From positions 1 to 62,136 of the IMG/VR virus record IMGVR_UViG_3300030090_003965: 62,136 nucleotides of DNA, one strand, 5' to 3'. The first letter of the stretch is position 1. The number at the start of each line of letters is the position of its first letter. Positions 1 through 62,136 of the stretch are shown here, one piece after another. Origin of the DNA: a virus. The notes beneath the pieces are model-generated. The model was not told the origin of the DNA. It saw nothing but the letters and a program-made list of their open reading frames with translations, and did not search any database. Both the position numbers and the translations under genes were made by a program.

Positions 1-758
1 GCGTTATCTCCAATCAGCGTATTATCTGATCCGGTAGTCACCGCATCGCCTGCTGAATCTCCAACGGCTACGTTATCCGTTCCAGAAGTATTAGCCGTAA
101 GTGCCGAAGTACCAACTGCCACGTTATTGCTCGCAGTTGTCGCAACCAGCAGAGCGCCAGAACCAATCGCTACGTTCGATCCGCCCGTTGTAATGGCCCC
201 TGCCGCGTTGTCACCTACCGCAGTGTTATCGGAACCCGAAGTCACCGCATCAAGCGCGGCCTCACCTATGGCTACGTTGTCCGTTCCGGTTGTTAAAGCT
301 GTGCCTAAGTTGCCAGAACCCAAACCTACATTACCTGTGCCGCCTGTAAGGTCGAGTACATCAGTAACTGCCGCTCCTGAGCCTGCCCCATCCGCCACAA
401 CCATCTTGATTCCACCGTTAGGAATCACAACATTAGCGCCTGTGCCTTGTGAAATCGTTACCTGATAACCTGCACTGTTCTGGATGATCCAAGTCTTGTT
501 GACTGTATTAGGGGCCAGAGTAACTGTATTGGTTGCTGTGGTAGAACCGGTTAGCGTCAGCGAATAAGCCCTTGCCGCATCAGCAGCGCCATCCGCCATC
601 GTGATTGTGTGCGTAGTGCCAGTAATTCCTTCTGAGCCACTGCCCCATGCTTCAGCAATTAACTCCAAATTAGTGTTGGTGGTATCGCCCCATGTGCCGG
701 ACTGTTCACCAGTACCAATTTCTTCTAGTCTTAAATCATTTACGTATGTACTTGCCAT
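1..758 (-). CDS. tail fibre protein, N-terminal part (runs off the left edge)
   Basis: The reading frame starts at ATG 758 (MASTYVNDLRLEEIGTGEQ) and stays open to base 1, about 252 codons. Residues 1-120 resemble the N-terminal region common in marine phage tail proteins, with the motif GTGEQSGTWGDTTNTNLELI. From about residue 150 there are 14-residue repeats of the form NVAIGxxAL..TxGxDNTAVGxxA, the YadA-head-like repeat found in trimeric adhesins and phage fibres. Such repeats are usually followed by an S74 intramolecular chaperone domain, which is not in the window here. A candidate C-terminal end of such a protein sits at the other window edge (62066-62136). Probable role: host recognition on the virion surface. 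Confidence 0.8.
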   Translation of the reverse strand, partial: MASTYVNDLRLEEIGTGEQSGTWGDTTNTNLELIAEAWGSGSEGITGTTHTITMADGAADAARAYSLTLTGSTTATNTVTLAPNTVNKTWIIQNSAGYQVTISQGTGANVVIPNGGIKMVVADGAGSGAAVTDVLDLTGGTGNVGLGSGNLGTALTTGTDNVAIGEAALDAVTSGSDNTAVGDNAAGAITTGGSNVAIGSGALLVATTASNNVAVGTSALTANTSGTDNVAVGDSAGDAVTTGSDNTLIGDN

Positions 759-767
759 AATTTTTAC

Positions 768-1334
768 CTACGCTGCTATGTCTGTCCAGTCCGCGGACTG
801 GGAAGGAGTAACCTCTGACCAAGAGGGCGATTGTGAAGGCGAAACAGCCGACCAAGAAGCATCTTGGTCCGGAATAAGGTTGCCCCAAACAGTGATTGTA
901 CCGAGTTCGGCCGTAGCGGAAACCCCTGTAACGGTATAGTTAGAGTCGCCCCCTGTAACGGCGTTTCCAACGCCTCCCGTAAGTTCGTCAGAAGTAACGC
1001 TGATATTGTTGTTAGTAGAAAGCGAAATGCTGCCCAAAGCACTAGTACCAGCCGTACCAGTAGCAGTAACACTAGCAACCCCACTAACAGTGACAGACCC
1101 AAGAGCAGTAGTACCTGCATTTCCACTTGCTGAAACACCTGCCGCTGCCGAAACGGTAACTGAACCCAGCCCCGTAGTTCCTGCATTACCCGTGGCAGTG
1201 ACTCCAGCCGCCGCCGCAACCGAAACCGTACCAAGGGCAGACGTGCCCGCATTACCTGTGGCAGAAACAGTAACATCAACGACGCCGCCCCACGTAGACG
1301 ATCCGTAAGTGCTGAAACCCCAAGTACCTGCCAT
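768..1334 (-). CDS. repetitive virion-associated protein
   Basis: 188 aa, starting MAGTWGFSTYGSSTWGG. Residues 20-105 hold four near-identical units of about 22 residues (VSATGNAGTSALGTVSV type), and the C-terminus has three tryptophan repeats (SPSWSEVTPSQ, DASWSAV, SADWTD). The composition is Ala/Gly/Ser/Thr/Val-rich, typical of beta-structured virion decoration or fibre proteins. It lies directly upstream of the tail fibre gene, so a fibre or tail accessory role is inferred. A competing frame on the same strand (776-1345) is Leu/Arg-rich and is rejected as a shadow. Confidence 0.7.
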   Translation of the reverse strand: MAGTWGFSTYGSSTWGGVVDVTVSATGNAGTSALGTVSVAAAAGVTATGNAGTTGLGSVTVSAAAGVSASGNAGTTALGSVTVSGVASVTATGTAGTSALGSISLSTNNNISVTSDELTGGVGNAVTGGDSNYTVTGVSATAELGTITVWGNLIPDQDASWSAVSPSQSPSWSEVTPSQSADWTDIAA

Positions 1335-1344
1335 AGTTTATCCA

Positions 1345-1815
1345 TTACGCGATTCTAATAATCGCGTTTGAAGCATCCGCTGCGGGAAAAGTAATTGTAA
1401 AATCACCTGCTGTGGAAGTTTTATCCCCACCAAATGCCAGTACGGCAACAGCCCGATTTGCGCTACCCGCTGTAGTGCTTGAGTTATAAATCAATGCTCC
1501 GTTTGCAGTGATCGTTGATGAACTCCATGTAGTATCAGAAAAATCGGTCAGGGCCGTTGTTCCGCTTGTGCTGGGATCAACATTCGTCAGCGTGTTTCCT
1601 CCAGCACTATAGTTCGTTCCCGAAACCTCATTTGTGGTTGCGTAGGCAGTAGTCGAAGCCGACATCGTAGCCGATGAAGTATAGAGCGCGATTTTGAAGG
1701 TATTGCCCGTACCCGTTGTGGTAGTTGTACCGCCGCCCGATCCATTGTGAAAATTGTGTATCCCCTGTAAGAGTTCGCTCTTAAAAGAAGTACACATTGC
1801 CTGAGTTATAGCCAT
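1345..1815 (-). CDS. putative virion structural protein
   Basis: 156 aa, MAITQAMCTSFKSELLQGIH... It contains a poly-Gly/Thr stretch, then FKIALYTSSATMSASTTAY, a signature I associate with a phage structural protein common in marine phage genomes. It overlaps the next downstream start by one base with neighbouring gene 1815-2105, consistent with one late operon. No catalytic motif is visible. Exact position in the virion unknown. Confidence 0.7.
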   Translation of the reverse strand: MAITQAMCTSFKSELLQGIHNFHNGSGGGTTTTTGTGNTFKIALYTSSATMSASTTAYATTNEVSGTNYSAGGNTLTNVDPSTSGTTALTDFSDTTWSSSTITANGALIYNSSTTAGSANRAVAVLAFGGDKTSTAGDFTITFPAADASNAIIRIA

Positions 1816-2105
1816 TACAGCCTCCGTAAAATTTCGGCCATATCTTTATGGCCCTGCTTAGAAAGAAGATTGTACAGCGTTGTTCTGTCGCTACTAATAG
1901 CGTCTTTACACGCAGCCACAATAACATAGAAAACTCTAGTCTTAAATGCTTCGGCCTGAGCTTTGACCATGGGGTCTGCTCCTTCGGCCACGGAAACTAT
2001 CTTATCCACAGCCCTTTGAGCTATTTCTTCAGGTGTAAATCCTCTGTATTTAGTGGTTTCTACCTGTACGCCACTGGTGTTTGCTTTAACTTCTACTGAG
2101 AACAT
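1815..2105 (-). CDS. conserved phage hypothetical protein
   Basis: 96 aa, predicted mostly helical after residue 25, with the segments TPEEIAQRAVDKIVSVAEGA and TRVFYVIVAACKDAISSDR. No enzymatic motif. It is embedded in the structural operon (stop one base into the neighbouring gene, start two bases from the adaptor-like gene), so it is probably a minor virion or assembly protein. I do not recognise the family by name. Confidence 0.6.
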   Translation of the reverse strand: MFSVEVKANTSGVQVETTKYRGFTPEEIAQRAVDKIVSVAEGADPMVKAQAEAFKTRVFYVIVAACKDAISSDRTTLYNLLSKQGHKDMAEILRRL

Positions 2106-2106
2106 A

Positions 2107-2754
2107 TTACTGTTTCTGCCTTATTACCATACCTGTTCTGTATTCATCTGTAGACTCTCTAGACTCCCCAAGCAGCTTAATAGATACCATGGCTTCGGCG
2201 AACCGCTTTTCGTACTGTTGCATGAGGTCGGGTTCACCTTTCATAAAAGTGTATGCTTCTATAAGACATCCGTACAGTAGTCCTTGTGTAGCATTTATAC
2301 TTAGCCACGTAGTCCCATCACTAGCCCCCGCAGTTAAACTGGCGGGCCTATAAAAATAATGCAGCTCCGAGGTGTAAGAACTGTCCGGTGTAGGTGCAAC
2401 AATAAAGTTATCTACATCAAACTGCGCATAATAGCGAGGACTCCCCGTAGTACTACTGTTGGGGTTAAAAGTTTGTATAAAATTAACATCCTTAAAGTCC
2501 AAAAAGAACTTCTCGCTACCAGAAGTGTACGAAAGCGAAAAAGGAGCTAAAAAATCACTGGGACAAGCTAAATACTGGTTAGAACTGCTCATACCACCAG
2601 ATACGTTTTTACGGAACAGGCTCAAATGAGCATTTTTTAAAATACGCTCTTCCGCGTTTTTTATGAAAATATCTAAATTATTGGTAAACGTGGTTTCGTC
2701 GTTTTCCGTGTAATTTTGTATTGCGGTTTTTAATGTGGCGTAAGTAAAGCTCAT
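2107..2754 (-). CDS. head-tail adaptor / tail tubular protein A-like
   Basis: 215 aa. The N-terminal helical region (LDIFIKNAEERILKNAHLSL) followed by a beta-rich middle (LACPSDFLAPFSLSYT) and a C-terminal helix with YEKRFAEAMVSIKLLGE matches the general pattern of phage adaptor proteins (gp11/gp4-like). It lies in a run of short overlapping structural genes and overlaps the upstream zinc-ribbon gene by four bases (ATGA). Assignment rests on pattern recognition, not an alignment. Confidence 0.55.
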   Translation of the reverse strand: MSFTYATLKTAIQNYTENDETTFTNNLDIFIKNAEERILKNAHLSLFRKNVSGGMSSSNQYLACPSDFLAPFSLSYTSGSEKFFLDFKDVNFIQTFNPNSSTTGSPRYYAQFDVDNFIVAPTPDSSYTSELHYFYRPASLTAGASDGTTWLSINATQGLLYGCLIEAYTFMKGEPDLMQQYEKRFAEAMVSIKLLGESRESTDEYRTGMVIRQKQ

Positions 2755-3053
2755 GTCGTCGTTACCGTAACCTCACCTAACTGCATAATCCCCTGTAGGG
2801 AGGTATTATCCGGTTGAGGAAAAATTGTTTGTCCCACAAACACATTCATGGGCTCTTTTCTAGCAGGGCGAGGTTCCCACAGAGCTTGCGGTTCATTGGG
2901 CACACGCAAGGTCATAGACTGCGGGGCTTTTGGCTCATAGCACTGGTGACACACCTTGAAGCCTGTCCATTCTTTAAGCAACTTGACGTAGTCAAACTGC
3001 TGTCCACAGCGGTCACAGATGGCTTGGGAATATTTACCTATTGCGTAGCTCAT
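2751..3053 (-). CDS. zinc-ribbon protein in structural operon
   Basis: 100 aa. Residues 13-39 hold two CxxC knuckles (CDRCGQQ ... CHQCYE), a treble-clef or zinc-ribbon-like metal site. The remainder is proline-rich (LRVPNEPQALWEPRPARKEP) and probably extended. It overlaps both neighbours by one to four bases, so it is translated with the adaptor proteins. Small zinc-ribbon proteins in this position occur in other marine phages. Function unknown. Confidence 0.6.
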   Translation of the reverse strand: MSYAIGKYSQAICDRCGQQFDYVKLLKEWTGFKVCHQCYEPKAPQSMTLRVPNEPQALWEPRPARKEPMNVFVGQTIFPQPDNTSLQGIMQLGEVTVTTT

Positions 3054-3958
3054 TAGATTACAGAGTAGTAGTCTCTCCCCGGAGTTAGGCTTAAAGAAGC
3101 TCTGTCGCGGTCTTCAGAAGCCGCCCTTTGAAACTCCTCCTCGTACGCTGCCTTTAACAAAGGCACACGGTCGGGAGCACGTTTTATAGAAAGATAATAC
3201 GATAACCCCGCCACTAAACAAGGATAAAACCTAAAAGGCACTTCTGCAGAGTTAGTAAAGGTGTCGGCATCGTCCATGCGGGTAAGTCTGTCATAGACCA
3301 GCACATATTTGGTACTAGAGTCAGGCATGGGCCACAGCTTTATTACTGGGGTAAGCGAGCGGTCTATGTAGAACTGCGTAGGCTTACCCGTAGTACGCTT
3401 AGACGGTATGCTTATAAAATCATCTCTGCTTACACGCGACATCCGTATGTCGGACTGGCTGCTAGTGTCATTATCTTCCCTAACCACCATAGAAAGCACA
3501 TCAATACTGGCCTGCACATCGGTTAGGTCTACTGCGCTGCTAAGAGTAGTAGTGGCTGCACTGGTACCGCCGGTAAGGGTTTCGCCATTGGTAAAGGTGC
3601 CCGAAGGCACCGTAATAGCCATTGTAGTACTAGAAGGCTTACTGGTAATACTCGCCGTGGCTGCACTGGTACCACCTGTGAGGGTTTCCCCCACGGTAAA
3701 ACTACCACTGGCTCCTACTGTCATAGTAAGGGCACCCAAGGGGTAGTCGGCAATGCTGTCGGCAAGGGTAAGGGTTTTTTGTTCTATAGTCCAGCGGTTT
3801 AAGCCTCTGTTAGACCAGTCCGCTAGTAATAGGTTTAACGACCGCTTGGCCGTTTTCAGGTCATACCCCGTGCGAACCTCACTACCACAACGTTCAAACG
3901 CCTCTTCTATATACTCAGCAACATCAAGGGCAAAGTCTTTTGAACCCGAAACAGCCAT
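3053..3958 (-). CDS. tail accessory / P22 gp4-like connector protein
   Basis: 301 aa. The helical N-terminus (VAEYIEEAFERCGSEVRTGYDLKTAKRSLNLLLADWSNRGLNRW) is typical of head-completion or tail accessory factors in short-tailed phages. The C-terminal half has PxxFYIDR..PVIKLWPMPDSS and a YEEEFQRAASEDR helix. A duplicated insert of about 35 residues, each copy containing FTVGETLTGGTSAAT or FTNGETLTGGTSAAT, lies at residues 85-140 and looks like a recent internal duplication. Probable role: connector below the portal. Confidence 0.6.
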   Translation of the reverse strand: MAVSGSKDFALDVAEYIEEAFERCGSEVRTGYDLKTAKRSLNLLLADWSNRGLNRWTIEQKTLTLADSIADYPLGALTMTVGASGSFTVGETLTGGTSAATASITSKPSSTTMAITVPSGTFTNGETLTGGTSAATTTLSSAVDLTDVQASIDVLSMVVREDNDTSSQSDIRMSRVSRDDFISIPSKRTTGKPTQFYIDRSLTPVIKLWPMPDSSTKYVLVYDRLTRMDDADTFTNSAEVPFRFYPCLVAGLSYYLSIKRAPDRVPLLKAAYEEEFQRAASEDRDRASLSLTPGRDYYSVI

Positions 3959-4194
3959 TAGCTATTCGGGCCTCTTATCGACCTGTTAAGGTTCTTAGCC
4001 TGTACAAGACCACCTCCGGACATCTTCACTCTAGAACGAGGAGGAGGAGGAGACATAGGAGGAGGTGTAGGGGAAAGATCTTTCAATTCCTCTTTCTCAC
4101 GTCTTATAGACTCTCTTATCCTTGCTCTTCTTCTACTTTCCGCACGTATACGTCTTCCTTCCTCTCGGTCGGCTTTGGTCTGTTTCTTAGCCAT
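3958..4194 (-). CDS. small basic protein, RGPNS tail
   Basis: 78 aa from ATG 4194, which has an AGGAG ribosome site 9 bases upstream; the TTG three bases earlier is less likely. The N-terminal half is a highly charged helix rich in Arg, Glu and Lys (KADREEGRRIRAESRRRARIRE), the middle is proline-rich, and the C-terminus is KMSGGGLVQAKNLNRSIRGPNS-like. The last six residues match those of the next upstream gene (4206-4367). Possibly a nucleic-acid-binding virion component; function unknown. Confidence 0.55.
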   Translation of the reverse strand: MAKKQTKADREEGRRIRAESRRRARIRESIRREKEELKDLSPTPPPMSPPPPRSRVKMSGGGLVQAKNLNRSIRGPNS

Positions 4195-4205
4195 CAATAT
4201 TCTCC

Positions 4206-4367
4206 TTAGCTATTAGGGCCTCTAACAGTCTTACTACTGCTTACTGTGCCTCCCCTAGAATAGCGTTTACGTACCATGCCTCCACCCATTTTATTTTGTC
4301 TGGCGGCAGCGGCCTGTTTTTTACCCTTTTCTGTGTAAGGGTAGTGTTTACCATCTACTACGGGCAT
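4206..4367 (-). CDS. 53-residue basic phage protein
   Basis: A short ORF read directly from the sequence: ATG at 4367 preceded by AAAGGAGAA, stop TAA at 4206. It starts MPVVDGKHYPYTEKGKKQAA and ends KTVRGPNS, with a central KMGGGMVRKRYSRGG. The opening resembles a short protein I know from other marine phages next to the structural genes. It shares KMxGGG and the RGPNS tail with its downstream neighbour. Function unknown. Confidence 0.6.
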   Translation of the reverse strand: MPVVDGKHYPYTEKGKKQAAAARQNKMGGGMVRKRYSRGGTVSSSKTVRGPNS

Positions 4368-4379
4368 CTGTGTTCTCCT

Positions 4380-4805
4380 TTAAGATCCCGGAGCTTCATA
4401 GTACTTAAGAAATTCACACCAAACAGTGTATTCATTCCCTGCGTCTGCTGTGGAAGGAACCACAAACAACACATCTCCTGAATACCCCGTAGCTGCGGTA
4501 TTTTTTAAGCCACCTATGTCACTAAAGTCAAAAGAATTATCGTACGCAAGGGTTAAAAACGTAACGTTGGTGTCTGCGTCCCAGTCTAGGGAAGCAGGCG
4601 CATCGGGCGCGCCACTACAGGTATACCATATCCTGTTCAACGACACATGCGCACAAGAACCCCCATTTAACGTGGAGGTGTTTAGTGCAGAAACATCCAC
4701 TAAGGTAGTACTGCTTGCATTACCGTCCGAATAGACAGAGCAATAAACAATTAGCTTTTTTTCTCCATCTAACTGGTTAGTGGGTCCTGTAACTGAGTTA
4801 GCCAT
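4380..4805 (-). CDS. hypothetical virion-associated protein
   Basis: 141 aa, Thr/Ser/Asn-rich and predicted beta-structured (KKLIVYCSVYSDGN, DVLFVVPSTADAGNEYTVW). No recognised motif. It sits between the capsid-decoration-type gene and the small basic proteins, so a structural role is inferred from context only. Confidence 0.55.
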   Translation of the reverse strand: MANSVTGPTNQLDGEKKLIVYCSVYSDGNASSTTLVDVSALNTSTLNGGSCAHVSLNRIWYTCSGAPDAPASLDWDADTNVTFLTLAYDNSFDFSDIGGLKNTAATGYSGDVLFVVPSTADAGNEYTVWCEFLKYYEAPGS

Positions 4806-4822
4806 AAGTTACTCCAAAGTAA

Positions 4823-4842
4823 GGTGGGGCTTTAGCCCCACC
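4823..4842 (-). terminator. intergenic hairpin, possible weak terminator
   Basis: A perfect 8-bp stem (GGTGGGGC/GCCCCACC) with a TTTA loop lies between the stop of 4860-5417 and the start of 4380-4805. On the minus strand it is followed by only a scattered T run, so it may attenuate transcription or protect mRNA ends rather than fully terminate. Confidence 0.45.
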
Positions 4843-4859
4843 CAGTTAACAATCAGCCG

Positions 4860-5417
4860 TTACTCAAACGGTGTCGCCAATGTGCCGTCACCATGCAAGA
4901 AAGCCTCGCAATGCCAAACCGCTGCGCTGGTTGCTACTAAGCGAATTACGCCACCTACAAGCCAGCCCTGTGCTGCCGACCCCAAATCAATGGTGTCATC
5001 ATTACTGGCATCAGGAATGAAGGTGTTGTTATCGGTAGCCGTTCCCGGATCAAAGATCGTAGCAAAACCAGAGAACAAGTCACTGGCATTGTCCGTATTG
5101 ATCTGTCCCGCACCAGTAAAGGTGGTTCCAACGATGAACGTGTAGTTCAGGCCAGCCGCTGCCGTTGGCAACGTGACCACAATACCTGCGGCTCGGTTTA
5201 AAGTGTAAACCGTACCTGAATCGGTGGACTCAACGCTCTTGGTAGCAGACGTAATGCTGCTGACGTTGGCATAAGAGGAAACATAACCCGTTGTGGTGAT
5301 ATTACCACTGGTATCGATGTCTAAATTAGTTGTAATTGCGCCAGTGGCAGCGGTTTTAGTTATCTGTTCAAAACCACCCTCTGACCTAACTGGTCCGCTA
5401 AAGGTTGTATTAGCCAT
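4860..5417 (-). CDS. putative virion decoration protein
   Basis: 185 aa, MANTTFSGPVRSEGGFEQI... Repeated short beta motifs, with IVVTLPTAAAGLNYTFIVGT and DGTLATPFE, resemble a family of phage structural proteins often next to the major capsid gene. It is the first gene downstream of the capsid terminator and is followed by the hairpin at 4823-4842. No catalytic residues visible. Confidence 0.6.
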   Translation of the reverse strand: MANTTFSGPVRSEGGFEQITKTAATGAITTNLDIDTSGNITTTGYVSSYANVSSITSATKSVESTDSGTVYTLNRAAGIVVTLPTAAAGLNYTFIVGTTFTGAGQINTDNASDLFSGFATIFDPGTATDNNTFIPDASNDDTIDLGSAAQGWLVGGVIRLVATSAAVWHCEAFLHGDGTLATPFE

Positions 5418-5480
5418 ATATTTCTCCTGTCTTGGCTAGTGTCTGTCGCACCATGCGACAGTCAGGAAGATAAAACTCTA

Positions 5481-5511
5481 AACCAAAAAGAAGGGCGGCA
5501 CAAGCCGCCCT
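5481..5511 (-). terminator. rho-independent terminator after the capsid gene
   Basis: Eight-base stem AGGGCGGC / GCCGCCCT with an ACAA loop (5492-5511), followed on the minus strand by TTCTTTTTGG. It lies about 30 bases past the stop of the major capsid gene. A terminator here would separate abundant capsid mRNA from the tail genes. Confidence 0.8.
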
Positions 5512-5540
5512 CCGATTCTTTTTACCCAAAAGGGTAAAAA

Positions 5541-6449
5541 TTATGCTCCAGGAGAACCAAACACACAGCGTGGGTCTGAAACTCCGAAAGAATACCTCTC
5601 TCGAGACTTATATCGCACATTGCCTGTCTCGAAATCGCCTTCCATAGAATTGCGAATCGGGGCACGTACAAAGTGCTTAAAGCCGTTAGGGGCATCTGTC
5701 TTAATGAAGAACGCATCCGTATCGGTTAAATAGTTGTTAACTACATAGCCGTCAGGAATCATTCCCATACTTCTAGAAGCATTTATGTCGTTATCTGCAG
5801 TTGCAGGTCTCTGAGCCGAAGCTGTTAACCGTTCTGCTACAAACTGTAATGCCGGTGGAATTATCAGTTTGCGACCTTGAAGAGCAATCTTCAAGCCTCT
5901 TTCGTCAATAAACGCCGCAATATCAATCAGAGATTGTTCTAGCGAAGTTTCATTGAGGTCAGCAGCGGTAGACAGTTCGTTTCTCAGGTCGCCACCACCC
6001 ACGGTTGGATGATCAGTAGCACAAAGCTCCTTACCATCGCCATAAGTAGTACCACTTGAAAACGCATTATTAAGAATAGAAGCAGCCTTCACTTGCTTAG
6101 TGTTAGCCATGGAACGAGCCAGTGCTCGCGTGTATCTAGTACTAAGGCGGTCATAGAGGTTATCCTCTACAGCTTCCTCGGTGATAGAAAACGCCAGCGC
6201 AATCGTCTCATGGGTGTACCTTGCTGTGTAGGCTTCATTAGCAGTGTCATACGTGACCGCTGCTCCTTCTTCCTTAACAGGGGCTTGACCAAACCCAGAA
6301 AGCATTACCTCTTCTTCAAAAGCACGATCAGAGTTCTCGCTTTCAAAGATTTCAGCATGTTGACTGTCGTATCGGTCATACTCCATTCCGAACAAAGCAT
6401 TTAGTCCGGGTTCCAACTCTTTAAGGAGTTGTGATCTTGAAATAGCCAT
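5541..6449 (-). CDS. major capsid protein
   Basis: 302 aa, MAISRSQLLKELEPGLNALFG. It shows the pattern of the Mu gpT-like branch of HK97-fold capsids: an N-terminal helix, then GFGQAPVKEEGAAVTYDTANEAYTARY, EEAVEDNLYDRLS, and the P-domain segment with GLKIALQGRKLIIPPALQF. Its position fits: scaffold upstream, a terminator downstream, and a small companion protein between. Ribosome site GGAGAG is 7-8 bases before ATG. It should form the icosahedral shell. Confidence 0.85.
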   Translation of the reverse strand: MAISRSQLLKELEPGLNALFGMEYDRYDSQHAEIFESENSDRAFEEEVMLSGFGQAPVKEEGAAVTYDTANEAYTARYTHETIALAFSITEEAVEDNLYDRLSTRYTRALARSMANTKQVKAASILNNAFSSGTTYGDGKELCATDHPTVGGGDLRNELSTAADLNETSLEQSLIDIAAFIDERGLKIALQGRKLIIPPALQFVAERLTASAQRPATADNDINASRSMGMIPDGYVVNNYLTDTDAFFIKTDAPNGFKHFVRAPIRNSMEGDFETGNVRYKSRERYSFGVSDPRCVFGSPGA

Positions 6450-6461
6450 AGATTACTCTCC

Positions 6462-7079
6462 TTATATTCCAGCCACTGTACCGTTAGTACTATAACGGTA
6501 GAAGTGGTTGTTGAGCCGAACGATCGCTAACATACCCGCCGCAGAGGTATCAGCGTTTGAGGGAGAATCCTCAAAACCCATAATACGCAAATTAAGCGTG
6601 TTGGTAGTAGCTACAGTACTCACAGCAAGTTCTGCTGTGGAAATTCCTGTCGTGGAATCTCCGGAAGTACCCGTAGCAAAGTTAGCATTCGCATGAACCG
6701 AAGCCTGTGTAACGGAAGCATCGCAGTTGATCAGGAACAGTTGATCCGGATCAGCCGCAACGTGTGCTACAGCTTCGGTGCTTGATTTAACGGAACTCGT
6801 TCCGGGCCACGTATTAGTGAACGTTGGTTTTCCGTTTAGGTCTGTGTACTCACAGCCGAGAAAGGCTCCTAAAAGAGGAACTGTGCCACCAGCGGCAGCA
6901 CCCACAATATCAATCAGACCGTTAGCAAGAGGTATAACAGGGGTTCCTTGGTATATAGTACTGGAAGTTCCTGCCGTACCTGTAGTCTGGATTTTAAATG
7001 TGGTTATCCCATTAGTATTAGCGCCATCCCCCACTGATTTGTACGGTCTTAGACCAAAGGCAGCATCAATGTTTGCCAT
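6462..7079 (-). CDS. capsid-associated structural protein
   Basis: 205 aa, MANIDAAFGLRPYKSVGDG. The MANxDAAFGLRP opening marks a family I know from many marine phages, always next to the capsid gene. The rest is small-residue-rich and beta-predicted (VAHVAADPDQLFLINCDASV, LNLRIMGFEDSPSN). It is likely a head decoration or minor capsid protein; whether it or 5541-6449 forms the main shell cannot be proven by eye, but the latter fits better. Confidence 0.7.
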   Translation of the reverse strand: MANIDAAFGLRPYKSVGDGANTNGITTFKIQTTGTAGTSSTIYQGTPVIPLANGLIDIVGAAAGGTVPLLGAFLGCEYTDLNGKPTFTNTWPGTSSVKSSTEAVAHVAADPDQLFLINCDASVTQASVHANANFATGTSGDSTTGISTAELAVSTVATTNTLNLRIMGFEDSPSNADTSAAGMLAIVRLNNHFYRYSTNGTVAGI

Positions 7080-7132
7080 GTTGGTTTATCTCCTAACAAA
7101 AAGAATGAAAGTTACTTTTTGCTTTAAAAGAG

Positions 7133-7588
7133 CTAATCATTGCCTCTTTTTCCACCAAAAGTAACACGGGATTGCCGTTCGTTATGAACGGGCATACTAG
7201 GATGTTCTACGCGCAAGTAATCCTGCTCCACAGCCGTTTCTTGGTCTTCGGTTCGAGAACGATAGTAGGCGTTCCTCTCCGCGCGGGTTTCGTTTGGAAT
7301 TCTTGCCAGCAATAACCCTCCTACACCGATAATACCGGCATATTCACCGGTTGATATAGAGGAGTATTTTTTATTTGGATATTCATCCGCGCGAACTAAT
7401 TCAAACCCTTCGCGAAGGCGAGCATGGAGGCCTTTTGCATCATCTAAACCCATAACAGATTCACGAATCCAACGATGTGAGTAACCTTCCGGTGGTGGTG
7501 GAGCGTCCAAACTGGACGGAGGAGCCCAAGGCCGACGACGAGACTGCTTTTCTCGTGTTTTTTCGGCGCGTGTGGTTTTATCTGTCAT
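7133..7588 (-). CDS. capsid-region hypothetical protein
   Basis: 151 aa. The basic N-terminus (TREKQSRRRPWAPPSSLDAP) is followed by PPPPEGYSHRWIRESVMGLDD, a signature of a conserved phage protein found between scaffold and capsid genes. A hydrophobic patch GEYAGIIGVGGLLLARIP lies at residues 80-98. Function is unknown; a head-assembly role is suggested by position. Confidence 0.6.
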   Translation of the reverse strand: MTDKTTRAEKTREKQSRRRPWAPPSSLDAPPPPEGYSHRWIRESVMGLDDAKGLHARLREGFELVRADEYPNKKYSSISTGEYAGIIGVGGLLLARIPNETRAERNAYYRSRTEDQETAVEQDYLRVEHPSMPVHNERQSRVTFGGKRGND

Positions 7589-7595
7589 AAGTACC

Positions 7596-8666
7596 TCACG
7601 AAGTAGCTTGTCTGTTTTGTAAAATCTTAACGTTTCTTGCGTAATCTTCTAACGATACACCAAGTTTTCTCGCTATTGCAACCTCACTTTGGCTTAATCG
7701 TACCGAATTATTGCTTTTAGTGTCCCTACGAGCCCCTCCTGCAGGAGCTACGCCGCTTGGTCTGCGGGTAGGAGAGGAAGTGTTTCCTCCTATACTCTGT
7801 ACTTGTTCCGCTTTATGAGGAAAGTTTTCCTTTAACTGAGACTCTAGTTTTTCGTAGTAGGCATCTGAAGAAGGAGTATATCCTTCCAAAAGTAGTTCTT
7901 TATGTATAGAAAAAGCGGTAAGAGTCATTGGTTCATCATTACCAAACCACACATTGCGTTCAGCCCATTCCTCTGCTTTAGGGTCAGGCTGTGTCTGCTG
8001 TTGGTTCCATCCCTCAGACGGTGGTTGGGTTTCTGGTTGCTGTGCTGAGTTAGGGCCTGCTTGTTGGTTTGGAGTTTCTGCTTGCTGCGCCGCTTGCTGT
8101 TCAGCGTAGCGTTTAGCCTGAACCAGTTTTTCAGAGTCTAAGGCGTGTTGCGCTATGCGTTTTTGCACTTCCATCTGAGCGTCTACGTCACCACTGTTAA
8201 TAGCTTTTTGTAATGCAGACTTTAAGGCCTCTTCTTCCAGAGTCAATCTGTTTTCGTACTCTGCTAAATGACTGTTTCCAGTAACCTGTGCATTTGCGGA
8301 AATTTCATCGTTTTGCTTTTTCAGACCCTTTGCATAATCAAGAGCAGCTTTTTCTCGCCTTTCGGCCTCGCGCATTCGCTTAGTTAGCTTATTTATCCTT
8401 TTCTGGACCGATTCGCTTTGCCTCGAGAGCTCTTCGTCTTCTGAGTCTTCTTCGGATTGTACTTGGGAGCCTTGTTCTTCGGCGGTTTTTTCGACTGAAG
8501 AGGAGGACTTTTCTTGTTTTCTTTCAGCAGGGTCTTCAATGATTTCCGCTGCGGTTGAGGGGTTGGAGGAGAAGATTTCTTCCTCCACGGGAGCCTTTGG
8601 TAAAGTGACGTCCACAGTTTCGTCATCGTTTTTAGTAATTTCTGCATCAGTTGACCTCGTAGCCAT
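7596..8666 (-). CDS. capsid scaffolding protein
   Basis: 356 aa, acidic and low-complexity at the N-terminus (residues 1-80). Long coiled coils follow at about 85-135 and 145-200 (RINKLTKRMREAERREKAAL; EYENRLTLEEEALKSALQKA), then a Gln/Pro linker and a folded C-terminal part. This layout and the location just upstream of capsid genes are standard for phage scaffold proteins, which guide prohead assembly and are then expelled or cleaved. No protease motif is visible. Confidence 0.7.
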   Translation of the reverse strand: MATRSTDAEITKNDDETVDVTLPKAPVEEEIFSSNPSTAAEIIEDPAERKQEKSSSSVEKTAEEQGSQVQSEEDSEDEELSRQSESVQKRINKLTKRMREAERREKAALDYAKGLKKQNDEISANAQVTGNSHLAEYENRLTLEEEALKSALQKAINSGDVDAQMEVQKRIAQHALDSEKLVQAKRYAEQQAAQQAETPNQQAGPNSAQQPETQPPSEGWNQQQTQPDPKAEEWAERNVWFGNDEPMTLTAFSIHKELLLEGYTPSSDAYYEKLESQLKENFPHKAEQVQSIGGNTSSPTRRPSGVAPAGGARRDTKSNNSVRLSQSEVAIARKLGVSLEDYARNVKILQNRQATS

Positions 8667-8679
8667 CGGTTATTCTCCC

Positions 8680-9153
8680 TTAAATATGCAAAATGTCGCT
8701 AGGATCGTTAATGCGAGCAAGTATTTCGTCATCATTGAGCAAACGAACTTCGCCGCCTTCTATCTTAAATCGGCTTCCCGCGTATCTTCCAAAAATAACC
8801 CACTCTTTTTCAGCACACCAAGGGCCATGGGGATATTTTTCACGATCCTCATACGCATCTGGTCCTAATCTCAGCACATAACCACATACAGTGGCTAGGG
8901 CTTCGGTTTGGATCACAGCATCGGGCATAAGAATTCCACCATCACTGACTTTTCTGCCCTGATAGGGCAAAAGCAAAATTCGCCAGCCAGTAGGTTGAGG
9001 TAAACGGTCAATTGATTTAGAAGATAGCTTACTGGGATCTAAGTACAGATCCTCTTTTTCTACGTAAGCCGAATCTAGTGAATCTTTTTCAGGAGGTTTT
9101 TTAGGGGTAGGTTCTTTATAGTAATCAGGTACCAGTAGTGTTGGTTCAGTCAT
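8680..9153 (-). CDS. GroES-like co-chaperonin
   Basis: 157 aa. Residues 53-155 show a GroES-type fold signature: PTGWRILLLPYQGRKVSDGGILMPD includes the mobile-loop segment (DGGILMPD), followed by VCGYVLRLGPDAYED and EWVIFGRYAGSRFKIEGGEVRLLNDDEILARI, matching the GroES beta-barrel pattern. Cellular GroES is about 97 aa, so there is an extra N-terminal extension of 50 residues. By analogy with T4 gp31 it may replace or modify host GroES so that GroEL can fold the phage capsid; its place next to scaffold and capsid supports this. It overlaps the next upstream gene by eight bases. Confidence 0.85.
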   Translation of the reverse strand: MTEPTLLVPDYYKEPTPKKPPEKDSLDSAYVEKEDLYLDPSKLSSKSIDRLPQPTGWRILLLPYQGRKVSDGGILMPDAVIQTEALATVCGYVLRLGPDAYEDREKYPHGPWCAEKEWVIFGRYAGSRFKIEGGEVRLLNDDEILARINDPSDILHI

Positions 9154-9337
9154 CTGTTACTTTCTCCAGCAGGGATGCTATTTCCTGTTCTATTGCTGCA
9201 AGTTCTACGAGCCTAGCTCGAAGTTCCTTGAATGTGGTGAAATCAGGTACAGGCCCTTCGCAAAGGGTATGCCGTATCATTTCTCTCCGTTCGCGTATAT
9301 TCTTTCGTATTTTTTCGTAAATGTAAAGCTCAGTCAC
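9146..9337 (-). CDS. small helical hypothetical protein
   Basis: 63 aa, predicted almost entirely helical (IYEKIRKNIRERREMIRHTL; FKELRARLVELAAIEQEIAS), so probably a coiled coil. It lies two bases downstream of the holin and overlaps the GroES-like gene by eight bases. Function unknown; could be a lysis or head-assembly accessory. Confidence 0.6.
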   Translation of the reverse strand: MTELYIYEKIRKNIRERREMIRHTLCEGPVPDFTTFKELRARLVELAAIEQEIASLLEKVTDD

Positions 9338-9339
9338 GG

Positions 9340-9726
9340 TTACTTTTCTCTAGAAACATTTTTCATTTTCTCAAAAGTTCTAAGGCCTCCAAGACCTAAC
9401 ATACCCATAAGCACAGTAGACAACTGACTAAAGTCAAATTCGGGTAGGCTTTGTTCAAAGCCTGCTAGGGCAAAACCAAACTGTATGAGAGGAGCCAAAA
9501 TAAAGTGGTAAGCCAAGGCTACACCACATACCCAGCCAACAAAAGGTCGCCATCCCGCAACAAAAATGCTTTTATGCGATGCTTCGGCCTTGTTAACCTC
9601 TAACTGAGCTAAATTAGCATTATGCAAAGACATACTAAGCTCGTGGTTTAGCTTTTCTCTTAAGTCTTTGTCAGGAACCATCTTATCAACGATTCCAGTA
9701 ATAGGTCCAATGAGTTTATCTAACAC
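9340..9726 (-). CDS. holin, three-TM family
   Basis: 128 aa from GTG 9726, with GGAG about 8 bases upstream. An amphipathic N-terminal region (residues 1-50) is followed by GWRPFVGWVCGVALAYHFILAP and two more hydrophobic segments around 85-115 with LSTVLMGMLGLGGLRTFEK. WRPFxGW and the GLGGLRTFEK end are hallmarks of the Holin_3TMs family. It should form holes in the inner membrane to release the endolysin (34442-34957). It sits 22 bases downstream of the adenylate cyclase gene, so both are probably on the same late mRNA. Confidence 0.85.
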   Translation of the reverse strand: MLDKLIGPITGIVDKMVPDKDLREKLNHELSMSLHNANLAQLEVNKAEASHKSIFVAGWRPFVGWVCGVALAYHFILAPLIQFGFALAGFEQSLPEFDFSQLSTVLMGMLGLGGLRTFEKMKNVSREK

Positions 9727-9748
9727 AGAGATACTCCTTGTGGTGGTT

Positions 9749-11509
9749 TCAAACGGTAAAAACCTCTAACGGGTCCTTTTTTCCTTTCACTTCTATGGGT
9801 TCCAACGACTTTAACACAAAAGAACATTTTTTTGCAGTAGAAGACCCAACTAATATCTCCTTTCCTACCTGTTTGGTGGATGATTCCAGTCTGGCTGCGG
9901 TATTTACGGGGTCTCCGATCGCAGAATAGTCGAACCTAGAAGCGGAACCCATGTTCCCTATCACTGCTTTTCCTGAATTAACCCCCACCCCGATAGCAAC
10001 AGGTACAGGTAAGACTTCGTTAAGGACTTTTATCTTTTCCTGTATTTCAATTGCGGCCTTTATAGCAGCGTCTTCGTGATCAGGTAGGTCTAGTGGGGCC
10101 GAAAAAATTGCCATACAGGCGTCACCAATGAACTTATCTACCATGCCCCCGTGTTTTTGTATGGTTTCTACCTGTACAGACAAAGTTTTGTTCATTATTT
10201 CGGTAACTTCCTCCGGAGACAGCTTTTCCGACATAGAAGTAAACCCCCTCAGATCAGTGAACAAAAAGGTTGCGTAGCGGGTTTCACCACCTAGGGTCAA
10301 CAGGTCGGGGTTATCTTGCAAGCGTTTTATTTGTCTTGGGTCTAAGTAGTGTTCAAACTGTTTTTTAATCTGCTGGCGTAGTAAATACTGTTCCCTAAAG
10401 TTAAACCAGAACTGTTCCCCAGATAGTAACAATAAACAAATAGCGGGCCAAGTAACATCAACTAATTGATTTTGTTGAATAAGATAGACTCCTAGGCCAT
10501 ATACTCCCGCTAACATTCCTCCTACACTTACAGCAGACCAAGTTACATTACATCTTTGTAGAAGAGTTATTGTAATTGTACATACCAATAAAAGAAGCCC
10601 TAATTCATACAATAACCGGTTTGCAGGAATACTAGGACTGTTTGGTAGCAATAAGCTCTCTGCCAAAGCAGCTTGTATGTAGTGGGGATTTAACAAACCC
10701 GCAGGGGTAGCCAACTGTGGCATTATTCCTGCAGCACTTGTTCCCACAAAAACAAACTTACCTTCTACCTGTGGGTCTTGGTACGAAACCGTAGGGGTAT
10801 CCACCCAAGAGACCCACTTTCGGCCAAACCTATCTGTAGGAATTACCCCAAGTGCCGGTATTCTAAGGCTTTCAATACCTCCTTCATTAGTTCGTATTTG
10901 GTACGTTCCCTCCCCCGTAAGAGCTTTTAATACTTGTGTGGCAAAAGAAGCAACCCAACCGTCAGGAGCTCGAGAAATAAGGGGAATTTGCCTTATAAGG
11001 TTATCTACATCAGTAGGAGCAGAAACAGCCCCCTGTAAAGCAACCTCAGTTAGTTGCTCTATGTTTAAAATAAACCCCTTTGCAGGGCTATAGTTAACAG
11101 GATCTTCGCCAAGAATAACAGTTCCATGTGGTGGAGGATATTCCGCATTAGCAAACTCAGGCATAGCTAATACATTTATCCCCTGAGTTAGGCTTGTGGC
11201 AAAATCTTCATCTCCACCAAAACGGTCCGGTTGAGGAAATAAAACCACCCAACCCACCCCCAGAGCACCTCGATCCATAAGCTCATTTTGTAAAGTAGCT
11301 AAGGTTTGACGGGGGAAAGGCCAACCTCCTTCTCTTGCTATATCTTCTTCAGTTATATCAAGAACTACAAAATGCCCAGATGGAGTGGGTTGAGTAATAA
11401 ACGCATCAAATGTTTTAAGTCGCAACACCTCTAATGCAGACCAGTTTAACAACAAAGGCAAAGCTAAAGCTACAACGGTGAGTAGTCCGACTTTTGTACC
11501 TAGTTTCAA
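9749..11509 (-). CDS. CHASE2-domain class III adenylate cyclase
   Basis: 586 aa. TM helix at about 7-25, then a periplasmic CHASE2 sensor (25-290, with FVVLDITEEDIAREGGWPFPR and GKFVFVGTSAAGI), three TM helices (about 303-370), and a cytoplasmic class III cyclase domain (410-586). Catalytic residues are all present: metal-binding Asp419 in FTDLRGF and Asp463 in FIGDACMAIF, base-recognition Lys459 and Asp533 (IGDPVN), and Asn536/Arg540 of NTAARLE. Lys/Asp predicts ATP, hence cAMP. The start is TTG 11509; no ATG or GTG lies upstream in frame, and TTG overlaps the stop of a 20-codon ORF as TTGA. It is adjacent to curlin and FecR genes and just upstream of the holin. Very unusual on a phage. Confidence 0.93.
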   Translation of the reverse strand: MKLGTKVGLLTVVALALPLLLNWSALEVLRLKTFDAFITQPTPSGHFVVLDITEEDIAREGGWPFPRQTLATLQNELMDRGALGVGWVVLFPQPDRFGGDEDFATSLTQGINVLAMPEFANAEYPPPHGTVILGEDPVNYSPAKGFILNIEQLTEVALQGAVSAPTDVDNLIRQIPLISRAPDGWVASFATQVLKALTGEGTYQIRTNEGGIESLRIPALGVIPTDRFGRKWVSWVDTPTVSYQDPQVEGKFVFVGTSAAGIMPQLATPAGLLNPHYIQAALAESLLLPNSPSIPANRLLYELGLLLLVCTITITLLQRCNVTWSAVSVGGMLAGVYGLGVYLIQQNQLVDVTWPAICLLLLSGEQFWFNFREQYLLRQQIKKQFEHYLDPRQIKRLQDNPDLLTLGGETRYATFLFTDLRGFTSMSEKLSPEEVTEIMNKTLSVQVETIQKHGGMVDKFIGDACMAIFSAPLDLPDHEDAAIKAAIEIQEKIKVLNEVLPVPVAIGVGVNSGKAVIGNMGSASRFDYSAIGDPVNTAARLESSTKQVGKEILVGSSTAKKCSFVLKSLEPIEVKGKKDPLEVFTV

Positions 11510-11568
11510 GGTTTTAGCACTTCCATCTTTTTCTTGCTTGCCATAGATTTTTCTTTTTTCTTAGCCAT
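11506..11568 (-). CDS. 20-residue Lys-rich peptide, possible coupling ORF
   Basis: ATG 11568 to TGA 11506, lysine-rich (MAKKKEKSMASKKK...). It begins four bases after the curlin stop and ends with its TGA overlapping the TTG start of the cyclase gene (TTGA). I see no strong ribosome site of its own. It may be a leader that passes ribosomes to the weak TTG start, or it may not be translated. Confidence 0.35.
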   Translation of the reverse strand: MAKKKEKSMASKKKMEVLKP

Positions 11569-11572
11569 TTTT

Positions 11573-12358
11573 CTAATCAAATTGGTTAATTGTTACGGTT
11601 TTGTTACAGCTTGAAGTGCAGTTAAATACCGCTGTGTAAGATTTGGCACTTACTCCATTTTGAGTTGCATTTACGGTGTAGTTTCCCTGTTCTACTCGTA
11701 TGTTCCCAACGTGTGCGCCGTCACCTGATTGCGTCAGGTTAACCGTTGAGTTATCGGCAGGGTTGTTTTTGAACTCAATGTCGCCATCCTTTGCGCCGCT
11801 ACCTGATTGCGTAATCGTAGCATCATTATTATTGCAGTTGTTGCAAGATTTAATATAGGCGTTGTGGCTTCCAGAACCAGATTGAGTAATTGTCCACGTA
11901 CTGTCATCTCCAAAGGCGTACATCTTTGCATAATGGTCTCCGGTACCTGTTTGGGATACCTTATAGATGTTGTCATCGCCAGACATATAAATTTCGCCAT
12001 ACATATCGTCACCGGTTTGGGTAACGGTCATCTCATTTGAGTCCTGATCCGCGTCAATATACCCTGTGTTGTCGTTTCCAGTCTGTGTAATCTTATATTC
12101 ATTCCCTGTATGGTTTGTGTACTGGCTATAGGTTTTAGCTAAATTATCGTCACCATTCTGGTCAATATCGATGGTAGCACTACTACAGGTATGCGTTGTG
12201 TATGTTCCATTTGATAGCCCACACCAGACACGCGCCGTATTGCCGGTTCCTATTTGTTCAATATAAATGTTGGTGTTTGTCCCTTTAGTATCTATCTCTA
12301 CGGAATTATCCGCTGCAAAAACAGGCAAACTAAGGAGACTGAACAATAGTAATCGCAC
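11573..12358 (-). CDS. curlin-repeat amyloid protein (CsgA/CsgB-like), copy 2
   Basis: About 261 aa with a signal peptide (RLLLFSLLSLPVFAAD, cleavage near AFA-AD). About nine curlin-type repeats follow, such as YIEQIGTGNTARV, KITQTGNDNTGYI, TVTQTGDDMYGEI and NLTQSGDGAHVGNI, fitting the curli pattern xxQxGxxNxA. Four Cys occur in pairs (CNNCNN, CTSSC). GTG 12358 is preferred because GGAGG lies five bases upstream; an ATG at 12370 is in frame. It overlaps the FecR gene by 29 (or 41) bases. Expected route: Sec to periplasm, then through CsgG to the cell surface, where such repeats form amyloid. The acidic repeats resemble bacterial curlins more than virion fibres. Confidence 0.85.
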   Translation of the reverse strand: MRLLLFSLLSLPVFAADNSVEIDTKGTNTNIYIEQIGTGNTARVWCGLSNGTYTTHTCSSATIDIDQNGDDNLAKTYSQYTNHTGNEYKITQTGNDNTGYIDADQDSNEMTVTQTGDDMYGEIYMSGDDNIYKVSQTGTGDHYAKMYAFGDDSTWTITQSGSGSHNAYIKSCNNCNNNDATITQSGSGAKDGDIEFKNNPADNSTVNLTQSGDGAHVGNIRVEQGNYTVNATQNGVSAKSYTAVFNCTSSCNKTVTINQFD

Positions 12359-13415
12359 TTTCACCTCCACCGTTTACTACCACACCTATTTTTACACCCG
12401 CGGTCAGAATGTCTACGTTGTAGGCCCCACTTTTTTCTAGCTCTAAGTCTACAGTGTTTTCCACTTGGCGAAACAACGTAAGTCTTTCGCCCTCTACAAA
12501 AGAATAAATCTGTAGCTGGGGGTCAAATCCCGGAGTAATTCCTACTAACTCTACTCCGTCTAACTCCGCACCTTTTTCTTCTTTAGCCGCAGCACTTACC
12601 TCTATTACGTCTAACAGATCAGTTAGGAAGTCCACATCTAAAAAGTCCACATCTAATCTACCTATTTCATCTTCTAACTCATCTTTATCCAATTCGTTTT
12701 CATCTAGTTCGGTTTCTTCCAATAGATCTACGTCTAGTATGTTATTGGGACTACTGGCTTGTTCCTCTACGGCTTGTTGAATTTCGTCTGGAGGGTTAAC
12801 AATAAGCAAATTATCTATAAAACCCAGTGTCATGCCCTGTAATAAAACAGGTGGGGTAGGTGGTGTCTCCGACACACTAACCATAGTAGCTTGAAACGGT
12901 TCATTCATCACCACTACACCTGCTTGCGTTGTTACGGTTATTTCCCCACTAGAAGCCCCCGTGGCGTCTGGGAGAAGAATCACCAAACTGCGACCAATTT
13001 CATCCACCGTAGTGGTGAAGTCTGTCCCACGAATGGCAATAGTAGCGGTAGGAGTACGGATACTAATGTTCTCACGGTTAATACGTCCCAATGCGCCTGT
13101 CAAAAAGCGGGCTGTACCACTAGCCATGTTAAGAGCTAAACGGCTTTGAGACGGATCGGGGTCAAAAATGTATTCGTCTATTACAACACTGGAACGCTCG
13201 GTTAGTCGTACTACGCTATCGTCAAGAAACTGAATAGCTAAACGCCCGTTCCCAGTACGTACGTTATCCATACTGGCAATACCCAGTTGTAACTCAGCTG
13301 CTAGGGAATCATCCGTGTTCTGACGTAAGACCTCGCCAATTCCTCTCAATTCAGAAATAGACCCAACTTGGGCACTTGCCACAAAGGGCAAAAAAACTAG
13401 CAACCAGAAGTACAT
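12330..13415 (-). CDS. FecR-domain periplasmic protein
   Basis: 361 aa. Signal peptide (MYFWLLVFLPFVASAQ), then a FecR domain at about 17-160: VGSISELRGIGEVLRQ, GRLAIQFLDDSVVRLTERSSVVIDEY, MASGTARFLTGAL, ISIRTPTATIAIRGTDFTTTV. These are the conserved FecR blocks. After a linker there is a highly acidic stretch (residues 215-265, Glu/Asp/Leu repeats such as LDVDFLDVDFLTD) and a C-terminal beta-rich tail. FecR domains occur in periplasmic signalling proteins and, from memory, often beside CHASE2 cyclases in bacteria. It overlaps both curlin genes, so it is made in fixed ratio with them. Possible sensor, nucleator or chaperone. Confidence 0.88.
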   Translation of the reverse strand: MYFWLLVFLPFVASAQVGSISELRGIGEVLRQNTDDSLAAELQLGIASMDNVRTGNGRLAIQFLDDSVVRLTERSSVVIDEYIFDPDPSQSRLALNMASGTARFLTGALGRINRENISIRTPTATIAIRGTDFTTTVDEIGRSLVILLPDATGASSGEITVTTQAGVVVMNEPFQATMVSVSETPPTPPVLLQGMTLGFIDNLLIVNPPDEIQQAVEEQASSPNNILDVDLLEETELDENELDKDELEDEIGRLDVDFLDVDFLTDLLDVIEVSAAAKEEKGAELDGVELVGITPGFDPQLQIYSFVEGERLTLFRQVENTVDLELEKSGAYNVDILTAGVKIGVVVNGGGESAITIVQSP

Positions 13416-14116
13416 TGATCTACATCAATAACACCATTAGTCGTAATAGCTACTATGTCTAAAATGTTTTTAACCGAACCCCCAGTACTGCTTTGGTCTA
13501 CGTCGATGTTATTACCATTACCCGTTATATTTGCTTTAATGGAATGGTCGGCATTGTTTACTTGAGTGGTGTCGATATCGTTTGAATCCCCGTCCACGGT
13601 CCAGTCGTTTACACAACCCACAACGTTACAAGTTACGTTGATGTTGTTTGAAGTCCCTGTAACACTAAAGTCTGCGTTCGCAGCGGTCGCTGTTGCAGTA
13701 TTACCTTGTGTGTAAACAAGCACGTTACTATCACCGGTAGCTTCAAAATCAAAATCTGTGTTTTGTACATCACCTGTAGCACCTAAAGCCAGAGTTTGAG
13801 TATTGCTGTCACCAGTAGACTTTAAAGTAAAATTAGCTGAATTAGCTTGTGCCGCCGTCATCGCAATAGTGTTGCTGTCACCTATCTGATCTACATCAGC
13901 CGTAATGGATGTACCCGATAAGCTCACCCTAGCACTACTGGTACCAACAACGTTGCTCGACCCAATCTGGTCTATACTAAGCGTGAGGGCGGTGCTACCG
14001 CCGCCAGCTTGAGTTAAGTAAATATCGTTGTTGGCCGCAAGAACAGACACACAATAGGCCAATGAATATAATAAAAACGCATAAACTAAACAAGATTTAA
14101 TCATTAGAGATCGCAT
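13397..14116 (-). CDS. curlin-repeat amyloid protein (CsgA/CsgB-like), copy 1
   Basis: 239 aa. Signal peptide (KSCLVYAFLLYSLAYCVSVLA), then repeats such as LSIDQIGSSNVVG, ADVDQIGDSNTIAM, FEATGDSNVLVYTQGN, VDGDSNDIDTTQ and ITGNGNNIDVDQ, matching the curlin xxQxGxxN pattern. GGAGAGG precedes ATG 14116. It begins one base after the CsgG stop and overlaps FecR by 19 bases. It differs from the second curlin in being poorer in aromatic residues, like the two-subunit major/minor arrangement of CsgA and CsgB; which is which cannot be told by eye. Confidence 0.85.
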   Translation of the reverse strand: MRSLMIKSCLVYAFLLYSLAYCVSVLAANNDIYLTQAGGGSTALTLSIDQIGSSNVVGTSSARVSLSGTSITADVDQIGDSNTIAMTAAQANSANFTLKSTGDSNTQTLALGATGDVQNTDFDFEATGDSNVLVYTQGNTATATAANADFSVTGTSNNINVTCNVVGCVNDWTVDGDSNDIDTTQVNNADHSIKANITGNGNNIDVDQSSTGGSVKNILDIVAITTNGVIDVDQCTSGC

Positions 14117-14117
14117 T

Positions 14118-14963
14118 TTACCTCTCCTCCGGAGACTGATAGTCCCACAAATCTCTTTCTATCCCCTGCATTATAAGCTCATAAACAGCAGCTTCTATAG
14201 CGGACCTTACAGCATACCCCGCTGTCTCGTTAACTGCCACCCCTGTTTCTAGTTCTACGAGTTCTACACCGTTTTCGGTAAATCTAAAAGTGTCTATTCC
14301 CGTAGAAGCACTAAAAATAGTTTTACTAGCTAATACATTTAACAAAACCTCTCCGGTTTGTACCAACACCGCCCTAAGCGAAACCGTGACTTGGTCTCGT
14401 CGGTGTTGCCTAGAGGTACCAATACCTAAGTAACGTGCTCCAACGCCGCCGGTAAATGTATTTGTTGAGTAGGAAATAATTCCTCCTTCCATTAGCAAAC
14501 CAGCAAATAAAAGAGGTTTTAACTGGTTATCGCCTTCGCCATCGTAAGTACTACGGGTAGATATAATTAGTTGACGTTCTCTGGTTAAATGGTCTAACAT
14601 GCCTCGTTCTGCCACGGTAAACCACGTTCCACCACCCGCGTTTTGTAGAGCTTCGATTAAAAAGCTATCTGCTCCCTGAGTTACCGCTGTGCTGAACAGG
14701 GCCATGTTATCAGCCGACTTACGCTGACCGGTTAAGTCTAAAAAGCTATAAACAGCCACCACTGCCTTGCGGGCAGGAGCGGAAAGTTCCACTAAGTCTT
14801 GTAAAGTGGGACGGTCAATACGGGGGCCTTCTGGGCAACGGGTATTGGCTACATCAGCGGGGTCTGCAATACGCGAAGTACTATTACGACACGCTTCAAT
14901 AGGGCCAACTGCCACACAGCCACAAGTGGCAAAAGCCAGAAAACATACAATTAGATACCGCAC
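14118..14963 (-). CDS. csgG: CsgG-like curli outer-membrane secretion channel
   Basis: About 281 aa from GTG 14963 (a TTG at 14978 is also in frame). A signal peptide ends in ATCGC, an imperfect lipobox. Strong family matches: VVAVYSFLDLTGQRKS, LFSTAVTQGADSFLIEAL, WFTVAERGMLDHLTRERQLI, GGVGARYLGIGTSRQHRRDQVTVSLR, GEVLLNVLASKTIFS, and SAIEAAVYELIMQGIERDLWDYQ. In E. coli CsgG forms a nine-subunit, 36-stranded outer-membrane pore that exports curlins. In the pore constriction the E. coli Phe56 equivalent is kept (LFSTAV), but Tyr51 and Asn55 appear changed. It overlaps CsgF and is one base from the curlin start. Full family length, so no truncation. Confidence 0.93.
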   Translation of the reverse strand: MRYLIVCFLAFATCGCVAVGPIEACRNSTSRIADPADVANTRCPEGPRIDRPTLQDLVELSAPARKAVVAVYSFLDLTGQRKSADNMALFSTAVTQGADSFLIEALQNAGGGTWFTVAERGMLDHLTRERQLIISTRSTYDGEGDNQLKPLLFAGLLMEGGIISYSTNTFTGGVGARYLGIGTSRQHRRDQVTVSLRAVLVQTGEVLLNVLASKTIFSASTGIDTFRFTENGVELVELETGVAVNETAGYAVRSAIEAAVYELIMQGIERDLWDYQSPEER

Positions 14964-15421
14964 TCGTCTGTGGAGCAAATACCGAAACTACCTACAGGAA
15001 TACGTATTTCAGTTATTCCTCCATCAATATCGGTAACTAGGAGAACAATCTCTGTTCCGGTGTTTATAAAGCTAATTTGATTGCCTTCGAGGTCAAATAC
15101 CCCGCCTGACCCTCCGGTTTCAGAGTTAAACAACGATTCCGCTAAATCACGAGACAACTGGCTAAAGATACGACTCTCAAGGTTACGCACAAACTTAGCA
15201 AGGGTGGTGTTTTCTTGTTCACGTAAGAGTTCGCTTGCACGGGACTCGGCGGCTTCTCTTATGTCTTGTTTTCGGCTACGTTCTTGTTCATCTATAGTGA
15301 GATAATGCGCCGACTGTCCCACTCCGTTAAACGAGGGGTTTTTGAACTGAAAAGTTAGCCCAGTAGCCATTGCCTGAGAACAAAAAAGACCCAAAATTAC
15401 TGCACCTACATTACTCTTCAT
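14951..15421 (-). CDS. csgF: CsgF-like curli assembly factor
   Basis: 156 aa from ATG 15421, with GGGAGAG upstream (a GTG 6 bases earlier is less likely). Signal peptide to AMATG, then the diagnostic mature N-terminus LTFQFKNPSFNG, which matches the CsgF segment that inserts into the CsgG channel (TFQFRNPNFGG in E. coli). A helical middle (KFVRNLESRIFSQLSRDLAESLF) and a beta C-terminus with IVLLVTDIDGGITEIRIPVG also fit. Two Cys near the end. It overlaps CsgG by 13 or more bases, so pore and plug are co-translated. Confidence 0.9.
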   Translation of the reverse strand: MKSNVGAVILGLFCSQAMATGLTFQFKNPSFNGVGQSAHYLTIDEQERSRKQDIREAAESRASELLREQENTTLAKFVRNLESRIFSQLSRDLAESLFNSETGGSGGVFDLEGNQISFINTGTEIVLLVTDIDGGITEIRIPVGSFGICSTDECGI

Positions 15422-15653
15422 AGTCACTCTCCCGTAGCTCGATTACGGTGTCTAACTTTTGTTGAAGTCTAATTATATCGTTATCTAACATCCTAACTCT
15501 GTCTATTAGCGCAATAAGCGTGGTGTTTGCTTCGGCTAGTTTTCGCTTTATGTTATTGGTTATGTAATTCCAAATAAAGTGAATCATGTATAACAAGCCG
15601 GTGGTTGCCACTATAGGGAATCCGTACTCGCCAACTGCTTCGGCTATGCCCAT
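15411..15653 (-). CDS. small membrane protein with coiled coil, paralogue 1
   Basis: 80 aa. N-terminal TM helix (GFPIVATTGLLYMIHFIWNYI), then a charged helix (ANTTLIALIDRVRMLDNDII). It overlaps CsgF by 11 bases and shares its start region with the stop of the next gene. It resembles its neighbour (15653-15934) in order and motif: GFPI at the TM start and a (L/M)(D/N)xDxIR in the coil. The layout is like BhlA/UviB holin-like proteins, but curli accessory function is equally possible from context. Confidence 0.65.
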   Translation of the reverse strand: MGIAEAVGEYGFPIVATTGLLYMIHFIWNYITNNIKRKLAEANTTLIALIDRVRMLDNDIIRLQQKLDTVIELRESDYEE

Positions 15654-15934
15654 TAGTCTCGCCGAGCATCTTCTTTACCATTAGCACGGGCAAGTCTTTC
15701 TAGATCAGGGCGTATGCCTACTACGCTACACAAGGTAGCGTCTACACGGATCATATCATGATTCATGGTTTTTATGCGGTTGTCTAGGGCTTGCACAATA
15801 CCGTGAAGCCCATCTACTTGACTAACCACGCTTTCTAGAATGTACTTTATGGTCAAGAAAATAAAAAAGCCTGCAATCAACGCTATTGCAATAGGGAATC
15901 CTACATCTGCAATTAAGGCAAGCATCTCGCTCAT
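15653..15934 (-). CDS. small membrane protein with coiled coil, paralogue 2
   Basis: 93 aa. TM helix at residues 12-33 (GFPIAIALIAGFFIFLTIKY), then a heptad-type helix (DGLHGIVQALDNRIKTMNHD) and a basic tail. Its stop overlaps the start of paralogue 1 by one base. The pair looks like a tandem duplication. It is the first gene of the curli-type run downstream of portal. Possible roles: second holin or pinholin, or inner-membrane partner of the secretion module. Confidence 0.65.
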   Translation of the reverse strand: MSEMLALIADVGFPIAIALIAGFFIFLTIKYILESVVSQVDGLHGIVQALDNRIKTMNHDMIRVDATLCSVVGIRPDLERLARANGKEDARRD

Positions 15935-15942
15935 TGTTTTGC

Positions 15943-16125
15943 CTAACGTACTTTAAAGCCTACCCCTGCAAAAGCGGCACCTTTGCCTTTTGCCTGTTGA
16001 ACGCCTTTAGGCGCAGGAGTTACTTTTACATTAGACTCTTGTTGCTCTGCGTAAGGAACCGTGTATTCCCCCGCAGCGGCAAAAACAGTCATTCCAGACT
16101 CTACTTTATCTGCTTTTTTAGCCAT
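15943..16125 (-). CDS. small hypothetical protein
   Basis: 60 aa, MAKKADKVESGMTVFAAAGEY..., low complexity with Lys, Ala and Gly. It has a ribosome site AGAGG before ATG. It lies between the portal-side protein and the membrane pair. No motif recognised. Confidence 0.5.
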   Translation of the reverse strand: MAKKADKVESGMTVFAAAGEYTVPYAEQQESNVKVTPAPKGVQQAKGKGAAFAGVGFKVR

Positions 16126-16145
16126 AGCTATTTACCTCTTAAGTG

Positions 16146-16925
16146 TTAACCATACATAGCGAACCAGTCGTTAAGTGCCATTCGCCACTCATAAGGACTA
16201 TCGAAATCAAAACGACGTGGCATATTCGGTTTCATAACAGGGGGAACAGGGTCAGGAGTAGGAGCAGCGGGAGCCATAGGTTCTTGATAAACCGACTGTG
16301 GAATAGCCGACTGTGGCTGCGCTTGTGGTTGTTGCATTTCTCCATAGGTAGTAAACCCCTGTGCAGTAAGAGGTACATCTCCCATCATTGCAGACTGTAT
16401 AAAGGGGTCATTACCCCAAAAAGGGTCAGCCGCGCCCGATTGAATTCTTTCTATATTAGCGGCAATGGTTTCGGCCTGAGCGTGAGTGGGGTTTGGGTTT
16501 GCACTATATACCCGCTGATAAGCCGCTTTGCGGTCTTCATCGCCACTGCCTGCACCGCCATAACCACTAGCCCGCCAAGTAACAGTGCCTCCGGCGGGGG
16601 CACCTCCCACAGTGCCAGTGTTAACTCTTAAAGTGTTCTGTTCCATCAAGCCCTTGGGTATTTCAAACCCCATGGGTATACCACCCGTAACTCCTAAGGT
16701 TGGAGCACCATACGCCACAGTAGGCGTGGTGGCTGCATTGCCCGCAGCACTGGTCATACCGCTGGGGCCTCCGGTGGTGGCGGTTTCGGTGTAGGGGTTA
16801 GGGGGTTTAGCAGTAGCAAAACTAATAGGGTCCCAGCTGGAATAGTCCTCAGGCAACAGATCGTATTGGGTAGTAAAGTTGCCTATTCTAATATCGGGGT
16901 CGGCGGGACGCGGGGGAATAGCCAT
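16146..16925 (-). CDS. low-complexity protein downstream of portal
   Basis: 259 aa, Pro/Gly/Ala/Thr-rich, with FDFDSPYEWRMALNDWFAMYG at the C-terminus. The start overlaps the portal stop by one base, so the two are co-translated. Phages of this type often have a disordered protein after portal; it may be a virion linker or assembly factor. No domain recognised. Confidence 0.55.
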   Translation of the reverse strand: MAIPPRPADPDIRIGNFTTQYDLLPEDYSSWDPISFATAKPPNPYTETATTGGPSGMTSAAGNAATTPTVAYGAPTLGVTGGIPMGFEIPKGLMEQNTLRVNTGTVGGAPAGGTVTWRASGYGGAGSGDEDRKAAYQRVYSANPNPTHAQAETIAANIERIQSGAADPFWGNDPFIQSAMMGDVPLTAQGFTTYGEMQQPQAQPQSAIPQSVYQEPMAPAAPTPDPVPPVMKPNMPRRFDFDSPYEWRMALNDWFAMYG

Positions 16926-19393
16926 TATTCACCTCCTCCACGTTTTGGAGCATTATGTGTGCGGTCTAGGGCTATGTTAGCTCGTAACTGGGCAATATCC
17001 TCGGTAGATTCTATGCGCTCTCTACCCAGCATAAGGTCCTGTTGTTGCTTTTGTTTATCAAAGTTTAAGCGGTTGCGGTCCTCTTGGGCCTTTCGGGCGA
17101 GTTCGCCTTCGCGTATGTCAAGCTCACGGTTTTTAAGCGATACCAACGGATCATCATCGTCGGTGCCACCCTGTAACTGTTCTTCAACGTCGTTAAACTG
17201 CTTGGTAAACTGGGCAATAAGCTGTGCAACGCGGCCTTCGTATTGGGGGCGCGTTTCTTCGCTGGGTTGTATGCCCTGCTGTTGTAGCTCTTGTGCGGCT
17301 TGGGCTTCGGCCTTGAAGGAAAAGTGCTCATATATATGGCCTACCATCAAAGCGTAAACAGGCATTTGGCTACGCACGATTTTACTTTCCATAAAAGCGG
17401 TATGCGCAGCAATATGGGCATCATGGTCCTGTTCGGCAAAAACCTTTAAAGGATTACCCGAACCAGTTAGCACAAGGGGAGCTCGGCCGTTTTCTACGGC
17501 AGGGTTCTCGGGCTTGGGGTCTTGTTGGGGTTTAAGAATTTCGTCAATGTTGTCTATGCCCAGCGCGGAGTATACGCGGCGGTAGGCTTCGTACATATTG
17601 TGTATGGCAGGGTTACTGGTAGCCATGGTTAGTTGTTCTTGGGCCAGCATTACCCGTTGCGCCATGCTAAAGATGTTTGGGTCGCTTACGGGGAGTATGT
17701 CTATTTCGGGGCCAAAGTCCTCGGCAAGTAACTGGGGATTAGGCCCCTGTGGTTGCGAGGACTGTGCCGTGTAAGGGTACTGCATTTGCTGGGTGGCTAG
17801 TTCACCAAACAAAGTGCCCAGTAGTTTGAGCTCGTTTTTCAGGCTGGCATGTAACCGTTTATGCACAGCCGACATTACCTTACTGCCCCTTTCTAGTAAA
17901 GCTACGGTAGTGCCTACGGGGAGGTCGCCACGGCCTTCGGCAACGCCTATTTCTTGTGTGCCTACGAATTTTTCTGCCGCACTAACCACAAAACCCATTA
18001 AGTTAAACAGCGTAGTACTGGGTTCCTTATAAGGTAGAGGTAGTAGTGACTCTCGTAAATTGTTACTGGGCACGTCTACATCGCGCCACTCTCCGGGTTG
18101 AATGGCACTGTCATCATCGGAAATGCGCATTCCGCGTGTTTTAAAACCAGCGGGTAAGTTGCTCAGGGTACCGGCGTCTACCAACTGGCGTAAAGTACTG
18201 GTGGCCGTGCGAGACAAGTTCCCCAGCAGGTGTATTAGCCCAAAACCGTAAAAACCCATTCCGGGACTAAACTTGTAGTGAACAAAGTATTCTATTTTTG
18301 CCTTCTTAGGGTCTTGTTCCATGTAGTTGCGGCGCAAAGAGAGGACTTCGCCATTGTCTTTACACACCGTAACTATGTAAGGTAGCTTTATGCCGGTGGG
18401 GTCGCCGTTGGGGTCAGTGTCGGGGAATGTTTCTAGGTCCAAGTAGCAGTGGCATTCTAGTAAGGTGATTTCTTGGTCGTTTTCGGCATAAGTAGGACTG
18501 GTGCCTTCTATTTTGTCATAAGCCTCGGTAATCTCGGACCGTTCATCCGCGGCCATAGGCATAATGTTTACGTCGCGGTAAAATCCACTAACCTGTAGTT
18601 TACGTACTTCGTTGCTGGACATTTTAATAAAATGGGTAACGCGTTCGGAAGTTTTAATATCCGTGGCGCTGTAAGGAACCACTAAGTCCTCGGCGGGTAC
18701 AAACTTACTCACAGGACGGCCAAGTTGTTCCTCTTGGTAGACTTTTTTAAACGCACTACCGGCACAGCCCAAGTAGTAGAGCATTTGGTCGAATTCGGGT
18801 TCGTATTCGTCCATTTCGTACATGAGTTGGTAGTTCATGTAGTCTTTTACGCGGTCGGCGCGGGCTTCCATATCAGGGGTGCTTACGCCCATTACCTTGG
18901 TTTTTACCGGCCCGTTGGCCGGAATAAGCTCCTTATATGCTCCTGCCTGAAACTGCGTAACGGCTTCGTTAAGCAGGGGGTGTACCACGCCCGTTGCGCC
19001 GGTAAAGGGTTCGGTGCGCACGTCGTAACGCAGGCCAAGGAGTTCTAGGCCCTTGCTGTAGGTGTCTTCCCAGTCTTCGCGGCTGTTTTTGTCGTCTTCG
19101 TAAGCACTGGTAATCTTTATACTAATGGCACTGAGTTCGGCGGGGTCTAAAAGGTCGGCAAGGTTGCTGTCAAACGGGGCCGTGGTGGGGTCCATAGCGG
19201 GGGCACCACCAAAGTCAACGGTTGCGCCACCAGTGGGGTCATCGTCTAGGGTGACTTCTACATCCACGGGGGTGTCGGTAAACAAGGCGTTTTCTTGCTC
19301 CAGAATGTCGGCCTCCTCTAGGCTGTTAGCAGCCGCAGGGGCGCGGAGCAAGGCTTTGTCTATATTGTTTGTGCTCAGGGGATCACGGGCCAT
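16925..19393 (-). CDS. portal protein
   Basis: 822 aa. A disordered acidic N-terminus (1-75) is followed by a portal body: DLLDPAELSAISIKITSAYEDDKNSREDWEDTYSKGLELLG, FTGATGVVHPLLNEAVTQFQAGAYKELIP, and DQMLYYLGCAGSAFKKVY, the stem/wing pattern of marine podovirus-type portals. Its C-terminal 130 residues form a long coiled coil (ELDIREGELARKAQEDRNRLN). It lies 45 bases downstream of the large terminase. The dodecameric portal is the DNA entry and exit ring at one capsid vertex. Confidence 0.88.
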   Translation of the reverse strand: MARDPLSTNNIDKALLRAPAAANSLEEADILEQENALFTDTPVDVEVTLDDDPTGGATVDFGGAPAMDPTTAPFDSNLADLLDPAELSAISIKITSAYEDDKNSREDWEDTYSKGLELLGLRYDVRTEPFTGATGVVHPLLNEAVTQFQAGAYKELIPANGPVKTKVMGVSTPDMEARADRVKDYMNYQLMYEMDEYEPEFDQMLYYLGCAGSAFKKVYQEEQLGRPVSKFVPAEDLVVPYSATDIKTSERVTHFIKMSSNEVRKLQVSGFYRDVNIMPMAADERSEITEAYDKIEGTSPTYAENDQEITLLECHCYLDLETFPDTDPNGDPTGIKLPYIVTVCKDNGEVLSLRRNYMEQDPKKAKIEYFVHYKFSPGMGFYGFGLIHLLGNLSRTATSTLRQLVDAGTLSNLPAGFKTRGMRISDDDSAIQPGEWRDVDVPSNNLRESLLPLPYKEPSTTLFNLMGFVVSAAEKFVGTQEIGVAEGRGDLPVGTTVALLERGSKVMSAVHKRLHASLKNELKLLGTLFGELATQQMQYPYTAQSSQPQGPNPQLLAEDFGPEIDILPVSDPNIFSMAQRVMLAQEQLTMATSNPAIHNMYEAYRRVYSALGIDNIDEILKPQQDPKPENPAVENGRAPLVLTGSGNPLKVFAEQDHDAHIAAHTAFMESKIVRSQMPVYALMVGHIYEHFSFKAEAQAAQELQQQGIQPSEETRPQYEGRVAQLIAQFTKQFNDVEEQLQGGTDDDDPLVSLKNRELDIREGELARKAQEDRNRLNFDKQKQQQDLMLGRERIESTEDIAQLRANIALDRTHNAPKRGGGE

Positions 19394-19438
19394 GCAACAA
19401 GTACTCCCAAAGTTGACGTCAAAACTAACATAAATTTA

Positions 19439-20902
19439 CTAATAATACACGCGTTGTCGGGGTGGGGTATCGTGGGGTTCGTAGTCTTCGGGGTGGCCAA
19501 TAAAGCCGCCTTCTCTAAAACGGCGCAGGGCTTGGGCAACGGTGTCGAGGTAATCGTCGTGTTCTCCAGCCGGAAACGCCGCACACTCCTCTATGACCTC
19601 TTCGGCCCATAGGGTGTCGGGTGCGTACACCATACCGCTCTCAAACATAGGGGCAACACTGTTTACGCGGCTTATTTTGTCATTACCGCGGCTGGGCGTG
19701 TAGTTAGTAACCGGTATACCCATGCGGCGTAACTCCTGCGTAAGGGGCATACCACTGGCTTTGGCTTCTATGAGAACGGTTTCGGGTTCCCAGTAGTTGT
19801 ATTCCTCCATGGTAATGCGGCGCAGTTCGGGAAAGTCCCAGCGGCCACGGCGGGCGTCACACAGTATAAGGGCAGCAGGCTTGCCTTTTTCGGGGTAAAA
19901 AACACCCCATGTGGTTATTGCGCTGTAGTCGGCTTGTTCCTTTTTGCTAAAGGCGGTGTCGTAGCTTTGCATTACGTAATGCAGGTGGGGGAGCTCCTTA
20001 TCGGGCCACTTTTGCCACCAGTCGCGCTTGAGTATTGCGCTGGTTTCGCTGGTGGGGGACTGCTGCCACTGGGCCTCCCATTTGCTTACGCTCAAACTGG
20101 CACGTACGGCTATTAGGTCTTCCTTAGACCAGTACTCAGGCCATAGGGGGTTTTCGGTCTCGGGCATAAGGGCAGGGAATTCCACTACCTCCCATTTATC
20201 GGCCAAGGGGTCACGGGCCATCTGGCGTATTACCTTGCCGGTTAAGTCGTTTTCGGCCCAGCGGGTCATCACTACTACTATGGCTCCTCCGGGTTGCAGG
20301 CGTTGGCGCGGGCCACTGGTGTACCATTCGTAGGCGTGTTCAAGGGCAGTAGTGCTTAGGGCGTCTTGCTCGCTGTGGGGGTCATCGATAATGAGTAAGT
20401 CTGCGCCACGGCCCGTTACCGCACCACCCGTGCCAGCAGCAAAGTATTCACCGCCCTTGGTGGTTTCCCAACGGCCTGCGGCTTGGCTGTCGGCGCGGAG
20501 CTGCACCCCCTGAAACACCTGCATATACTCCTGCGAGTTCATTAAATTACGCACCTTGCGGCCAAAACGGTAAGCTAATTCAGCGGTGTGGGTGGTCTGC
20601 ATAATCTTAAGCGTAGGGCGGCGGCCCATTAACCACGCAGGCAACAGGTAACTGGCAAATTCACTCTTAGTATGGCGCGGGGCCATATTAACTATAAGGC
20701 GCTTAATGTCGCCGTTAGCAACGGCTTCGAACTTCTGGGCCATAATGCCATGGTGCCTGCCCGCAATAAACTCAGGCCACATAGCACGTACAAAATGGGA
20801 AAAATTCTCGCGGCAAGTATCGGCATGTTCCAAAGCCTGCGCACGGCTCAATAACCTAGCGTAGCTCTTAAGGGTTTCTTCTGGGGTAGACTCTAAGGAC
20901 AT
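19439..20902 (-). CDS. terminase large subunit
   Basis: 487 aa. ATPase domain: Walker A-like MAPRHTKSEFAS (residues 72-83), Walker B LLIIDDPHSEQD, and coupling motif VVVMTRWAENDLTGK. C-terminal RNase H-like nuclease: SYDTAFSKKEQADYSA (first Asp), VLIEAKASG (Glu) and EHDDYLDTVAQAL (Asp). This is the motor that cuts and packages DNA. The small subunit is not adjacent but at 24188-24730, more than 3 kb upstream. Confidence 0.95.
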   Translation of the reverse strand: MSLESTPEETLKSYARLLSRAQALEHADTCRENFSHFVRAMWPEFIAGRHHGIMAQKFEAVANGDIKRLIVNMAPRHTKSEFASYLLPAWLMGRRPTLKIMQTTHTAELAYRFGRKVRNLMNSQEYMQVFQGVQLRADSQAAGRWETTKGGEYFAAGTGGAVTGRGADLLIIDDPHSEQDALSTTALEHAYEWYTSGPRQRLQPGGAIVVVMTRWAENDLTGKVIRQMARDPLADKWEVVEFPALMPETENPLWPEYWSKEDLIAVRASLSVSKWEAQWQQSPTSETSAILKRDWWQKWPDKELPHLHYVMQSYDTAFSKKEQADYSAITTWGVFYPEKGKPAALILCDARRGRWDFPELRRITMEEYNYWEPETVLIEAKASGMPLTQELRRMGIPVTNYTPSRGNDKISRVNSVAPMFESGMVYAPDTLWAEEVIEECAAFPAGEHDDYLDTVAQALRRFREGGFIGHPEDYEPHDTPPRQRVYY

Positions 20903-21202
20903 TTAATAAACAGCAATTTTATAAATTTTTCCACCACCGCAAAAAAGGTACTCGCTCCGCACAATGTATTAACAAGCATTTCATGTGTTTACAATTAAAG
21001 TTAAATAAAAGAAACAACGGAGCAAGCACCAAGCAACAGTGTACACAAATAATAAGTCGTGGGGCAAGGAACAATAATCAAGGACTCCTGTAAGGAGCTT
21101 TATAAAAAATGCCCTAGGATTTTTAGCAAAAACAGTGTTTACATGCTGAGCATATAAACACCGTCTCCGCAAGCGGGGGTCACGGGCTTAAATGCGCACA
21201 CA
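20903..21202. other. intergenic leader of the late operon
   Basis: About 350 bases with no convincing gene before the next terminator. It is AT-rich near the terminase start (TTTATAAAATTGC). A candidate minus-strand promoter (TTGTAA, 17 bases, TAATAC) lies around 20965-20995, and there is a CTCCT-TAC-AGGAG palindrome at about 21091-21103. A 63-codon ORF at 20981-21172 has no coding look. The late transcript probably starts here. Confidence 0.4.
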
Positions 21203-21203
21203 T

Positions 21204-21240
21204 AAAAAAGCCCGCGCTAGGCTAGGTACCTAGCGCGGGC
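21204..21240 (-). terminator. strong rho-independent terminator
   Basis: A 12-bp perfect stem (GCCCGCGCTAGG with its complement, loop CTAGGTA, 21210-21240) followed on the minus strand by CTTTTTT. It closes the transcript of 21257-21883 and separates the small-gene region from the late operon. Confidence 0.9.
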
Positions 21241-21256
21241 CAGTTTGCGCTAGTTT

Positions 21257-21883
21257 TTAACTAGCTGTTGCGCTGCCCTTAACAGCAAGTTTAATTACTG
21301 GCTTTGGTGTAGCACTTGGCGTAATGCTAAATTTTTTGTTGCATGGGCTACCACCACCATTAAGCGCGGCCACTAACACGCAAGGGTTAGTAGTTACCCC
21401 AGTGCATAACCGTATTAGGCTAAAGTATGCCTGTAGGCAGTACACGGGCTGGGTTGCTGGTGTGTGTTTGTATGCCCCACCATGCCGCGCACTGCTACTA
21501 GCCAACACCATTTGCTGTTGTTTTATGTTGGCGTAGCCGTGGCCTACAATACTGTTAACGGCAGTTTGCCAGCTAGGATGTATGCCATACAACAACCAGT
21601 TTAGTTGCGTAGGCCGTACCCCGTTGGGCTTGCCCTTGTAACCGTAGGCTAGTACTTTTTGCCCCGCGCTTGGTGCGTTAGCTATTGCTGCTTTGCCAGC
21701 TGTGGTTAGCTGCCAAGTAACATTGGCTGGCCCACCAACACTGGCAACCCAAGCTGTAATGGCTTGCGCTTTTACCCATTTATGCGGTTGGTTGCCTGTA
21801 CCCAGTACTAGCTGCGGTATTGCTATAGTTGGCGCGTTTACTGTTGCGCTACCTGTAGCGGTTTTACGTTTTGCTTTTTGCAT
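21257..21883 (-). CDS. basic hypothetical protein
   Basis: 208 aa from ATG 21883, preceded by AAAGGGTAAACAA; an upstream in-frame start at 21952 has no ribosome site. The N-terminus is Lys/Arg-rich (MQKAKRKTATGSATVNAP). The body has many Trp, Gln and small residues, ending NGGGSPCNKKFSI.... It has its own promoter and a strong terminator, so it is a monocistronic unit. A segment AALNGGGSPC resembles ALLNGGYSPS in 23045-23506, perhaps a distant relation. Function unknown. Confidence 0.6.
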   Translation of the reverse strand: MQKAKRKTATGSATVNAPTIAIPQLVLGTGNQPHKWVKAQAITAWVASVGGPANVTWQLTTAGKAAIANAPSAGQKVLAYGYKGKPNGVRPTQLNWLLYGIHPSWQTAVNSIVGHGYANIKQQQMVLASSSARHGGAYKHTPATQPVYCLQAYFSLIRLCTGVTTNPCVLVAALNGGGSPCNKKFSITPSATPKPVIKLAVKGSATAS

Positions 21884-21959
21884 TTGTTTACCCTTTATAT
21901 GGTTAAGTGTTTTGGCTTTATTGCCATGTGGCCAGCCAGCATTGGCGACCACATAAGTA

Positions 21960-21987
21960 ATTATACTTACCTATACAGTATTTACAA
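21960..21987 (-). promoter_or_regulatory. sigma70-like promoter
   Basis: TTGTAA, 16-base spacer, perfect TATAAT on the minus strand, about 75 bases upstream of the start of 21257-21883. Confidence 0.6.
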
Positions 21988-22130
21988 GTACTTATACAAC
22001 TATTATGTAATGTTGTATTTACAGCTATTATTGTACGCACGGACGCGAATGGATATGAGTAGAATTGATATGATGTGATGATGCATACCACACGCACATC
22101 TCTCTCTTCTAGTTAAATCTAGGTAAATAG

Positions 22131-22153
22131 TTTAGCTTAATCCTATGATAAAT
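22131..22153. repeat. 23-bp direct repeat, left copy
   Basis: Begins TTTAGCTTAATCCTATGA and is identical over 23 bases to 22307-22329. The two copies bracket the small GC-rich gene 22157-22306. Confidence 0.85.
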
Positions 22154-22156
22154 GGC

Positions 22157-22306
22157 TCACTCTTCCTCGTCTGCGACGGTGACGGTGATGTTGCTGAAGC
22201 GCACGAAAACGCCTCCCTCACCGTCGTCGTCGAGCAATTCCTCGAAGTCTACGTCGGTTTCCAGAACCATTTCGCATAGGCGGTTGAAAAACTCGTCGCG
22301 GTTCAT
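22157..22306 (-). CDS. 49-residue acidic protein in a repeat-flanked cassette
   Basis: ATG 22306 to TGA 22157, MNRDEFFNRLCEMVLETDVD... ending in VADEEE. It is strongly acidic, with about 15 Asp/Glu. Codon use is GC-rich (GAC, GTC, ACC, TTC, CGC), unlike the AT-rich flanks and most other genes here. AGGA in the right repeat lies upstream of the ATG. Both sides carry the same 23-bp sequence, so the unit looks like an inserted or duplicated cassette. It may be a DNA-mimic-type or inhibitor protein, but that is speculation. Confidence 0.6.
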   Translation of the reverse strand: MNRDEFFNRLCEMVLETDVDFEELLDDDGEGGVFVRFSNITVTVADEEE

Positions 22307-22329
22307 TTTAGCTTAATCCTATGATAAAT
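22307..22329. repeat. 23-bp direct repeat, right copy
   Basis: Identical to 22131-22153. On the minus strand this copy provides the AGGATTAAGC leader of the 49-residue gene. Confidence 0.85.
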
Positions 22330-22404
22330 AGAATATAAACTAAACAGACCAATGCAATCTGCATTGTGATAACTGTTGGTGTTAGTTTCATATGGAATAA
22401 CCAA

Positions 22405-22821
22405 TTAGCAGTAAAAGGGGCGGGTTTCGGGGTAGTTTTTACCTTCGTGTGGCTGGACACACGTTCTTAATGAGCTATGGCCCCATGCGCCGCCGAGCAA
22501 CAGGTAGTTGTCATCTCCGTACCCATCAGGATCGACTCCGTCATGCGGACCATGCCCCATCTTGTATGGGGTGCTGCGCTTGGCTTGCTCTTGCTCTTGC
22601 TTCCAGCGAGTCCACCATTTAAGAGCATCCTCCTCCCGAGTGAACGGGCCAGCCAGACAATGTATAAATTCACCCCTGTCAAACCACCAACCTCCTTCCT
22701 CTGGTCCCCCGTAACAACGGGATACCTCATATTGATTTACAAAATACTTGCCCTTAGTCCCTTCGTCTTCTCCTTGGGGAACATTTGCATAAGGGTTTTG
22801 CGAACTACTGGAACTAGCCAT
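22405..22821 (-). CDS. hypothetical protein
   Basis: 138 aa with a Ser-rich N-terminus and several Trp, Gly, Cys and His residues (EEGGWWFDRGEFIHCLAGPF, DALKWWTRWKQEQEQ). AAAGGAGTACGTT precedes the ATG. It has its own promoter. No recognised domain; probably a host-takeover or accessory protein from its place among small early-type genes. Confidence 0.6.
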   Translation of the reverse strand: MASSSSSQNPYANVPQGEDEGTKGKYFVNQYEVSRCYGGPEEGGWWFDRGEFIHCLAGPFTREEDALKWWTRWKQEQEQAKRSTPYKMGHGPHDGVDPDGYGDDNYLLLGGAWGHSSLRTCVQPHEGKNYPETRPFYC

Positions 22822-22864
22822 AACGTACTCCTTTATGTGAATAATTATTAACTACTACCCTTAT

Positions 22865-22893
22865 AGTGTAAAGTCCTTACATAGGACTGGCAA
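22865..22893 (-). promoter_or_regulatory. promoter of the palindromic-spacer family
   Basis: TTGCCA, 17-base spacer with GTCCT/AGGAC inverted repeat, TACACT, then ATAAGGGTA. Upstream of 22405-22821. Confidence 0.65.
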
Positions 22894-22991
22894 CCCCCTA
22901 AGTAGTCAACTCCATTCATTTCTATTCATAGTTATAGGTAGTATAGACGGGCGTGTTCGTCTCAAGTCTGGGTTAATCTCTCTCAGTAAAT

Positions 22992-23024
22992 AAAAAAGAG
23001 CCAGCGGATACACGACCCGCTGGC
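22992..23024 (-). terminator. rho-independent terminator
   Basis: Stem GCCAGCGG/CCGCTGGC with a 9-base loop (23000-23024), then CTCTTTTTTA on the minus strand, just past the stop of 23045-23506. Confidence 0.85.
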
Positions 23025-23044
23025 CCAGTGGCGGCATTCAGTAA

Positions 23045-23506
23045 TTAGTTGTTTTTAGCAACCGATAACTGAACCCAAGGCCCTTGCAGCCAAGCCTTGG
23101 CACTAGGACTATACCCACCATTCAACAGTGCAATGGTGCAAATCATAGTCTGTGCGCTGTGGCCGTCCACCTTACGCATGGCAGCAAGAATGTTGCCAAG
23201 GCGACGGTCGCCCGTTTTGCCATGCCCCTGCTTTAGACCAAACAGGTGGAAGTCATGGTACATGGCCCTTACGCCTCCGGCCCTGCTGTACCCGAACGGG
23301 GTAGGCTTTTGGTCCTTAAGGCGGCAGTTTTCCAACGGCGTTACGACCACGTTGTTAAGCTGCCCGTCCGCGTGTTGAGCTATCCAGTCATGTACCTGCT
23401 TGGCCGTGACTTCTACACCCTTTACAACAGGAAACACCAGAGCTTTGCCCGTGGTCTTTTTAACCACTTTCTTAGCTGTGGATTTTTTACGTACTGCGCT
23501 TTTCAT
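23045..23506 (-). CDS. basic hypothetical protein
   Basis: 153 aa. The N-terminus is rich in Lys (RKKSTAKKVVKKTTGKA), then a folded part with VKGVEVTAKQVHDWIAQHAD and GYSRAGGVRAMYHDFHLFGLKQGHG. It has its own promoter and terminator. Basic tail suggests nucleic-acid contact. Family not recognised. Confidence 0.6.
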   Translation of the reverse strand: MKSAVRKKSTAKKVVKKTTGKALVFPVVKGVEVTAKQVHDWIAQHADGQLNNVVVTPLENCRLKDQKPTPFGYSRAGGVRAMYHDFHLFGLKQGHGKTGDRRLGNILAAMRKVDGHSAQTMICTIALLNGGYSPSAKAWLQGPWVQLSVAKNN

Positions 23507-23567
23507 ACAATACTCCTTTCTGTGAGTATGGTTACTGTGACTAGTCCAATACCAGCCACTTACCCAT

Positions 23568-23596
23568 AGTATATGCTCCTTAGCTAGGAACTACAA
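23568..23596 (-). promoter_or_regulatory. promoter of the palindromic-spacer family
   Basis: TTGTAG, 17-base spacer containing TTCCTAGCTAAGGAG, TATACT, then ATGGGTAAGT. Drives 23045-23506. The 130 bases to the left (23603-23735) hold no gene, only two copies of AAGACTTGAACC and A/G-rich sequence. Confidence 0.65.
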
Positions 23597-23735
23597 GTAC
23601 TATTTAATCATCTTCTTTTATCCTCTTTCCGGGGACTAGAAACGAAAAGACTTGAACCGAAGACAAAGGAGGATTGATGATTATTGACGAGGAAAGGAAG
23701 ACTTGAACCATGCACCGTGGTACAAGGCCAACGGC

Positions 23736-24188
23736 TCAAGGTGTTTCTCTCTCCCTAGGTAAATCTTGTCCTCTCCTTATAGAAGAAAGAAGATGATTGA
23801 GGAACCCTGCCCAATCAAAAGGACTTCCCGAAGACCAGACTGGGGTAAAAGGGGCTTTTTCAGTGGTTAATCCAGCAAGGCCCATGACCTGTTCTCCTGA
23901 AAATAAATTGATAGTCCTCTCTGGGGGATGTCCAACCAAGTTCCAAACGAGTCCCCCATGACTAAAATACTGTGTTTGCCAAGAGATTTGATGTGGTCGG
24001 AACTTTACTGACTTAAGTGTCTTTAATCTGTGAACCTTTAGTTCTAACCAAAAAGGTGTACCGTCTAACAGGCCGTGTAAGTCGGGTACTCCCGGAGCAG
24101 CCCACGACTCTATACGTGTCCACAACACCTGTTCTTTAGTCCCGTCACGTAGCTGTTTCCAAAGCCTGCTTTCCGGTTTACTGGGCAT
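23736..24188 (-). CDS. PD-(D/E)XK nuclease, VRR-NUC-like
   Basis: 150 aa. Residues 32-52 carry GVPDLHGLLDGTPFWLELKVH, the GxPD...(E/x)LK catalytic signature of VRR-NUC/restriction-endonuclease-fold nucleases: Asp of PD and Glu-x-Lys of ELK. E5 in the N-terminal helix fits the usual first acidic residue. The start overlaps the stop of the small terminase gene by one base, so a role in DNA processing at packaging, or in recombination, is likely. Confidence 0.75.
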   Translation of the reverse strand: MPSKPESRLWKQLRDGTKEQVLWTRIESWAAPGVPDLHGLLDGTPFWLELKVHRLKTLKSVKFRPHQISWQTQYFSHGGLVWNLVGHPPERTINLFSGEQVMGLAGLTTEKAPFTPVWSSGSPFDWAGFLNHLLSSIRRGQDLPRERETP

Positions 24189-24730
24189 TACTGTTCTACG
24201 GTTTCTACCTCGGTTACGTCTATTACATTGCCCGCACTCACGGCAGCTAGTCCGGGGAATTCCTCTTGGAGGCGGTGTATTTCAGCCATTACTTGCTCGC
24301 GTGACATCTGGTCTATTTTACCGTGCAGTATTTCCTTACGGTCTATGTACAGGCCAGCAGCCTGACCACGGTACTTTTCAGCTGACACAGCGGCAGAAAA
24401 ATTGTTGTTATCAATGGCGGTGTCACGTAGTTCAGCTAGTTTTTGTACGTGGTTTTCAAATGTAACCTCGTATTTTTTAGCCAACTCGCTTTTGACTTCC
24501 CTTACACGGGCTACCACATGGGGATAGTCCCTGCCGTTTAACAATTGACTAGCTATGGCATGGGCACTGGCAGGACTGTAGCCAGCGCGGACTGCGGCTT
24601 CGGTTTGGGTCACATCCTCGCTGCTGTATATACGGCAGAACTCCTCTTGCTTGGGTGTTATCTGCTTTTCGGTACGAGGGTTTGCTACAACGTCTAGTTT
24701 GGGTTTATGAGTTTGTTTTGACTTAGGCAT
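24188..24730 (-). CDS. terminase small subunit
   Basis: 180 aa. Residues 23-75 contain ITPKQEEFCRIYSSEDVTQTEAAVRAGYSPASAHAIASQLL, the helix-turn-helix region of the Terminase_2 family (CxxY, TEAAxRAGYSxxSA). The C-terminal half is helical and suited to oligomerisation (REQVMAEIHRLQEEFPGL). It recognises phage DNA and hands it to the large subunit at 19439-20902. A regulated promoter element lies at 24861-24928. Confidence 0.88.
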   Translation of the reverse strand: MPKSKQTHKPKLDVVANPRTEKQITPKQEEFCRIYSSEDVTQTEAAVRAGYSPASAHAIASQLLNGRDYPHVVARVREVKSELAKKYEVTFENHVQKLAELRDTAIDNNNFSAAVSAEKYRGQAAGLYIDRKEILHGKIDQMSREQVMAEIHRLQEEFPGLAAVSAGNVIDVTEVETVEQ

Positions 24731-24860
24731 CCTTAAAAGTCCACACTTTGCTTTATAGATGTGATATTAGCAGAAATGACTTCAAATTAAAAGTCCTAAA
24801 TAGAACTTAAATCAGCGGAAACCTGTTTCACTGTGCAATGACTCTAACCTATATACTGTG

Positions 24861-24928
24861 ATATTGTATATCGGTGAGTACTGGAACTTTTTTAACTCGT
24901 TTTGTACAATATACCATCTATATACAAA
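24861..24928 (-). promoter_or_regulatory. two-box regulatory element, copy A
   Basis: Box 1 ATATTGTATATCGG (24861-24874) and box 2 ATATACCATCTATATACAAA (24909-24928) with starts 48 bases apart. Both boxes and the spacing are identical to copy B at 46779-46846, while the 34 bases between differ. Read on the minus strand, box 1 contains a TACAAT -10 and box 2 lies about 40 bases further upstream, as an activator or operator would. It is upstream of the small terminase and nuclease. Confidence 0.6.
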
Positions 24929-24947
24929 AGTGCGGAACTTTAACGAT

Positions 24948-25298
24948 TTATTTTACCGCGTACCTGACTAACGTACCCATTGTTGACCCAACCTTTAGTG
25001 CCCGCTGCGGATTGGCTACAAGCACTGTTTCCGTGCCGTGCCACCGATAGTTTGCCGGTAACGTGAGTATGTAGTCGTGGGTAGGTGTTTGTGCTGCGTA
25101 GACTTCTAGGGCAACGCCTTCGTTGCCTGCCCCGCCGCCCGGACTGCCCTGTGGCCGTGGACAGCAGTACACCCTGAAGTCGTTAAGAGTTAGCCCTGCG
25201 TTGATACTGCTTGCGCCTACGATAACAGGTGGAATTTGGCCCACGTGGACTTCAACGCCCTGCGCTACCTGTTGCCATTTGATTGATGGATTTGCCAT
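24948..25298 (-). CDS. hypothetical protein, paralogue of 27242-27592
   Basis: 116 aa. AAAGGGGTC precedes ATG 25298. The segments LTLNDFRVYCCPRPQG and ALEVYAAQTPTHDYIL...ANPQ line up with LTIEDFKPCHPHTEG and PVEVYMARTANYDYVL...ANPT of 27242-27592, which has the same length. The shared core with a DY and an ANP motif is probably one domain. No known function. Confidence 0.6.
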   Translation of the reverse strand: MANPSIKWQQVAQGVEVHVGQIPPVIVGASSINAGLTLNDFRVYCCPRPQGSPGGGAGNEGVALEVYAAQTPTHDYILTLPANYRWHGTETVLVANPQRALKVGSTMGTLVRYAVK

Positions 25299-25341
25299 GT
25301 GTTGACCCCTTTATATGAGTATAGGTATTACTTACCCTACC

Positions 25342-25370
25342 AGTATAGGTTCCTACGTAAGGAGCTGCAA
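25342..25370 (-). promoter_or_regulatory. promoter of the palindromic-spacer family
   Basis: TTGCAG, 17-base spacer with CTCCTTACGTAGGA, TATACT, then GGTAGGGTAAGT. Drives 24948-25298. Confidence 0.7.
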
Positions 25371-25838
25371 CTAATTGGTACGTTTTACACTAATCCTTAT
25401 GTACTCAATAAGGGCACTGGCGTGGCTGCACCCGTTGCGGCAGAAGGCAAGGTACACGTAGTCTAAGGGGTTTTCCGCGGGGCTTTCCGCTACGTATATG
25501 GAGTCGTAGGGATAGGGCCAGCAGGAGTACCCATACAGGCAGGCGGTGTCGTATAGGGTTTGCCATACGTCCGTTTTGTACGTGCTATGTGGTCTGTTAC
25601 CTTTTAGGGGAATGTCCGTGGGAGCCATAACACTACCGTGAAGTTCACTAAAGTAGTAGTCGTAAGTGGCCTGTGGGGCGAGTACCGTTTGTACCAGTGT
25701 TTGTATAATCTGGTGCTGCTGTACTGGTGCATTATCGGCTTCTAAGGCTTGTTTTTCCAGTGCCAGTTGCCCCAAGAACCCCTGTGTGTGGTCATTGGTT
25801 TGGTAGGTATACCAGCCGTCTTGGTTTGGTTTTTCCAT
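25371..25838 (-). CDS. hypothetical protein
   Basis: 155 aa with clustered Tyr, Cys and Trp (DTACLYGYSCWPYPYDSIYV). AAAGGGGTAACAC precedes ATG 25838. Its stop is directly at the -35 of the next promoter. No recognised domain. Likely an early accessory protein. Confidence 0.55.
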   Translation of the reverse strand: MEKPNQDGWYTYQTNDHTQGFLGQLALEKQALEADNAPVQQHQIIQTLVQTVLAPQATYDYYFSELHGSVMAPTDIPLKGNRPHSTYKTDVWQTLYDTACLYGYSCWPYPYDSIYVAESPAENPLDYVYLAFCRNGCSHASALIEYIRISVKRTN

Positions 25839-25877
25839 GTGTTACCCCTTTATATGAGTATTGTTTAAGTTACTACC

Positions 25878-25906
25878 AGTATAAGCTCCTACGTAAGGAG
25901 CTGCAA
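25878..25906 (-). promoter_or_regulatory. promoter of the palindromic-spacer family
   Basis: TTGCAG, 17-base spacer with perfect CTCCTTACGTAGGAG palindrome, TATACT. Drives 25371-25838. Confidence 0.7.
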
Positions 25907-25916
25907 CACTACGTGC

Positions 25917-26375
25917 TTAGTCAGGGCGGAGTTCCGTAAGGTATGCGTCTACGTAAAAGTAGATATCAAGTGGAGTACAGCCCATGTTTTCTGCATAGGT
26001 GATGTTAAACAATTCCAGGCCGCTTGGCACCCCCACCCGACGGCCTGACATATTGCTGAGTGTAAACCAGTCTTGCCAAGGTAGGCTTTCTAGCCAGTCG
26101 TGGTCTTGCTGGGTTAAGCTGGCATTGCCAAAGGCGTTTATGGGGTCGTATAGGTGGACGTTATAGGTTGCTTTGAGTTCTACAGCTTCGTCACTGGACA
26201 ACGGGTACAGTAGGTCTATTTGTTTTTCGGCCACTATGTCTTTAATAAACCCGTGCATTAGCAGGGTTACAGAATCGTCCCAAGGATCCCCACTGGTTTG
26301 AAATTCTTTTTCTACATCTACCTTGGGCCATAGCCCGCGAACAAACCGCGATTTTCCAACTTTTACTCTTTTCAT
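25917..26375 (-). CDS. hypothetical protein
   Basis: 152 aa, acidic after a basic N-terminus (MKRVKVGKSRFVRGLWPK). It has KDIVAEKQIDLLYPLSSDEA and a Tyr-rich C-terminus. AAAGGGGTAAACGC precedes ATG. No family recognised. Confidence 0.55.
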   Translation of the reverse strand: MKRVKVGKSRFVRGLWPKVDVEKEFQTSGDPWDDSVTLLMHGFIKDIVAEKQIDLLYPLSSDEAVELKATYNVHLYDPINAFGNASLTQQDHDWLESLPWQDWFTLSNMSGRRVGVPSGLELFNITYAENMGCTPLDIYFYVDAYLTELRPD

Positions 26376-26411
26376 GCGTTTACCCCTTTCTGTGGTTACT
26401 TATACCCTTTT

Positions 26412-26440
26412 AGTATAAGGTCTGTTTTTATGAGTGTATA
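26412..26440 (-). promoter_or_regulatory. promoter of the same family
   Basis: TATACA, 17-base spacer (no palindrome), TATACT, then AAAAGGGTATAAGTAAC. Upstream of 25917-26375. Confidence 0.5.
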
Positions 26441-26467
26441 GTACCTGCGTTTACCTCTTTCTGCGGT

Positions 26468-26803
26468 CTAGCTATTGAACAATAGCGCAAGGTCTACCGT
26501 GACGTACTCGCCGCACTCGTAATCCTCCATATCAATGTAATCTCTTACGCTTCTAAAGTAGTCATACCTAGTTTCATACGCGGCTTCTTTGATACCCTTG
26601 GCTTTCAAGTCCTCCACGATTTCCATCAGTGCGCGCAATGTTACTGGCCCATCCTGAAAGCTATACTCCATGTCGTTGTCATATGTTACCCACCACTGAT
26701 TAGAGCGAATTATAGGAAATTCTTTTTTGTTCCAATCTCTTTTCATATCCGCCAATACTTTTGTCTTTTCAGCTCTAATTTTTTGTAAAATCGTTTGACC
26801 CAT
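26468..26803 (-). CDS. hypothetical protein
   Basis: 111 aa from ATG 26803, chosen because GGAG is six bases upstream; in-frame ATGs at 26815 and 26809 lack one. It has a helical N-terminus (LQKIRAEKTKVLADMKRDW), VTLRALMEIVEDLKAKGIKE and an acidic end with DYIDMEDYECGEYVTVDLAL. No known family. Confidence 0.55.
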   Translation of the reverse strand: MGQTILQKIRAEKTKVLADMKRDWNKKEFPIIRSNQWWVTYDNDMEYSFQDGPVTLRALMEIVEDLKAKGIKEAAYETRYDYFRSVRDYIDMEDYECGEYVTVDLALLFNS

Positions 26804-26820
26804 AATCATCTCCATTTAAC

Positions 26821-26885
26821 ATGCCCAAGCCTTGTATTCCCAGTAGTCGCCTATGGGAACAACTTTAGTTTTTCCGTTGAGTTTT
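26821..26885. repeat. mosaic patch made of two displaced sequences
   Basis: Bases 26821-26842 are identical to 56015-56036 (22 of 22), and bases 26841-26885 match 28362-28406 (44 of 45). The second part on the minus strand encodes KLNGKTKVVPIGDY in a frame that differs from the gene now covering it. Confidence 0.7.
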
Positions 26886-27237
26886 GGTAGGGGTCCATTT
26901 GGCATAGTAGCTGCATTCCGTGCTGGCCACAGTCTGAACTGTAGTAAGGTGGAGTACTGTGTAGTAGCTGGTAGAGTGCTTCTCCTTCGGGAACGGCCCT
27001 ACGCCACACTCGTGTTCCTTTAACGCCAGCCACGGTTTCTTGTCTTTTAACGTAGCGTTGTTTGGTTCCCCCTTGATGTGCGGCAAGTCGTTTAGCGGCG
27101 TGGTCTAATGCACCGGCTATGGTTTGTGGCGTGTATCCGGCGGCAAAAAAGCTGTCGCCCACTTTCATGTGCTTTATAGGGAATTTACTATGTGGCACAC
27201 GCTCCGGCAGAGGAATATTTGTTTCAACTTTAAACAT
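26851..27237 (-). CDS. VGDSFF-family protein with altered C-terminus
   Basis: 128 aa. The N-terminal two-thirds belong to a small phage family: IPLPERVPHSKFPIKHMKVGDSFFAAG ... GVKGTRVWRR, as also seen in 33388-33663 and 43285-43500. The family normally ends soon after the RxWR motif; here about 45 more residues follow, the last reading through the duplicated patch 26841-26885 in the wrong frame. The extra tail may be a fusion or damage. Function of the family unknown. Confidence 0.6.
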   Translation of the reverse strand: MFKVETNIPLPERVPHSKFPIKHMKVGDSFFAAGYTPQTIAGALDHAAKRLAAHQGGTKQRYVKRQETVAGVKGTRVWRRAVPEGEALYQLLHSTPPYYSSDCGQHGMQLLCQMDPYQNSTEKLKLFP

Positions 27238-27241
27238 GCGT

Positions 27242-27592
27242 TTACCCCTTTCTTTTGAACCTAAGTAGTTGCTGCTCCACGAGAGTTGGGTTGGCGTGAC
27301 TCAAAGGTTCTTTGTAAAAAGATTCGTATTGTAGCTGGTGCAGGAGCACGTAGTCGTAGTTTGCGGTGCGGGCCATGTAGACTTCTACGGGTAGCCCTTC
27401 GGTGTGGGGGTGGCAGGGTTTGAAATCCTCTATCGTAAGATGCTGCGGCCCCCACTCGGGGTCGGGGTTTTTATCGGTTTCTGCCACAAACCACTCCTTG
27501 TTGGTGCATAGGTCTACACCCGTACTCAGGGGTTGCCATTGGGCTACGCCTTGTTCAAGTGCCCAGTCGGTGCTGTGTTTTTCTGTTGCCAT
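27242..27592 (-). CDS. hypothetical protein, paralogue of 24948-25298
   Basis: 116 aa. The C-terminal half (PVEVYMARTANYDYVLLHQL ... SHANPT) matches the paralogue in order and spacing. AAAGGGTGAACAC precedes the ATG. The N-terminal half is diverged. No known function. Confidence 0.6.
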   Translation of the reverse strand: MATEKHSTDWALEQGVAQWQPLSTGVDLCTNKEWFVAETDKNPDPEWGPQHLTIEDFKPCHPHTEGLPVEVYMARTANYDYVLLHQLQYESFYKEPLSHANPTLVEQQLLRFKRKG

Positions 27593-27627
27593 GTGTTCAC
27601 CCTTTATATGGTTACTTATACCCTTTT

Positions 27628-27656
27628 AGCATAAGGTCTACTTACCTGACTAGCAA
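27628..27656 (-). promoter_or_regulatory. promoter of the same family
   Basis: TTGCTA, 17-base spacer, TATGCT, then AAAAGGGTATAAGTAACC, which is identical downstream to the 26412 promoter. The -35 lies inside the last codons of 27642-28097. Confidence 0.6.
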
Positions 27657-28097
27657 CTGTACGGGTTCCCATTTGGCCTGCATATCGGCAATCGTTTGGG
27701 CGGGCACACCGTGAATATTACCAAAGTCGTTTTGGGTTTCCAAAATAAAGACACCCCAGCGGTAAGTATCTGCTAGTTGTAGGTAGGGGTCAAGTTCGGC
27801 CTGTTTACTGAACGTATTACTCACAATACATCGGTAGTGGTATGGGTGTGCTTCTGCGGCGGCATTTTTCATATAGGCTTCTACTTTGTCTTGGCAATAC
27901 TGGTGAGCTTGCTGTAGCTTGGTGCCGTCAAAGTTGTATTCACCTGTTGTGGGGTCGGTAAAGTATTGGTCAGCCTCGCACAGGAGTGGGGTGTTTAGCA
28001 AATTATATCCAGCACGTATTATCCGCGCCAGTGTAGTTTTACCTGACCCGGGAAGGCCTCGAATCAGGTACAGTACACGTAGGTTTCTGGTAGCCAT
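27642..28097 (-). CDS. P-loop kinase, AAA_33/N4BP2L-like
   Basis: 151 aa. Walker A is LIRGLPGSGKTTLAR (residues 11-25); CEADQYF follows as in polynucleotide-kinase-type P-loop enzymes; then NFDGTKLQQAHQYCQDKVEAYM and VSNTFSKQAELDPYLQLA, characteristic of the N4BP2L1/AAA_33 group. Probable nucleotide, nucleic-acid end or modified-base kinase. In hypermodifying phages a P-loop kinase phosphorylates 5-hydroxymethyl-dU in DNA; this small enzyme is a candidate because the helical partner domain occurs at 38891-39823, but the genes are 11 kb apart. Confidence 0.8.
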   Translation of the reverse strand: MATRNLRVLYLIRGLPGSGKTTLARIIRAGYNLLNTPLLCEADQYFTDPTTGEYNFDGTKLQQAHQYCQDKVEAYMKNAAAEAHPYHYRCIVSNTFSKQAELDPYLQLADTYRWGVFILETQNDFGNIHGVPAQTIADMQAKWEPVQLLVR

Positions 28098-28099
28098 GG

Positions 28100-28471
28100 T
28101 TATTCCATTACAAAGTTCTGTAGTATCACTAAAGGACCGCGTACATCTCCCCCCGCTTGCTCATTAGGCGGTAGGTCCTTAACTAAGCCACTCTCGTCTA
28201 CTAAAGCCTGATAGCTACCCTGCAACGGTCCTTCTCCGCTTATTTGCACCGTTATGATTTCAAAATGCCCACCATTTAAAAGTTCTTGGAACGTTTCAAC
28301 CGTGGGGCGGTTTTCAAAATGGTATATTTCGTGACCGCCGTCTTCTCTGGCTACCACCATGCAGTAGTCGCCTATGGGAACAACCTTAGTTTTTCCGTTG
28401 AGTTTTAGCTCTTTCCAATGCTTTTTAGTAAAGTGTTCTAGCGGATGCGTTTTACTGACTTCGTATTCCAC
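28100..28471 (-). CDS. DUF3846-like protein
   Basis: 123 aa. The C-terminal region TVETFQELLNGGHFEIITVQ ... LVDESGLVKDLPPNEQA ... GPLVIL fits DUF3846 (lQxxVGGxIE, DExGxxxxLPxN, GxVVI). The N-terminal 40 residues include KLNGKTKVVPIGDY, whose DNA is duplicated at 26841-26885. Its stop is two bases from the kinase start. Function unknown. Confidence 0.65.
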   Translation of the reverse strand: MEYEVSKTHPLEHFTKKHWKELKLNGKTKVVPIGDYCMVVAREDGGHEIYHFENRPTVETFQELLNGGHFEIITVQISGEGPLQGSYQALVDESGLVKDLPPNEQAGGDVRGPLVILQNFVME

Positions 28472-28507
28472 GATTAATCCCCTTTCTTTGGTTTAACTTA
28501 CCCTTAT

Positions 28508-28536
28508 AGTGTAGGGTCCCATTACGGGACTAGCAA
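28508..28536 (-). promoter_or_regulatory. promoter of the palindromic-spacer family
   Basis: TTGCTA, 17-base spacer with GTCCC/GGGAC arms, TACACT, then ATAAGGGTAAGT. Drives 28100-28471 and the kinase. It overlaps the last codons of 28530-28724. Confidence 0.7.
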
Positions 28537-28724
28537 ACCGCAGCCTGATGGCAGCTTTCGCTGCAACAGCGTTGGAATTGTACTTGTGGCTTAAACTCGG
28601 TTCCGCACCAAAAGCATTCTTCGGGCTGGTCGCGCCAGCCGTCAGGGCAGCCGTGCTCGTGGCAATAAACACCGTTAATCATTACGGCGTCGCAGCTGTC
28701 GCATTGTGCTCTACAAGTATTCAT
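28530..28724 (-). CDS. Cys-rich zinc-finger protein
   Basis: 64 aa with twelve Cys and three His: CRAQCDSCD, YCHEHGC, CFWCGTEF and RCCSESCHQAAVC. The last block is the FYVE/treble-clef-like pattern of small phage zinc fingers (CxxC ... CSxxCHxxA). GGGGGG precedes the ATG. Probably nucleic-acid or protein binding. Confidence 0.65.
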   Translation of the reverse strand: MNTCRAQCDSCDAVMINGVYCHEHGCPDGWRDQPEECFWCGTEFKPQVQFQRCCSESCHQAAVC

Positions 28725-28823
28725 TTTTACCCCCCATTAGGTAAGTACCACTGCCTGTATTGGAACACCCCCTACGGGCAGCGGTACGGTCTTACAGCTT
28801 TTCCATTTACTTAGGTGTGTACG

Positions 28824-29435
28824 CTAGGGCAGGTAGGTTTCATAAAACGAACCATGCCCGCCTGTTATGTCCAGCGCGGGTACTAAGTCCCAAACGTAGC
28901 TCCAGTCCCTTTTGTGTTGGATACGTACCACACGCTGTAGGCTATCTCTGTCTTCTTGGCCCCACTTGAAAACTAACACAACAGCTTGGCATTCAGTAAG
29001 GACATTTGCTAAGCCGTTCCACTCTATTACACCGTTTACTTCGGCATCACGGTCGTACATGTTTTGGAACCACTGTTCTCGTCTTGGCTGGTTTTCCCAA
29101 AGGTCCCACAGCTTGGACTCCAAATACCCGTACAGGTTAGGACACTGCTGGTAGACAAGCCCTTGGGTATGCTGTGTAAATTCAACAAAACTAACACCAC
29201 TGGTTTCAAACGCCTGTACACAGAACATAGGTAGATAACCACCCTTTTCTGTTGCGTCGTAGTCGGACCACATATTTAAGTCTAACCCGCCCCCGTAAGG
29301 ATTGATGCGAGCTATCCCCGGATTATAGTTAAAGTAACGGGTTTCCCAGAACTCGTTTAGTGGTTGAGCTGCTGCACTAAGGGGAGCATAGACTTCCGCT
29401 AGTGATTGCAGTTCGCTTTTTTTGTGGCTTTTCAT
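28824..29435 (-). CDS. hypothetical protein
   Basis: 203 aa from ATG 29435, with AAAGGAAATTGTT upstream. Rich in aromatic residues and predicted globular (NEFWETRYFNYNPGIARINP, YLESKLWDLWENQPRREQWF). No catalytic signature. Has its own promoter. Unknown function. Confidence 0.55.
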   Translation of the reverse strand: MKSHKKSELQSLAEVYAPLSAAAQPLNEFWETRYFNYNPGIARINPYGGGLDLNMWSDYDATEKGGYLPMFCVQAFETSGVSFVEFTQHTQGLVYQQCPNLYGYLESKLWDLWENQPRREQWFQNMYDRDAEVNGVIEWNGLANVLTECQAVVLVFKWGQEDRDSLQRVVRIQHKRDWSYVWDLVPALDITGGHGSFYETYLP

Positions 29436-29494
29436 AACAATTTCCTTTCTTTGCAATTGTTTATATAATCCCTATCTGTATAGGGGCCTACCTT

Positions 29495-29523
29495 TATATA
29501 TTACTAAAAAACACTAAGAACAA
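29495..29523 (-). promoter_or_regulatory. sigma70-like promoter
   Basis: TTGTTC, 17 bases, TATATA. A second overlapping -10 (TATACA at 29477-29482) is followed by GATAGGG as in the other members. Upstream of 28824-29435. Confidence 0.5.
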
Positions 29524-29530
29524 CAATTAC

Positions 29531-29836
29531 TTACTGAAGCAGGGTGTTTTTCCCCCTAGCCCGTTTGAGGTAACTTGTTGCTAGTTGTTCAAGGTTCAGC
29601 AGCTTTAGTTCCGTCATCATTTCTTCATGGGAATAATCTATGTACTTTTCCGTAAGCAGCGAGGCTGCGAGTCCAAAAAGATTATCCACAATTGGTGCCG
29701 AACAGTGATGCTCCATTATCTCGGCAACAAGAACAATTTTTAATATATCAAGGTCGGTCTGGGCGGGTACGTCTTCGTTTTGTTCTGCTGCTTGGTTAAA
29801 GTAGGCACGGCATCGGTCGTAGTGGCTTTCACTCAT
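29531..29836 (-). CDS. hypothetical helical protein
   Basis: 101 aa from ATG 29836 (MSESHYDRCRAYFNQAAEQN), with GGAG 8 bases upstream. It overlaps the stop of 29829-30062 by eight bases, so translation is coupled. Mostly helical, acidic. No known motif. Confidence 0.55.
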   Translation of the reverse strand: MSESHYDRCRAYFNQAAEQNEDVPAQTDLDILKIVLVAEIMEHHCSAPIVDNLFGLAASLLTEKYIDYSHEEMMTELKLLNLEQLATSYLKRARGKNTLLQ

Positions 29837-30062
29837 GCTTTTCTCCAAACGTGTAGGCACGGTTCAGTATTTCTTCGTCGGTGGAGGTTTCATATTCCCC
29901 GTTAAAATAGGCACGGCTCAGTCGTGCTTCGTGTTCTACTAGGGTAAACTCTAGTGAGTGTAATTGTGGTTCCACCCCTTGGGAATTCTCCCTAAACAGT
30001 TTAAGCATTTGTCGCACTAAGGTAAGACTCTGTTTTACTTGTGCTCTTCTTGAATTTCCCAT
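29829..30062 (-). CDS. hypothetical protein
   Basis: 77 aa, basic N-terminus (MGNSRRAQVKQSLTLVRQML), then an acidic helix. Overlaps the 30035-30520 gene by 28 bases and the following gene by eight. Three-gene coupled unit. No family recognised. Confidence 0.55.
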   Translation of the reverse strand: MGNSRRAQVKQSLTLVRQMLKLFRENSQGVEPQLHSLEFTLVEHEARLSRAYFNGEYETSTDEEILNRAYTFGEKHE

Positions 30063-30520
30063 GGTCCAAAATCCCTTTGTTTTGCTAGTTTTAATAGAGC
30101 TTCGTGCATTGGGTATTCAACGTACTGGCCTTCTGTTTGGTTAATGCTAAGGTGTTCAAAATACTTGTCTTTGTCCCTGCACACATTAAAAACTGTACCG
30201 AAGTATTTTTTAAACCAAATATCGGGGTGACTGCTCATACTATATAAGCCAGAATTACTGTTGTCTATCACAAAGCACCTTGAACCCCCCTCCACGGTAC
30301 AGAACTCACCTTTACCCACGACGCCTTCCATAAGGTTAAAGCCATGAGCAAAGTGCTCTTTTGTTATCGGGTTAGTTACCATTGCGTGTACGAGTTTTAA
30401 TTGTGTATTGCCCGACGCATATAGCATTGTACGTCCGGCGGCAACAAAGCAGTCCCCTTTTTGTTTTTTTGAACTGTAGTGCATTTCGGTTAGGGTTTTT
30501 CTGTCAGCTGTAGTAATCAT
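30035..30520 (-). CDS. possible papain-fold (Cys-His-Asp) protein
   Basis: 161 aa. KGDCFVAAGRTML (Cys at about 23), LVHAMVTNP, HFAHGF (His) and CFVIDNSNSGLY (Asp/Asn), ending MHEALLKLAKQRDFGPWEI, match a phage/bacterial family with the layout GDCxxAAG ... HAW ... VxDxSNG ... HYGPW. The Cys, His, Asp order suggests a papain or transglutaminase-like fold and a peptidase or amidase role; that is inference. First gene of the coupled run 30520-29531. Confidence 0.5.
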   Translation of the reverse strand: MITTADRKTLTEMHYSSKKQKGDCFVAAGRTMLYASGNTQLKLVHAMVTNPITKEHFAHGFNLMEGVVGKGEFCTVEGGSRCFVIDNSNSGLYSMSSHPDIWFKKYFGTVFNVCRDKDKYFEHLSINQTEGQYVEYPMHEALLKLAKQRDFGPWEIQEEHK

Positions 30521-30649
30521 ATACTTGCCCTGTGTTAAAAGCGGGGAACCCCTGCTACGGGTTTTTCACATAAAGGGCTAAAAATGCAGAAGCCCCCCGC
30601 CATAGTAACAGGTTAACCTCCCTTGTAGTGACGTGCAACCTTTAAATAC

Positions 30650-31003
30650 TCACTCTATAATTTGCCAATCGGAGTCACGGTACACATAGCTCTCATGGAG
30701 GTCTATACCGTAGTGCTCGCCAAAGGGACCACCACTTGCCAGTATTTCTGAGCCTTCCCACAGGCGCAGGGGTGTATCTTCACTTGGTACAGGTAAGTCA
30801 AATAAGTCTCCGCTAAAGTCTAGCCAAGACTTCCTTTTGGCCATATATTTCCAAGCCTCGTGCTGTTGAGCCATGTTTTCTATTAGAGCTTCCCCCTGTT
30901 TTAGTGTCCCAGTTCCTATGTCGTAGAAGCGCGGCTTATCGGGGTCGTAAGGGTTGGTCTGTACACCGCGGGGAAATAAACTAAATTCGTATGTTTTTTT
31001 CAT
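30650..31003 (-). CDS. hypothetical protein
   Basis: 117 aa, MKKTYEFSLFPRGVQTNPYD. The start overlaps the stop of 31000-31173 as ATGA, with TTTGGAGGAAC upstream. No family recognised. The 129 bases between its stop and the next gene hold only a weak GGGCT/AGCCC hairpin. Confidence 0.5.
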   Translation of the reverse strand: MKKTYEFSLFPRGVQTNPYDPDKPRFYDIGTGTLKQGEALIENMAQQHEAWKYMAKRKSWLDFSGDLFDLPVPSEDTPLRLWEGSEILASGGPFGEHYGIDLHESYVYRDSDWQIIE

Positions 31004-31173
31004 TGTTCCTCCAAAGTAGCGTCAAGGTGTAGGTCACTAACGGCGTCTTGTAGTTCTTCGCGGTGCCATATTTCCCACGCAGGACTTAAAGCCCATCCCC
31101 TTGACCCAAAGAACACCCATCCCCTTGCATTGCCCGAAAGCAGTTCCACTAATTGTCTGTTGGTGGGGTTCAT
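31000..31173 (-). CDS. 57-residue hypothetical protein
   Basis: Read directly: ATG 31173, MNPTNRQLVELLSGNARGWV..., TGA 31000. Both ends form ATGA overlaps with neighbours (31170-31445 upstream, 30650-31003 downstream), which is strong evidence that it is a real gene. Four Trp in 57 residues. No family recognised. Confidence 0.6.
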   Translation of the reverse strand: MNPTNRQLVELLSGNARGWVFFGSRGWALSPAWEIWHREELQDAVSDLHLDATLEEQ

Positions 31174-31445
31174 GTTAGGTAAAAGTTTGCATCGTCACAC
31201 AGACTGGCTAGGCCGTCTATGTCTTCGCCCATTAGGTCCTGTAGCGCGCTGTATGCGTGTATTTTTGTTTTAGAAGCCACAGGTGCGTGGGTGCAAGGTT
31301 CTTGGGGGGAATCAAAGGCTCCGCAGCCGTAGGCATAAAAGCTCTTACGGGCAGAATTAAAATTGGCAGCTAGGCCATCTTCAACCATGGTGTGTAGGGA
31401 ATCTACTTCCCATGGTTCTCCGCACTTACCACAATAAATATCCAC
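31170..31445 (-). CDS. zinc-ribbon protein
   Basis: 91 aa from GTG 31445, because AAGGAGAAG lies upstream and the longer in-frame ORF to 31517 would run across a promoter. It begins MDIYCGKCGEPWEVDSLH; with GCGAFDSPQEPC later it gives a CxxC...CxxxxxxxxxC metal site. The motif (I/V)YCGxCGEPWEVDSLH is known to me from other phages. Function unknown. Confidence 0.6.
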   Translation of the reverse strand: MDIYCGKCGEPWEVDSLHTMVEDGLAANFNSARKSFYAYGCGAFDSPQEPCTHAPVASKTKIHAYSALQDLMGEDIDGLASLCDDANFYLT

Positions 31446-31488
31446 AATACTTCTCCTTTCTGTGAGTTTGCTATTGCTTACCCTTACT

Positions 31489-31517
31489 ATGGTAGGGCCT
31501 AACCCCTTGAACCGCAA
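31489..31517 (-). promoter_or_regulatory. promoter of the same family
   Basis: TTGCGG, 17-base spacer with GGG/CCC arms, TACCAT, then AGTAAGGGTAAGC. Upstream of 31170-31445; it argues for the shorter start of that gene. Confidence 0.55.
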
Positions 31518-31640
31518 CTATAAATTACTCTCAATGAGGGCGAGTACTACCAACAACGTTGGAAACCACCGCAGCACAGCACGAGCTTCTTTGCCTTTAA
31601 GACTACAGCAAAAACCACGGCATTTTCGCACGGTGTTCAT
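31518..31640 (-). CDS. possible 40-residue membrane peptide
   Basis: ATG 31640, MNTVRKCRGFCCSLKGKEAR, then a hydrophobic end (WFPTLLVVLALIESNL). It starts 4 bases after the stop of 31644-31889. The ribosome site is poor, so existence is uncertain. Confidence 0.3.
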   Translation of the reverse strand: MNTVRKCRGFCCSLKGKEARAVLRWFPTLLVVLALIESNL

Positions 31641-31643
31641 TTT

Positions 31644-31889
31644 TCATTTACTGGGTCTGGCACCAGACGAAGCACCGTTGTGTTCAAACTCATTGCGGGC
31701 ACTAATGTCAGCGCACACAGGTATTTCAGAGTCTAACCAGTCGGGCTCGGGCTTGTTGTGGCTTTGTTCCATTTTCAGCAGTTTTTTGTAGATCCTGTTC
31801 CATAGGTCTTTGAATTCCTTATGACGCGCTCTTTTCATGACAGTAAAAACGGCTGCTCTTCTGTTTTTCTGCAGATTTAGTATTGACAT
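31644..31889 (-). CDS. hypothetical protein
   Basis: 81 aa, basic helix then acidic tail (FKDLWNRIYKKLLKMEQSHN). Overlaps the upstream gene 31877-32119 by 13 bases. No family recognised. Confidence 0.5.
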   Translation of the reverse strand: MSILNLQKNRRAAVFTVMKRARHKEFKDLWNRIYKKLLKMEQSHNKPEPDWLDSEIPVCADISARNEFEHNGASSGARPSK

Positions 31890-32119
31890 CCTTCCTCCCT
31901 CATATACTCATGACACTCTTCGTACAGTTTGTCCCATTCGGTGTCGCTGAGACGACTCTCTAACCACGGTGCGTGTTTTTTCTTAGTAGTTAGTATTTCA
32001 GTAATTTCCACCGTATTAGTAAGATTACCAACATCTGGCTCGGGTGGCCAGTAGTAAAACCTCACTATACAAGGAAAACCATTTAGAACCGTGGTTTCTA
32101 TTTCTCGTCTATCGGTCAT
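31877..32119 (-). CDS. hypothetical protein
   Basis: 80 aa. TNTVEITEILTTKKKHAPWLESRLSDTEWDKLYEECHEYM resembles a short protein seen in several phage early regions (alpha-beta, about 75 aa). It overlaps 32116-32376 by four bases (ATGA). Function unknown. Confidence 0.55.
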   Translation of the reverse strand: MTDRREIETTVLNGFPCIVRFYYWPPEPDVGNLTNTVEITEILTTKKKHAPWLESRLSDTEWDKLYEECHEYMREEGCQY

Positions 32120-32376
32120 TGATCATCCATACTATAACCACTACCAATATCATTGCGGTGACGTAAGCCATTTTTCTCCTTTTGCCAGTAGGCTTCGGTT
32201 TTGTTTTTATCTGAATTACTGCGCCAACGACTATACGGTAGTCGTTTTCCCTGTTTTTTAGCGCAGTCTGCACACAGAAACATACTTGTGTGTGGTTTTT
32301 CCAACACTAGTCTTTCTAGTACTGCGGGCCTGTCGGGGTGGGTAGTGCATTTCCCTACGATGTGGCGATTGCTCAT
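32116..32376 (-). CDS. hypothetical zinc-binding protein
   Basis: 86 aa. CTTHPDRPAVLERLV... FLCADCAKKQGKRLPYSRW gives a C-x3-H ... CxxC metal pattern. Overlaps both neighbours by four bases. Function unknown. Confidence 0.5.
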   Translation of the reverse strand: MSNRHIVGKCTTHPDRPAVLERLVLEKPHTSMFLCADCAKKQGKRLPYSRWRSNSDKNKTEAYWQKEKNGLRHRNDIGSGYSMDDQ

Positions 32377-32621
32377 GGCACGTCTGGTGGTGTAATAACC
32401 GTATCAAACCAAGTAGCGTGTCCCCACTCCTTTGCAAGTTTGTTGTATATCTTGCGTTGCTGCTTTAGTACTGATGCAGCTTTGTCCCTGCTCATGTAGG
32501 GTAAGGAGAACACCGTGGCTAGATCACGGTTGGCTAATTCACCGATTGCGTGTAGGACTTCCTCGTGAGCAACTCTCTCGGAGGGGGAAGGGAATGACCC
32601 TTTGCTTTTAGTACTGCTCAT
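32373..32621 (-). CDS. hypothetical protein
   Basis: 82 aa from ATG 32621, preceded by AGGAGAAGCAAAAA; the longer ORF to 32696 has no ribosome site. Ser-rich N-terminus and helical body (RVAHEEVLHAIGELANRDLA). The 16 bases GGAGAAGCAAAAAATG at its start are repeated exactly at the start of 34941-35492. Confidence 0.55.
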   Translation of the reverse strand: MSSTKSKGSFPSPSERVAHEEVLHAIGELANRDLATVFSLPYMSRDKAASVLKQQRKIYNKLAKEWGHATWFDTVITPPDVP

Positions 32622-32934
32622 TTTTTGCTTCTCCTGCGGCCCTAGACCGCGCCTGTTTGTTGGAAAAATACACCGGTTCGGTTGCACCCTTTGCAAGTTC
32701 GGCGCGTTTAATCAGTACATTGTCTACGTAGAAGTGGTAGGTGCGGTCCCCATTGGGGTGATGCCTGTGCGTTACGCAGTGATTAACAAAGTGGTGACTG
32801 TTCTGGGAGCTAGTGCCAATTACTACCTCAACATCGCCCGTTTCCCTAACACCGTAGGACTTTGCACCACGCTCGCCGTTTTTGTAGATACAGGCGGTAA
32901 CTTTGTTCCAAATTGGATAGTGTCTTCCAAACAT
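32608..32934 (-). CDS. hypothetical protein
   Basis: 108 aa, His-rich middle (SSQNSHHFVNHCVTHRHHPN), beta-predicted N-terminus (VTACIYKNGERGAKSYGVRE). The DVEVVIGTSS segment and basic end give no clear family. Overlaps the next gene by 14 bases. Confidence 0.5.
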   Translation of the reverse strand: MFGRHYPIWNKVTACIYKNGERGAKSYGVRETGDVEVVIGTSSQNSHHFVNHCVTHRHHPNGDRTYHFYVDNVLIKRAELAKGATEPVYFSNKQARSRAAGEAKNEQY

Positions 32935-32948
32935 TTGCTTACCTCCTT

Positions 32949-33314
32949 TTACTGTAAGTGGTCACCAAAAGGGTTTTTACAGAGCTTTGGCATACTGGGA
33001 GCGTTACGCATTTTGTCTGCTAATTCGCCTAGCAGTTGGTTTTGGTCCCAGTACATATCTCGTTCTATGGGCAGGTTAAGCGGGCCTCTTAGTTGGCGTA
33101 GCTCGTTTAAGCTAACGTAGCCCAGTTCCGGAAACCCTAAGCCTAGATCACACAGGCCGAACAGGCGGTCGGGGTCGGTGGGGTCCCTTTCGCTAATCCA
33201 CCAAGTGGCTCCTGCGTCGGGGGTAAAGAATTTTACAACTACCTTACGTTCTTCCTCGGGCAGTTGAGCGTTTTTGTCTAGCTGTTTTTCCAGCTCTTTT
33301 GTTAACAACTTCAT
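32949..33314 (-). CDS. DUF2958 protein
   Basis: 121 aa. MKLLTKELEKQLDKNAQLPEEERKVVVKFFTPDAGATWWISERDP, then LFGLCDLGLGFPELGYVSLNELRQLRGPLNLPIERDMYW, is a full-length match to DUF2958 (KFFTPDxxxTWYxxE, GYFSLxELxxxRGPxGLPIERDxYF). The family occurs on phages and plasmids near DNA-transfer genes; function unknown. Ribosome site AAAGGAGAT before ATG. Confidence 0.8.
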   Translation of the reverse strand: MKLLTKELEKQLDKNAQLPEEERKVVVKFFTPDAGATWWISERDPTDPDRLFGLCDLGLGFPELGYVSLNELRQLRGPLNLPIERDMYWDQNQLLGELADKMRNAPSMPKLCKNPFGDHLQ

Positions 33315-33387
33315 GCGGCATCTCCTTTCTATGAGCCAAACACATTACTATATAAACCTACTACACAGCGGCACGAGCCACAAGGGG

Positions 33388-33663
33388 CTATTCTATTCTC
33401 CAGTGCCGTGAGCCTTCAACACCGTTTTCCACCAGTTCTTTTCCGTAAAAACGCAACCTTTTCTTTGTTTGCCCGTTTTCTAGTTGTTTTTTGGTTAGGG
33501 TGAACAAATACTGGCGAACACAAGTGTATTTAGCCGTTGAGGAGGGAACAAAAAAGCTGTCCCCAACTTTCATTTTGTCTATGGGGTAGCGGGCCGCCCC
33601 TTTATGGTTCCAACTTCTTTTCTTAGGTACAGGAATGTCAGAACGTATTTCATAAACCTGCAT
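33388..33663 (-). CDS. VGDSFF-family protein
   Basis: 91 aa. IRSDIPVPKKR, YPIDKMKVGDSFFVPSS and VEGSRHWRIE at the end define the family shared with 26851-27237 and 43285-43500. This copy appears complete. Has a promoter 40 bases upstream and AAAGGAAATTGTT before ATG. Function unknown. Confidence 0.65.
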   Translation of the reverse strand: MQVYEIRSDIPVPKKRSWNHKGAARYPIDKMKVGDSFFVPSSTAKYTCVRQYLFTLTKKQLENGQTKKRLRFYGKELVENGVEGSRHWRIE

Positions 33664-33701
33664 AACAATTTCCTTTCTTTTTAACTGTTAATTACAGTAT
33701 A

Positions 33702-33730
33702 TTTATAACAAACCACTGTAGGATACGCAA
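33702..33730 (-). promoter_or_regulatory. sigma70-like promoter
   Basis: TTGCGT, 17 bases, TATAAA on the minus strand. Upstream of 33388-33663. No palindrome in the spacer. Confidence 0.5.
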
Positions 33731-33967
33731 CTAGGGTTTATCCCACTTTAAGCTGTACACGGGGTCAAGGCACTCGCAACAATAGATATTGTGGCTCTGT
33801 GCAGAAAGGTAAAAGTTATCACCACCGCAGGCTTCACATAGCACTATTTGTATTTCCATGGTGGTGGGTTTCTCTTCTGGAGTAAATCTCTTAGCTACGT
33901 AGTCTCGCAAACTGACAACATTGCCTGTTGCATGAACGGGGGAACGGGACGGTTTTTCCATTGACAT
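33731..33967 (-). CDS. zinc-ribbon protein
   Basis: 78 aa from ATG 33967 with AGAAGG seven bases upstream. LCEACGGDNFYLSAQSHNIYCCECLDPVYS is a CxxC-x17-CxxC zinc ribbon. It overlaps the upstream gene by 73 bases in another frame, which is large but both starts look good. Function unknown. Confidence 0.5.
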   Translation of the reverse strand: MSMEKPSRSPVHATGNVVSLRDYVAKRFTPEEKPTTMEIQIVLCEACGGDNFYLSAQSHNIYCCECLDPVYSLKWDKP

Positions 33968-34386
33968 AAATAAGCCTTCTCTTGCTGGTAATAAGTACGG
34001 TAGGCTTCTACCGCGTTGGTACCCTTATACTCCTCTGGCATGGCTTGTACAAAATCTGTAAGGCCAGTAGCCAATAACTCACTGGGAGGAGTACAAATGG
34101 TGTTGAGTATGTTTTCGGTTTTGTGGGTCTTGTTGTAGCGATACGTGTATTCGTTACAGAGGGCAATACCAAGGTCGTGTAAAAAGCGATAATTGGTAGT
34201 AGTGTTTCCTGCCCACACGGTACAGGGATGGTTTTTGTGCGTGGCTTTATAGGGCGCGGGCGAACCATACCGCCAATGCACAGCACATAGCATCTGTGCT
34301 GTTTCTAAAATCATTTTCACAACGTGCTTGTCTGCGTGGTACTGGGCACATTTGGTAGGGTCAAGGTGTAGTAAAAATATATTCAT
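33895..34386 (-). CDS. conserved phage DKHVVKM-family protein
   Basis: 163 aa. NIFLLHLDPTKCAQYHADKHVVKMILETAQMLC, then ATHKNHPCTVWAGNTTTNYRFL, LALCNEYTYRYNKTHKTE, and AYRTYYQQEKAYLCQW, form a widespread phage family. DKHVVKM and YYxxEK vaguely recall T4 pyrimidine-dimer glycosylase (ADQH..., WYKYYGKA), so a DNA-repair glycosylase is one possibility; I would not assert it. Confidence 0.6.
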   Translation of the reverse strand: MNIFLLHLDPTKCAQYHADKHVVKMILETAQMLCAVHWRYGSPAPYKATHKNHPCTVWAGNTTTNYRFLHDLGIALCNEYTYRYNKTHKTENILNTICTPPSELLATGLTDFVQAMPEEYKGTNAVEAYRTYYQQEKAYLCQWKNRPVPPFMQQAMLSVCETT

Positions 34387-34441
34387 AAAAGCTGTAACAC
34401 ATACAGCTATATATTACAGCGCACATAGGCGACCTACAGGG

Positions 34442-34957
34442 TTATTTTTTCATCATATCAAGGGCGTGTTCAAGGGCTTCGTCGGTGCGTCGGTGCCATC
34501 CCTTACCAAAAGTAGTGAAGGTGCTTAGACCTTCGTAAAAAGTTTTTCTCTCCTGAGTAAATCCTTCAAGAACATCGCTGGGGTCGCTGTTGGCCACAGC
34601 CTGTAGAGTTTTAGGGCCAATTGCTCCGTCAGCAGTGACTTTTATGACCTTTTGCAGCGTTTTTGCAGCGCGGCTCGGGCCACCGTTTACGCACCAGTCA
34701 AAAACAAGGTAATCTATTCCGGTGGGTAACTCATCAGCCTTAATTTTGTCCCAATAAAGACGTTTATAGATTTCTTTTACGTCTTCGTCGGGAATATTTT
34801 TTATGTCTTCAACGGTTACGTCTTTACCAAGGAATTTTTCATAAGTTTTTTTAGTAATTCCTTTGTTGGTAGCTCCTCCGGGGTCCTTGGGGTGGTCTAC
34901 AAAGCCTCCTTCGTGTGCTAGGACCAAGTTTAAGCATTCATTAAAGTTTTCTTTCAT
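34442..34957 (-). CDS. endolysin, GH108 N-acetylmuramidase
   Basis: 171 aa. NLVLAHEGGFVDHPKDPGGATNKGIT carries the GH108 catalytic EGG motif (Glu16); YWDKIKADELPTGIDYLVFDWCVNGGPSRA and the C-terminal PG_binding_3 region (VTADGAIGPKTLQAV) complete the standard two-domain enzyme of normal length. No signal peptide, so it needs the holin at 9340-9726. It degrades the glycan strand of peptidoglycan at lysis. It overlaps the HD gene by 17 bases. Confidence 0.9.
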   Translation of the reverse strand: MKENFNECLNLVLAHEGGFVDHPKDPGGATNKGITKKTYEKFLGKDVTVEDIKNIPDEDVKEIYKRLYWDKIKADELPTGIDYLVFDWCVNGGPSRAAKTLQKVIKVTADGAIGPKTLQAVANSDPSDVLEGFTQERKTFYEGLSTFTTFGKGWHRRTDEALEHALDMMKK

Positions 34958-35492
34958 TGTTTTCTAACTCTTGTATTACTTTTTCTACAGGGGAAAAATT
35001 AGGGTTCTTGGAAAAATTATTTCTTAAAAAAGCTATACCGTTTTCAAAAATAGGTCTAGCCAGTGTGTTGCCTTTTTGTATTTTACCGTAACAGTGTAGG
35101 ACTAACTCTAGCATATCTGCCATTTTACACAGACTTTTGTCTTCATCGGTTATGTAGGTCGGGTAAAAAGTAGAGTCGATTCCTAGGGTTTTTTCGTACT
35201 CGGACTCCACCTTACGGTATTCTTTGGCTAAAAGCGGGTACTTCCACTTTGTAGTGGCGGGCAGGTCACCCAGTTCGGCCTCGGTTATGTCATGGTAGAG
35301 CAAATAAAACCACGCGTTCTTGCTGGCCTCGGGCCACAGGGTATTGAGTATAACCAAGGCTCGCCAAGTGTGTTCGGCTACGGTTTGGTTTTCGCCTACG
35401 TCTGGTCTGGTATGAAACCGCGTAACTTGTCCTCCCAGTAGTCTTTGTTCCAAAAGCCCATACTTTGACAAATCACTCCGATCAGAGTACAT
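34941..35492 (-). CDS. HD-domain 5'-nucleotidase, YfbR-like
   Basis: 183 aa from ATG 35492 with GGGAGAAGCAAAAA upstream. The HD motif set is present: RFHTRPDVGENQTVAEHTWRA (His), YLLYHDITEAELGDLPA (HD, E..D), and KMADMLELV (Asp). YfbR hydrolyses deoxynucleoside 5'-monophosphates. In phage it may trim dNMP pools or supply dUMP for the ThyA-type enzyme. It overlaps DNA polymerase by 11 bases. Confidence 0.8.
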   Translation of the reverse strand: MYSDRSDLSKYGLLEQRLLGGQVTRFHTRPDVGENQTVAEHTWRALVILNTLWPEASKNAWFYLLYHDITEAELGDLPATTKWKYPLLAKEYRKVESEYEKTLGIDSTFYPTYITDEDKSLCKMADMLELVLHCYGKIQKGNTLARPIFENGIAFLRNNFSKNPNFSPVEKVIQELENNERKL

Positions 35493-37344
35493 TTTTTGCT
35501 TCTCCCCAGTTAGGTCCCAGTTCTGCGTCCACAACGCTGGGAACCTCTAAATCTACACAGGTCTGCATAATTTCCACTATTTTTTTAGCTTGTTCTCTGT
35601 TTTTTACGCTAATGTCTAGTTCGTCGTGTACTTGTATCATAGGAAGTATGCCTTCGTCGTATAGGGCAACCATGGCAGCCTTGGTTTGGTCAGCTGCACT
35701 CCCTTGTATGAGCTTATTGAGTGCTTTGTAGGTAAAAGCTCGCTTTATGCTTGGGCCATGTTCGGCATAGGCTTCTTCGTAGGTGAGGGGTTTCCATGTG
35801 CCGTACTTGGTAGGCTCCCATTTGTTAAATCTGCATCGGCGTCCCAGTAGGGTACGGATTATGCCTCGGTTAGTGGCGCGGTTACTGGCGTAGTCAGCTA
35901 GTTGGCGTACAAAGGGAACCTTGTCGTGATAAGTGGCAAATAAATCTTTTGCCTCTTCTAGCTCTAGTCCTAGCGTAGCTGCCAGTTTGCGCGTACCCAT
36001 ACCGTAGAACAAACCAAGGTTAATGTCTTTGGCCTGTTTACGGGGGACACCTACTATGTCGGCTGCCATCTGGTGGAAGTCGGTGTAGGGGTCTTGGGCG
36101 TATTGTTCGGCAAATTGGTCCGCGCCGGTAAATTCAAGTAACTTTGCGTAATGCACCACTATTCGCGGTTCTTGACTACTGTAGTCAAAGGCACCCCATT
36201 CTTCGTTTTCTTCGGGTAAAAACAGGCTGCGAATCATAGGGCCTATTTCCCCGTGTCTAGCCGGTATTTGCTGTAAATTAGGGTTACTGTAGCTAAACCT
36301 ACCAGTAACAGTGCCCCCGCCGTCGTTACGCAAGCTGTGTGCCTCTGCGTGTATTCTACCATTACATTGGTGGCGCAGTATGGTGTCGATAAAAGTGGTT
36401 CTTGCTTTGTTGTATTCCCGTGCCTGCACTACCATCTGTGGCAACGGATGACTGTGCGTGGATAAAAACGTTTTGGTAAAAGACGGAGCGTTTGTTTTTT
36501 CTGTGTATTTGTACTCTAGTTTAGCGGCATCAAAGGCTTTAGCAATGCTGGCAGCAGCCCATAGGTCTACGGGTACGCCGTAGTCGGCTACTATGGTGTC
36601 TAGGATGTGCTTTTCTTTTTGTTGGAGCTCGGTTTTTAATAGTTCGGCTTTTTCTAAGTCTACACGTACGCCTTTTTGTCGCATGGGTAGCACTACGTTC
36701 AGTACATTAAGTTCAAGGTTAAAAATGTCTTGTATATCCTGTTGTATCAGCAGTCCCTTAAAGTGTTGCCACAAGCGCAGGGTAAGGGCTGCGTCTTGTT
36801 CGGCGTAGGCTCCTACATGGTGTGCAGGGAGTTTGTACATTTCGCTCTTAGCGTTTACGCCAAATTCAGCAGCAGCAACGCGGAGTTCTTGTTCGTTTTT
36901 TCTTTCGCTTAAGTAATCTCTTCCCAGCGCGTTTAGGGCATAGCTCCAGCGGTTTTCATCCAGTAGGGGCGCAACCACCATGGTATCCACTATACGGCCA
37001 CTTAGGGTTAAACCCTCATGTAGTAGCCAGCCTACATCGTACATAGCGTTGTGGAAGATGTAGTCTCTGTCTACGGAGATAACATCCTGTAACCAGCGCA
37101 GGGTGGCTTTATCGTCTAGGTTAGGGCCTATTTCATGTCGTATGGGAAAATACCACTGATTTCCCTGCACGGCTACGGCTACGCCTATTATATGACCATT
37201 GCCCGTGGGCCATCCGGATCCCAGCGTAGTTAGGGCGGGATCGCAGGTTTCTAAGTCTATGGCTATTTCTTTATAAGAACTGAGGTCAGGATAGCTTTGG
37301 GGACAGACCCATTCGGAATCTGTTTTGAACAAACTAGCTTGCAT
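35482..37344 (-). CDS. polA: DNA polymerase I (family A)
   Basis: 620 aa. Exonuclease domain: IAIDLETCDP (residues 27-36), FHNAMYDVGWLL and YAEQDAALT, so proofreading residues are intact. Polymerase motif A is GAFDYSSQEPRIVVHYA, motif B KQAKDINLGLFYGMG, motif C IQVHDELD. The residue matching E. coli Phe762 is Leu443 (codon 36016-36018). In studies of marine phages Leu at this site was linked to slower, often temperate, replication. No 5' nuclease domain. Replicates phage DNA with the primase and helicases upstream. Confidence 0.95.
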   Translation of the reverse strand: MQASLFKTDSEWVCPQSYPDLSSYKEIAIDLETCDPALTTLGSGWPTGNGHIIGVAVAVQGNQWYFPIRHEIGPNLDDKATLRWLQDVISVDRDYIFHNAMYDVGWLLHEGLTLSGRIVDTMVVAPLLDENRWSYALNALGRDYLSERKNEQELRVAAAEFGVNAKSEMYKLPAHHVGAYAEQDAALTLRLWQHFKGLLIQQDIQDIFNLELNVLNVVLPMRQKGVRVDLEKAELLKTELQQKEKHILDTIVADYGVPVDLWAAASIAKAFDAAKLEYKYTEKTNAPSFTKTFLSTHSHPLPQMVVQAREYNKARTTFIDTILRHQCNGRIHAEAHSLRNDGGGTVTGRFSYSNPNLQQIPARHGEIGPMIRSLFLPEENEEWGAFDYSSQEPRIVVHYAKLLEFTGADQFAEQYAQDPYTDFHQMAADIVGVPRKQAKDINLGLFYGMGTRKLAATLGLELEEAKDLFATYHDKVPFVRQLADYASNRATNRGIIRTLLGRRCRFNKWEPTKYGTWKPLTYEEAYAEHGPSIKRAFTYKALNKLIQGSAADQTKAAMVALYDEGILPMIQVHDELDISVKNREQAKKIVEIMQTCVDLEVPSVVDAELGPNWGEAKNVL

Positions 37345-37519
37345 TGTCGGTTAGTATCTTCATAGACATATTGCAAGAACAATAGGGCCATTTATTTTTA
37401 AGCGTTCTGTAGGTAAGGGCTTTTGTGTCTTTTCCACAGGCGCAAACAGCCTTGATAGGGTTGTCTAGCTTAGATTCTCTTTCGGCTTCCTGCTCGTACA
37501 CTACGTGTGATTTTTCCAT
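37334..37519 (-). CDS. small zinc-finger protein
   Basis: 61 aa. CACGKDTKALTYRTLKNKWPYCSC forms a CxC-x18-CxC site. It overlaps the polymerase start by 11 bases and the upstream gene by 19. Function unknown; possibly a replication accessory. Confidence 0.5.
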   Translation of the reverse strand: MEKSHVVYEQEAERESKLDNPIKAVCACGKDTKALTYRTLKNKWPYCSCNMSMKILTDNAS

Positions 37520-37833
37520 AAAAGTAACTCAGACTCAACAAGTAATAAATATCTACGTAAATCTCTAATGTCGTCTATTATACCTTCTTCTGTCTCATCG
37601 TCTGCTTGGTCTTTTAAGGTTCTAAATATATCGTAAGAGTCCCCGCCTTCCTGTGCTTGAAACGTTACTTGGTTTTCTATTCTGTCCCACTTACGGGCCA
37701 GCATCATAAAGGCCCCTACACCGCCCCGTTTTTTCCAACTATTACCGTAGTATTCTTCGGCTTTAGTTAAAGCCTTTTGGTCCTCTTCGAGAATACTGGG
37801 CAGCAGGTATAGGTTACTGTTTGGGTGTGACAT
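37501..37833 (-). CDS. conserved phage hypothetical protein
   Basis: 110 aa. EEYYGNSWKKRGGVGAFMMLARKWDRIENQV and EEGIIDDIRDLRRYLLLVESELL is a well-conserved phage pattern, commonly next to thymidylate synthase or nucleotide genes as here (its start overlaps the ThyA stop by one base). No catalytic proof; possibly a nucleotide-metabolism partner. Confidence 0.65.
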   Translation of the reverse strand: MSHPNSNLYLLPSILEEDQKALTKAEEYYGNSWKKRGGVGAFMMLARKWDRIENQVTFQAQEGGDSYDIFRTLKDQADDETEEGIIDDIRDLRRYLLLVESELLLWKNHT

Positions 37834-38894
37834 TATGGTTTCTCCGCATCAAATTGAACGCCGCCTCTTCTGCTGAGCCATTCGTGCAGGGCTATGGCCC
37901 AGTCTTCCGCTTGAATGCACTGTGCTGTAAAGTCGGCTTGGTAAGTGTTTTTGCCTTTTTCTTTATATAGTTTCCATGCTCTGAGCATTTTTATGGCCAC
38001 ATGGGGGAAAAAGGAATTTTTCCAGTGTGGTTTTAGCCACTTTTCTCTTGTGGGGTCGTACACTGCTCCCACGCTGTCTACACCAAAAAACTGTTCCAGT
38101 TCTTGGTCAAAGGAATTTATGTCATCTACTAAGGGCCTTGGTTGTATTAAACGGCTGCCGTAGGCGTCGTAGTCGGGTTGCATGTTTTCTAGCTTTTTAA
38201 GTGGTTCCAAGTACGCGTGGAAGTTATTGCTAAACTGGGTATAAATACCTACTTTAGTTCCTGTTTTTGCTGCCATATACTCTTGCAATACCGACATGTG
38301 AACGGCATTTGCCCCCAGTGCTCCCCAGATCATATCGTTGCTGCGGTTAACAACAGTCATGTCTAAGTGTTCACCCCTTTTTTGAAAGTAAATCTGTGTG
38401 TTACAGGGATAGTCTTTACCATCGTTTGTTTGTACTAAGTCTTCAGTTGCATCCCACATGGAAACCACGGTGCGTCGGTCGTTTTTGTAGGTAAGCAACC
38501 GGTGAACGGCGTGTTCAAGCTGGTCTTTGCCAAACCAGTATCGCCAGCGGTGGCCATACGCCCCATGAAAGGTTTTGCCATCGTCGCTGTAAGTGTTTAT
38601 TCTGCCGTTAAACTGGCTAATCCAGTCTACGTCGTTACGGCCTTGCAGCATCCATAACGACTCCATTAGGTGAAACACAGGGTTAGCGTCCCGTTGGGGG
38701 TAAAACAGTACTCTTTCGCAAGGGTTGTTATACGTAATAGCTACGGGGGTGTCGAACTCTAGGGCAGGCCCATTACGGGTTTGTATAGTTGTGCCTTCCT
38801 CTTCTAGGGCAGTCTTACACAGGTATAAGGCCTCGCTAACGTTGCGCACGGTAAAGGTTCTTACTCCTTTTAGCCTAGGGGAATCATAGGTCAC
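37833..38894 (-). CDS. thymidylate synthase-family enzyme, possible dUMP hydroxymethylase
   Basis: 353 aa. Catalytic Cys in KDYPCNTQIYF; nucleotide-binding VVNRSNDMIWGALGANAVHMSVLQEYMA; and FSNNFHAYLEPL. It lacks the standard TS GLPFN spacing: the stretch after RSND is WGALGAN, one residue longer. It is also longer than the usual 265-280 aa, with a 50-residue N-terminal extension. Such divergent ThyA homologues in phages often make 5-hydroxymethyl-dUMP rather than dTMP. It overlaps the adjacent predicted modification gene by four bases, which favours the hydroxymethylase reading. Confidence 0.75.
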   Translation of the reverse strand: MTYDSPRLKGVRTFTVRNVSEALYLCKTALEEEGTTIQTRNGPALEFDTPVAITYNNPCERVLFYPQRDANPVFHLMESLWMLQGRNDVDWISQFNGRINTYSDDGKTFHGAYGHRWRYWFGKDQLEHAVHRLLTYKNDRRTVVSMWDATEDLVQTNDGKDYPCNTQIYFQKRGEHLDMTVVNRSNDMIWGALGANAVHMSVLQEYMAAKTGTKVGIYTQFSNNFHAYLEPLKKLENMQPDYDAYGSRLIQPRPLVDDINSFDQELEQFFGVDSVGAVYDPTREKWLKPHWKNSFFPHVAIKMLRAWKLYKEKGKNTYQADFTAQCIQAEDWAIALHEWLSRRGGVQFDAEKP

Positions 38895-39823
38895 GGTACG
38901 GCTCCAATAACAGAGGGTTGATCACGAAACACCGGATGTGTAAAGCCATCAAACTTTGACCGAGGCTTGCCTTGGCCTTGGCGTACTCGTTCGTATTTAT
39001 CCCATTCGCACAGGCTGTGCTCTATAGTACGCATGTCTATTTGTTTAACGGGGCATTTTCCCTTGCAGTAAAAAGTTGCTGCATACATAAGTTCTTGCAT
39101 TTCCTGATTAGCCTGTACGTCTTTTATTGATTTTTTTAATGGTCTGTTCTGTAAGCGGTTAAGACCACGCTTGGCTCCGGGACCGGCATTGGCCCAAGAA
39201 AATCTGTCCTGTGCGTGTTGCAACACAGGGGTGTAGTTAAGGTCGGTAACTACTTCGTAGGCCATAAAACCTCCACCACCCCATCCGGTAAAGGTACCCA
39301 GAACTTTGTGTAGGCTCTGTAAACTGTTAGAGATTTTTGCCACTTGTTCCAGAGAATCACGGGCCTCCCAAATGGGGGTTAAAAAGTAATCAGAAACTAC
39401 TTCCGATTTCTTTAGCTTTAGCCCCTGATTAGTAACAATGTAGGCTCCCGTAAAGGTAGGCCGCTTGTTTTGCAAACGGGTTTCTATTACAGCCTTGGTA
39501 TAGGCGGGATTCCAGTTTGTTACCCAACCGTGTTCTTCGGCAAAACCGGAAGTCCCCACACACCTAAACAAGCAGCAGTTAAAGATAATTTCTCCCCATG
39601 GACGGTCTTTGTTAGGTTCTGTCCAGTTTTTCCGCATCCATACGGTTACTCTGTCGTTTTCTCTAAAGGGGTTAGTAAACTTGTATTCCTGTAGTATGGG
39701 GTCTTGAGTCCATGGGGCAGCTTGTCCTGAGGCTCTTCGTTGATAAATGGCGTGTCGTTCGTTTATCCAGCCAAAAAACCTTTCTACGGCTTCGGGGTTA
39801 GCGTGAGCTGTACGGTGCCAGAT
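38891..39823 (-). CDS. 5-hmdU DNA kinase helical domain / aGPT-pyrophosphorylase family
   Basis: About 310 aa. The family motifs FFGWINERHAIYQRRASGQ, APWTQDPILQEYKFTNPFRE, NDRVTVWMRKNW, then FMAYEVVTDLNYT, ANAGPGAKRGLNRL and IEHSLCEWDKYERVRQGQGK are those of proteins of thymine-hypermodifying phages. The first 62 residues lie upstream of the first ATG (39637), which has no ribosome site. No ATG, GTG or TTG occurs in frame after the upstream stop. AAGGAG at 39829-39834 points to an ATC start at 39823. Function would be to act on 5-hydroxymethyluracil in phage DNA. It overlaps ThyA. Confidence 0.75.
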   Translation of the reverse strand: MWHRTAHANPEAVERFFGWINERHAIYQRRASGQAAPWTQDPILQEYKFTNPFRENDRVTVWMRKNWTEPNKDRPWGEIIFNCCLFRCVGTSGFAEEHGWVTNWNPAYTKAVIETRLQNKRPTFTGAYIVTNQGLKLKKSEVVSDYFLTPIWEARDSLEQVAKISNSLQSLHKVLGTFTGWGGGGFMAYEVVTDLNYTPVLQHAQDRFSWANAGPGAKRGLNRLQNRPLKKSIKDVQANQEMQELMYAATFYCKGKCPVKQIDMRTIEHSLCEWDKYERVRQGQGKPRSKFDGFTHPVFRDQPSVIGAVP

Positions 39824-39836
39824 AGTGGTCTCCTTA

Positions 39837-40154
39837 TTAAGAGTTTTCGCTAGAGGGAACCAACAGTTCTATTGCTCCTGCCTTTACGGCCAGCTTTATG
39901 TCGGTGCTGCCTCCGGGAGAAACAGTTAAACTTTTTAGTGCCGTGAGGGCTTGGCCTACGGTGTGGGCCTTCATTACCACCCGCATGTTGCGATACCTAT
40001 TAGTACCCTTACGAATAGGTGGTTCATCCATTAGCGATTTAATAATCACGTTGTGCTTAATATGCACCCTGCGCTGTTTAGGCTTTGATGGAGCGGGCTT
40101 TTCTGGTTCATCATAGGAAACAATTCCCCCAAAGGTGGGATCCGTTGTCGACAT
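39837..40154 (-). CDS. hypothetical protein
   Basis: 105 aa, basic middle (KPKQRRVHIKHNVIIKSL) and a helical end VMKAHTVGQALTALKSL ... IKLAVKAGAIEL. It is the start of the modification gene group. Function unknown. AGAGGTACTTACA precedes ATG. Confidence 0.55.
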   Translation of the reverse strand: MSTTDPTFGGIVSYDEPEKPAPSKPKQRRVHIKHNVIIKSLMDEPPIRKGTNRYRNMRVVMKAHTVGQALTALKSLTVSPGGSTDIKLAVKAGAIELLVPSSENS

Positions 40155-40184
40155 TGTAAGTACCTCTTTCTAGTGTGTGTTTTT

Positions 40185-40213
40185 GTACTACCTGTATTTT
40201 ACTAAAGGAACAA
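40185..40213 (-). promoter_or_regulatory. possible sigma70-like promoter
   Basis: TTGTTC, 17 bases, TAGTAC on the minus strand, 30 bases upstream of 39837-40154. Weak -10. Confidence 0.35.
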
Positions 40214-40228
40214 TAGAGAAACAATTCT

Positions 40229-41749
40229 TTACCCGTGCGGTATTGAATACCCCGCTGAATACATAGGGTGTATCAAGTGCAGAGCTTGTTTTGCCCGAGT
40301 TAGTCCTACGTAGAAAACTCGGGCTTCGTCATCTTTTTCGGTTTCGCTAAATCGCCACTGGCTGTTAGACCTACCCGTGGTATCGGTTAACAGTAGTACG
40401 TTTTCTGCCTGTGCGCCTTTGGCCCTGTGAATAGTTGAAATAGTTATTCTGGGGTCTTTGGTTAAGTCTTCTCCCTTGCGTAAACAAGCAGAAATGTAGC
40501 GTTTATCTCTGTTTGAAATCTTACCTAAAGCATCGTCCCATGGGGCTTCGGTTAGCAGGCCATAATCGGCTTGTAAGTCTTGTAGGCTGTAAAAGCCTTC
40601 TTCGTTAATGTTAGGTAAGGTTTTGTATCCGTACTGTATTTGTTTGTGTAGCAGCATTTGAGCATAGATCTTACGAACATCTTCCGTGGGTAATTTTCTA
40701 CCCTTACGGAGTTTTTCCCATAGAATAACCGCCTGTAGGGCTTTGCTGTCGCTACTGCGGCTAGACTCATACGTATACAAATGCCCTCGCTGCCTGACTT
40801 CTTCCTCTAACTGATTTGCCCCTTTTGTGGTGCGTGACAACAACAACCATGGGCCTTCTGTCAGGTCTACCTGTTCACTGTGGCGATGCCACTGTAGGGA
40901 ACCTTCATCATCTCTAGGGCTGAATTCTTTGTTATGCCTGTTAGTAATCTTTTGTATAAGACGCTGACTTATTCTATGGTGTTTGGCCGGTATGCGGTAA
41001 CTCTTTGTTAAAACACTAATGTTGCCCTGTAGCTGTAAAAACTTTTCTACATCGGCACCGGCCCAGCGGTAAATGGCTTGGTCATCATCTCCGGCAATAA
41101 ACACATACTGTGCCTTATTAGCCAGCAAGTAGACCATTTTCCACTGCAAAGCGGATAAGTCCTGTGCCTCATCTATAATAACTACCTCTAGCCTAGGGGC
41201 TAGGTCTGCGTTTATAAACTGCGCCAGCATGTCGGTGTAGTCTAGTAAGTGGTATGTGTTCTTGTAGTGACGTAGGCCACGGTCAACGTAGTCAACTAAA
41301 CGCCAGTCGGCCTTGTAGCGCACTCGACTAGAGTTATAGATATCACGCAAGGGAATTTGTGTAATACGAGCCATGTTTATTAGTTCTAGGAACTTATCGC
41401 CATAGCCAATGTCTTTAAAGGGACCTAGGTCGCTTTCTCTGGCAAAAAAGCTCCCTATCTTTAGCCACTTGCTTACCTCGTCGTAGTGTTTACGAGTCAT
41501 TATTTGGCTACGGGTTATACCTAGTTGGCTATAGGCCAGCGAATGCAGTGTACGAAAATAAGGTAAATCGTCTGCGGATAAATTAAACCTAGTCATAGCG
41601 CGGTGCTTGGCTTCTGTATTGGCTCTGCGGGTAAAGGCAAAGTATCCAATTAAACTGGGTGATACTCCTCGTTCTAAAAAACCTTCTACCGTGCGTATGC
41701 TGCTTTCTGTTTTTCCCGTTCCCGGAGGGCCTAGTATTATGTTCAGCAC
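40229..41749 (-). CDS. UvrD-like SF1 DNA helicase
   Basis: 506 aa from GTG 41749, which overlaps the primase TAG as TAGTG with AGGAA upstream; the longer ORF start lies inside the primase and is rejected. Motifs: I GPPGTGKTESS, Ia FTRRAN, II VVIIDEAQDL, III IAGDDDQAIYRWAG, IV LTKSYR, V ISTIHRAKGAQAENVLL, VI VFYVGLTRAKQAL. A full SF1A 3'-5' helicase of phage size. Likely unwinds at the replication fork. Confidence 0.92.
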   Translation of the reverse strand: MLNIILGPPGTGKTESSIRTVEGFLERGVSPSLIGYFAFTRRANTEAKHRAMTRFNLSADDLPYFRTLHSLAYSQLGITRSQIMTRKHYDEVSKWLKIGSFFARESDLGPFKDIGYGDKFLELINMARITQIPLRDIYNSSRVRYKADWRLVDYVDRGLRHYKNTYHLLDYTDMLAQFINADLAPRLEVVIIDEAQDLSALQWKMVYLLANKAQYVFIAGDDDQAIYRWAGADVEKFLQLQGNISVLTKSYRIPAKHHRISQRLIQKITNRHNKEFSPRDDEGSLQWHRHSEQVDLTEGPWLLLSRTTKGANQLEEEVRQRGHLYTYESSRSSDSKALQAVILWEKLRKGRKLPTEDVRKIYAQMLLHKQIQYGYKTLPNINEEGFYSLQDLQADYGLLTEAPWDDALGKISNRDKRYISACLRKGEDLTKDPRITISTIHRAKGAQAENVLLLTDTTGRSNSQWRFSETEKDDEARVFYVGLTRAKQALHLIHPMYSAGYSIPHG

Positions 41750-43275
41750 TAGAGTATTTCCTGTTCTCCGCTTAAGGGTGGTAGGTCTACGCTGATTTCT
41801 TCCTCGCCAAAGTAGGTTTGTGGCAGGCTCCAAACATGCACACCCTTACCTTTAACTCTCCAAAACGTTTTATCTGACTCTAAGTCTCTGAGTTTTAAGG
41901 TTATTTTGTTAGACGTATAGTGCGTAAAGTCGTTAACAGTTAAGTGCTTTCTAAGGTCTTTTACTTGAAAAAACACCTTGTTATCACACCACACAGAAAT
42001 GCCTTGCAGTATGTCCTCTTTTTCCGTGCCCCGTGCTCTTTCGGTACAGAAGCTATGGAGCAGGTCTTCAAACTCACCGGAAAGCGTTGCATCTGGCGGT
42101 ACCTCTACTATGGTTAAAGTGTCTAGTAGGGTTTGTATTCTGGTTTGCCACGCCCGTTGTGTAATTGTAGCGGGAAACTTGTTTATTTGCGAAACGCAGT
42201 CTTTTTGAAATTGCGGCTGACTAATGAGCCCTTGCGTAGACAGTTCCACCCGTTGTTCGTCTACGTTTAGTATCCAAATAGGGGGGTCGCCGTCTATTTT
42301 AGTAAGACTACTCAGCTCATGTGAAATCCCCGCAGGCCCTACGCCGTACTTTCGAGTCTTACACACCTCTTTGTTACAAAAAGGCTTTATGGGCTGGTCT
42401 TCACACTTGTAAAAGTAGTCCTTTTTATGTAGCTGTTTTATAACAGTACCCACTTCCGAATGGCTCAAGGGCGGTACTAGGTGATCTACGTTGTATTTTT
42501 GAACAAGGTTTTCCCAGTTATCGGCGTTAAACAGGCGAGCATACACCCCAAGATTAAACAACGCATTGTTACGGCTGCCTTCGGTAAAGCCTTGTCGGCA
42601 CAAGTGCTGCAAGCACGGAGGGCCTTCTTTTAGAACGGTTTCTTTAGTACCAAAGTTAACGTCTAGCTTTGCAAAAGCTCCGGCAGTTAAGGCACGTTTT
42701 TTAGCGTAAGCAATAAAGGCTTCTGTGGTAAGGCTTTCGCCTTTAGTGTCAAAGGCGTAGCGCACGGTGCGGTCACCGGACTGGTACGGCATGTTTAAAA
42801 AGTTACCGGTATCTCCGCGGTCAACCAGTATGGTCGTTTGTTTGGGAAAAATCTCTGTGTCTGCATAGCCCAGCGCAGCAGCAAGATTGGTCATCTTCCG
42901 TTGCATGTCAGCGGCAGGAATATACTGTTTAACAAATAACCAGATATGTGCCCCGCCCGACTTACTACGCCCCACAATGGCGGGAATTTTGTTTTCTCTC
43001 AGCTTTTTAACTAATAGCTTATGGTCGGTGTCGTAGCTGTCAACATCTATTGCTCCCCACTTACAGGTGTTGTCGCTGCGTATAGGAATAATTCCCAGCC
43101 CTATACCACCTTGTAAGTGTTCTACCCAGTGTTCTAGTGTAGGGGGTTGGCGTAAGACTTTGGCTTGTCCTTGTTTTTTACCGTCTGATCGCTGTTCACC
43201 GTTTACTTGGTACGTTCCATGAGCTATGTCGCTTCCAGAAAAGAGCTCTAAAAACTCTTTAGCTAATTCCTGCAT
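41749..43275 (-). CDS. archaeo-eukaryotic-type primase
   Basis: 508 aa. Residues 30-185: LGIIPIRSDNTCKWGAIDVDSYD (DxD metal site), GRSKSGGAHIWLFVK and GNFLNMPYQSGDRTVRYAF match the AEP primase of phage/TOTE type. A middle region follows with CLQHLCRQGFTEGSRNNALFNLGVYARL (PriCT-like), and a C-terminal unknown domain including a Cys-pair region (CNKEVCKTRKYGVG). No helicase domain is fused. It makes primers for DNA polymerase A. Confidence 0.8.
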   Translation of the reverse strand: MQELAKEFLELFSGSDIAHGTYQVNGEQRSDGKKQGQAKVLRQPPTLEHWVEHLQGGIGLGIIPIRSDNTCKWGAIDVDSYDTDHKLLVKKLRENKIPAIVGRSKSGGAHIWLFVKQYIPAADMQRKMTNLAAALGYADTEIFPKQTTILVDRGDTGNFLNMPYQSGDRTVRYAFDTKGESLTTEAFIAYAKKRALTAGAFAKLDVNFGTKETVLKEGPPCLQHLCRQGFTEGSRNNALFNLGVYARLFNADNWENLVQKYNVDHLVPPLSHSEVGTVIKQLHKKDYFYKCEDQPIKPFCNKEVCKTRKYGVGPAGISHELSSLTKIDGDPPIWILNVDEQRVELSTQGLISQPQFQKDCVSQINKFPATITQRAWQTRIQTLLDTLTIVEVPPDATLSGEFEDLLHSFCTERARGTEKEDILQGISVWCDNKVFFQVKDLRKHLTVNDFTHYTSNKITLKLRDLESDKTFWRVKGKGVHVWSLPQTYFGEEEISVDLPPLSGEQEIL

Positions 43276-43284
43276 ACGGTACCC

Positions 43285-43500
43285 CTAGCTGGTTCTCCAA
43301 ATACGTATTCCGTTTTCTACTTTTCGTGAAGTAACCCCCCAGCCTTTTTCTTTCATTAACTTATATACATACGTAGCTTTACCGGTGTTTTTTACCAGTA
43401 TTGAGTCCCCTACTTCTGCCTTTGATAAGCGTTCGTACTTACTACGACGAACGACATGGCTACCTTTTGGGGGAATAGGGATATTTTTTTGAATTCTCAT
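43285..43500 (-). CDS. VGDSFF-family protein (short)
   Basis: 71 aa. MRIQKNIPIPPKGSH ... LSKAEVGDSILVKNTGKATY ... VENGIRIWRTS. The shortest of three paralogues; it keeps the IPxP start, VGDS and GxRxWR end. Located one gene upstream of the primase. Function unknown. The 126 bases to the next gene (43501-43626) hold nothing I recognise. Confidence 0.65.
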   Translation of the reverse strand: MRIQKNIPIPPKGSHVVRRSKYERLSKAEVGDSILVKNTGKATYVYKLMKEKGWGVTSRKVENGIRIWRTS

Positions 43501-43626
43501 TGTTGTTCTCCTAGAACCTGTTACTAAAGCGGAATGAACACGCTCCTCGGACCCATCATCACGAAGAACGTGCCCACCCCTGCACAGTGGTCTATTAACC
43601 GCTAAGGCTAATAAAGCTGTGTTAAG

Positions 43627-44436
43627 TCAAATAATAGACTCCTCATCAGGGGTTTGTTTTGCCCCAGATTCGTTCTGTTCTGCTCTTACCTGTACCTCAC
43701 CTGCCTTTATACTACGGGCAAAGGCCACAGCTGACTCAAACCATTCCTTACCTTCCGGTGTTTCTAGGTTAAGGCTGCTTTCGCGGGTAATTTCCCAACC
43801 AAACCAGCTACCTTTGTCGTTGCGTTCCTCAACGGTAGCTAACCGGTATACCTGTGACATCATAGGCAGCGTGTATATACCATTAGCCCCTTTAGCAGTT
43901 AAGGACTGCATCTGTGTTAACCACTTACGTGATTTTTTCAGCTGCGTACTGGTCATGGGGACCATTGCGCGTTGTAACCCCTGTGTGGGATGCACATACA
44001 GTACAAAGAACTGTGCTGTGTTGGCCAACAGATTACCGCTTGGTAATATGTCTTCACCACGCTCGTTGCGTACAACGCTGTTGACTATGGGGTCAGTTGT
44101 TTCGTAACTGGCCACGTAGCCCCCGCCCTTTTCTCTAGGGGTCCATTCTACAAAACGCCTGTTGTAGTGTGCGGGTATGACCTGTATGCCAACGTCCCCG
44201 TCATATACTTCGTTCAGTACAGTGTTGTAGAGCATTCCTGCTTCGGCACCGTCTATGTATGCCCCGTCTCGCTTATTGACCTGTGGACTAAGCTGCGCAA
44301 GTATGCGTAAAAAAGGTATAGCTAAGTCATCGGTTTGGACTTCGCTAAAGCCTTCGGCAGCAAATTCTTCCAGTTCTTTATAAACGGCGATCTGATTTTT
44401 AGTCTCATCGACTTCGGCAAGTGCTTTACTAGCCAT
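43627..44436 (-). CDS. putative ssDNA-binding protein
   Basis: 269 aa. TDDLAIPFLRILAQLSPQVNKRDGAYI, GIQVIPAHYNRRFVEW and the acidic C-terminus (ESGAKQTPDEESII) fit the marine podovirus ssDNA-binding (gp2.5-like) pattern: a beta-barrel body and an acidic tail for partner binding. It lies with primase, helicase and polymerase. Assignment by pattern and context. Confidence 0.6.
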   Translation of the reverse strand: MASKALAEVDETKNQIAVYKELEEFAAEGFSEVQTDDLAIPFLRILAQLSPQVNKRDGAYIDGAEAGMLYNTVLNEVYDGDVGIQVIPAHYNRRFVEWTPREKGGGYVASYETTDPIVNSVVRNERGEDILPSGNLLANTAQFFVLYVHPTQGLQRAMVPMTSTQLKKSRKWLTQMQSLTAKGANGIYTLPMMSQVYRLATVEERNDKGSWFGWEITRESSLNLETPEGKEWFESAVAFARSIKAGEVQVRAEQNESGAKQTPDEESII

Positions 44437-44439
44437 GTA

Positions 44440-44994
44440 TCACCTCTTTGGTTTTATGATCTTAGCCTGTTCGCCAATGTACAGGCTAAATAAATCAGAC
44501 GGGAGCTTGTTACCGGCTTCCACCTGCTCTCGGGCAAACGCTTTAAGCGTCATTGGCTCTACCCACTTACGGGCTGCTGGTTGAAACTGGCGTTCTTCCA
44601 GTTCATCCATTATTTGCTTGGCACTGTCCTCTTGTCCTCGTGCAAAGCTCAAGCTGATTTGGTTTTTAATTAGGTCGCCAAAACCGTTGTCAATAAGCCA
44701 AGAAAAGGCTTCTTCTTGGTTCTTTTTAGTAATACTGGCACCATAGTAGTTCTTAACTGAAATCTGACTACCATCTTCCATTTTAAATTCCCGTATGCCG
44801 TATTCCAACATGGCTGCGGGTAATTTATCTTCGGCTATTTCTCTTAAGTCACGCTTGGCTTGCTTTAGTTCTTCTTCTATGTCTTGTACGCGTCGCTCTA
44901 GTACTAATTGGGTTTGTGCCAGTTTGCCTACGCGGCTTAAGCCTTCTTCGTCTACGGTGCTGAGTTCGTTAGCTACTTCTTCAAAGCTGGTCAT
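44440..44994 (-). CDS. replication-region hypothetical protein
   Basis: 184 aa. The N-terminal coiled coil (residues 20-55, ERRVQDIEEELKQAKRDLRE) is followed by a folded domain (GIREFKMEDGSQISVKNYYGASITKKNQEEAFSWLIDNGFGDLI). This family usually sits next to phage SSB proteins, as here (3 bases apart). Probable accessory to DNA binding or recombination. Confidence 0.6.
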   Translation of the reverse strand: MTSFEEVANELSTVDEEGLSRVGKLAQTQLVLERRVQDIEEELKQAKRDLREIAEDKLPAAMLEYGIREFKMEDGSQISVKNYYGASITKKNQEEAFSWLIDNGFGDLIKNQISLSFARGQEDSAKQIMDELEERQFQPAARKWVEPMTLKAFAREQVEAGNKLPSDLFSLYIGEQAKIIKPKR

Positions 44995-45313
44995 TTGTGG
45001 GGCCTCGTGTTGAAAGGTCTACCTGTAAGGGAAAGTACTGCCGTTCTAGCCTGTCCCATTTAAGTAACTGGTAACGGCCTCGGTTAAACTTTGCAGCTAA
45101 AGAAGCCGCTATGGCTACCCCAGCGGGGTCGCCGCCGAGGAGTAGGTAGTCATCGTCGGTGAACTTAGAAAGCACACTAGCCATACGCCTTACAGTAGGC
45201 GCAGTACTAAAACTTACCTGCTCTTTTGCAGGTAATAGGATTTCTAAATTACCAAAAGTGGCTGCGTCGGTAATATCTCTACCACGCATTTCTTGTATTA
45301 TGTATACCGTCAT
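44981..45313 (-). CDS. conserved phage hypothetical protein
   Basis: 110 aa. VYIIQEMRGRDITDAATFGNLEILLP and DDDYLLLGGDPAGVAIAASLAAKFNRGRYQLLKWDRLERQYFPL match a common phage protein of unknown role. Overlaps the next gene by 14 bases. Confidence 0.65.
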   Translation of the reverse strand: MTVYIIQEMRGRDITDAATFGNLEILLPAKEQVSFSTAPTVRRMASVLSKFTDDDYLLLGGDPAGVAIAASLAAKFNRGRYQLLKWDRLERQYFPLQVDLSTRGPTNDQL

Positions 45314-45341
45314 GGCTTTCTCCCCATGCTGCTAATTAAAT

Positions 45342-45370
45342 ACTATAAAACTTACTTACCTGACTAGCAA
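45342..45370 (-). promoter_or_regulatory. promoter of the same family
   Basis: TTGCTA, 17 bases, TATAGT. The first half of the spacer (GTCAGGTAAGTA) is identical to that of the 27628 promoter. It would start the SSB-primase-polymerase transcript. Confidence 0.6.
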
Positions 45371-45373
45371 CCG

Positions 45374-46660
45374 TTAAAATAAAGCCCCCTGTTCCAACAC
45401 AGGTTGCTCTGTGGAAATACCAAAGAATTCAAGGTTTTTGGCGCAGTTTTCTTTTACCTTGGCACTCGGTGTACCAACACGGCACGGTTCTAAACTGGTT
45501 ACTAATTCTGCATACTGGTTAGCTACGTGGTGTTGGTCAAACCTAGGTAAAAGGGCTTTGTTGGCTCTTTGTATACGGTTCCACTGGTCTTGGTCATGCA
45601 GGGCGTTGTCTATTATCTGAGCAAATTCCTTTTCCGTGGCTGTGTGGGGAATTTCAATGTAGTTTTTATCCTTCAAAAACACCTTACTTCCAGCCATGCC
45701 TAGGTCAGTAGCTACGGGCACCGCGCCTTGAATAATGGCTTCTACAGTGGTGCGGTTAAAGTGAGCTCCATAGCCTGAGTACTTAAGCGACCAACTGGGG
45801 TCTATCTGTAGTTTTACATCCTGTAGTAACTGGTGAACGGTACTATTGGGTATTACACCTTTGTATAACATACCGCTATTTAAGGCCGCGTCCCAGATGC
45901 GTTCACCGTTTTCGTTGTAGTACTGGGGTTTGCATTTATCTATACTGGTCATATAGCGGTATTCAATGCCTGCGCCACCTATTAGTTTTTGTTCTTGGTT
46001 CTGCATGTGGGGTATGGCCTTTACTAAGGTGTGCATACGCTTCCATGCCTTAAATATCTGCACCGCAGCAAACCCCGACCGCTGGTAAAAGGGTCTGTTT
46101 TCGGTGTTGGGTTCTATGTGAAAGGGGTTTAAGATCATAGTACGTGGAATATCTAGGCATTCAGCGGAGTTGTAGGCGGCTTCGTGTACGCACACAGCGG
46201 CCCAGAACTGGTCGGAAACATGCAACAGATGTGGATACAGCTTGGGTAGGTTGCCGTCGTGAATAATGGCAATGTTTTTAGCCCCGTGGTCGTAAAGGTC
46301 TAACCAAGTGGATATGTTTTTATTGTCTTTGTTCAGTGTAGGCACAGGAATATGCCACAGTATGGCGTCGTAAGTGGCGCATTCTTCTTTAAACTGTTTT
46401 CTGGCTGCGTCGTTTAAATAAGGTACCTTGGGTAAACCTGCCCAGCCCCTAGCCTGATGGTGTTTGTATCCCGTGCCGTATATACGGTATTCTTCAATGT
46501 CTTTTATGTTTTGCTTACGTATTGTTACCTGTTTTTTAGGTACTAGCTGTACGAAGTCTACCTCGTGGCCGTTTAGTTTCAGGCCCATTGCAAGGTGTTC
46601 GGCGTGGTTGATTATGCCGCCGTAGTCCTGTATCTGGTACAAAACCATTCTAAACTTCAT
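45374..46660 (-). CDS. GT-B fold glycosyltransferase
   Basis: 428 aa. YQIQDYGGIINHAEHLAMGLKLNGHEV is the N-terminal glycine loop; IAIIHDGNLPKLYPHL the linker; KAWKRMHTLVKAIPHM and the donor-site region NRTTVEAIIQGAVPVATDLGMAGS (E-x7 type) the C-terminal domain. A GT4-like retaining enzyme. Sugar acceptor unknown: it may add sugar to modified DNA bases, given the predicted hydroxymethyluracil genes nearby, or to a virion protein or host surface. Transcribed from the element B promoter. Confidence 0.78.
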   Translation of the reverse strand: MKFRMVLYQIQDYGGIINHAEHLAMGLKLNGHEVDFVQLVPKKQVTIRKQNIKDIEEYRIYGTGYKHHQARGWAGLPKVPYLNDAARKQFKEECATYDAILWHIPVPTLNKDNKNISTWLDLYDHGAKNIAIIHDGNLPKLYPHLLHVSDQFWAAVCVHEAAYNSAECLDIPRTMILNPFHIEPNTENRPFYQRSGFAAVQIFKAWKRMHTLVKAIPHMQNQEQKLIGGAGIEYRYMTSIDKCKPQYYNENGERIWDAALNSGMLYKGVIPNSTVHQLLQDVKLQIDPSWSLKYSGYGAHFNRTTVEAIIQGAVPVATDLGMAGSKVFLKDKNYIEIPHTATEKEFAQIIDNALHDQDQWNRIQRANKALLPRFDQHHVANQYAELVTSLEPCRVGTPSAKVKENCAKNLEFFGISTEQPVLEQGALF

Positions 46661-46778
46661 TTAAGCTCCTTAGGGGTAACTTTTTATAATAGTAGTGCTA
46701 TTAACCAAATGGGCTTTTGAAAGTACAGCTATTTTTTGTCCTTCGCGTAGCGGAAAAGGTTCACTAATGTATAGTCAT

Positions 46779-46846
46779 ATATTGTATATCGGGCAGTTGG
46801 TGATTTCAACAACGTCGTTTCGTCCGATATACCATCTATATACAAA
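46779..46846 (-). promoter_or_regulatory. two-box regulatory element, copy B, with promoter
   Basis: Box 1 (46779-46792) and box 2 (46827-46846) are identical to those of copy A, with the same 48-base offset. On the minus strand TTGAAA (46804-46809), 17 bases, TACAAT (46781-46786) is a good sigma70 promoter for the glycosyltransferase gene. Box 2 lies at about -53 to -72. GTATATCGG / CCGATATAC also form an inverted repeat. It sits in the only divergent intergenic region, 46661-46947. Confidence 0.65.
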
Positions 46847-46947
46847 CTTACCTCCCTATTGTCTACCTAAAAGGGGGGTAAAAAGTGTGTTTTTCCCTTA
46901 ATGCCTTGGTAAAATAAAGTTATACACCTTGGTAGAAAGTAAAGGTT

Positions 46948-48387
46948 ATGAGGTATAAATTTAAAACAACCCCTTATGGGCACCAAATGGAAGCCCTAGA
47001 AAGATCATGGCAAAGCCGCTACTATGCCCTGTTTATGGATATGGGTACGGGTAAGTCTAAGGTGCTGATAGACACCACCGCCATGCTTTACGACAAAGGC
47101 CATATACATGCCGCCATGATAGTGGCCCCAAAGAGTGTGTACCGTAACTGGCTGCGTAACGAAATCCCCCTGCACTTACCCGAACATATTGACCGCAATG
47201 TGGTGGCGTGGTCGCCTAAAAATACACAGAAAAAGAAAAAAGAACTCGAAACCCTGTTCACCGCCACCCCTGAGGAGCTAAAGATTCTGCTAATGAATGT
47301 AGAAGCCTTTAGTACCAAAAAAGGAGTGGCTTTTGCCAAGCTGTTTTTACAACGGTGGAGAACCCTGTTGGCCGTGGACGAAAGCACCACAATAAAAACC
47401 CGAACCGCCAACCGCACCAAAAACCTAATAAAGATAGGAAAGCAAGCCACTTACCGTAGAATACTTACGGGGTCGCCTATTACAAAGTCGCCACTGGACT
47501 TATTTACCCAGTGTGAGTTTTTAAACGAAGGTAGCCTAGAGCAGTCAAGTTACTGGGCGTTTCAGAACAGGTACGCCAAAATGATTCGCCGTAACCTAGG
47601 CAGCCATTCGTTTAATCAAGTAGTGGGGTACCGCAACCTAGAAGAACTCAACAGTATTATTGCACCGTTTAGTTTCCGCGTTAGAAAAGAAGACTGCCTT
47701 GACCTGCCCGCTAAAGTATACGTGCAACGCACCGTAGAGCTTACCACACAGCAGCAGGAGGTCTACGCCACGTTAAAACGTGCAGCCCTAGCCATTATAG
47801 ACGGCACCCTAATAAGCACCCCTAACGTGCTTACACAGATCCTGAGACTACAACAGGTGTGCAGTGGCTACGCCCGCATGGACGACGGCACCGTAAAACA
47901 CATGCCTACTAACAAACTAAAGGAATTACTAAGCGTAGTAGAAGAAACCTCCGGTAAGATGATTATCTGGGCCAACTTTACCCACGACCTACTAACCATT
48001 GAAGAAGAACTAACTAAACTCTACGGCGAAGACTCTTGCGCCACTTTCTACGGTGACACCGCCCTAGAAGCACGACAAGAAATAGTAGAAGAATTCCAAG
48101 ACAGCAGTAGTCCACTACGGTTTTTTATTGGCCAGCCGCGTACAGGGGGCTACGGCTTAACTCTTACCCAAGCTAAAACCGTAATCTACTACAGTAACGG
48201 TTACGACCTTGAAGTACGCTTGCAAAGCGAAGACCGCGCCCACCGCATAGGACAGGAAAACAAAGTAACTTACGTAGACATAGTGGCTGAAGGCACCGTA
48301 GATGCAAAAATACTCAAAGCCCTGCGTAACAAAATAAACATTGCCAGCCAAGTAATGGCAGAAGGCCATAAGGAATGGCTTATTTAG
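46948..48387 (+). CDS. SNF2-type SF2 helicase
   Basis: 479 aa, the only plus-strand gene. Motifs: Q-like YGHQMEALERSW, I MDMGTGKSKVLID, Ia VAPKSVYRNWLRNE, II LLAVDEST, III RILTGSPITKSPLDL, IV MIIWANFTHD, V IGQPRTGGYGLTLTQAKTVIYYS, VI QSEDRAHRIGQ. The VI motif RAHRIGQ is the SNF2 hallmark. Probable translocase or remodeller in replication, recombination or anti-defence. A weak plus-strand promoter TTAATG-17-TATACA lies at 46893-46921. Its 3' end overlaps the convergent nuclease by eight bases. Confidence 0.92.
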   Translation: MRYKFKTTPYGHQMEALERSWQSRYYALFMDMGTGKSKVLIDTTAMLYDKGHIHAAMIVAPKSVYRNWLRNEIPLHLPEHIDRNVVAWSPKNTQKKKKELETLFTATPEELKILLMNVEAFSTKKGVAFAKLFLQRWRTLLAVDESTTIKTRTANRTKNLIKIGKQATYRRILTGSPITKSPLDLFTQCEFLNEGSLEQSSYWAFQNRYAKMIRRNLGSHSFNQVVGYRNLEELNSIIAPFSFRVRKEDCLDLPAKVYVQRTVELTTQQQEVYATLKRAALAIIDGTLISTPNVLTQILRLQQVCSGYARMDDGTVKHMPTNKLKELLSVVEETSGKMIIWANFTHDLLTIEEELTKLYGEDSCATFYGDTALEARQEIVEEFQDSSSPLRFFIGQPRTGGYGLTLTQAKTVIYYSNGYDLEVRLQSEDRAHRIGQENKVTYVDIVAEGTVDAKILKALRNKINIASQVMAEGHKEWLI

Positions 48388-48790
48388 AGTTTACTATTTG
48401 GCGGTTTTTAATGTGTTCTGCGGCAATATCTTCTTTAGACTGCCCATGGTACGGCACGGCATGGCCTTCCTGACACATGAGGTCATTGGCACAATGGCCG
48501 TCTTTATTGATAATTTTGCCGAGAATACGCCCGAATTTACCCCTGCCACTGCCTTTAGCGGTTTCTAGGGTAATTTGGTAGTCTTCGGCTTCGATAAAAT
48601 CTACCAAGAACTGCTTGGCAAGTAGACCGTACTTTTTTTCAACCTTGTCGCGAGTACGAGATTCCGGTGTATCTATACCGTAGAGCCTGATGCGCTGTTT
48701 AGCAAGTATTACCTTAAAACCAAGGTCTATGTCGCAATCGACAGTATCGCCATCAATGATTCGGGTAATTTTGGCTTTGTACTGGTACAT
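48380..48790 (-). CDS. thermonuclease-like (SNase) protein
   Basis: 136 aa. ITRIIDGDTVDCDIDLGFKVILAKQRIRLYGIDTPESRT is the staphylococcal-nuclease OB-fold core with Asp of DGDT, Arg of IRLYGID and TPE; the second Arg/Glu set follows in KGSGRGKFGRILGKI. No signal peptide, so it works in the infected cell, perhaps in DNA or RNA breakdown. It overlaps the virion protein gene by one base. Confidence 0.85.
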   Translation of the reverse strand: MYQYKAKITRIIDGDTVDCDIDLGFKVILAKQRIRLYGIDTPESRTRDKVEKKYGLLAKQFLVDFIEAEDYQITLETAKGSGRGKFGRILGKIINKDGHCANDLMCQEGHAVPYHGQSKEDIAAEHIKNRQIVNSK

Positions 48791-51700
48791 CAGCCTAGTA
48801 AGGACATAATACCGCTGCGGTCACGGGCGGTTTCTTTTTCGGCAACGGCCTGTCCTAATGGGTCGTATGGAAACAGGGAAGAATAGTTTTGCATATTGTT
48901 CTGTACGGGTTGTGTACTTGCCTGCGGTACGGGTTGTGTACTTGCCTGCGGTACGCGTAGTTCCGGTACAGTAGTAGGCGTTGCAGGTGCTTGATCTACA
49001 GGGGGAACAGCTGGTTGTGGTTCAGCTGAAGGAAGAGGATATCGATAAACACGGGTTTCAGGTGGCGCTTGTCTAGGAGGATACAGTTGACCATCAACCT
49101 CTACTCTGTCAATGTTACTGGGGTCAACAATGCCTTGTAACCATAGTAGTCTTCTCAAATGACCAGCTTGTTCGTCGGTCACAGAAAAAGCATCGTTTCC
49201 TGAGCGAGTAAGAGTCCTAGCAAATTCTGGATCAATCATTGCTCTTTGTAACATTTGATCCATAGCTCTAGTGTTTCCTGCTCGCCAAGCCTGTGAAGCT
49301 ATCCAAACAGAAGTGGTTCGTGGGCTAACACGACCTTCTAGCATATTGATCATACGTGCAGACCACCCTTGTGGTGTTACACCGGTAACGTCTCCAAAGG
49401 CCTCTATAAGGCCTCCTCTATCTAGACCTCTTCCTATTTGTTGTCTCATACCTAGTTGAAACACTCTTTCAAATCCATCAAGGGTAACTAAGAGATTATC
49501 AAAATGTTCCCTACCCATCACGGTAACAAAGGCATCTTCATTCTGTCCCAGCATGGTAGCAAAGGACTGAAGATCTGACGTTGCAGTAGGACGCCATCCG
49601 GGAGTTAAAATTTCTTCCTTGTTTACTGCTCCTGCCCGTTCTACTTTGTAGATCATTTCCTCGAAAAGTTTACGGTTTAATGCTTCCTGAGCTCCCGGGA
49701 AGGAATCTTTTCCTCTTGTAACAGAAGCCAATGACCGTAAAACAGAAGAATCTTTTGGTCCACCCACACCTAGTGCTCGGTTGATAGCGTACTGGAAGAT
49801 GTTTTCCATACTTTCGTTTTGAAAAATAGTTCGGTCTGTTTGAGACCATCCTTCCGTATTAGCAAACGCCTTAAAATCATCAAGTGCTCGGGTAAGTGAA
49901 TAATCTTCTACTCGTCTTTGTCTGGCCTGTAGTCTCCTTTGCCTAGAAAGAAGAAAACCCAGCCTATTACCTGTGTCGGAGAGTATAGAAGCCGCCGTGA
50001 CCTGTTCCCCCGTCACAGGGTGAGGTACTCTTAAAGTTTCTAACATGGGCCTGTTGTCGGAAATATATTGGTTTAATTTTCCTTCATCCAATTTACCATT
50101 AGTCATAGCACCACTGGCATTTCTTGCTCTATCGAGAACCACATCTCTCATTGCTGTGAGCATTTGAAATTGAGGAGTTTGGCCTCCTGTTCCCGCGTTA
50201 TTTGGTAAAAGTTCTGCCATGTGCATGAACTGGTCAGCGGTGTCGCTGTTTCTGAGAAAAGCCAAGGCCACTTCTTCATCGGGAACAGTGTACTGTGTTA
50301 CAGGGGACAAGGTATCGCCCCAAGGGCTTACTCTTTCTGGAGCACTTCCCGGACCTGTTTGAATAGTTCTTTTTACTGCGGCTCGTTCAAAGGGTAAAAT
50401 CATGTTTTCAAAGTACTGCCACGCAAACTCCTTATAGTTATCTGTAGCAGTACGAAAATGCCCTGCGGGGCCGTACATCATATTATCCAAAACAGTTCTT
50501 AAAGAGGCTAAATCTGTTACATCTACTCCTTCTGCTGATCTCATAGCAGTAGTAACCTGTTGTCGGAATCTTCTCCAGTTTTGGAATCCAAGTGTACCAC
50601 TTTCAGGGTTAAAGTCTAGAAACTCTCTTATCAACTTATGGGTTTGTCTTCCTCCTAGTAAGTCATCCATACTGTGTGTGCCACCTAGGTTTAAAAGACC
50701 TAAGAGCTGATCTCTCACAGCAGGAATAGTCTGCATTTCAGGGGTACCGTCTGGGTTAAGTACGGCTTCAGTTATAATGTTACCGCTTGCATCTGTGGTT
50801 TCCCGTGTAACGGGAATTTGGTGCTCGTTCAGGTAGCCTACAGACCTTCTTTGGTCTATTCCTAAGTCGGTGGCTAACTTATCTGTTGCTGCCTTAGAAT
50901 TATCCCAGAAGGTTTGCCACAAAGTACGTATAGTTCTTCCTGCTTCATCTCTACGAACTTCCTGAGCCCCACCAGCCATTTCTTCTAGTTCTACGTCTAT
51001 ATTACGTAGGTTTGCGGCAAGTTTATCGTTTAATCTTTGTACTCTCCCTGTAACAGAGTCAATTATCATGCTGGGTTCAGGCCAAACAGGTTGCCCATCT
51101 GCATTCAGCATAGGAAGCCCTGTTTCTGGGTCAATAACAGGCATAAACAGTTTTTGTTCAACAAAATCATTCATTATGGCTGCGTTTTTCAGCCCTGTTT
51201 CTCGATACGCAGCGGCAGATTCTTGGTCTAAGCCCGCAACCAATCTAGATTCTTCACGCATTAAAATGGGAGAACGACTTCTCGCCGCAGGACTAAGCTG
51301 TAGCTGTTCACCTGTTATGTTTTCTATCAGAGCTTCTATTTGTTCTGTGCGACTAAGGTAGGCGGCGTTTTCTTGTCTTGTAAGTTCTGCTTCTATTTTA
51401 TCTTCTGTAGACCTTCGTGTTCTTTGTCCCCTATTCCAGAACCTTAACCTATCGCCTGCTTCTCTCCCTGTTCTTGCAGCGGTATCGTATACTGTTCCTA
51501 AAATTCCTTCTCTCCCTGTCTGTGTGTTAAGGTCTGATGCTCTTTCAGAAAACCATGTTGTTGCTCTACCAGAAGGAGACTTGTTAGCCAATGCGCCAAA
51601 GAGGTTAAAAACCCCTCCCATACCTTGCTGTGCTAGTGCAACACCCGCCATAGGAACAGCAAGTGACCATGGGCCAGATCCGGGGATGGCTTCTTCCCAG

Positions 51701-52659
51701 CCTTGGTACCATATTCCACCTATACCACCTGCGCCTATTTCTGCGGCAGCCAGTTTCATGGGGTCTTGCATGTAGCGAGCAGGATAGGCTGTTGTGGTAG
51801 CTAACCGAATTCCGGGAAACATTGTTCCAAGAGGATTAGTTTGACTAAACGGCTGGCTTATTCTTTGTAAGGTTTGCAGTTGAGCCGCTTGGCTTGCTGC
51901 GGGGCCTGCTGCCTGTTCGAGAGCAGGGAAAATACGTCTTGCCAAGGACGCAGTAAGTGCCGTAGTGCCTACACCCATAGCCGCACCTATTCCTAACCCC
52001 TGTCCCATACGTCCCATGGAAGTTTGAAAACCTACTTTATCGCCTTCTCCCCTTTGTCCAAGGGCACTAAGTTGACCCGCTATAAATCTAGTGGGTTGCG
52101 GTACGTAGTTAGTGTCTAAAAAGTCTCTAACAGATTTTGCCCAAGGGGCAGTTCGGATTGTTTCGTAGTCGGAGGCATTTATTATTCTATCGAATATGTT
52201 TCGGGTAACGGGTGTATCCATAGGAAGTACACCCATAGACTTTGCATCTAATATGGCTGCGCTAACCACATAGTCTGGTATACTTGCAATAGCCCCACTC
52301 AGACCACTCACTGTTCCTCTTGCAAGATTACTTATCCCAGAAAAAGGACCGCTGCCATAAGATTCTCCCCCTGCTCTTTGACTAGGCATCACATGCTGAA
52401 CTACGTCTCGGTATGGGGGTTCCCCTGCTGCTATAGCTCCCTCTAGCGTAGCTGGTGGAGGTACTCTAAGTTCGGGTACAACATAGTCGTCTTCTCTAAG
52501 AGCTGCTTGTATTTGTTGAGGAGTTGCGGGGGTAGCGATAATGTTTGGTCTAACCCCTATTGGACGTGGAGGACCATACACCTGTTCTGGGGCAGAGGGG
52601 ATGTAGTCCACCGCTCCTTGGTCACGCATTCTGGTTATTTCTTCTGGAGGAACAGCCAT
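48790..52659 (-). CDS. large internal virion protein
   Basis: 1289 aa. The N-terminal 100 residues are Pro-rich; hydrophobic Gly/Ala helices lie at about 220-260 and 320-350 (GLGIGAAMGVGTTALTASLA; WSLAVPMAGVALAQQGMGGVF). Long helical regions fill the rest. Size, hydrophobic segments and location resemble podovirus ejection proteins that cross the envelope at DNA entry. The C-terminal tail has an 8-residue duplication (VPQASTQP). No lytic transglycosylase motif found. Confidence 0.55.
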   Translation of the reverse strand: MAVPPEEITRMRDQGAVDYIPSAPEQVYGPPRPIGVRPNIIATPATPQQIQAALREDDYVVPELRVPPPATLEGAIAAGEPPYRDVVQHVMPSQRAGGESYGSGPFSGISNLARGTVSGLSGAIASIPDYVVSAAILDAKSMGVLPMDTPVTRNIFDRIINASDYETIRTAPWAKSVRDFLDTNYVPQPTRFIAGQLSALGQRGEGDKVGFQTSMGRMGQGLGIGAAMGVGTTALTASLARRIFPALEQAAGPAASQAAQLQTLQRISQPFSQTNPLGTMFPGIRLATTTAYPARYMQDPMKLAAAEIGAGGIGGIWYQGWEEAIPGSGPWSLAVPMAGVALAQQGMGGVFNLFGALANKSPSGRATTWFSERASDLNTQTGREGILGTVYDTAARTGREAGDRLRFWNRGQRTRRSTEDKIEAELTRQENAAYLSRTEQIEALIENITGEQLQLSPAARSRSPILMREESRLVAGLDQESAAAYRETGLKNAAIMNDFVEQKLFMPVIDPETGLPMLNADGQPVWPEPSMIIDSVTGRVQRLNDKLAANLRNIDVELEEMAGGAQEVRRDEAGRTIRTLWQTFWDNSKAATDKLATDLGIDQRRSVGYLNEHQIPVTRETTDASGNIITEAVLNPDGTPEMQTIPAVRDQLLGLLNLGGTHSMDDLLGGRQTHKLIREFLDFNPESGTLGFQNWRRFRQQVTTAMRSAEGVDVTDLASLRTVLDNMMYGPAGHFRTATDNYKEFAWQYFENMILPFERAAVKRTIQTGPGSAPERVSPWGDTLSPVTQYTVPDEEVALAFLRNSDTADQFMHMAELLPNNAGTGGQTPQFQMLTAMRDVVLDRARNASGAMTNGKLDEGKLNQYISDNRPMLETLRVPHPVTGEQVTAASILSDTGNRLGFLLSRQRRLQARQRRVEDYSLTRALDDFKAFANTEGWSQTDRTIFQNESMENIFQYAINRALGVGGPKDSSVLRSLASVTRGKDSFPGAQEALNRKLFEEMIYKVERAGAVNKEEILTPGWRPTATSDLQSFATMLGQNEDAFVTVMGREHFDNLLVTLDGFERVFQLGMRQQIGRGLDRGGLIEAFGDVTGVTPQGWSARMINMLEGRVSPRTTSVWIASQAWRAGNTRAMDQMLQRAMIDPEFARTLTRSGNDAFSVTDEQAGHLRRLLWLQGIVDPSNIDRVEVDGQLYPPRQAPPETRVYRYPLPSAEPQPAVPPVDQAPATPTTVPELRVPQASTQPVPQASTQPVQNNMQNYSSLFPYDPLGQAVAEKETARDRSGIMSLLG
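48904..48951. repeat. 24-bp tandem duplication, two copies
   Basis: Unit begins TACGGGTTGTGTACTTGCCT. Two identical copies in frame near the 3' end of 48790-52659, adding eight residues each. Confidence 0.9.
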
Positions 52660-52662
52660 GGT

Positions 52663-55554
52663 TTAATCTGTCTTTCGAAACGGAAATTGTGCTCTGGCTT
52701 CATCCGTCAGTCTGCCAGCTTCCCCATATCTGAACCAAATTCCTCTTCTTCCCACTTGTTCAGTAGGTTTACTATACTCTATTCCGTAATATGGTAGGTC
52801 GGGGTTCTCGGGGTCACGCTGTTTTAGTTTTTCTTCAACTTCTTTCTCTTTACCTTCTGGTACTGGGTAAAAGCCCCATTTACCCTCTAACTGTGAGGCA
52901 TTATGATGGTTATTAGAGTTTCTTATCATATCGACATAGTTCCGATGTTCGCCTATATCTAATCTAAAGGGATCACGAATTCCGCCACTTGGAGCCACTT
53001 CCATTGAGTAGTAAGGCTGACCAGTTAGTTCTGCTACAGAGCGAGAATAATCGTTTTGGAGTCCTCTAAGAATTTCTAACATCCTTGCTCTAGCTGCTTT
53101 GGGGTTTCTAAAGAACTGTGCTGGGGCTTCTCCTAAAACATTACGTACGTACCGCACTTGTCCTTCTGGGTATCGCATAGAAGGCACCGCAGCTCTTACT
53201 AAGATTTCAACTAATCTTGTCCATTCAGTAGCCATTTGTTCTGTACCCATGTTCTGGATCCAGTCATCCCAGCGGCTATCATCAGGGATAAAGGCAGCGG
53301 CGTTATTCATAAACATCTGAACACTTGCCGCTGGACCTGTGGCAGATTCAAACCCTGATCTTTCCATAAAGCTCATGAACTCGCGCACTGCGTTTTCATA
53401 GTCCATTACTCCTGTCAGCATACGACTACGAAGACTAGCCTGACCATGAACTGCCATATAGTCCCAGTCAATAGCAGGGGCACCATTCAATTTAGCAAGA
53501 GGATGACTAGAATCAACCCCAAGCTCTTCTGGAGCGTTTAGGGTTAGTACTTCGTTTGTTTCTGGATTGGTAAAGCGAACAACGTGGGCTTTGCCGGTGT
53601 TTTTGTTTACTATGCTGACGACATTATCTTTAACGGCGACTTCCTCAAAGTCTGCCAGTGTTCCCATAGTCCAGTCTTGTTTATTGGAGTCCAGTAGTTC
53701 AAGTCCTCCATCTGGGCCAGTACTTGTGTAGTACAAGGCGTTTGCGGTATCAGCAAAACCGGTGACTTGTTGAGGATTTCCCTGCTCATCAAAAAGTACA
53801 AAATTTGTTCTTGTATACTTTGGTGTTGATTTACCGGTTTGTCCAAGGGCATAGGCATCAGCATCTATGGGGGTTATGTCTTGGGCATCTCCTATGTAGT
53901 TTCCGTCTAGTCCAAAAAGCCCATAAGGATGCATACGCCCTGCGCCGTACCGGCGTTTGTTTTCTGAATCGGTATACATAAAGTACTCTACAGGTGTTGT
54001 AGCGTAGCTCTGCAGCACATCATCTCTGTGTCTTGCGTTAACCCCTTCTGCTTCTGCTCCCAGCTGGGCCAGGACCTGTCCCCAGTTCAGAGAACCACTC
54101 ATTAGTTCGTATTGCCTCAGTTCATCTTGACTTTTATCCTCCTCAAAAGCCTCTATAGCCGCTGACCTGAGGTTTAATTGTATTGTGTTGTATTCGGACT
54201 GTAGGGCTTCTGCCTGTTCGTATGCTCCTTGGGCCATGGCCATTTGTTGCTGGTTTCTGAGGTCCTCTAGCCGTTTGTATTCACCACGGGCGTTTACGCG
54301 GATTTGTCTGTCTATAGCGGACTTTTCCTTGGCCAGTGTACCTATACCGTCTGCTAGTCCGGGAATAGCCTGCGCCATGGCATAAAAAGGATTCTTACTA
54401 CTGGTGGCTATTGCTCCCCCAAACTTGGCCAGTTCTAGCCAGCTTTGGGTTTCTATGTCTTTTTGTATATCACCGTAGTCGCCTTGGTATTCAGCAAGAA
54501 CCTGTTCGTAGTCAGGGTTTTCTACCAAGTAGTCCCCCATTAACTGTTTTTGTTCTTGTATAATTTGTTCTGGTGTTTTTCTCTCAGGTAAATAGTCTGT
54601 TAGTTGGCCTAGTCTTCTATCTACTCTAGCGTCAACACTCTCTACTTTTGGAAGCGCATCGGATAAGGTACCTCTATACTGTTTTGCGTAATCCTGTATG
54701 TCTTGCATCTTTATTTCGGGTGTTTTACCAAAATCAATATCCCATAAGGTTTCCGCACGGTCCATTCCATCGTAAATATCTTTATCAGAGGCATAACTCC
54801 CAGCAGGAATATTCCTAACGTCCACTTGTCCTCTATAAAGAGGGAGAATATCAGGGTCGGTTATTGGAGTAATCGGCCCTAACTGCGCGGCATCTACGGC
54901 CTGCCGCTGTGCGGCATCTACAGCAGCGGAGCTTCCCACGGGAGGAGTTTTTCCTATTGGGGTCAGCAAGGGGTTATTTGCGTTAATGTTTCCATAAATA
55001 GGATTAGTGCCCATAGGGTTAAGGTCATTAAAGCCACCTAGATTAAACCCTACCATGGGGTTAAAATCCGCAGGCATGGGCATAGTAGGAGCAGCTACAG
55101 GGCTGGTGGGGTCGCCAACGGCAGTACCCATTGTTTGTGCTGTTAGGTCTCCGGGATCGCCCAACAAACTACCCAGCCCACCTTGCCCGTTAGTAGACTC
55201 TACCGACTGTATAAGCTGTAAAGTGGTCTGAGTTATAGGCAGTACGCTCTCGGGGGTGGCTTGTGCGTCTTGTTCGCCAACAAGGGCAGCCAGTTCGGTG
55301 CGGGCCTGCTCGGTATTAGTGGCAGTGCCTCCCATGGCAGCCAGCATATCGTCTACGGACTCTGCCGCATCTAGCTGGGCACTGGTAGCAGCTATTTCTT
55401 GGTTCATGGCGGTGTCGACTTCTTGTTGTAAGTCTGTCGTGAGCTGTGTTTCTAGTTCAGGGTTTACTGGTGCGGAAGGTACATCGGCCACGGTACTTAC
55501 AATACCGGAATTCTGCGCCTGATCGTTGAACATTGGTCGGTTGAGAATAGCCAT
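52663..55554 (-). CDS. large virion-associated protein
   Basis: 963 aa. Low-complexity N-terminus (Pro/Asn/Gly), coiled coil at about 400-470 (QIRVNARGEYKRLEDLRNQQ QMAMAQ region), and a beta-containing C-terminal half. It is followed one base later by 55555-56748. Position in the late virion block suggests a second internal or tail protein. I do not recognise a named domain. Confidence 0.55.
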   Translation of the reverse strand: MAILNRPMFNDQAQNSGIVSTVADVPSAPVNPELETQLTTDLQQEVDTAMNQEIAATSAQLDAAESVDDMLAAMGGTATNTEQARTELAALVGEQDAQATPESVLPITQTTLQLIQSVESTNGQGGLGSLLGDPGDLTAQTMGTAVGDPTSPVAAPTMPMPADFNPMVGFNLGGFNDLNPMGTNPIYGNINANNPLLTPIGKTPPVGSSAAVDAAQRQAVDAAQLGPITPITDPDILPLYRGQVDVRNIPAGSYASDKDIYDGMDRAETLWDIDFGKTPEIKMQDIQDYAKQYRGTLSDALPKVESVDARVDRRLGQLTDYLPERKTPEQIIQEQKQLMGDYLVENPDYEQVLAEYQGDYGDIQKDIETQSWLELAKFGGAIATSSKNPFYAMAQAIPGLADGIGTLAKEKSAIDRQIRVNARGEYKRLEDLRNQQQMAMAQGAYEQAEALQSEYNTIQLNLRSAAIEAFEEDKSQDELRQYELMSGSLNWGQVLAQLGAEAEGVNARHRDDVLQSYATTPVEYFMYTDSENKRRYGAGRMHPYGLFGLDGNYIGDAQDITPIDADAYALGQTGKSTPKYTRTNFVLFDEQGNPQQVTGFADTANALYYTSTGPDGGLELLDSNKQDWTMGTLADFEEVAVKDNVVSIVNKNTGKAHVVRFTNPETNEVLTLNAPEELGVDSSHPLAKLNGAPAIDWDYMAVHGQASLRSRMLTGVMDYENAVREFMSFMERSGFESATGPAASVQMFMNNAAAFIPDDSRWDDWIQNMGTEQMATEWTRLVEILVRAAVPSMRYPEGQVRYVRNVLGEAPAQFFRNPKAARARMLEILRGLQNDYSRSVAELTGQPYYSMEVAPSGGIRDPFRLDIGEHRNYVDMIRNSNNHHNASQLEGKWGFYPVPEGKEKEVEEKLKQRDPENPDLPYYGIEYSKPTEQVGRRGIWFRYGEAGRLTDEARAQFPFRKTD

Positions 55555-56748
55555 TTATGTTCTATTCCCAAACAAGTTCTGATACCCCTGATACGCCCCC
55601 AAAGCCGCTATACCCGTACCTACCGCAGCACTCATGGGATTAGCTCCCGGAGCCGTGGTAGCCGTAATTGCCGACTCACTACTGGGAGCCCCCTTGTACA
55701 TGTCACTAAGGAACCCTATGCGCTGGAACGGTTCGTAGGCTTCGGCGGTAGCAGTCTGGCGGTAAGCGTCCATTGCGCGTTGCTGGGTTTCTTGGTCTAA
55801 GCCGCCCAGCAGGCTAAGGAACTGGTTTTCGCCTTGTTGTATGGCTGCTTGTCTTGCACCTAGGTCGCCGTAGGCAGTACCCATGCCTCGCAGGGTATCG
55901 GCGGTTTGGCCATACAGGCCTCCTACGCCCATTAGTCCAGCACCGCCTTGTTGCATTCCGGTTAAGCCTAGTTGGCCACCTCGTAAGGCTGCTTGTGTAC
56001 CTAATTGTCCAGCCATGCCCAAGCCTTGTATTCCCAACTGCTGCCCGCGTTGCAAGCGGCCCAGTTGTTGTTCTCTTGCACCCATGCTGGCAGCCAAAGC
56101 CTGTTGGTAGTTACGGCTCATGTCTTCGGCAATCCGCTTAGCCTTAATGTCACTAATGTTGCGCTGGAATTCTTGTTCGGCAACGGCTTGACGTGTACCA
56201 CCAAAAGCTCCCGCAGCTACCCCCTGTGCCCTGATACCCATTAGGTCTTGCTGGGCTTGGCGGTCTATATCCCTTAGGGTCTGCTGGGTGACTTCTCTTT
56301 GGTAGGGGTCCATAAAGCGGGCGGCTTCGTTAGGGTCGTACATGGCAGCACCAGCACCTAAACCACCAACCAAGGTACCAATTCCTCCCATAGTATCTGC
56401 GGCTCGTTGGTCTGCCAGAGCAGCGGCACCATACCCGTACTGGGGAGCACCACGGAAAACACCAGCGGCTTCTGCGCCTAGTTGGCCTATATTGCCCGCA
56501 GCCGCTACGCCACTGCCCAAGGCTCCTGCGGCTCGGTTTAAGTACGGCTGGTAGGAACCCAGTCCCTGTGTGGTACGAGTCATTGCTAACCGCTGCATGG
56601 GGCTTAGGCCCGCTGTTTGGTAGCCTAAACGGCTCATATCAACGGGTATGGCTGCTCGTTGTTTAGCTAGTTCTAATAGACCTAGCTTGTAGGCTTCTAT
56701 TTCGGGGGCTTCCCGTGCAATGTGTGTTTGAACGTTTTCTTCAACCAT
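55555..56748 (-). CDS. virion protein, GAFGGTRQ family
   Basis: 397 aa. FMDPYQREVTQQTLRDIDRQ ... GVAAGAFGGTRQAVAEQEFQ is a strong signature of a marine phage structural protein, next to long Gly/Ala/Gln helices. Repeats of the LGLTGMQ/GLGMAG type fill the middle. A possible ejectosome component. Bases 56015-56036 inside it recur at 26821-26842. Confidence 0.65.
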   Translation of the reverse strand: MVEENVQTHIAREAPEIEAYKLGLLELAKQRAAIPVDMSRLGYQTAGLSPMQRLAMTRTTQGLGSYQPYLNRAAGALGSGVAAAGNIGQLGAEAAGVFRGAPQYGYGAAALADQRAADTMGGIGTLVGGLGAGAAMYDPNEAARFMDPYQREVTQQTLRDIDRQAQQDLMGIRAQGVAAGAFGGTRQAVAEQEFQRNISDIKAKRIAEDMSRNYQQALAASMGAREQQLGRLQRGQQLGIQGLGMAGQLGTQAALRGGQLGLTGMQQGGAGLMGVGGLYGQTADTLRGMGTAYGDLGARQAAIQQGENQFLSLLGGLDQETQQRAMDAYRQTATAEAYEPFQRIGFLSDMYKGAPSSESAITATTAPGANPMSAAVGTGIAALGAYQGYQNLFGNRT

Positions 56749-58348
56749 ATTGTTTACCGTTTTCTAAGTCTCGCATCATACCGTACATACGTGCTGCGCC
56801 TTTTCGTCGATCGCCATTTCCAGCCTTTTCAACGGCCTTAGCTGTAAATACAAATTCACCATCACTTAGCATAGCTGGTACGCTATCGGTGGTGGGGCCT
56901 CCGGGACCGACTATTTCGCCCCCACTGGCGGCAGCCACTACTTGTCCCTGTTGAAACAACGGATTCTGTAACGCAGGGAACATATACGGCCTGTATCCCA
57001 TACTGGCGGGCGCGGGCGGTACGTCTTCTACTAGAAAAGGCCGTGGTGCTTGGTACTGTGCTAACGCACTATGAGCAGCACTCGGCACAAAATCTTGTAC
57101 ATTAAAACCGTAACGGGCAGGGTCTTGTTGTAACAGATCTACCCCTGTGGTTTGTTTTTTCATAAGGTTTTGTGCGGAAGGCTTTGGTTTGTCTTCTTCG
57201 GCAGCGGCACCTAGGTAACTAAGGGCTGCAAGGCCCCCGCTAATCTTAGCGGCTGTGGGGAGTTGGTCTACATAACGGCCTATACCCGCCATGGACTCAG
57301 GTAGTTTAGATTCTAAAAATCCCACCTCCGGCGGAGGTGCTGTTGTTGTTGCTTTAACAATTTCTGCCTCCGATAACGTTCCTATACCTTGTAATCGTTC
57401 GCGTTTACTAATGTTTATTACAGTGCCATCATCTAGCGTAACGAGCTGGTCGGTTGGGAGTGTATCAGTCAGGTTTCCAGTTGGTATTGGTGCCACAGCA
57501 GAGGTTTGTAGGTTCGGAAGCCCACTAACAGCCGAAAGTGCCTTTTCTGTTGCGGCGGCGTTTCTGGCTGCTGCCGCAGACTGAGGCAGGTTTTGATACT
57601 GCGAAAGCCCACTAAGTGCCTTTTGTGTTACGGCGGCGTTTCTGGCTAATGCTCCAGATGCGCCAGTAGGTATCGAAGTCATCGTACGGGGAGTAACAAG
57701 TGCGCTTTGGCCCCCTTGTAAGGCTGTTGTTGTTGAGCCTAGGTTGCTGTAGGTACCTGTGCCTGTGCCTGTGCCTGTGCCTGTACGTGCGCCTCCAAAA
57801 TGCGCACCAGCAGCCGCTAATGCAGCAGCCTTTAGGGCGTCTTCGGTAGAATACCCCGCTGCCTTGGCTCCTGTGCCTGCGCCCACAGCAGACCCAATAG
57901 TAGAACCCCACCCCGCACCGGCTCCTCCCATTAGGTTGTAGCCTATTACTGCGCCTATAACGGGCAGGGCTTTCTTTATGAGCTTACCTACTTTTTTAAG
58001 GGTTTTTTTAAAAAAGAATTCGGGTTGTCCCGTAATAGGGTTAATACTGTTAAGCTCATTGCCCACTATGTAACGCTCGGGTTCAAGGCCGAGTTCTTCC
58101 ATCTGGGTAAAGAGCATTTTCTTAAGTCGTGGGTTGTTTTCCAGTACTTCCATGGGGAGTACGGTTTCGCCTTCGGCGGCGTGTATGATGTAAGTGTCGC
58201 CTTCGCGACCGAACTCAGCCAACATTTCCGCTTGCTTGGGCAAGCTGGCTATGCCAGTGGTGGGCACCATTTCTTCTTCCACTACGCGGTAAGGCAAGCT
58301 GGCTATACCCTGTGGTTGTGCGGCTAGGCTTTCTAGACCCCCTTGCAT
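56741..58348 (-). CDS. virion protein with membrane-active segment
   Basis: 535 aa. The conserved block AEGETVLPMEVLENNPRLKKMLFTQMEELGLEPERYIVGNELNSINPITGQPEFF (residues 57-112) is typical of marine phages. A basic amphipathic helix (KKTLKKVGKLIKKALPVIGAVIG) and Gly/Ala-rich stretch follow. The C-terminus has TTDSVPAMLSDGEFVFTAKAVEKAG, a motif of phage tail proteins. A TG/GTGCCT microsatellite codes for (GT)5 at 57760-57785. It overlaps the next gene by eight bases. Suggested role in DNA ejection. Confidence 0.65.
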   Translation of the reverse strand: MQGGLESLAAQPQGIASLPYRVVEEEMVPTTGIASLPKQAEMLAEFGREGDTYIIHAAEGETVLPMEVLENNPRLKKMLFTQMEELGLEPERYIVGNELNSINPITGQPEFFFKKTLKKVGKLIKKALPVIGAVIGYNLMGGAGAGWGSTIGSAVGAGTGAKAAGYSTEDALKAAALAAAGAHFGGARTGTGTGTGTGTYSNLGSTTTALQGGQSALVTPRTMTSIPTGASGALARNAAVTQKALSGLSQYQNLPQSAAAARNAAATEKALSAVSGLPNLQTSAVAPIPTGNLTDTLPTDQLVTLDDGTVINISKRERLQGIGTLSEAEIVKATTTAPPPEVGFLESKLPESMAGIGRYVDQLPTAAKISGGLAALSYLGAAAEEDKPKPSAQNLMKKQTTGVDLLQQDPARYGFNVQDFVPSAAHSALAQYQAPRPFLVEDVPPAPASMGYRPYMFPALQNPLFQQGQVVAAASGGEIVGPGGPTTDSVPAMLSDGEFVFTAKAVEKAGNGDRRKGAARMYGMMRDLENGKQYG

Positions 58349-58444
58349 GAAGACTCCTCTTTATTGAGATCAAACACACGCAGGGTTGCGAACCACTGTG
58401 CTACGCTGGAGAATATAATATATGGGTATTTCATAGTTGGCAAT

Positions 58445-58741
58445 TTAAGATATCGTCACAGTTACACTACCCACACTAACCGTTGCCTCATTACCGCGGG
58501 GATGTGGCTTATTAAGCGCAGTAAGTTTGGCGTAGTTGTCGTGGTTAAAAAGAGCTCCGGTTTCTAAACCTTGGTCATCGGTTTGCAGAGCAGTAAAAAC
58601 AAAAGCGGTGGCACGGCCTTCTCCGGGGTTCTGCGTTTGCTGTAAAAATACACTAAAAGCCCGCACTATTTCCGCTAGGTAACGGGCCGAGTACTCCTCG
58701 GGCGGTACAGGAAAGTCCGGTTGTACAAGGTTACGCGACAT
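58445..58741 (-). CDS. small virion-associated protein
   Basis: 98 aa. YSARYLAEIVRAFSVFLQQTQNPGEGRATAFVFTALQT, a helix-then-strand protein common beside the tail stabilisation gene in marine phages. Its start overlaps the stop of 58741-60639 by one base. The 96 bases to the next gene (58349-58444) hold only a partial tRNA-like stretch, see rejected list. Confidence 0.55.
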   Translation of the reverse strand: MSRNLVQPDFPVPPEEYSARYLAEIVRAFSVFLQQTQNPGEGRATAFVFTALQTDDQGLETGALFNHDNYAKLTALNKPHPRGNEATVSVGSVTVTIS

Positions 58742-60639
58742 TACCGCCTGCCATCCGGTCTAACGTCTACACGAGGGCTTCCAAGCCGCCATTGGGTTTC
58801 GGTACCAGTGGTGCCTACCCTTAGTGCAAAAGACCGCCCTCTGAGCCGTACATGCACCTGTGTGGTGTATTGTTCTACGGTGGTAGTGGTACCGGCTACA
58901 GAGCGAGTTATGGTGCTGTCGGTGGTGGTGTCGTAGTTACCTCCGGGAAAATCCCTTGTTTTTAACGTAAACGTAGCCGTGGGAGATGCCGCTGTTGACC
59001 CGTCAAAGGTAATATCCGGTATTAACCGCCGAATAAAAGCGTAGTTGTCGCCTTCGCCTATGTCTATCTGACTAGACTCAATATACGACGTAATAGCCCC
59101 CGCGGGGCTGCTGCTGCCATCATCCATGCCTTTTTCTTGGTTATACAGGTAGTTATCGGTGGCGGCGGCTATGGGGTAGCGGTTAATGCCTCGGTCAAGC
59201 CATGCGGTACGTGCCAAGGTACCTATAGACCATGCCTGCTCCTCGTAGTTGTAGATTACGTAGCGGTCGTTTTCGGTAGAATCGGCACTGGGGTAAAACC
59301 ACCAGATTTCACCAAAAGAACTGTTTAGCGCAGCAAAGGCTTTTTCCTTTTGTTGTAGGTTAAAGTCGTTAAATACATAGGAACGCACCGTACACGGCAG
59401 CTTTTGTACTCTACCGTCATAAACGTAAAAGTCCTCTAGCCCCATCCAAAAAACAATATCTGCCGTGGCTTTTGCCGCCTGTGGAGACATAATGGTGATG
59501 TTATTTGAAATCTGGTTAATTCCAAACGTAAACGGTGGTCCCAAAAACTGCATGGCATGTAACGAAACATCCGTGAACACCAGAATCTGTTGCCGTGTTT
59601 CTACGGCGCATATAATTTCCGACCCCGACCCCAACCTGAATCCGCCTGCGGTATTGTTGGCGGTGCTTATCCAAGTGGTAGCACTCTCTTGGTGGCTAAA
59701 ACGTATCATTAAGGGGTCTTGTGTGCCTATGGCGTCTTCGGGGTCACAGCCAAAAGCCACTATGTGGCGGTCGCGGTCACTTACTAGGACTTGCTTTGCT
59801 AGTGTAGGGGCTTTACCGTCTGCGCCGGTTAGGTCGCTAAGAGCAACAGCACGTGAATACGTAGCAGCTTGGGCACTGGTGTCCCAGTAGTAAATGTTAC
59901 CATCACGTATGTTCATAATAAGGTCTTCGCCAAAATTATCATGGCTCCATAAACGCAGTATCATAGAGATGTCGGCAATAGACGCTGCCGAATTCCATGT
60001 ACCACGGCCCCATGTGCTTGCTCCCCAACCAGTACCCAGTACGGTGGTGTCTAAACCGGTGTTTACCTGATACTTACCCACTACACTGCCGCCTCCGTTG
60101 CCAGAGTCACTACTGTTGGCGGTAACGGTATCGCCGCTGGTGTCTTTTGCAGTAAAGGTATAGGTGTTTACACTGGGCACACTAGCTACTTGGTATTCTT
60201 GGTTCAGCACGTCAGCGGTAATCAACCCACCAAGCGTTGCTGCGCCGCTAAAGGTTACAAAGTCATTAACTACGCAGTCGTGGTTAGTATCGGTTGCGGT
60301 AATAGTGCTAGACCCATTAGTAGCGGCAAAAGTAACATCCCCCGCGGTAGTAGTGGCACGTAAAGGGGTAACGTCATTGTAGCTATCGCCTTCTTTTATG
60401 TAGTACTTAAGGTGTGTGCCTACGCCCATACGCAGGGTGCCATTTAGGGAATCCCAAGCGTGTAGTCCACGGCAAGTACCTAAAAAAGTGTTAGAGGTGT
60501 TCTTTTCCCAACCACCGATTTTTTCCGGTACACCAAAACGGAACCTTATCTTTTCAGCAACAAACCAGCCTCCTTCGTTGGTGTAGGAAGTGGTTTCTCT
60601 ATTTATCCCGGGACGGAACTGTAGTTTTTGTAAAGGCAT
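58741..60639 (-). CDS. tail tubular/stabilisation protein (gp10-like)
   Basis: 632 aa. LQFRPGINRETTSYTNEGGWFVAEKIRFRFGVPEKIGGWEK is the diagnostic N-terminus of a marine phage tail protein with a beta-propeller body, similar in place to P22 gp10 or T7 gp12. Repeated Trp/Tyr strands follow (VDWxx; FYVYDGRVQKLPC; YVIYNYEEQAWSIGTLA). Likely forms the tail nozzle. Confidence 0.7.
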   Translation of the reverse strand: MPLQKLQFRPGINRETTSYTNEGGWFVAEKIRFRFGVPEKIGGWEKNTSNTFLGTCRGLHAWDSLNGTLRMGVGTHLKYYIKEGDSYNDVTPLRATTTAGDVTFAATNGSSTITATDTNHDCVVNDFVTFSGAATLGGLITADVLNQEYQVASVPSVNTYTFTAKDTSGDTVTANSSDSGNGGGSVVGKYQVNTGLDTTVLGTGWGASTWGRGTWNSAASIADISMILRLWSHDNFGEDLIMNIRDGNIYYWDTSAQAATYSRAVALSDLTGADGKAPTLAKQVLVSDRDRHIVAFGCDPEDAIGTQDPLMIRFSHQESATTWISTANNTAGGFRLGSGSEIICAVETRQQILVFTDVSLHAMQFLGPPFTFGINQISNNITIMSPQAAKATADIVFWMGLEDFYVYDGRVQKLPCTVRSYVFNDFNLQQKEKAFAALNSSFGEIWWFYPSADSTENDRYVIYNYEEQAWSIGTLARTAWLDRGINRYPIAAATDNYLYNQEKGMDDGSSSPAGAITSYIESSQIDIGEGDNYAFIRRLIPDITFDGSTAASPTATFTLKTRDFPGGNYDTTTDSTITRSVAGTTTTVEQYTTQVHVRLRGRSFALRVGTTGTETQWRLGSPRVDVRPDGRR

Positions 60640-60643
60640 ATAA

Positions 60644-60880
60644 TCACATTAACACGCCAACTATATGGGTAATGGCAGTGGCAAGTACTGTACCCACCAC
60701 TAACCAAGCCAGTTTTTCCCATCTAGCTGAATGGCCGTTAACCGTAACCCGCAGGGCTTTAAGCTCGTACATGGCCTCTGTCCAACGTTTTCCACATTCT
60801 TCTTCGTGGAGTTCTATTTTTTGTAAGGCTTGTAGTGCTGTTTGCATTGCGGGGTCGTTTTGAACGGTTCTTCTCTTCAT
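60644..60880 (-). CDS. XhlA-like small membrane protein
   Basis: 78 aa. A helical N-terminus (ALQKIELHEEECGKRW), a short Arg/Ser link, then one C-terminal TM helix (KLAWLVVGTVLATAITHIVGVLM). This layout fits XhlA/holin-accessory proteins. May help lysis with the holin at 9340-9726 or anchor virion proteins. Overlaps the next gene by four bases. Confidence 0.6.
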   Translation of the reverse strand: MKRRTVQNDPAMQTALQALQKIELHEEECGKRWTEAMYELKALRVTVNGHSARWEKLAWLVVGTVLATAITHIVGVLM

Positions 60881-61038
60881 TTTCTACGTCGTTTAACTGT
60901 TTTAGTTGTGTAGGCTTCATTGCGGTCGGGAGTAGTGGGGTCATCCGCTTTGTACTTACCCTGCTTGTTTCTAGCTCGTACGGTGATTTCTTCTCTCCGT
61001 AATACCACCCTGTTAAACCACTTACTGAACGGTACCAT
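60877..61038 (-). CDS. small basic hypothetical protein
   Basis: 53 aa from ATG 61038 with GGAGG nine bases upstream; longer ORF start at 61065 lacks a site. Very basic (VVLRREEITVRARNKQGKYK ... KRRRK). Overlaps both neighbours. Function unknown. Confidence 0.5.
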   Translation of the reverse strand: MVPFSKWFNRVVLRREEITVRARNKQGKYKADDPTTPDRNEAYTTKTVKRRRK

Positions 61039-61732
61039 CTTTATCAACCTCCACTTTCCAAACATTTAAGTTAGCGGCTACAGTGCGGCGTTCGCCTTCG
61101 CCCTTAAAGGGGTAGACCATGTGCTGTAACCAACTAGGAAACATATAGAGCTTACCGACCTGCGGCTGCAACGATGTGGACTGTGGGGGCCGTAACCGCT
61201 CCACATCCATAAGAGAGTTTCTGCCGTACTGAAATGCCAGATAGCCGTCACAAGCTCCACTGGAGTTGTAAAGGCTGTAGTTTGGTGTGCCTGCTGTAGG
61301 CTGATCCAGTATCTGCTGCGGAACCTTAGTCCAGCAGGTTACTGAAATCCCCATAATGGTTTTAGTGCCGTGGTCATGGATAGGATTGTAGTCACCCTCA
61401 AAGCTATGAACTGACCACAACTCATCAACCTCAACCTTGCGTGTTCCTGCCAAGATGTTTGCAGTCTGCTGGCTAAAGTGCTTGATATACTCGATACCAA
61501 GGCCACAGATAAGATCAGAAAATTCCTTTAACTCAGGAGATTCGTGATTCATCGTCAGTTGCTGACCATGCTGAATCTGTCCTACCAGAGTCCCGGCATG
61601 AGATCGACGTTCTTCGCTCTCAAGCAGTTCGTCCAGATAGCCATTCAGACCATCAACCATCTCTGGCGGCAGATTCGTTTCCAGCATATACGCCGCAGGC
61701 AGTGTCCAGTTCTGAAATTGAATTTCTGGCAT
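61022..61732 (-). CDS. 2-oxoglutarate/Fe(II) oxygenase
   Basis: 236 aa. HSFEGDYNPIHDHGTKTIMGISVTCW (first iron His and Asp), LYMFPSWLQHMVYPFKGEGERRTVAANLNV (second His, 2OG-binding Arg) match the 2OG-FeII_Oxy_5 family, common in marine phages. Targets unknown; possibly virion proteins, lipids or modified DNA bases. It lies in the tail block. Confidence 0.8.
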   Translation of the reverse strand: MPEIQFQNWTLPAAYMLETNLPPEMVDGLNGYLDELLESEERRSHAGTLVGQIQHGQQLTMNHESPELKEFSDLICGLGIEYIKHFSQQTANILAGTRKVEVDELWSVHSFEGDYNPIHDHGTKTIMGISVTCWTKVPQQILDQPTAGTPNYSLYNSSGACDGYLAFQYGRNSLMDVERLRPPQSTSLQPQVGKLYMFPSWLQHMVYPFKGEGERRTVAANLNVWKVEVDKDGTVQ

Positions 61733-62064
61733 TAGCTTGGAATCGTATAACTGTTATCAGGCACAGGATTGGATGGCGGATTAGTAATTACACTATCTAC
61801 CTGACTAGCGAATATCGCATCCCACTTGGCTGTCGGACAAATTCCTTCAAGCTCGCTCTTAGTCCAAGAACCTTTAGCTTTCTTGGAAAACACTGTAGCT
61901 CCAGAAAGAGGGTCTACACTTTCTACTGTAGTCGAAAAAGTAGAGACATAATGAGTTGCATCACCTTCTGAGTCATTCTCATACCTCATCACCAAATCCC
62001 ACCTGTGAACCTTGCTCGACTTAACGTACGGCACGGCCTTAGTGAGTGTTTTCGTTACTGCCAT
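61732..62064 (-). CDS. hypothetical virion-region protein
   Basis: 110 aa, beta-predicted (HRWDLVMRYENDSEGDATHYVSTF), with KAKGSWTKSELEGICPTAKWDAIF near the C-terminus. AAGGAGAGTAAG before ATG 62064 overlaps the stop of the partial upstream gene. No known family. It follows the fibre gene. Confidence 0.55.
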   Translation of the reverse strand: MAVTKTLTKAVPYVKSSKVHRWDLVMRYENDSEGDATHYVSTFSTTVESVDPLSGATVFSKKAKGSWTKSELEGICPTAKWDAIFASQVDSVITNPPSNPVPDNSYTIPS

Positions 62065-62065
62065 C

Positions 62066-62136
62066 TTACTCTCCTTGGCATTTACATTTAGGCTGCGCTT
62101 TCAATTCCTCTACTTCAGCAGACAGTTCTTGAACTG
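62066..62136 (-). CDS. C-terminal end of a fibre-like protein (runs off the right edge)
   Basis: The last 22 codons read VQELSAEVEELKAQPKCKCQ then GE and TAA at 62066. A heptad coiled coil of this form (xxQELxAEVxxLxxx) is the usual end of S74 chaperone-containing tail fibres. It may be the missing end of the gene starting at 758, but direct joining of the window ends gives an early stop, so sequence is missing between them or they are different genes. Confidence 0.55.
   Translation of the reverse strand, partial: VQELSAEVEELKAQPKCKCQGE

Follow-up and report, generated by a model that had tools for sequence, protein, structure and literature searches.

The virus genome IMGVR_UViG_3300030090_003965, whose 62,136 nucleotides form the whole stretch analysed here (the window), probably carries a sugar-type cassette for thymidine hypermodification, the likeliest product being glycosylated 5-hydroxymethyl-dU. 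A sequence-only reading had proposed hypermodified or glycosylated DNA for this phage; the hydroxymethylase, the PF18723 neighbour and the glycosyltransferase on which it relied stand, while the P-loop kinase that it included has to be dropped. Glycosylation as the last step is supported by gene linkage, by exchange among relatives and by protein fold.

Judged by sequence, the window belongs to the HTVC023P-type pelagiphages, i.e. phages of SAR11, the most abundant ocean bacteria. Its PolA and TerL are closest to those of HTVC023P and HTVC027P; across these two phages, the environmental genome 023Pt_psg01 and phage DSL-LC04, TerL identity was 58-60% and PolA identity reached the range given in Table 1, while all other phages gave at most 45% (41-45% for the next, unrelated ones). 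A curli (type VIII secretion) cluster at 9749-15427 encodes a CHASE2-adenylate cyclase, curlin repeats, FecR, CsgG and CsgF. The available text of the published account already describes such a cluster in HTVC023P-type pelagiphages and counts these phages with the most abundant viruses of the ocean (PMC9599517). The assignment thus fits, because both the PolA/TerL identities and the curli cluster match the phages of that account. No DNA-level similarity to cultured phages was found for the cassette region. Two contigs of the same phage type, L179 and L180, were binned in MAGs named Woesebacteria and Flavobacteriaceae, and are probably mis-binned phage DNA.

The ThyA-HMUDK_hel gene pair

The predicted overlap of a ThyA-family gene with a gene of the HMUDK_hel family was confirmed (Table 1). 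The two reading frames share four nucleotides (GTGA), in which the GTG start of ThyA overlaps the HMUDK_hel stop. The ThyA-family frame matched PF00303 (E=7e-21), and the suggested PF18723 search of its neighbour gave 173.5 bits (gathering cut-off 25), covering profile positions 3-277 of 281. HMUDK_hel starts with ATC (39821-39823), eight or so bases after AAGGAG, and no ATG, GTG or TTG was found at the 5' end of the frame or upstream in frame; the same ATC start is used in the closest relative, L005 (10001-10003), which is 81% identical. HMUDK_hel is also 35-38% identical to M6 gp55 and its Sonora counterpart. Because homologues of both genes keep their order in dozens of distinct viral contigs, the pair is not a chance arrangement. 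It is not new as such, since a ThyA and aG/PT-PPlase1 pair near PolA is already reported for this phage group in the available part of the 2022 paper (PMC9599517).

Table 1. Positions in the window of the cassette genes, their flanks and the P-loop kinase
Feature	Position	Strand	Evidence
HMUDK_hel / aGPT-PPlase1 protein, 310 aa, ATC start	38891..39823	-	PF18723 E=8.2e-51
ThyA-family protein, predicted dUMP 5-hydroxymethylase, 353 aa, GTG start	37833..38894	-	phrog_5131 (thymidylate synthase) E=1e-106
GT-B (GT4-like) glycosyltransferase, predicted 5-hmdU DNA glycosyltransferase	45374..46660	-	fold and slot homologues
Conserved 105-aa protein, cassette member	39837..40154	-	homologue in 66/80 relatives' loci
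Conserved 110-aa protein, cassette member	37501..37833	-	homologue in 70/80 relatives' loci
HD-domain 5'-deoxynucleotidase (YfbR-like)	34941..35534	-	PF12917 E=1.6e-10; 63/80 relatives' loci
PolA-type DNA polymerase, cassette flank	35482..37344	-	51-57% identity to HTVC023P-type phages
Pyrimidine-dimer glycosylase-like protein	33895-34386		PF03013, phrog_624; kept in 62/80 cassette loci
P-loop AAA_33 kinase	27642-28097		E=1.8e-8

The ThyA homologue had been proposed to be a dUMP hydroxymethylase rather than a true thymidylate synthase (TS), and the tree, the residues and the best PDB relative all support this. In the phylogeny, the window protein grouped with M6 gp58, to which it is 44% identical, and the enzyme of Stenotrophomonas phage Sonora (support 100/99). 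The SPO1-like, ViI-like and PhiW-14 enzymes fell on the same side (support 86-92, with long branches present), whereas E. coli ThyA, T4-like Td and phi3T TS lay on the other; the dividing branch had support 92/90 in a tree with several long branches. All catalytic residues are present (E58, Y94, C146, R166, D169, N177, H207 and Y209), and the uracil-specific Asn (E. coli N177) is kept. The Trp80 of TS is missing, as in other 5-hmdU enzymes, and the pocket contains a one-residue insertion common to the 5-hmdU enzymes of M6, SPO1-like phages, ViI-like phages and PhiW-14. When the ThyA profile was compared with the PDB, CMP 5-hydroxymethylase was the best match (9e-26) and TS gave 1e-18. The DNA of M6 contains 5-NedU, which is made via 5-hmdU (PMC6449724). 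Conversion of dUMP to 5-hmdUMP by the window enzyme is a prediction well supported by homology.

It is very improbable that the protein is a true TS and the DNA unmodified. Retention of every TS catalytic residue would suit such an enzyme, as would the name thymidylate synthase given to the protein by annotation pipelines, but its place in the tree, the pocket insertion, the lost Trp80 and the best PDB relative all argue otherwise. So does its constant pairing with HMUDK_hel, as found in M6 with its modified DNA (PMC6449724).

No PDB match was obtained with the HMUDK_hel sequence, and Foldseek returned nothing significant for its AF2 model (pLDDT 88.5). With VIA-align, the top 46 rows were all HhH-type DNA glycosylases or DUF2419 nucleosidase (Z 9.7-4.9), and the first unrelated row followed at Z 3.9. 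These middling Z values give moderate support to HMUDK_hel as a putative base-flipping DNA-binding protein with a DNA-glycosylase-like fold.

An exchangeable glycosyltransferase slot

The window glycosyltransferase, 6 kb from the ThyA/HMUDK_hel pair, had been listed by the sequence-only reading as lying elsewhere in the genome. Its homologues' position in relatives and its absence together with the pair in isolates now place it in the same system. The slot between HMUDK_hel and ThyA was examined in 47 distinct (<97%) marine lineages after removal of near-copies. It holds GT-B1, the homologue of the window glycosyltransferase, in 23 of the 47, a TAGT glycosyltransferase plus a radical SAM/SPASM protein in 12, a second GT-B enzyme (GT-B2), sometimes with an FkbM methyltransferase, in six, and an unclassified 338-aa protein (C5) without Pfam, PHROG or GT profile similarity in five. 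The slot is empty in one lineage, L005, whose glycosyltransferase, just like that of the window, is located further upstream. The profiles of GT-B1 and GT-B2 aligned over 315 columns (hhalign E=1e-5). The TAGT protein matched PF20691 (5.6e-14) and phrog_842 (1.3e-43); TAGT enzymes are DNA glycosyltransferases of phages (PMC13216743), and in T-even DNA they act on pyrimidines that are hydroxymethylated and glucosylated (PMC13216743, PMC13390438). Mapped on the HMUDK_hel tree, the slot labels required 11 changes, i.e. they were clustered yet repeatedly exchanged, with fewer than 11 changes forced by the well-supported branches alone. In most of its loci, an NrdR-like zinc-ribbon protein (e.g. 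L016 10906-11223) precedes the TAGT and radical SAM module.

The modelled glycosyltransferase showed a clear GT4/GT-B fold (pLDDT 89.8, Foldseek E to 5e-12), so that a confident fold match stood beside weak Pfam matches. Its Z was about 25 to GT4 enzymes. T4 alpha-glucosyltransferase (AGT) with HMU DNA (1y8z; Z 25.2, 329 residues) tied with the best, alongside non-DNA enzymes such as HepE (Z 25.5), and many non-DNA GT4 enzymes were among the top matches. No sequence similarity to T4 AGT or BGT was detected by HMMER or hhalign. From linkage and fold, we predict the enzyme to be a 5-hmdU DNA glycosyltransferase.

In the isolates HTVC023P, HTVC027P and DSL-LC04, the helicase, primase and PolA genes that flank the cassette are retained, whereas ThyA, HMUDK_hel, the glycosyltransferase and the surrounding small genes are all missing. 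Hence, the cassette appears to be gained or lost as a set. At the loci of these three phages, neither the 110-aa protein nor the HD nucleotidase was found, and the 105-aa protein had no homologue at the same place; the pyrimidine-dimer glycosylase-like gene was likewise not found at the loci of cassette-free isolates, while the PolA flank is present with or without it. The HD nucleotidase, whose homologue adjoins ThyA in M6 and AIIMS-Plu-RaNi too, probably trims the dNMP pool. The cultured Brevibacterium phage LuckyBarnes carries ThyA-TAGT-TAGT-HMUDK_hel in a single run (HMUDK_hel 4.6e-68), with no PF18748 or PF18724. A DUF932 gene, a possible further component, adjoins the cassette in 77/80 marine loci (e.g. 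L069 8219-9262 and L186 7625-8626) and is also near that of LuckyBarnes; it is absent in the window.

Kinase, amino-acid transferase and the alternative routes

In M6, Sonora and AIIMS-Plu-RaNi, a PF18748 kinase directly precedes HMUDK_hel (weakly matched in AIIMS-Plu-RaNi) and the genome has a PF18724 amino-acid:DNA transferase (ADDT). The same searches that recovered both families in these three controls found the 5-hmdU kinase PF18748 in 0 of 25 records, namely the window and 24 long relatives of 50-69 kb, and PF18724 as a separate gene likewise in 0 of 25. Twenty-five misses of two genes would be hard to explain by incomplete records. PF18724 gave a sub-threshold match inside the C-terminal part of HMUDK_hel itself, and nothing significant was obtained when HMUDK_hel was compared with the ADDT profile. 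The P-loop kinase that had been drawn into the modification system was rejected as part of it: the protein falls outside the PF18748 family, and its own family, phrog_2071, occurs in 0 of the 24 long relatives, so it was seen in the window only. This AAA_33 protein is possibly a nucleotide or polynucleotide kinase. Public records mislabel the M6-type 5-hmdU kinase as 'terminase small subunit' (PHROG 800; L188 5414-5983, L001 11393-11956).

Because PF18748 and PF18724 went undetected and the P-loop kinase is confined to the window, the M6-type route of phosphorylation followed by amination is unlikely, and glycosylation of 5-hmdU is likelier. An amino hypermodification could still be imagined in which the window's P-loop kinase works with HMUDK_hel as its helical subunit, a diverged enzyme performs the amination and the glycosyltransferase is unrelated. 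Both the name of PF18723 and earlier work on it do treat the family as part of the 5-hmdU DNA kinase, the replication module and its gene order recur in M6-type phages, and the weak ADDT match within HMUDK_hel would agree with such a scheme. We nevertheless hold it to be quite unlikely, given a kinase family missing from every long relative, two signature genes found in 3/3 M6-type controls and in none of our 25 records, and a slot that is filled by glycosyltransferases instead.

It is also unlikely, if somewhat easier to conceive, that thymine is replaced by 5-hmdU only, and that HMUDK_hel and the glycosyltransferase serve otherwise, the latter for example by decorating the host envelope or the virion. 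SPO1-type phages do stop at 5-hmdU (PMC5977210), envelope glycosyltransferases have this fold too, and earlier work, as introduced in PMC9599517, suggested envelope roles for pelagiphage glycosyltransferases in general. An envelope enzyme would, however, fit poorly with a slot lying inside the HMUDK_hel-ThyA pair, with the DNA-glycosyltransferase family TAGT filling that slot in sister lineages, and with loss of the glycosyltransferase together with the pair.

At the second, otherwise invariant position of the HMUDK_hel motif F[C/T]NxxRxxD, all sugar-type proteins, that of LuckyBarnes among them, have Thr, and all kinase/ADDT-type proteins examined have Cys. This switch may be a single event, with LuckyBarnes possibly sharing ancestry with the marine HMUDK_hel proteins, and ancestry could explain part of the pattern. 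As a tentative idea, PF18723 might be a general base-flipping adaptor that presents 5-hmdU to differing partners, and not a kinase subunit as such; the exchangeable slot would allow SAR11 phages to vary the sugar that their thymines carry, and the Cys/Thr position would mark the kind of partner. Equally tentatively, those partners might be the PF18748 kinase in M6-type phages and GT-B1, GT-B2 or TAGT in pelagiphages and LuckyBarnes.

Proposed pathway and relation to known systems

The pathway that follows is our inference in every reaction, as are the flipping of the base, the final product and a physical pairing between HMUDK_hel and the glycosyltransferase. The ThyA homologue would make 5-hydroxymethyl-dUMP from dUMP, and the HD nucleotidase would probably remove competing dNMPs. 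After conversion of hmdUMP to the triphosphate, PolA would incorporate 5-hmdU instead of T. Following replication, HMUDK_hel would bind 5-hmdU and probably flip the base from the helix, upon which the glycosyltransferase would take a sugar from a nucleotide-sugar of the host and attach it to the hydroxymethyl oxygen. The proposal contains no kinase or amino-acid transferase step. DNA modified in this way might resist host nucleases.

The M6/YuA system (5-NedU) shares with the window a ThyA-type dUMP hydroxymethylase, HMUDK_hel, an HD nucleotidase, PolA and the order of these genes, but M6 has the PF18748 kinase directly before HMUDK_hel as well as PF18724, whereas the window group lacks both and has glycosyltransferases. 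Closest in phage type are the hypermodification genes of HTVC023P-type phages (clades V, VIII and IX), which, in the available text of their description, share the gene pair near PolA and the curli cluster with the window (PMC9599517). That text assumes the M6 mechanism and makes no mention of an exchangeable slot, of the lack of kinase and transferase, of the window's type of GT-B enzyme or of the Cys/Thr switch. The glucosylation of 5-hmC in T-even phages (T4 AGT/BGT, TAGT) similarly combines a ThyA-family hydroxymethylase with a glycosyltransferase acting on a hydroxymethyl pyrimidine of DNA; AGT has a GT-B fold like the window enzyme, and the TAGT family occurs in the sister lineages. It differs in that the pyrimidine of the window would be uracil (the Asn is kept), HMUDK_hel is always present and the glycosyltransferase shows no detectable sequence kinship to AGT. 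Base J of kinetoplastids, a glucosylated 5-hmdU, is of the same chemical kind as the predicted product. There, JBP/TET oxygenases start from T that is already part of the DNA, whereas in our proposal 5-hmdU would be made before replication. New here are the absence of a detectable kinase (PF18748) and ADDT, the confinement of the P-loop kinase to the window, the swappable slot, the glycosyltransferase co-absence, the LuckyBarnes run, the Cys/Thr switch and the predicted HMUDK_hel fold.

Modified thymine could bias the recovery of phages by enzymatic library methods. If the proposal is true, the presence of HMUDK_hel without a kinase would be explained, and the sugars that an exchangeable slot places on pelagiphage thymines would make up an extensive class of DNA modification that has so far escaped sampling.
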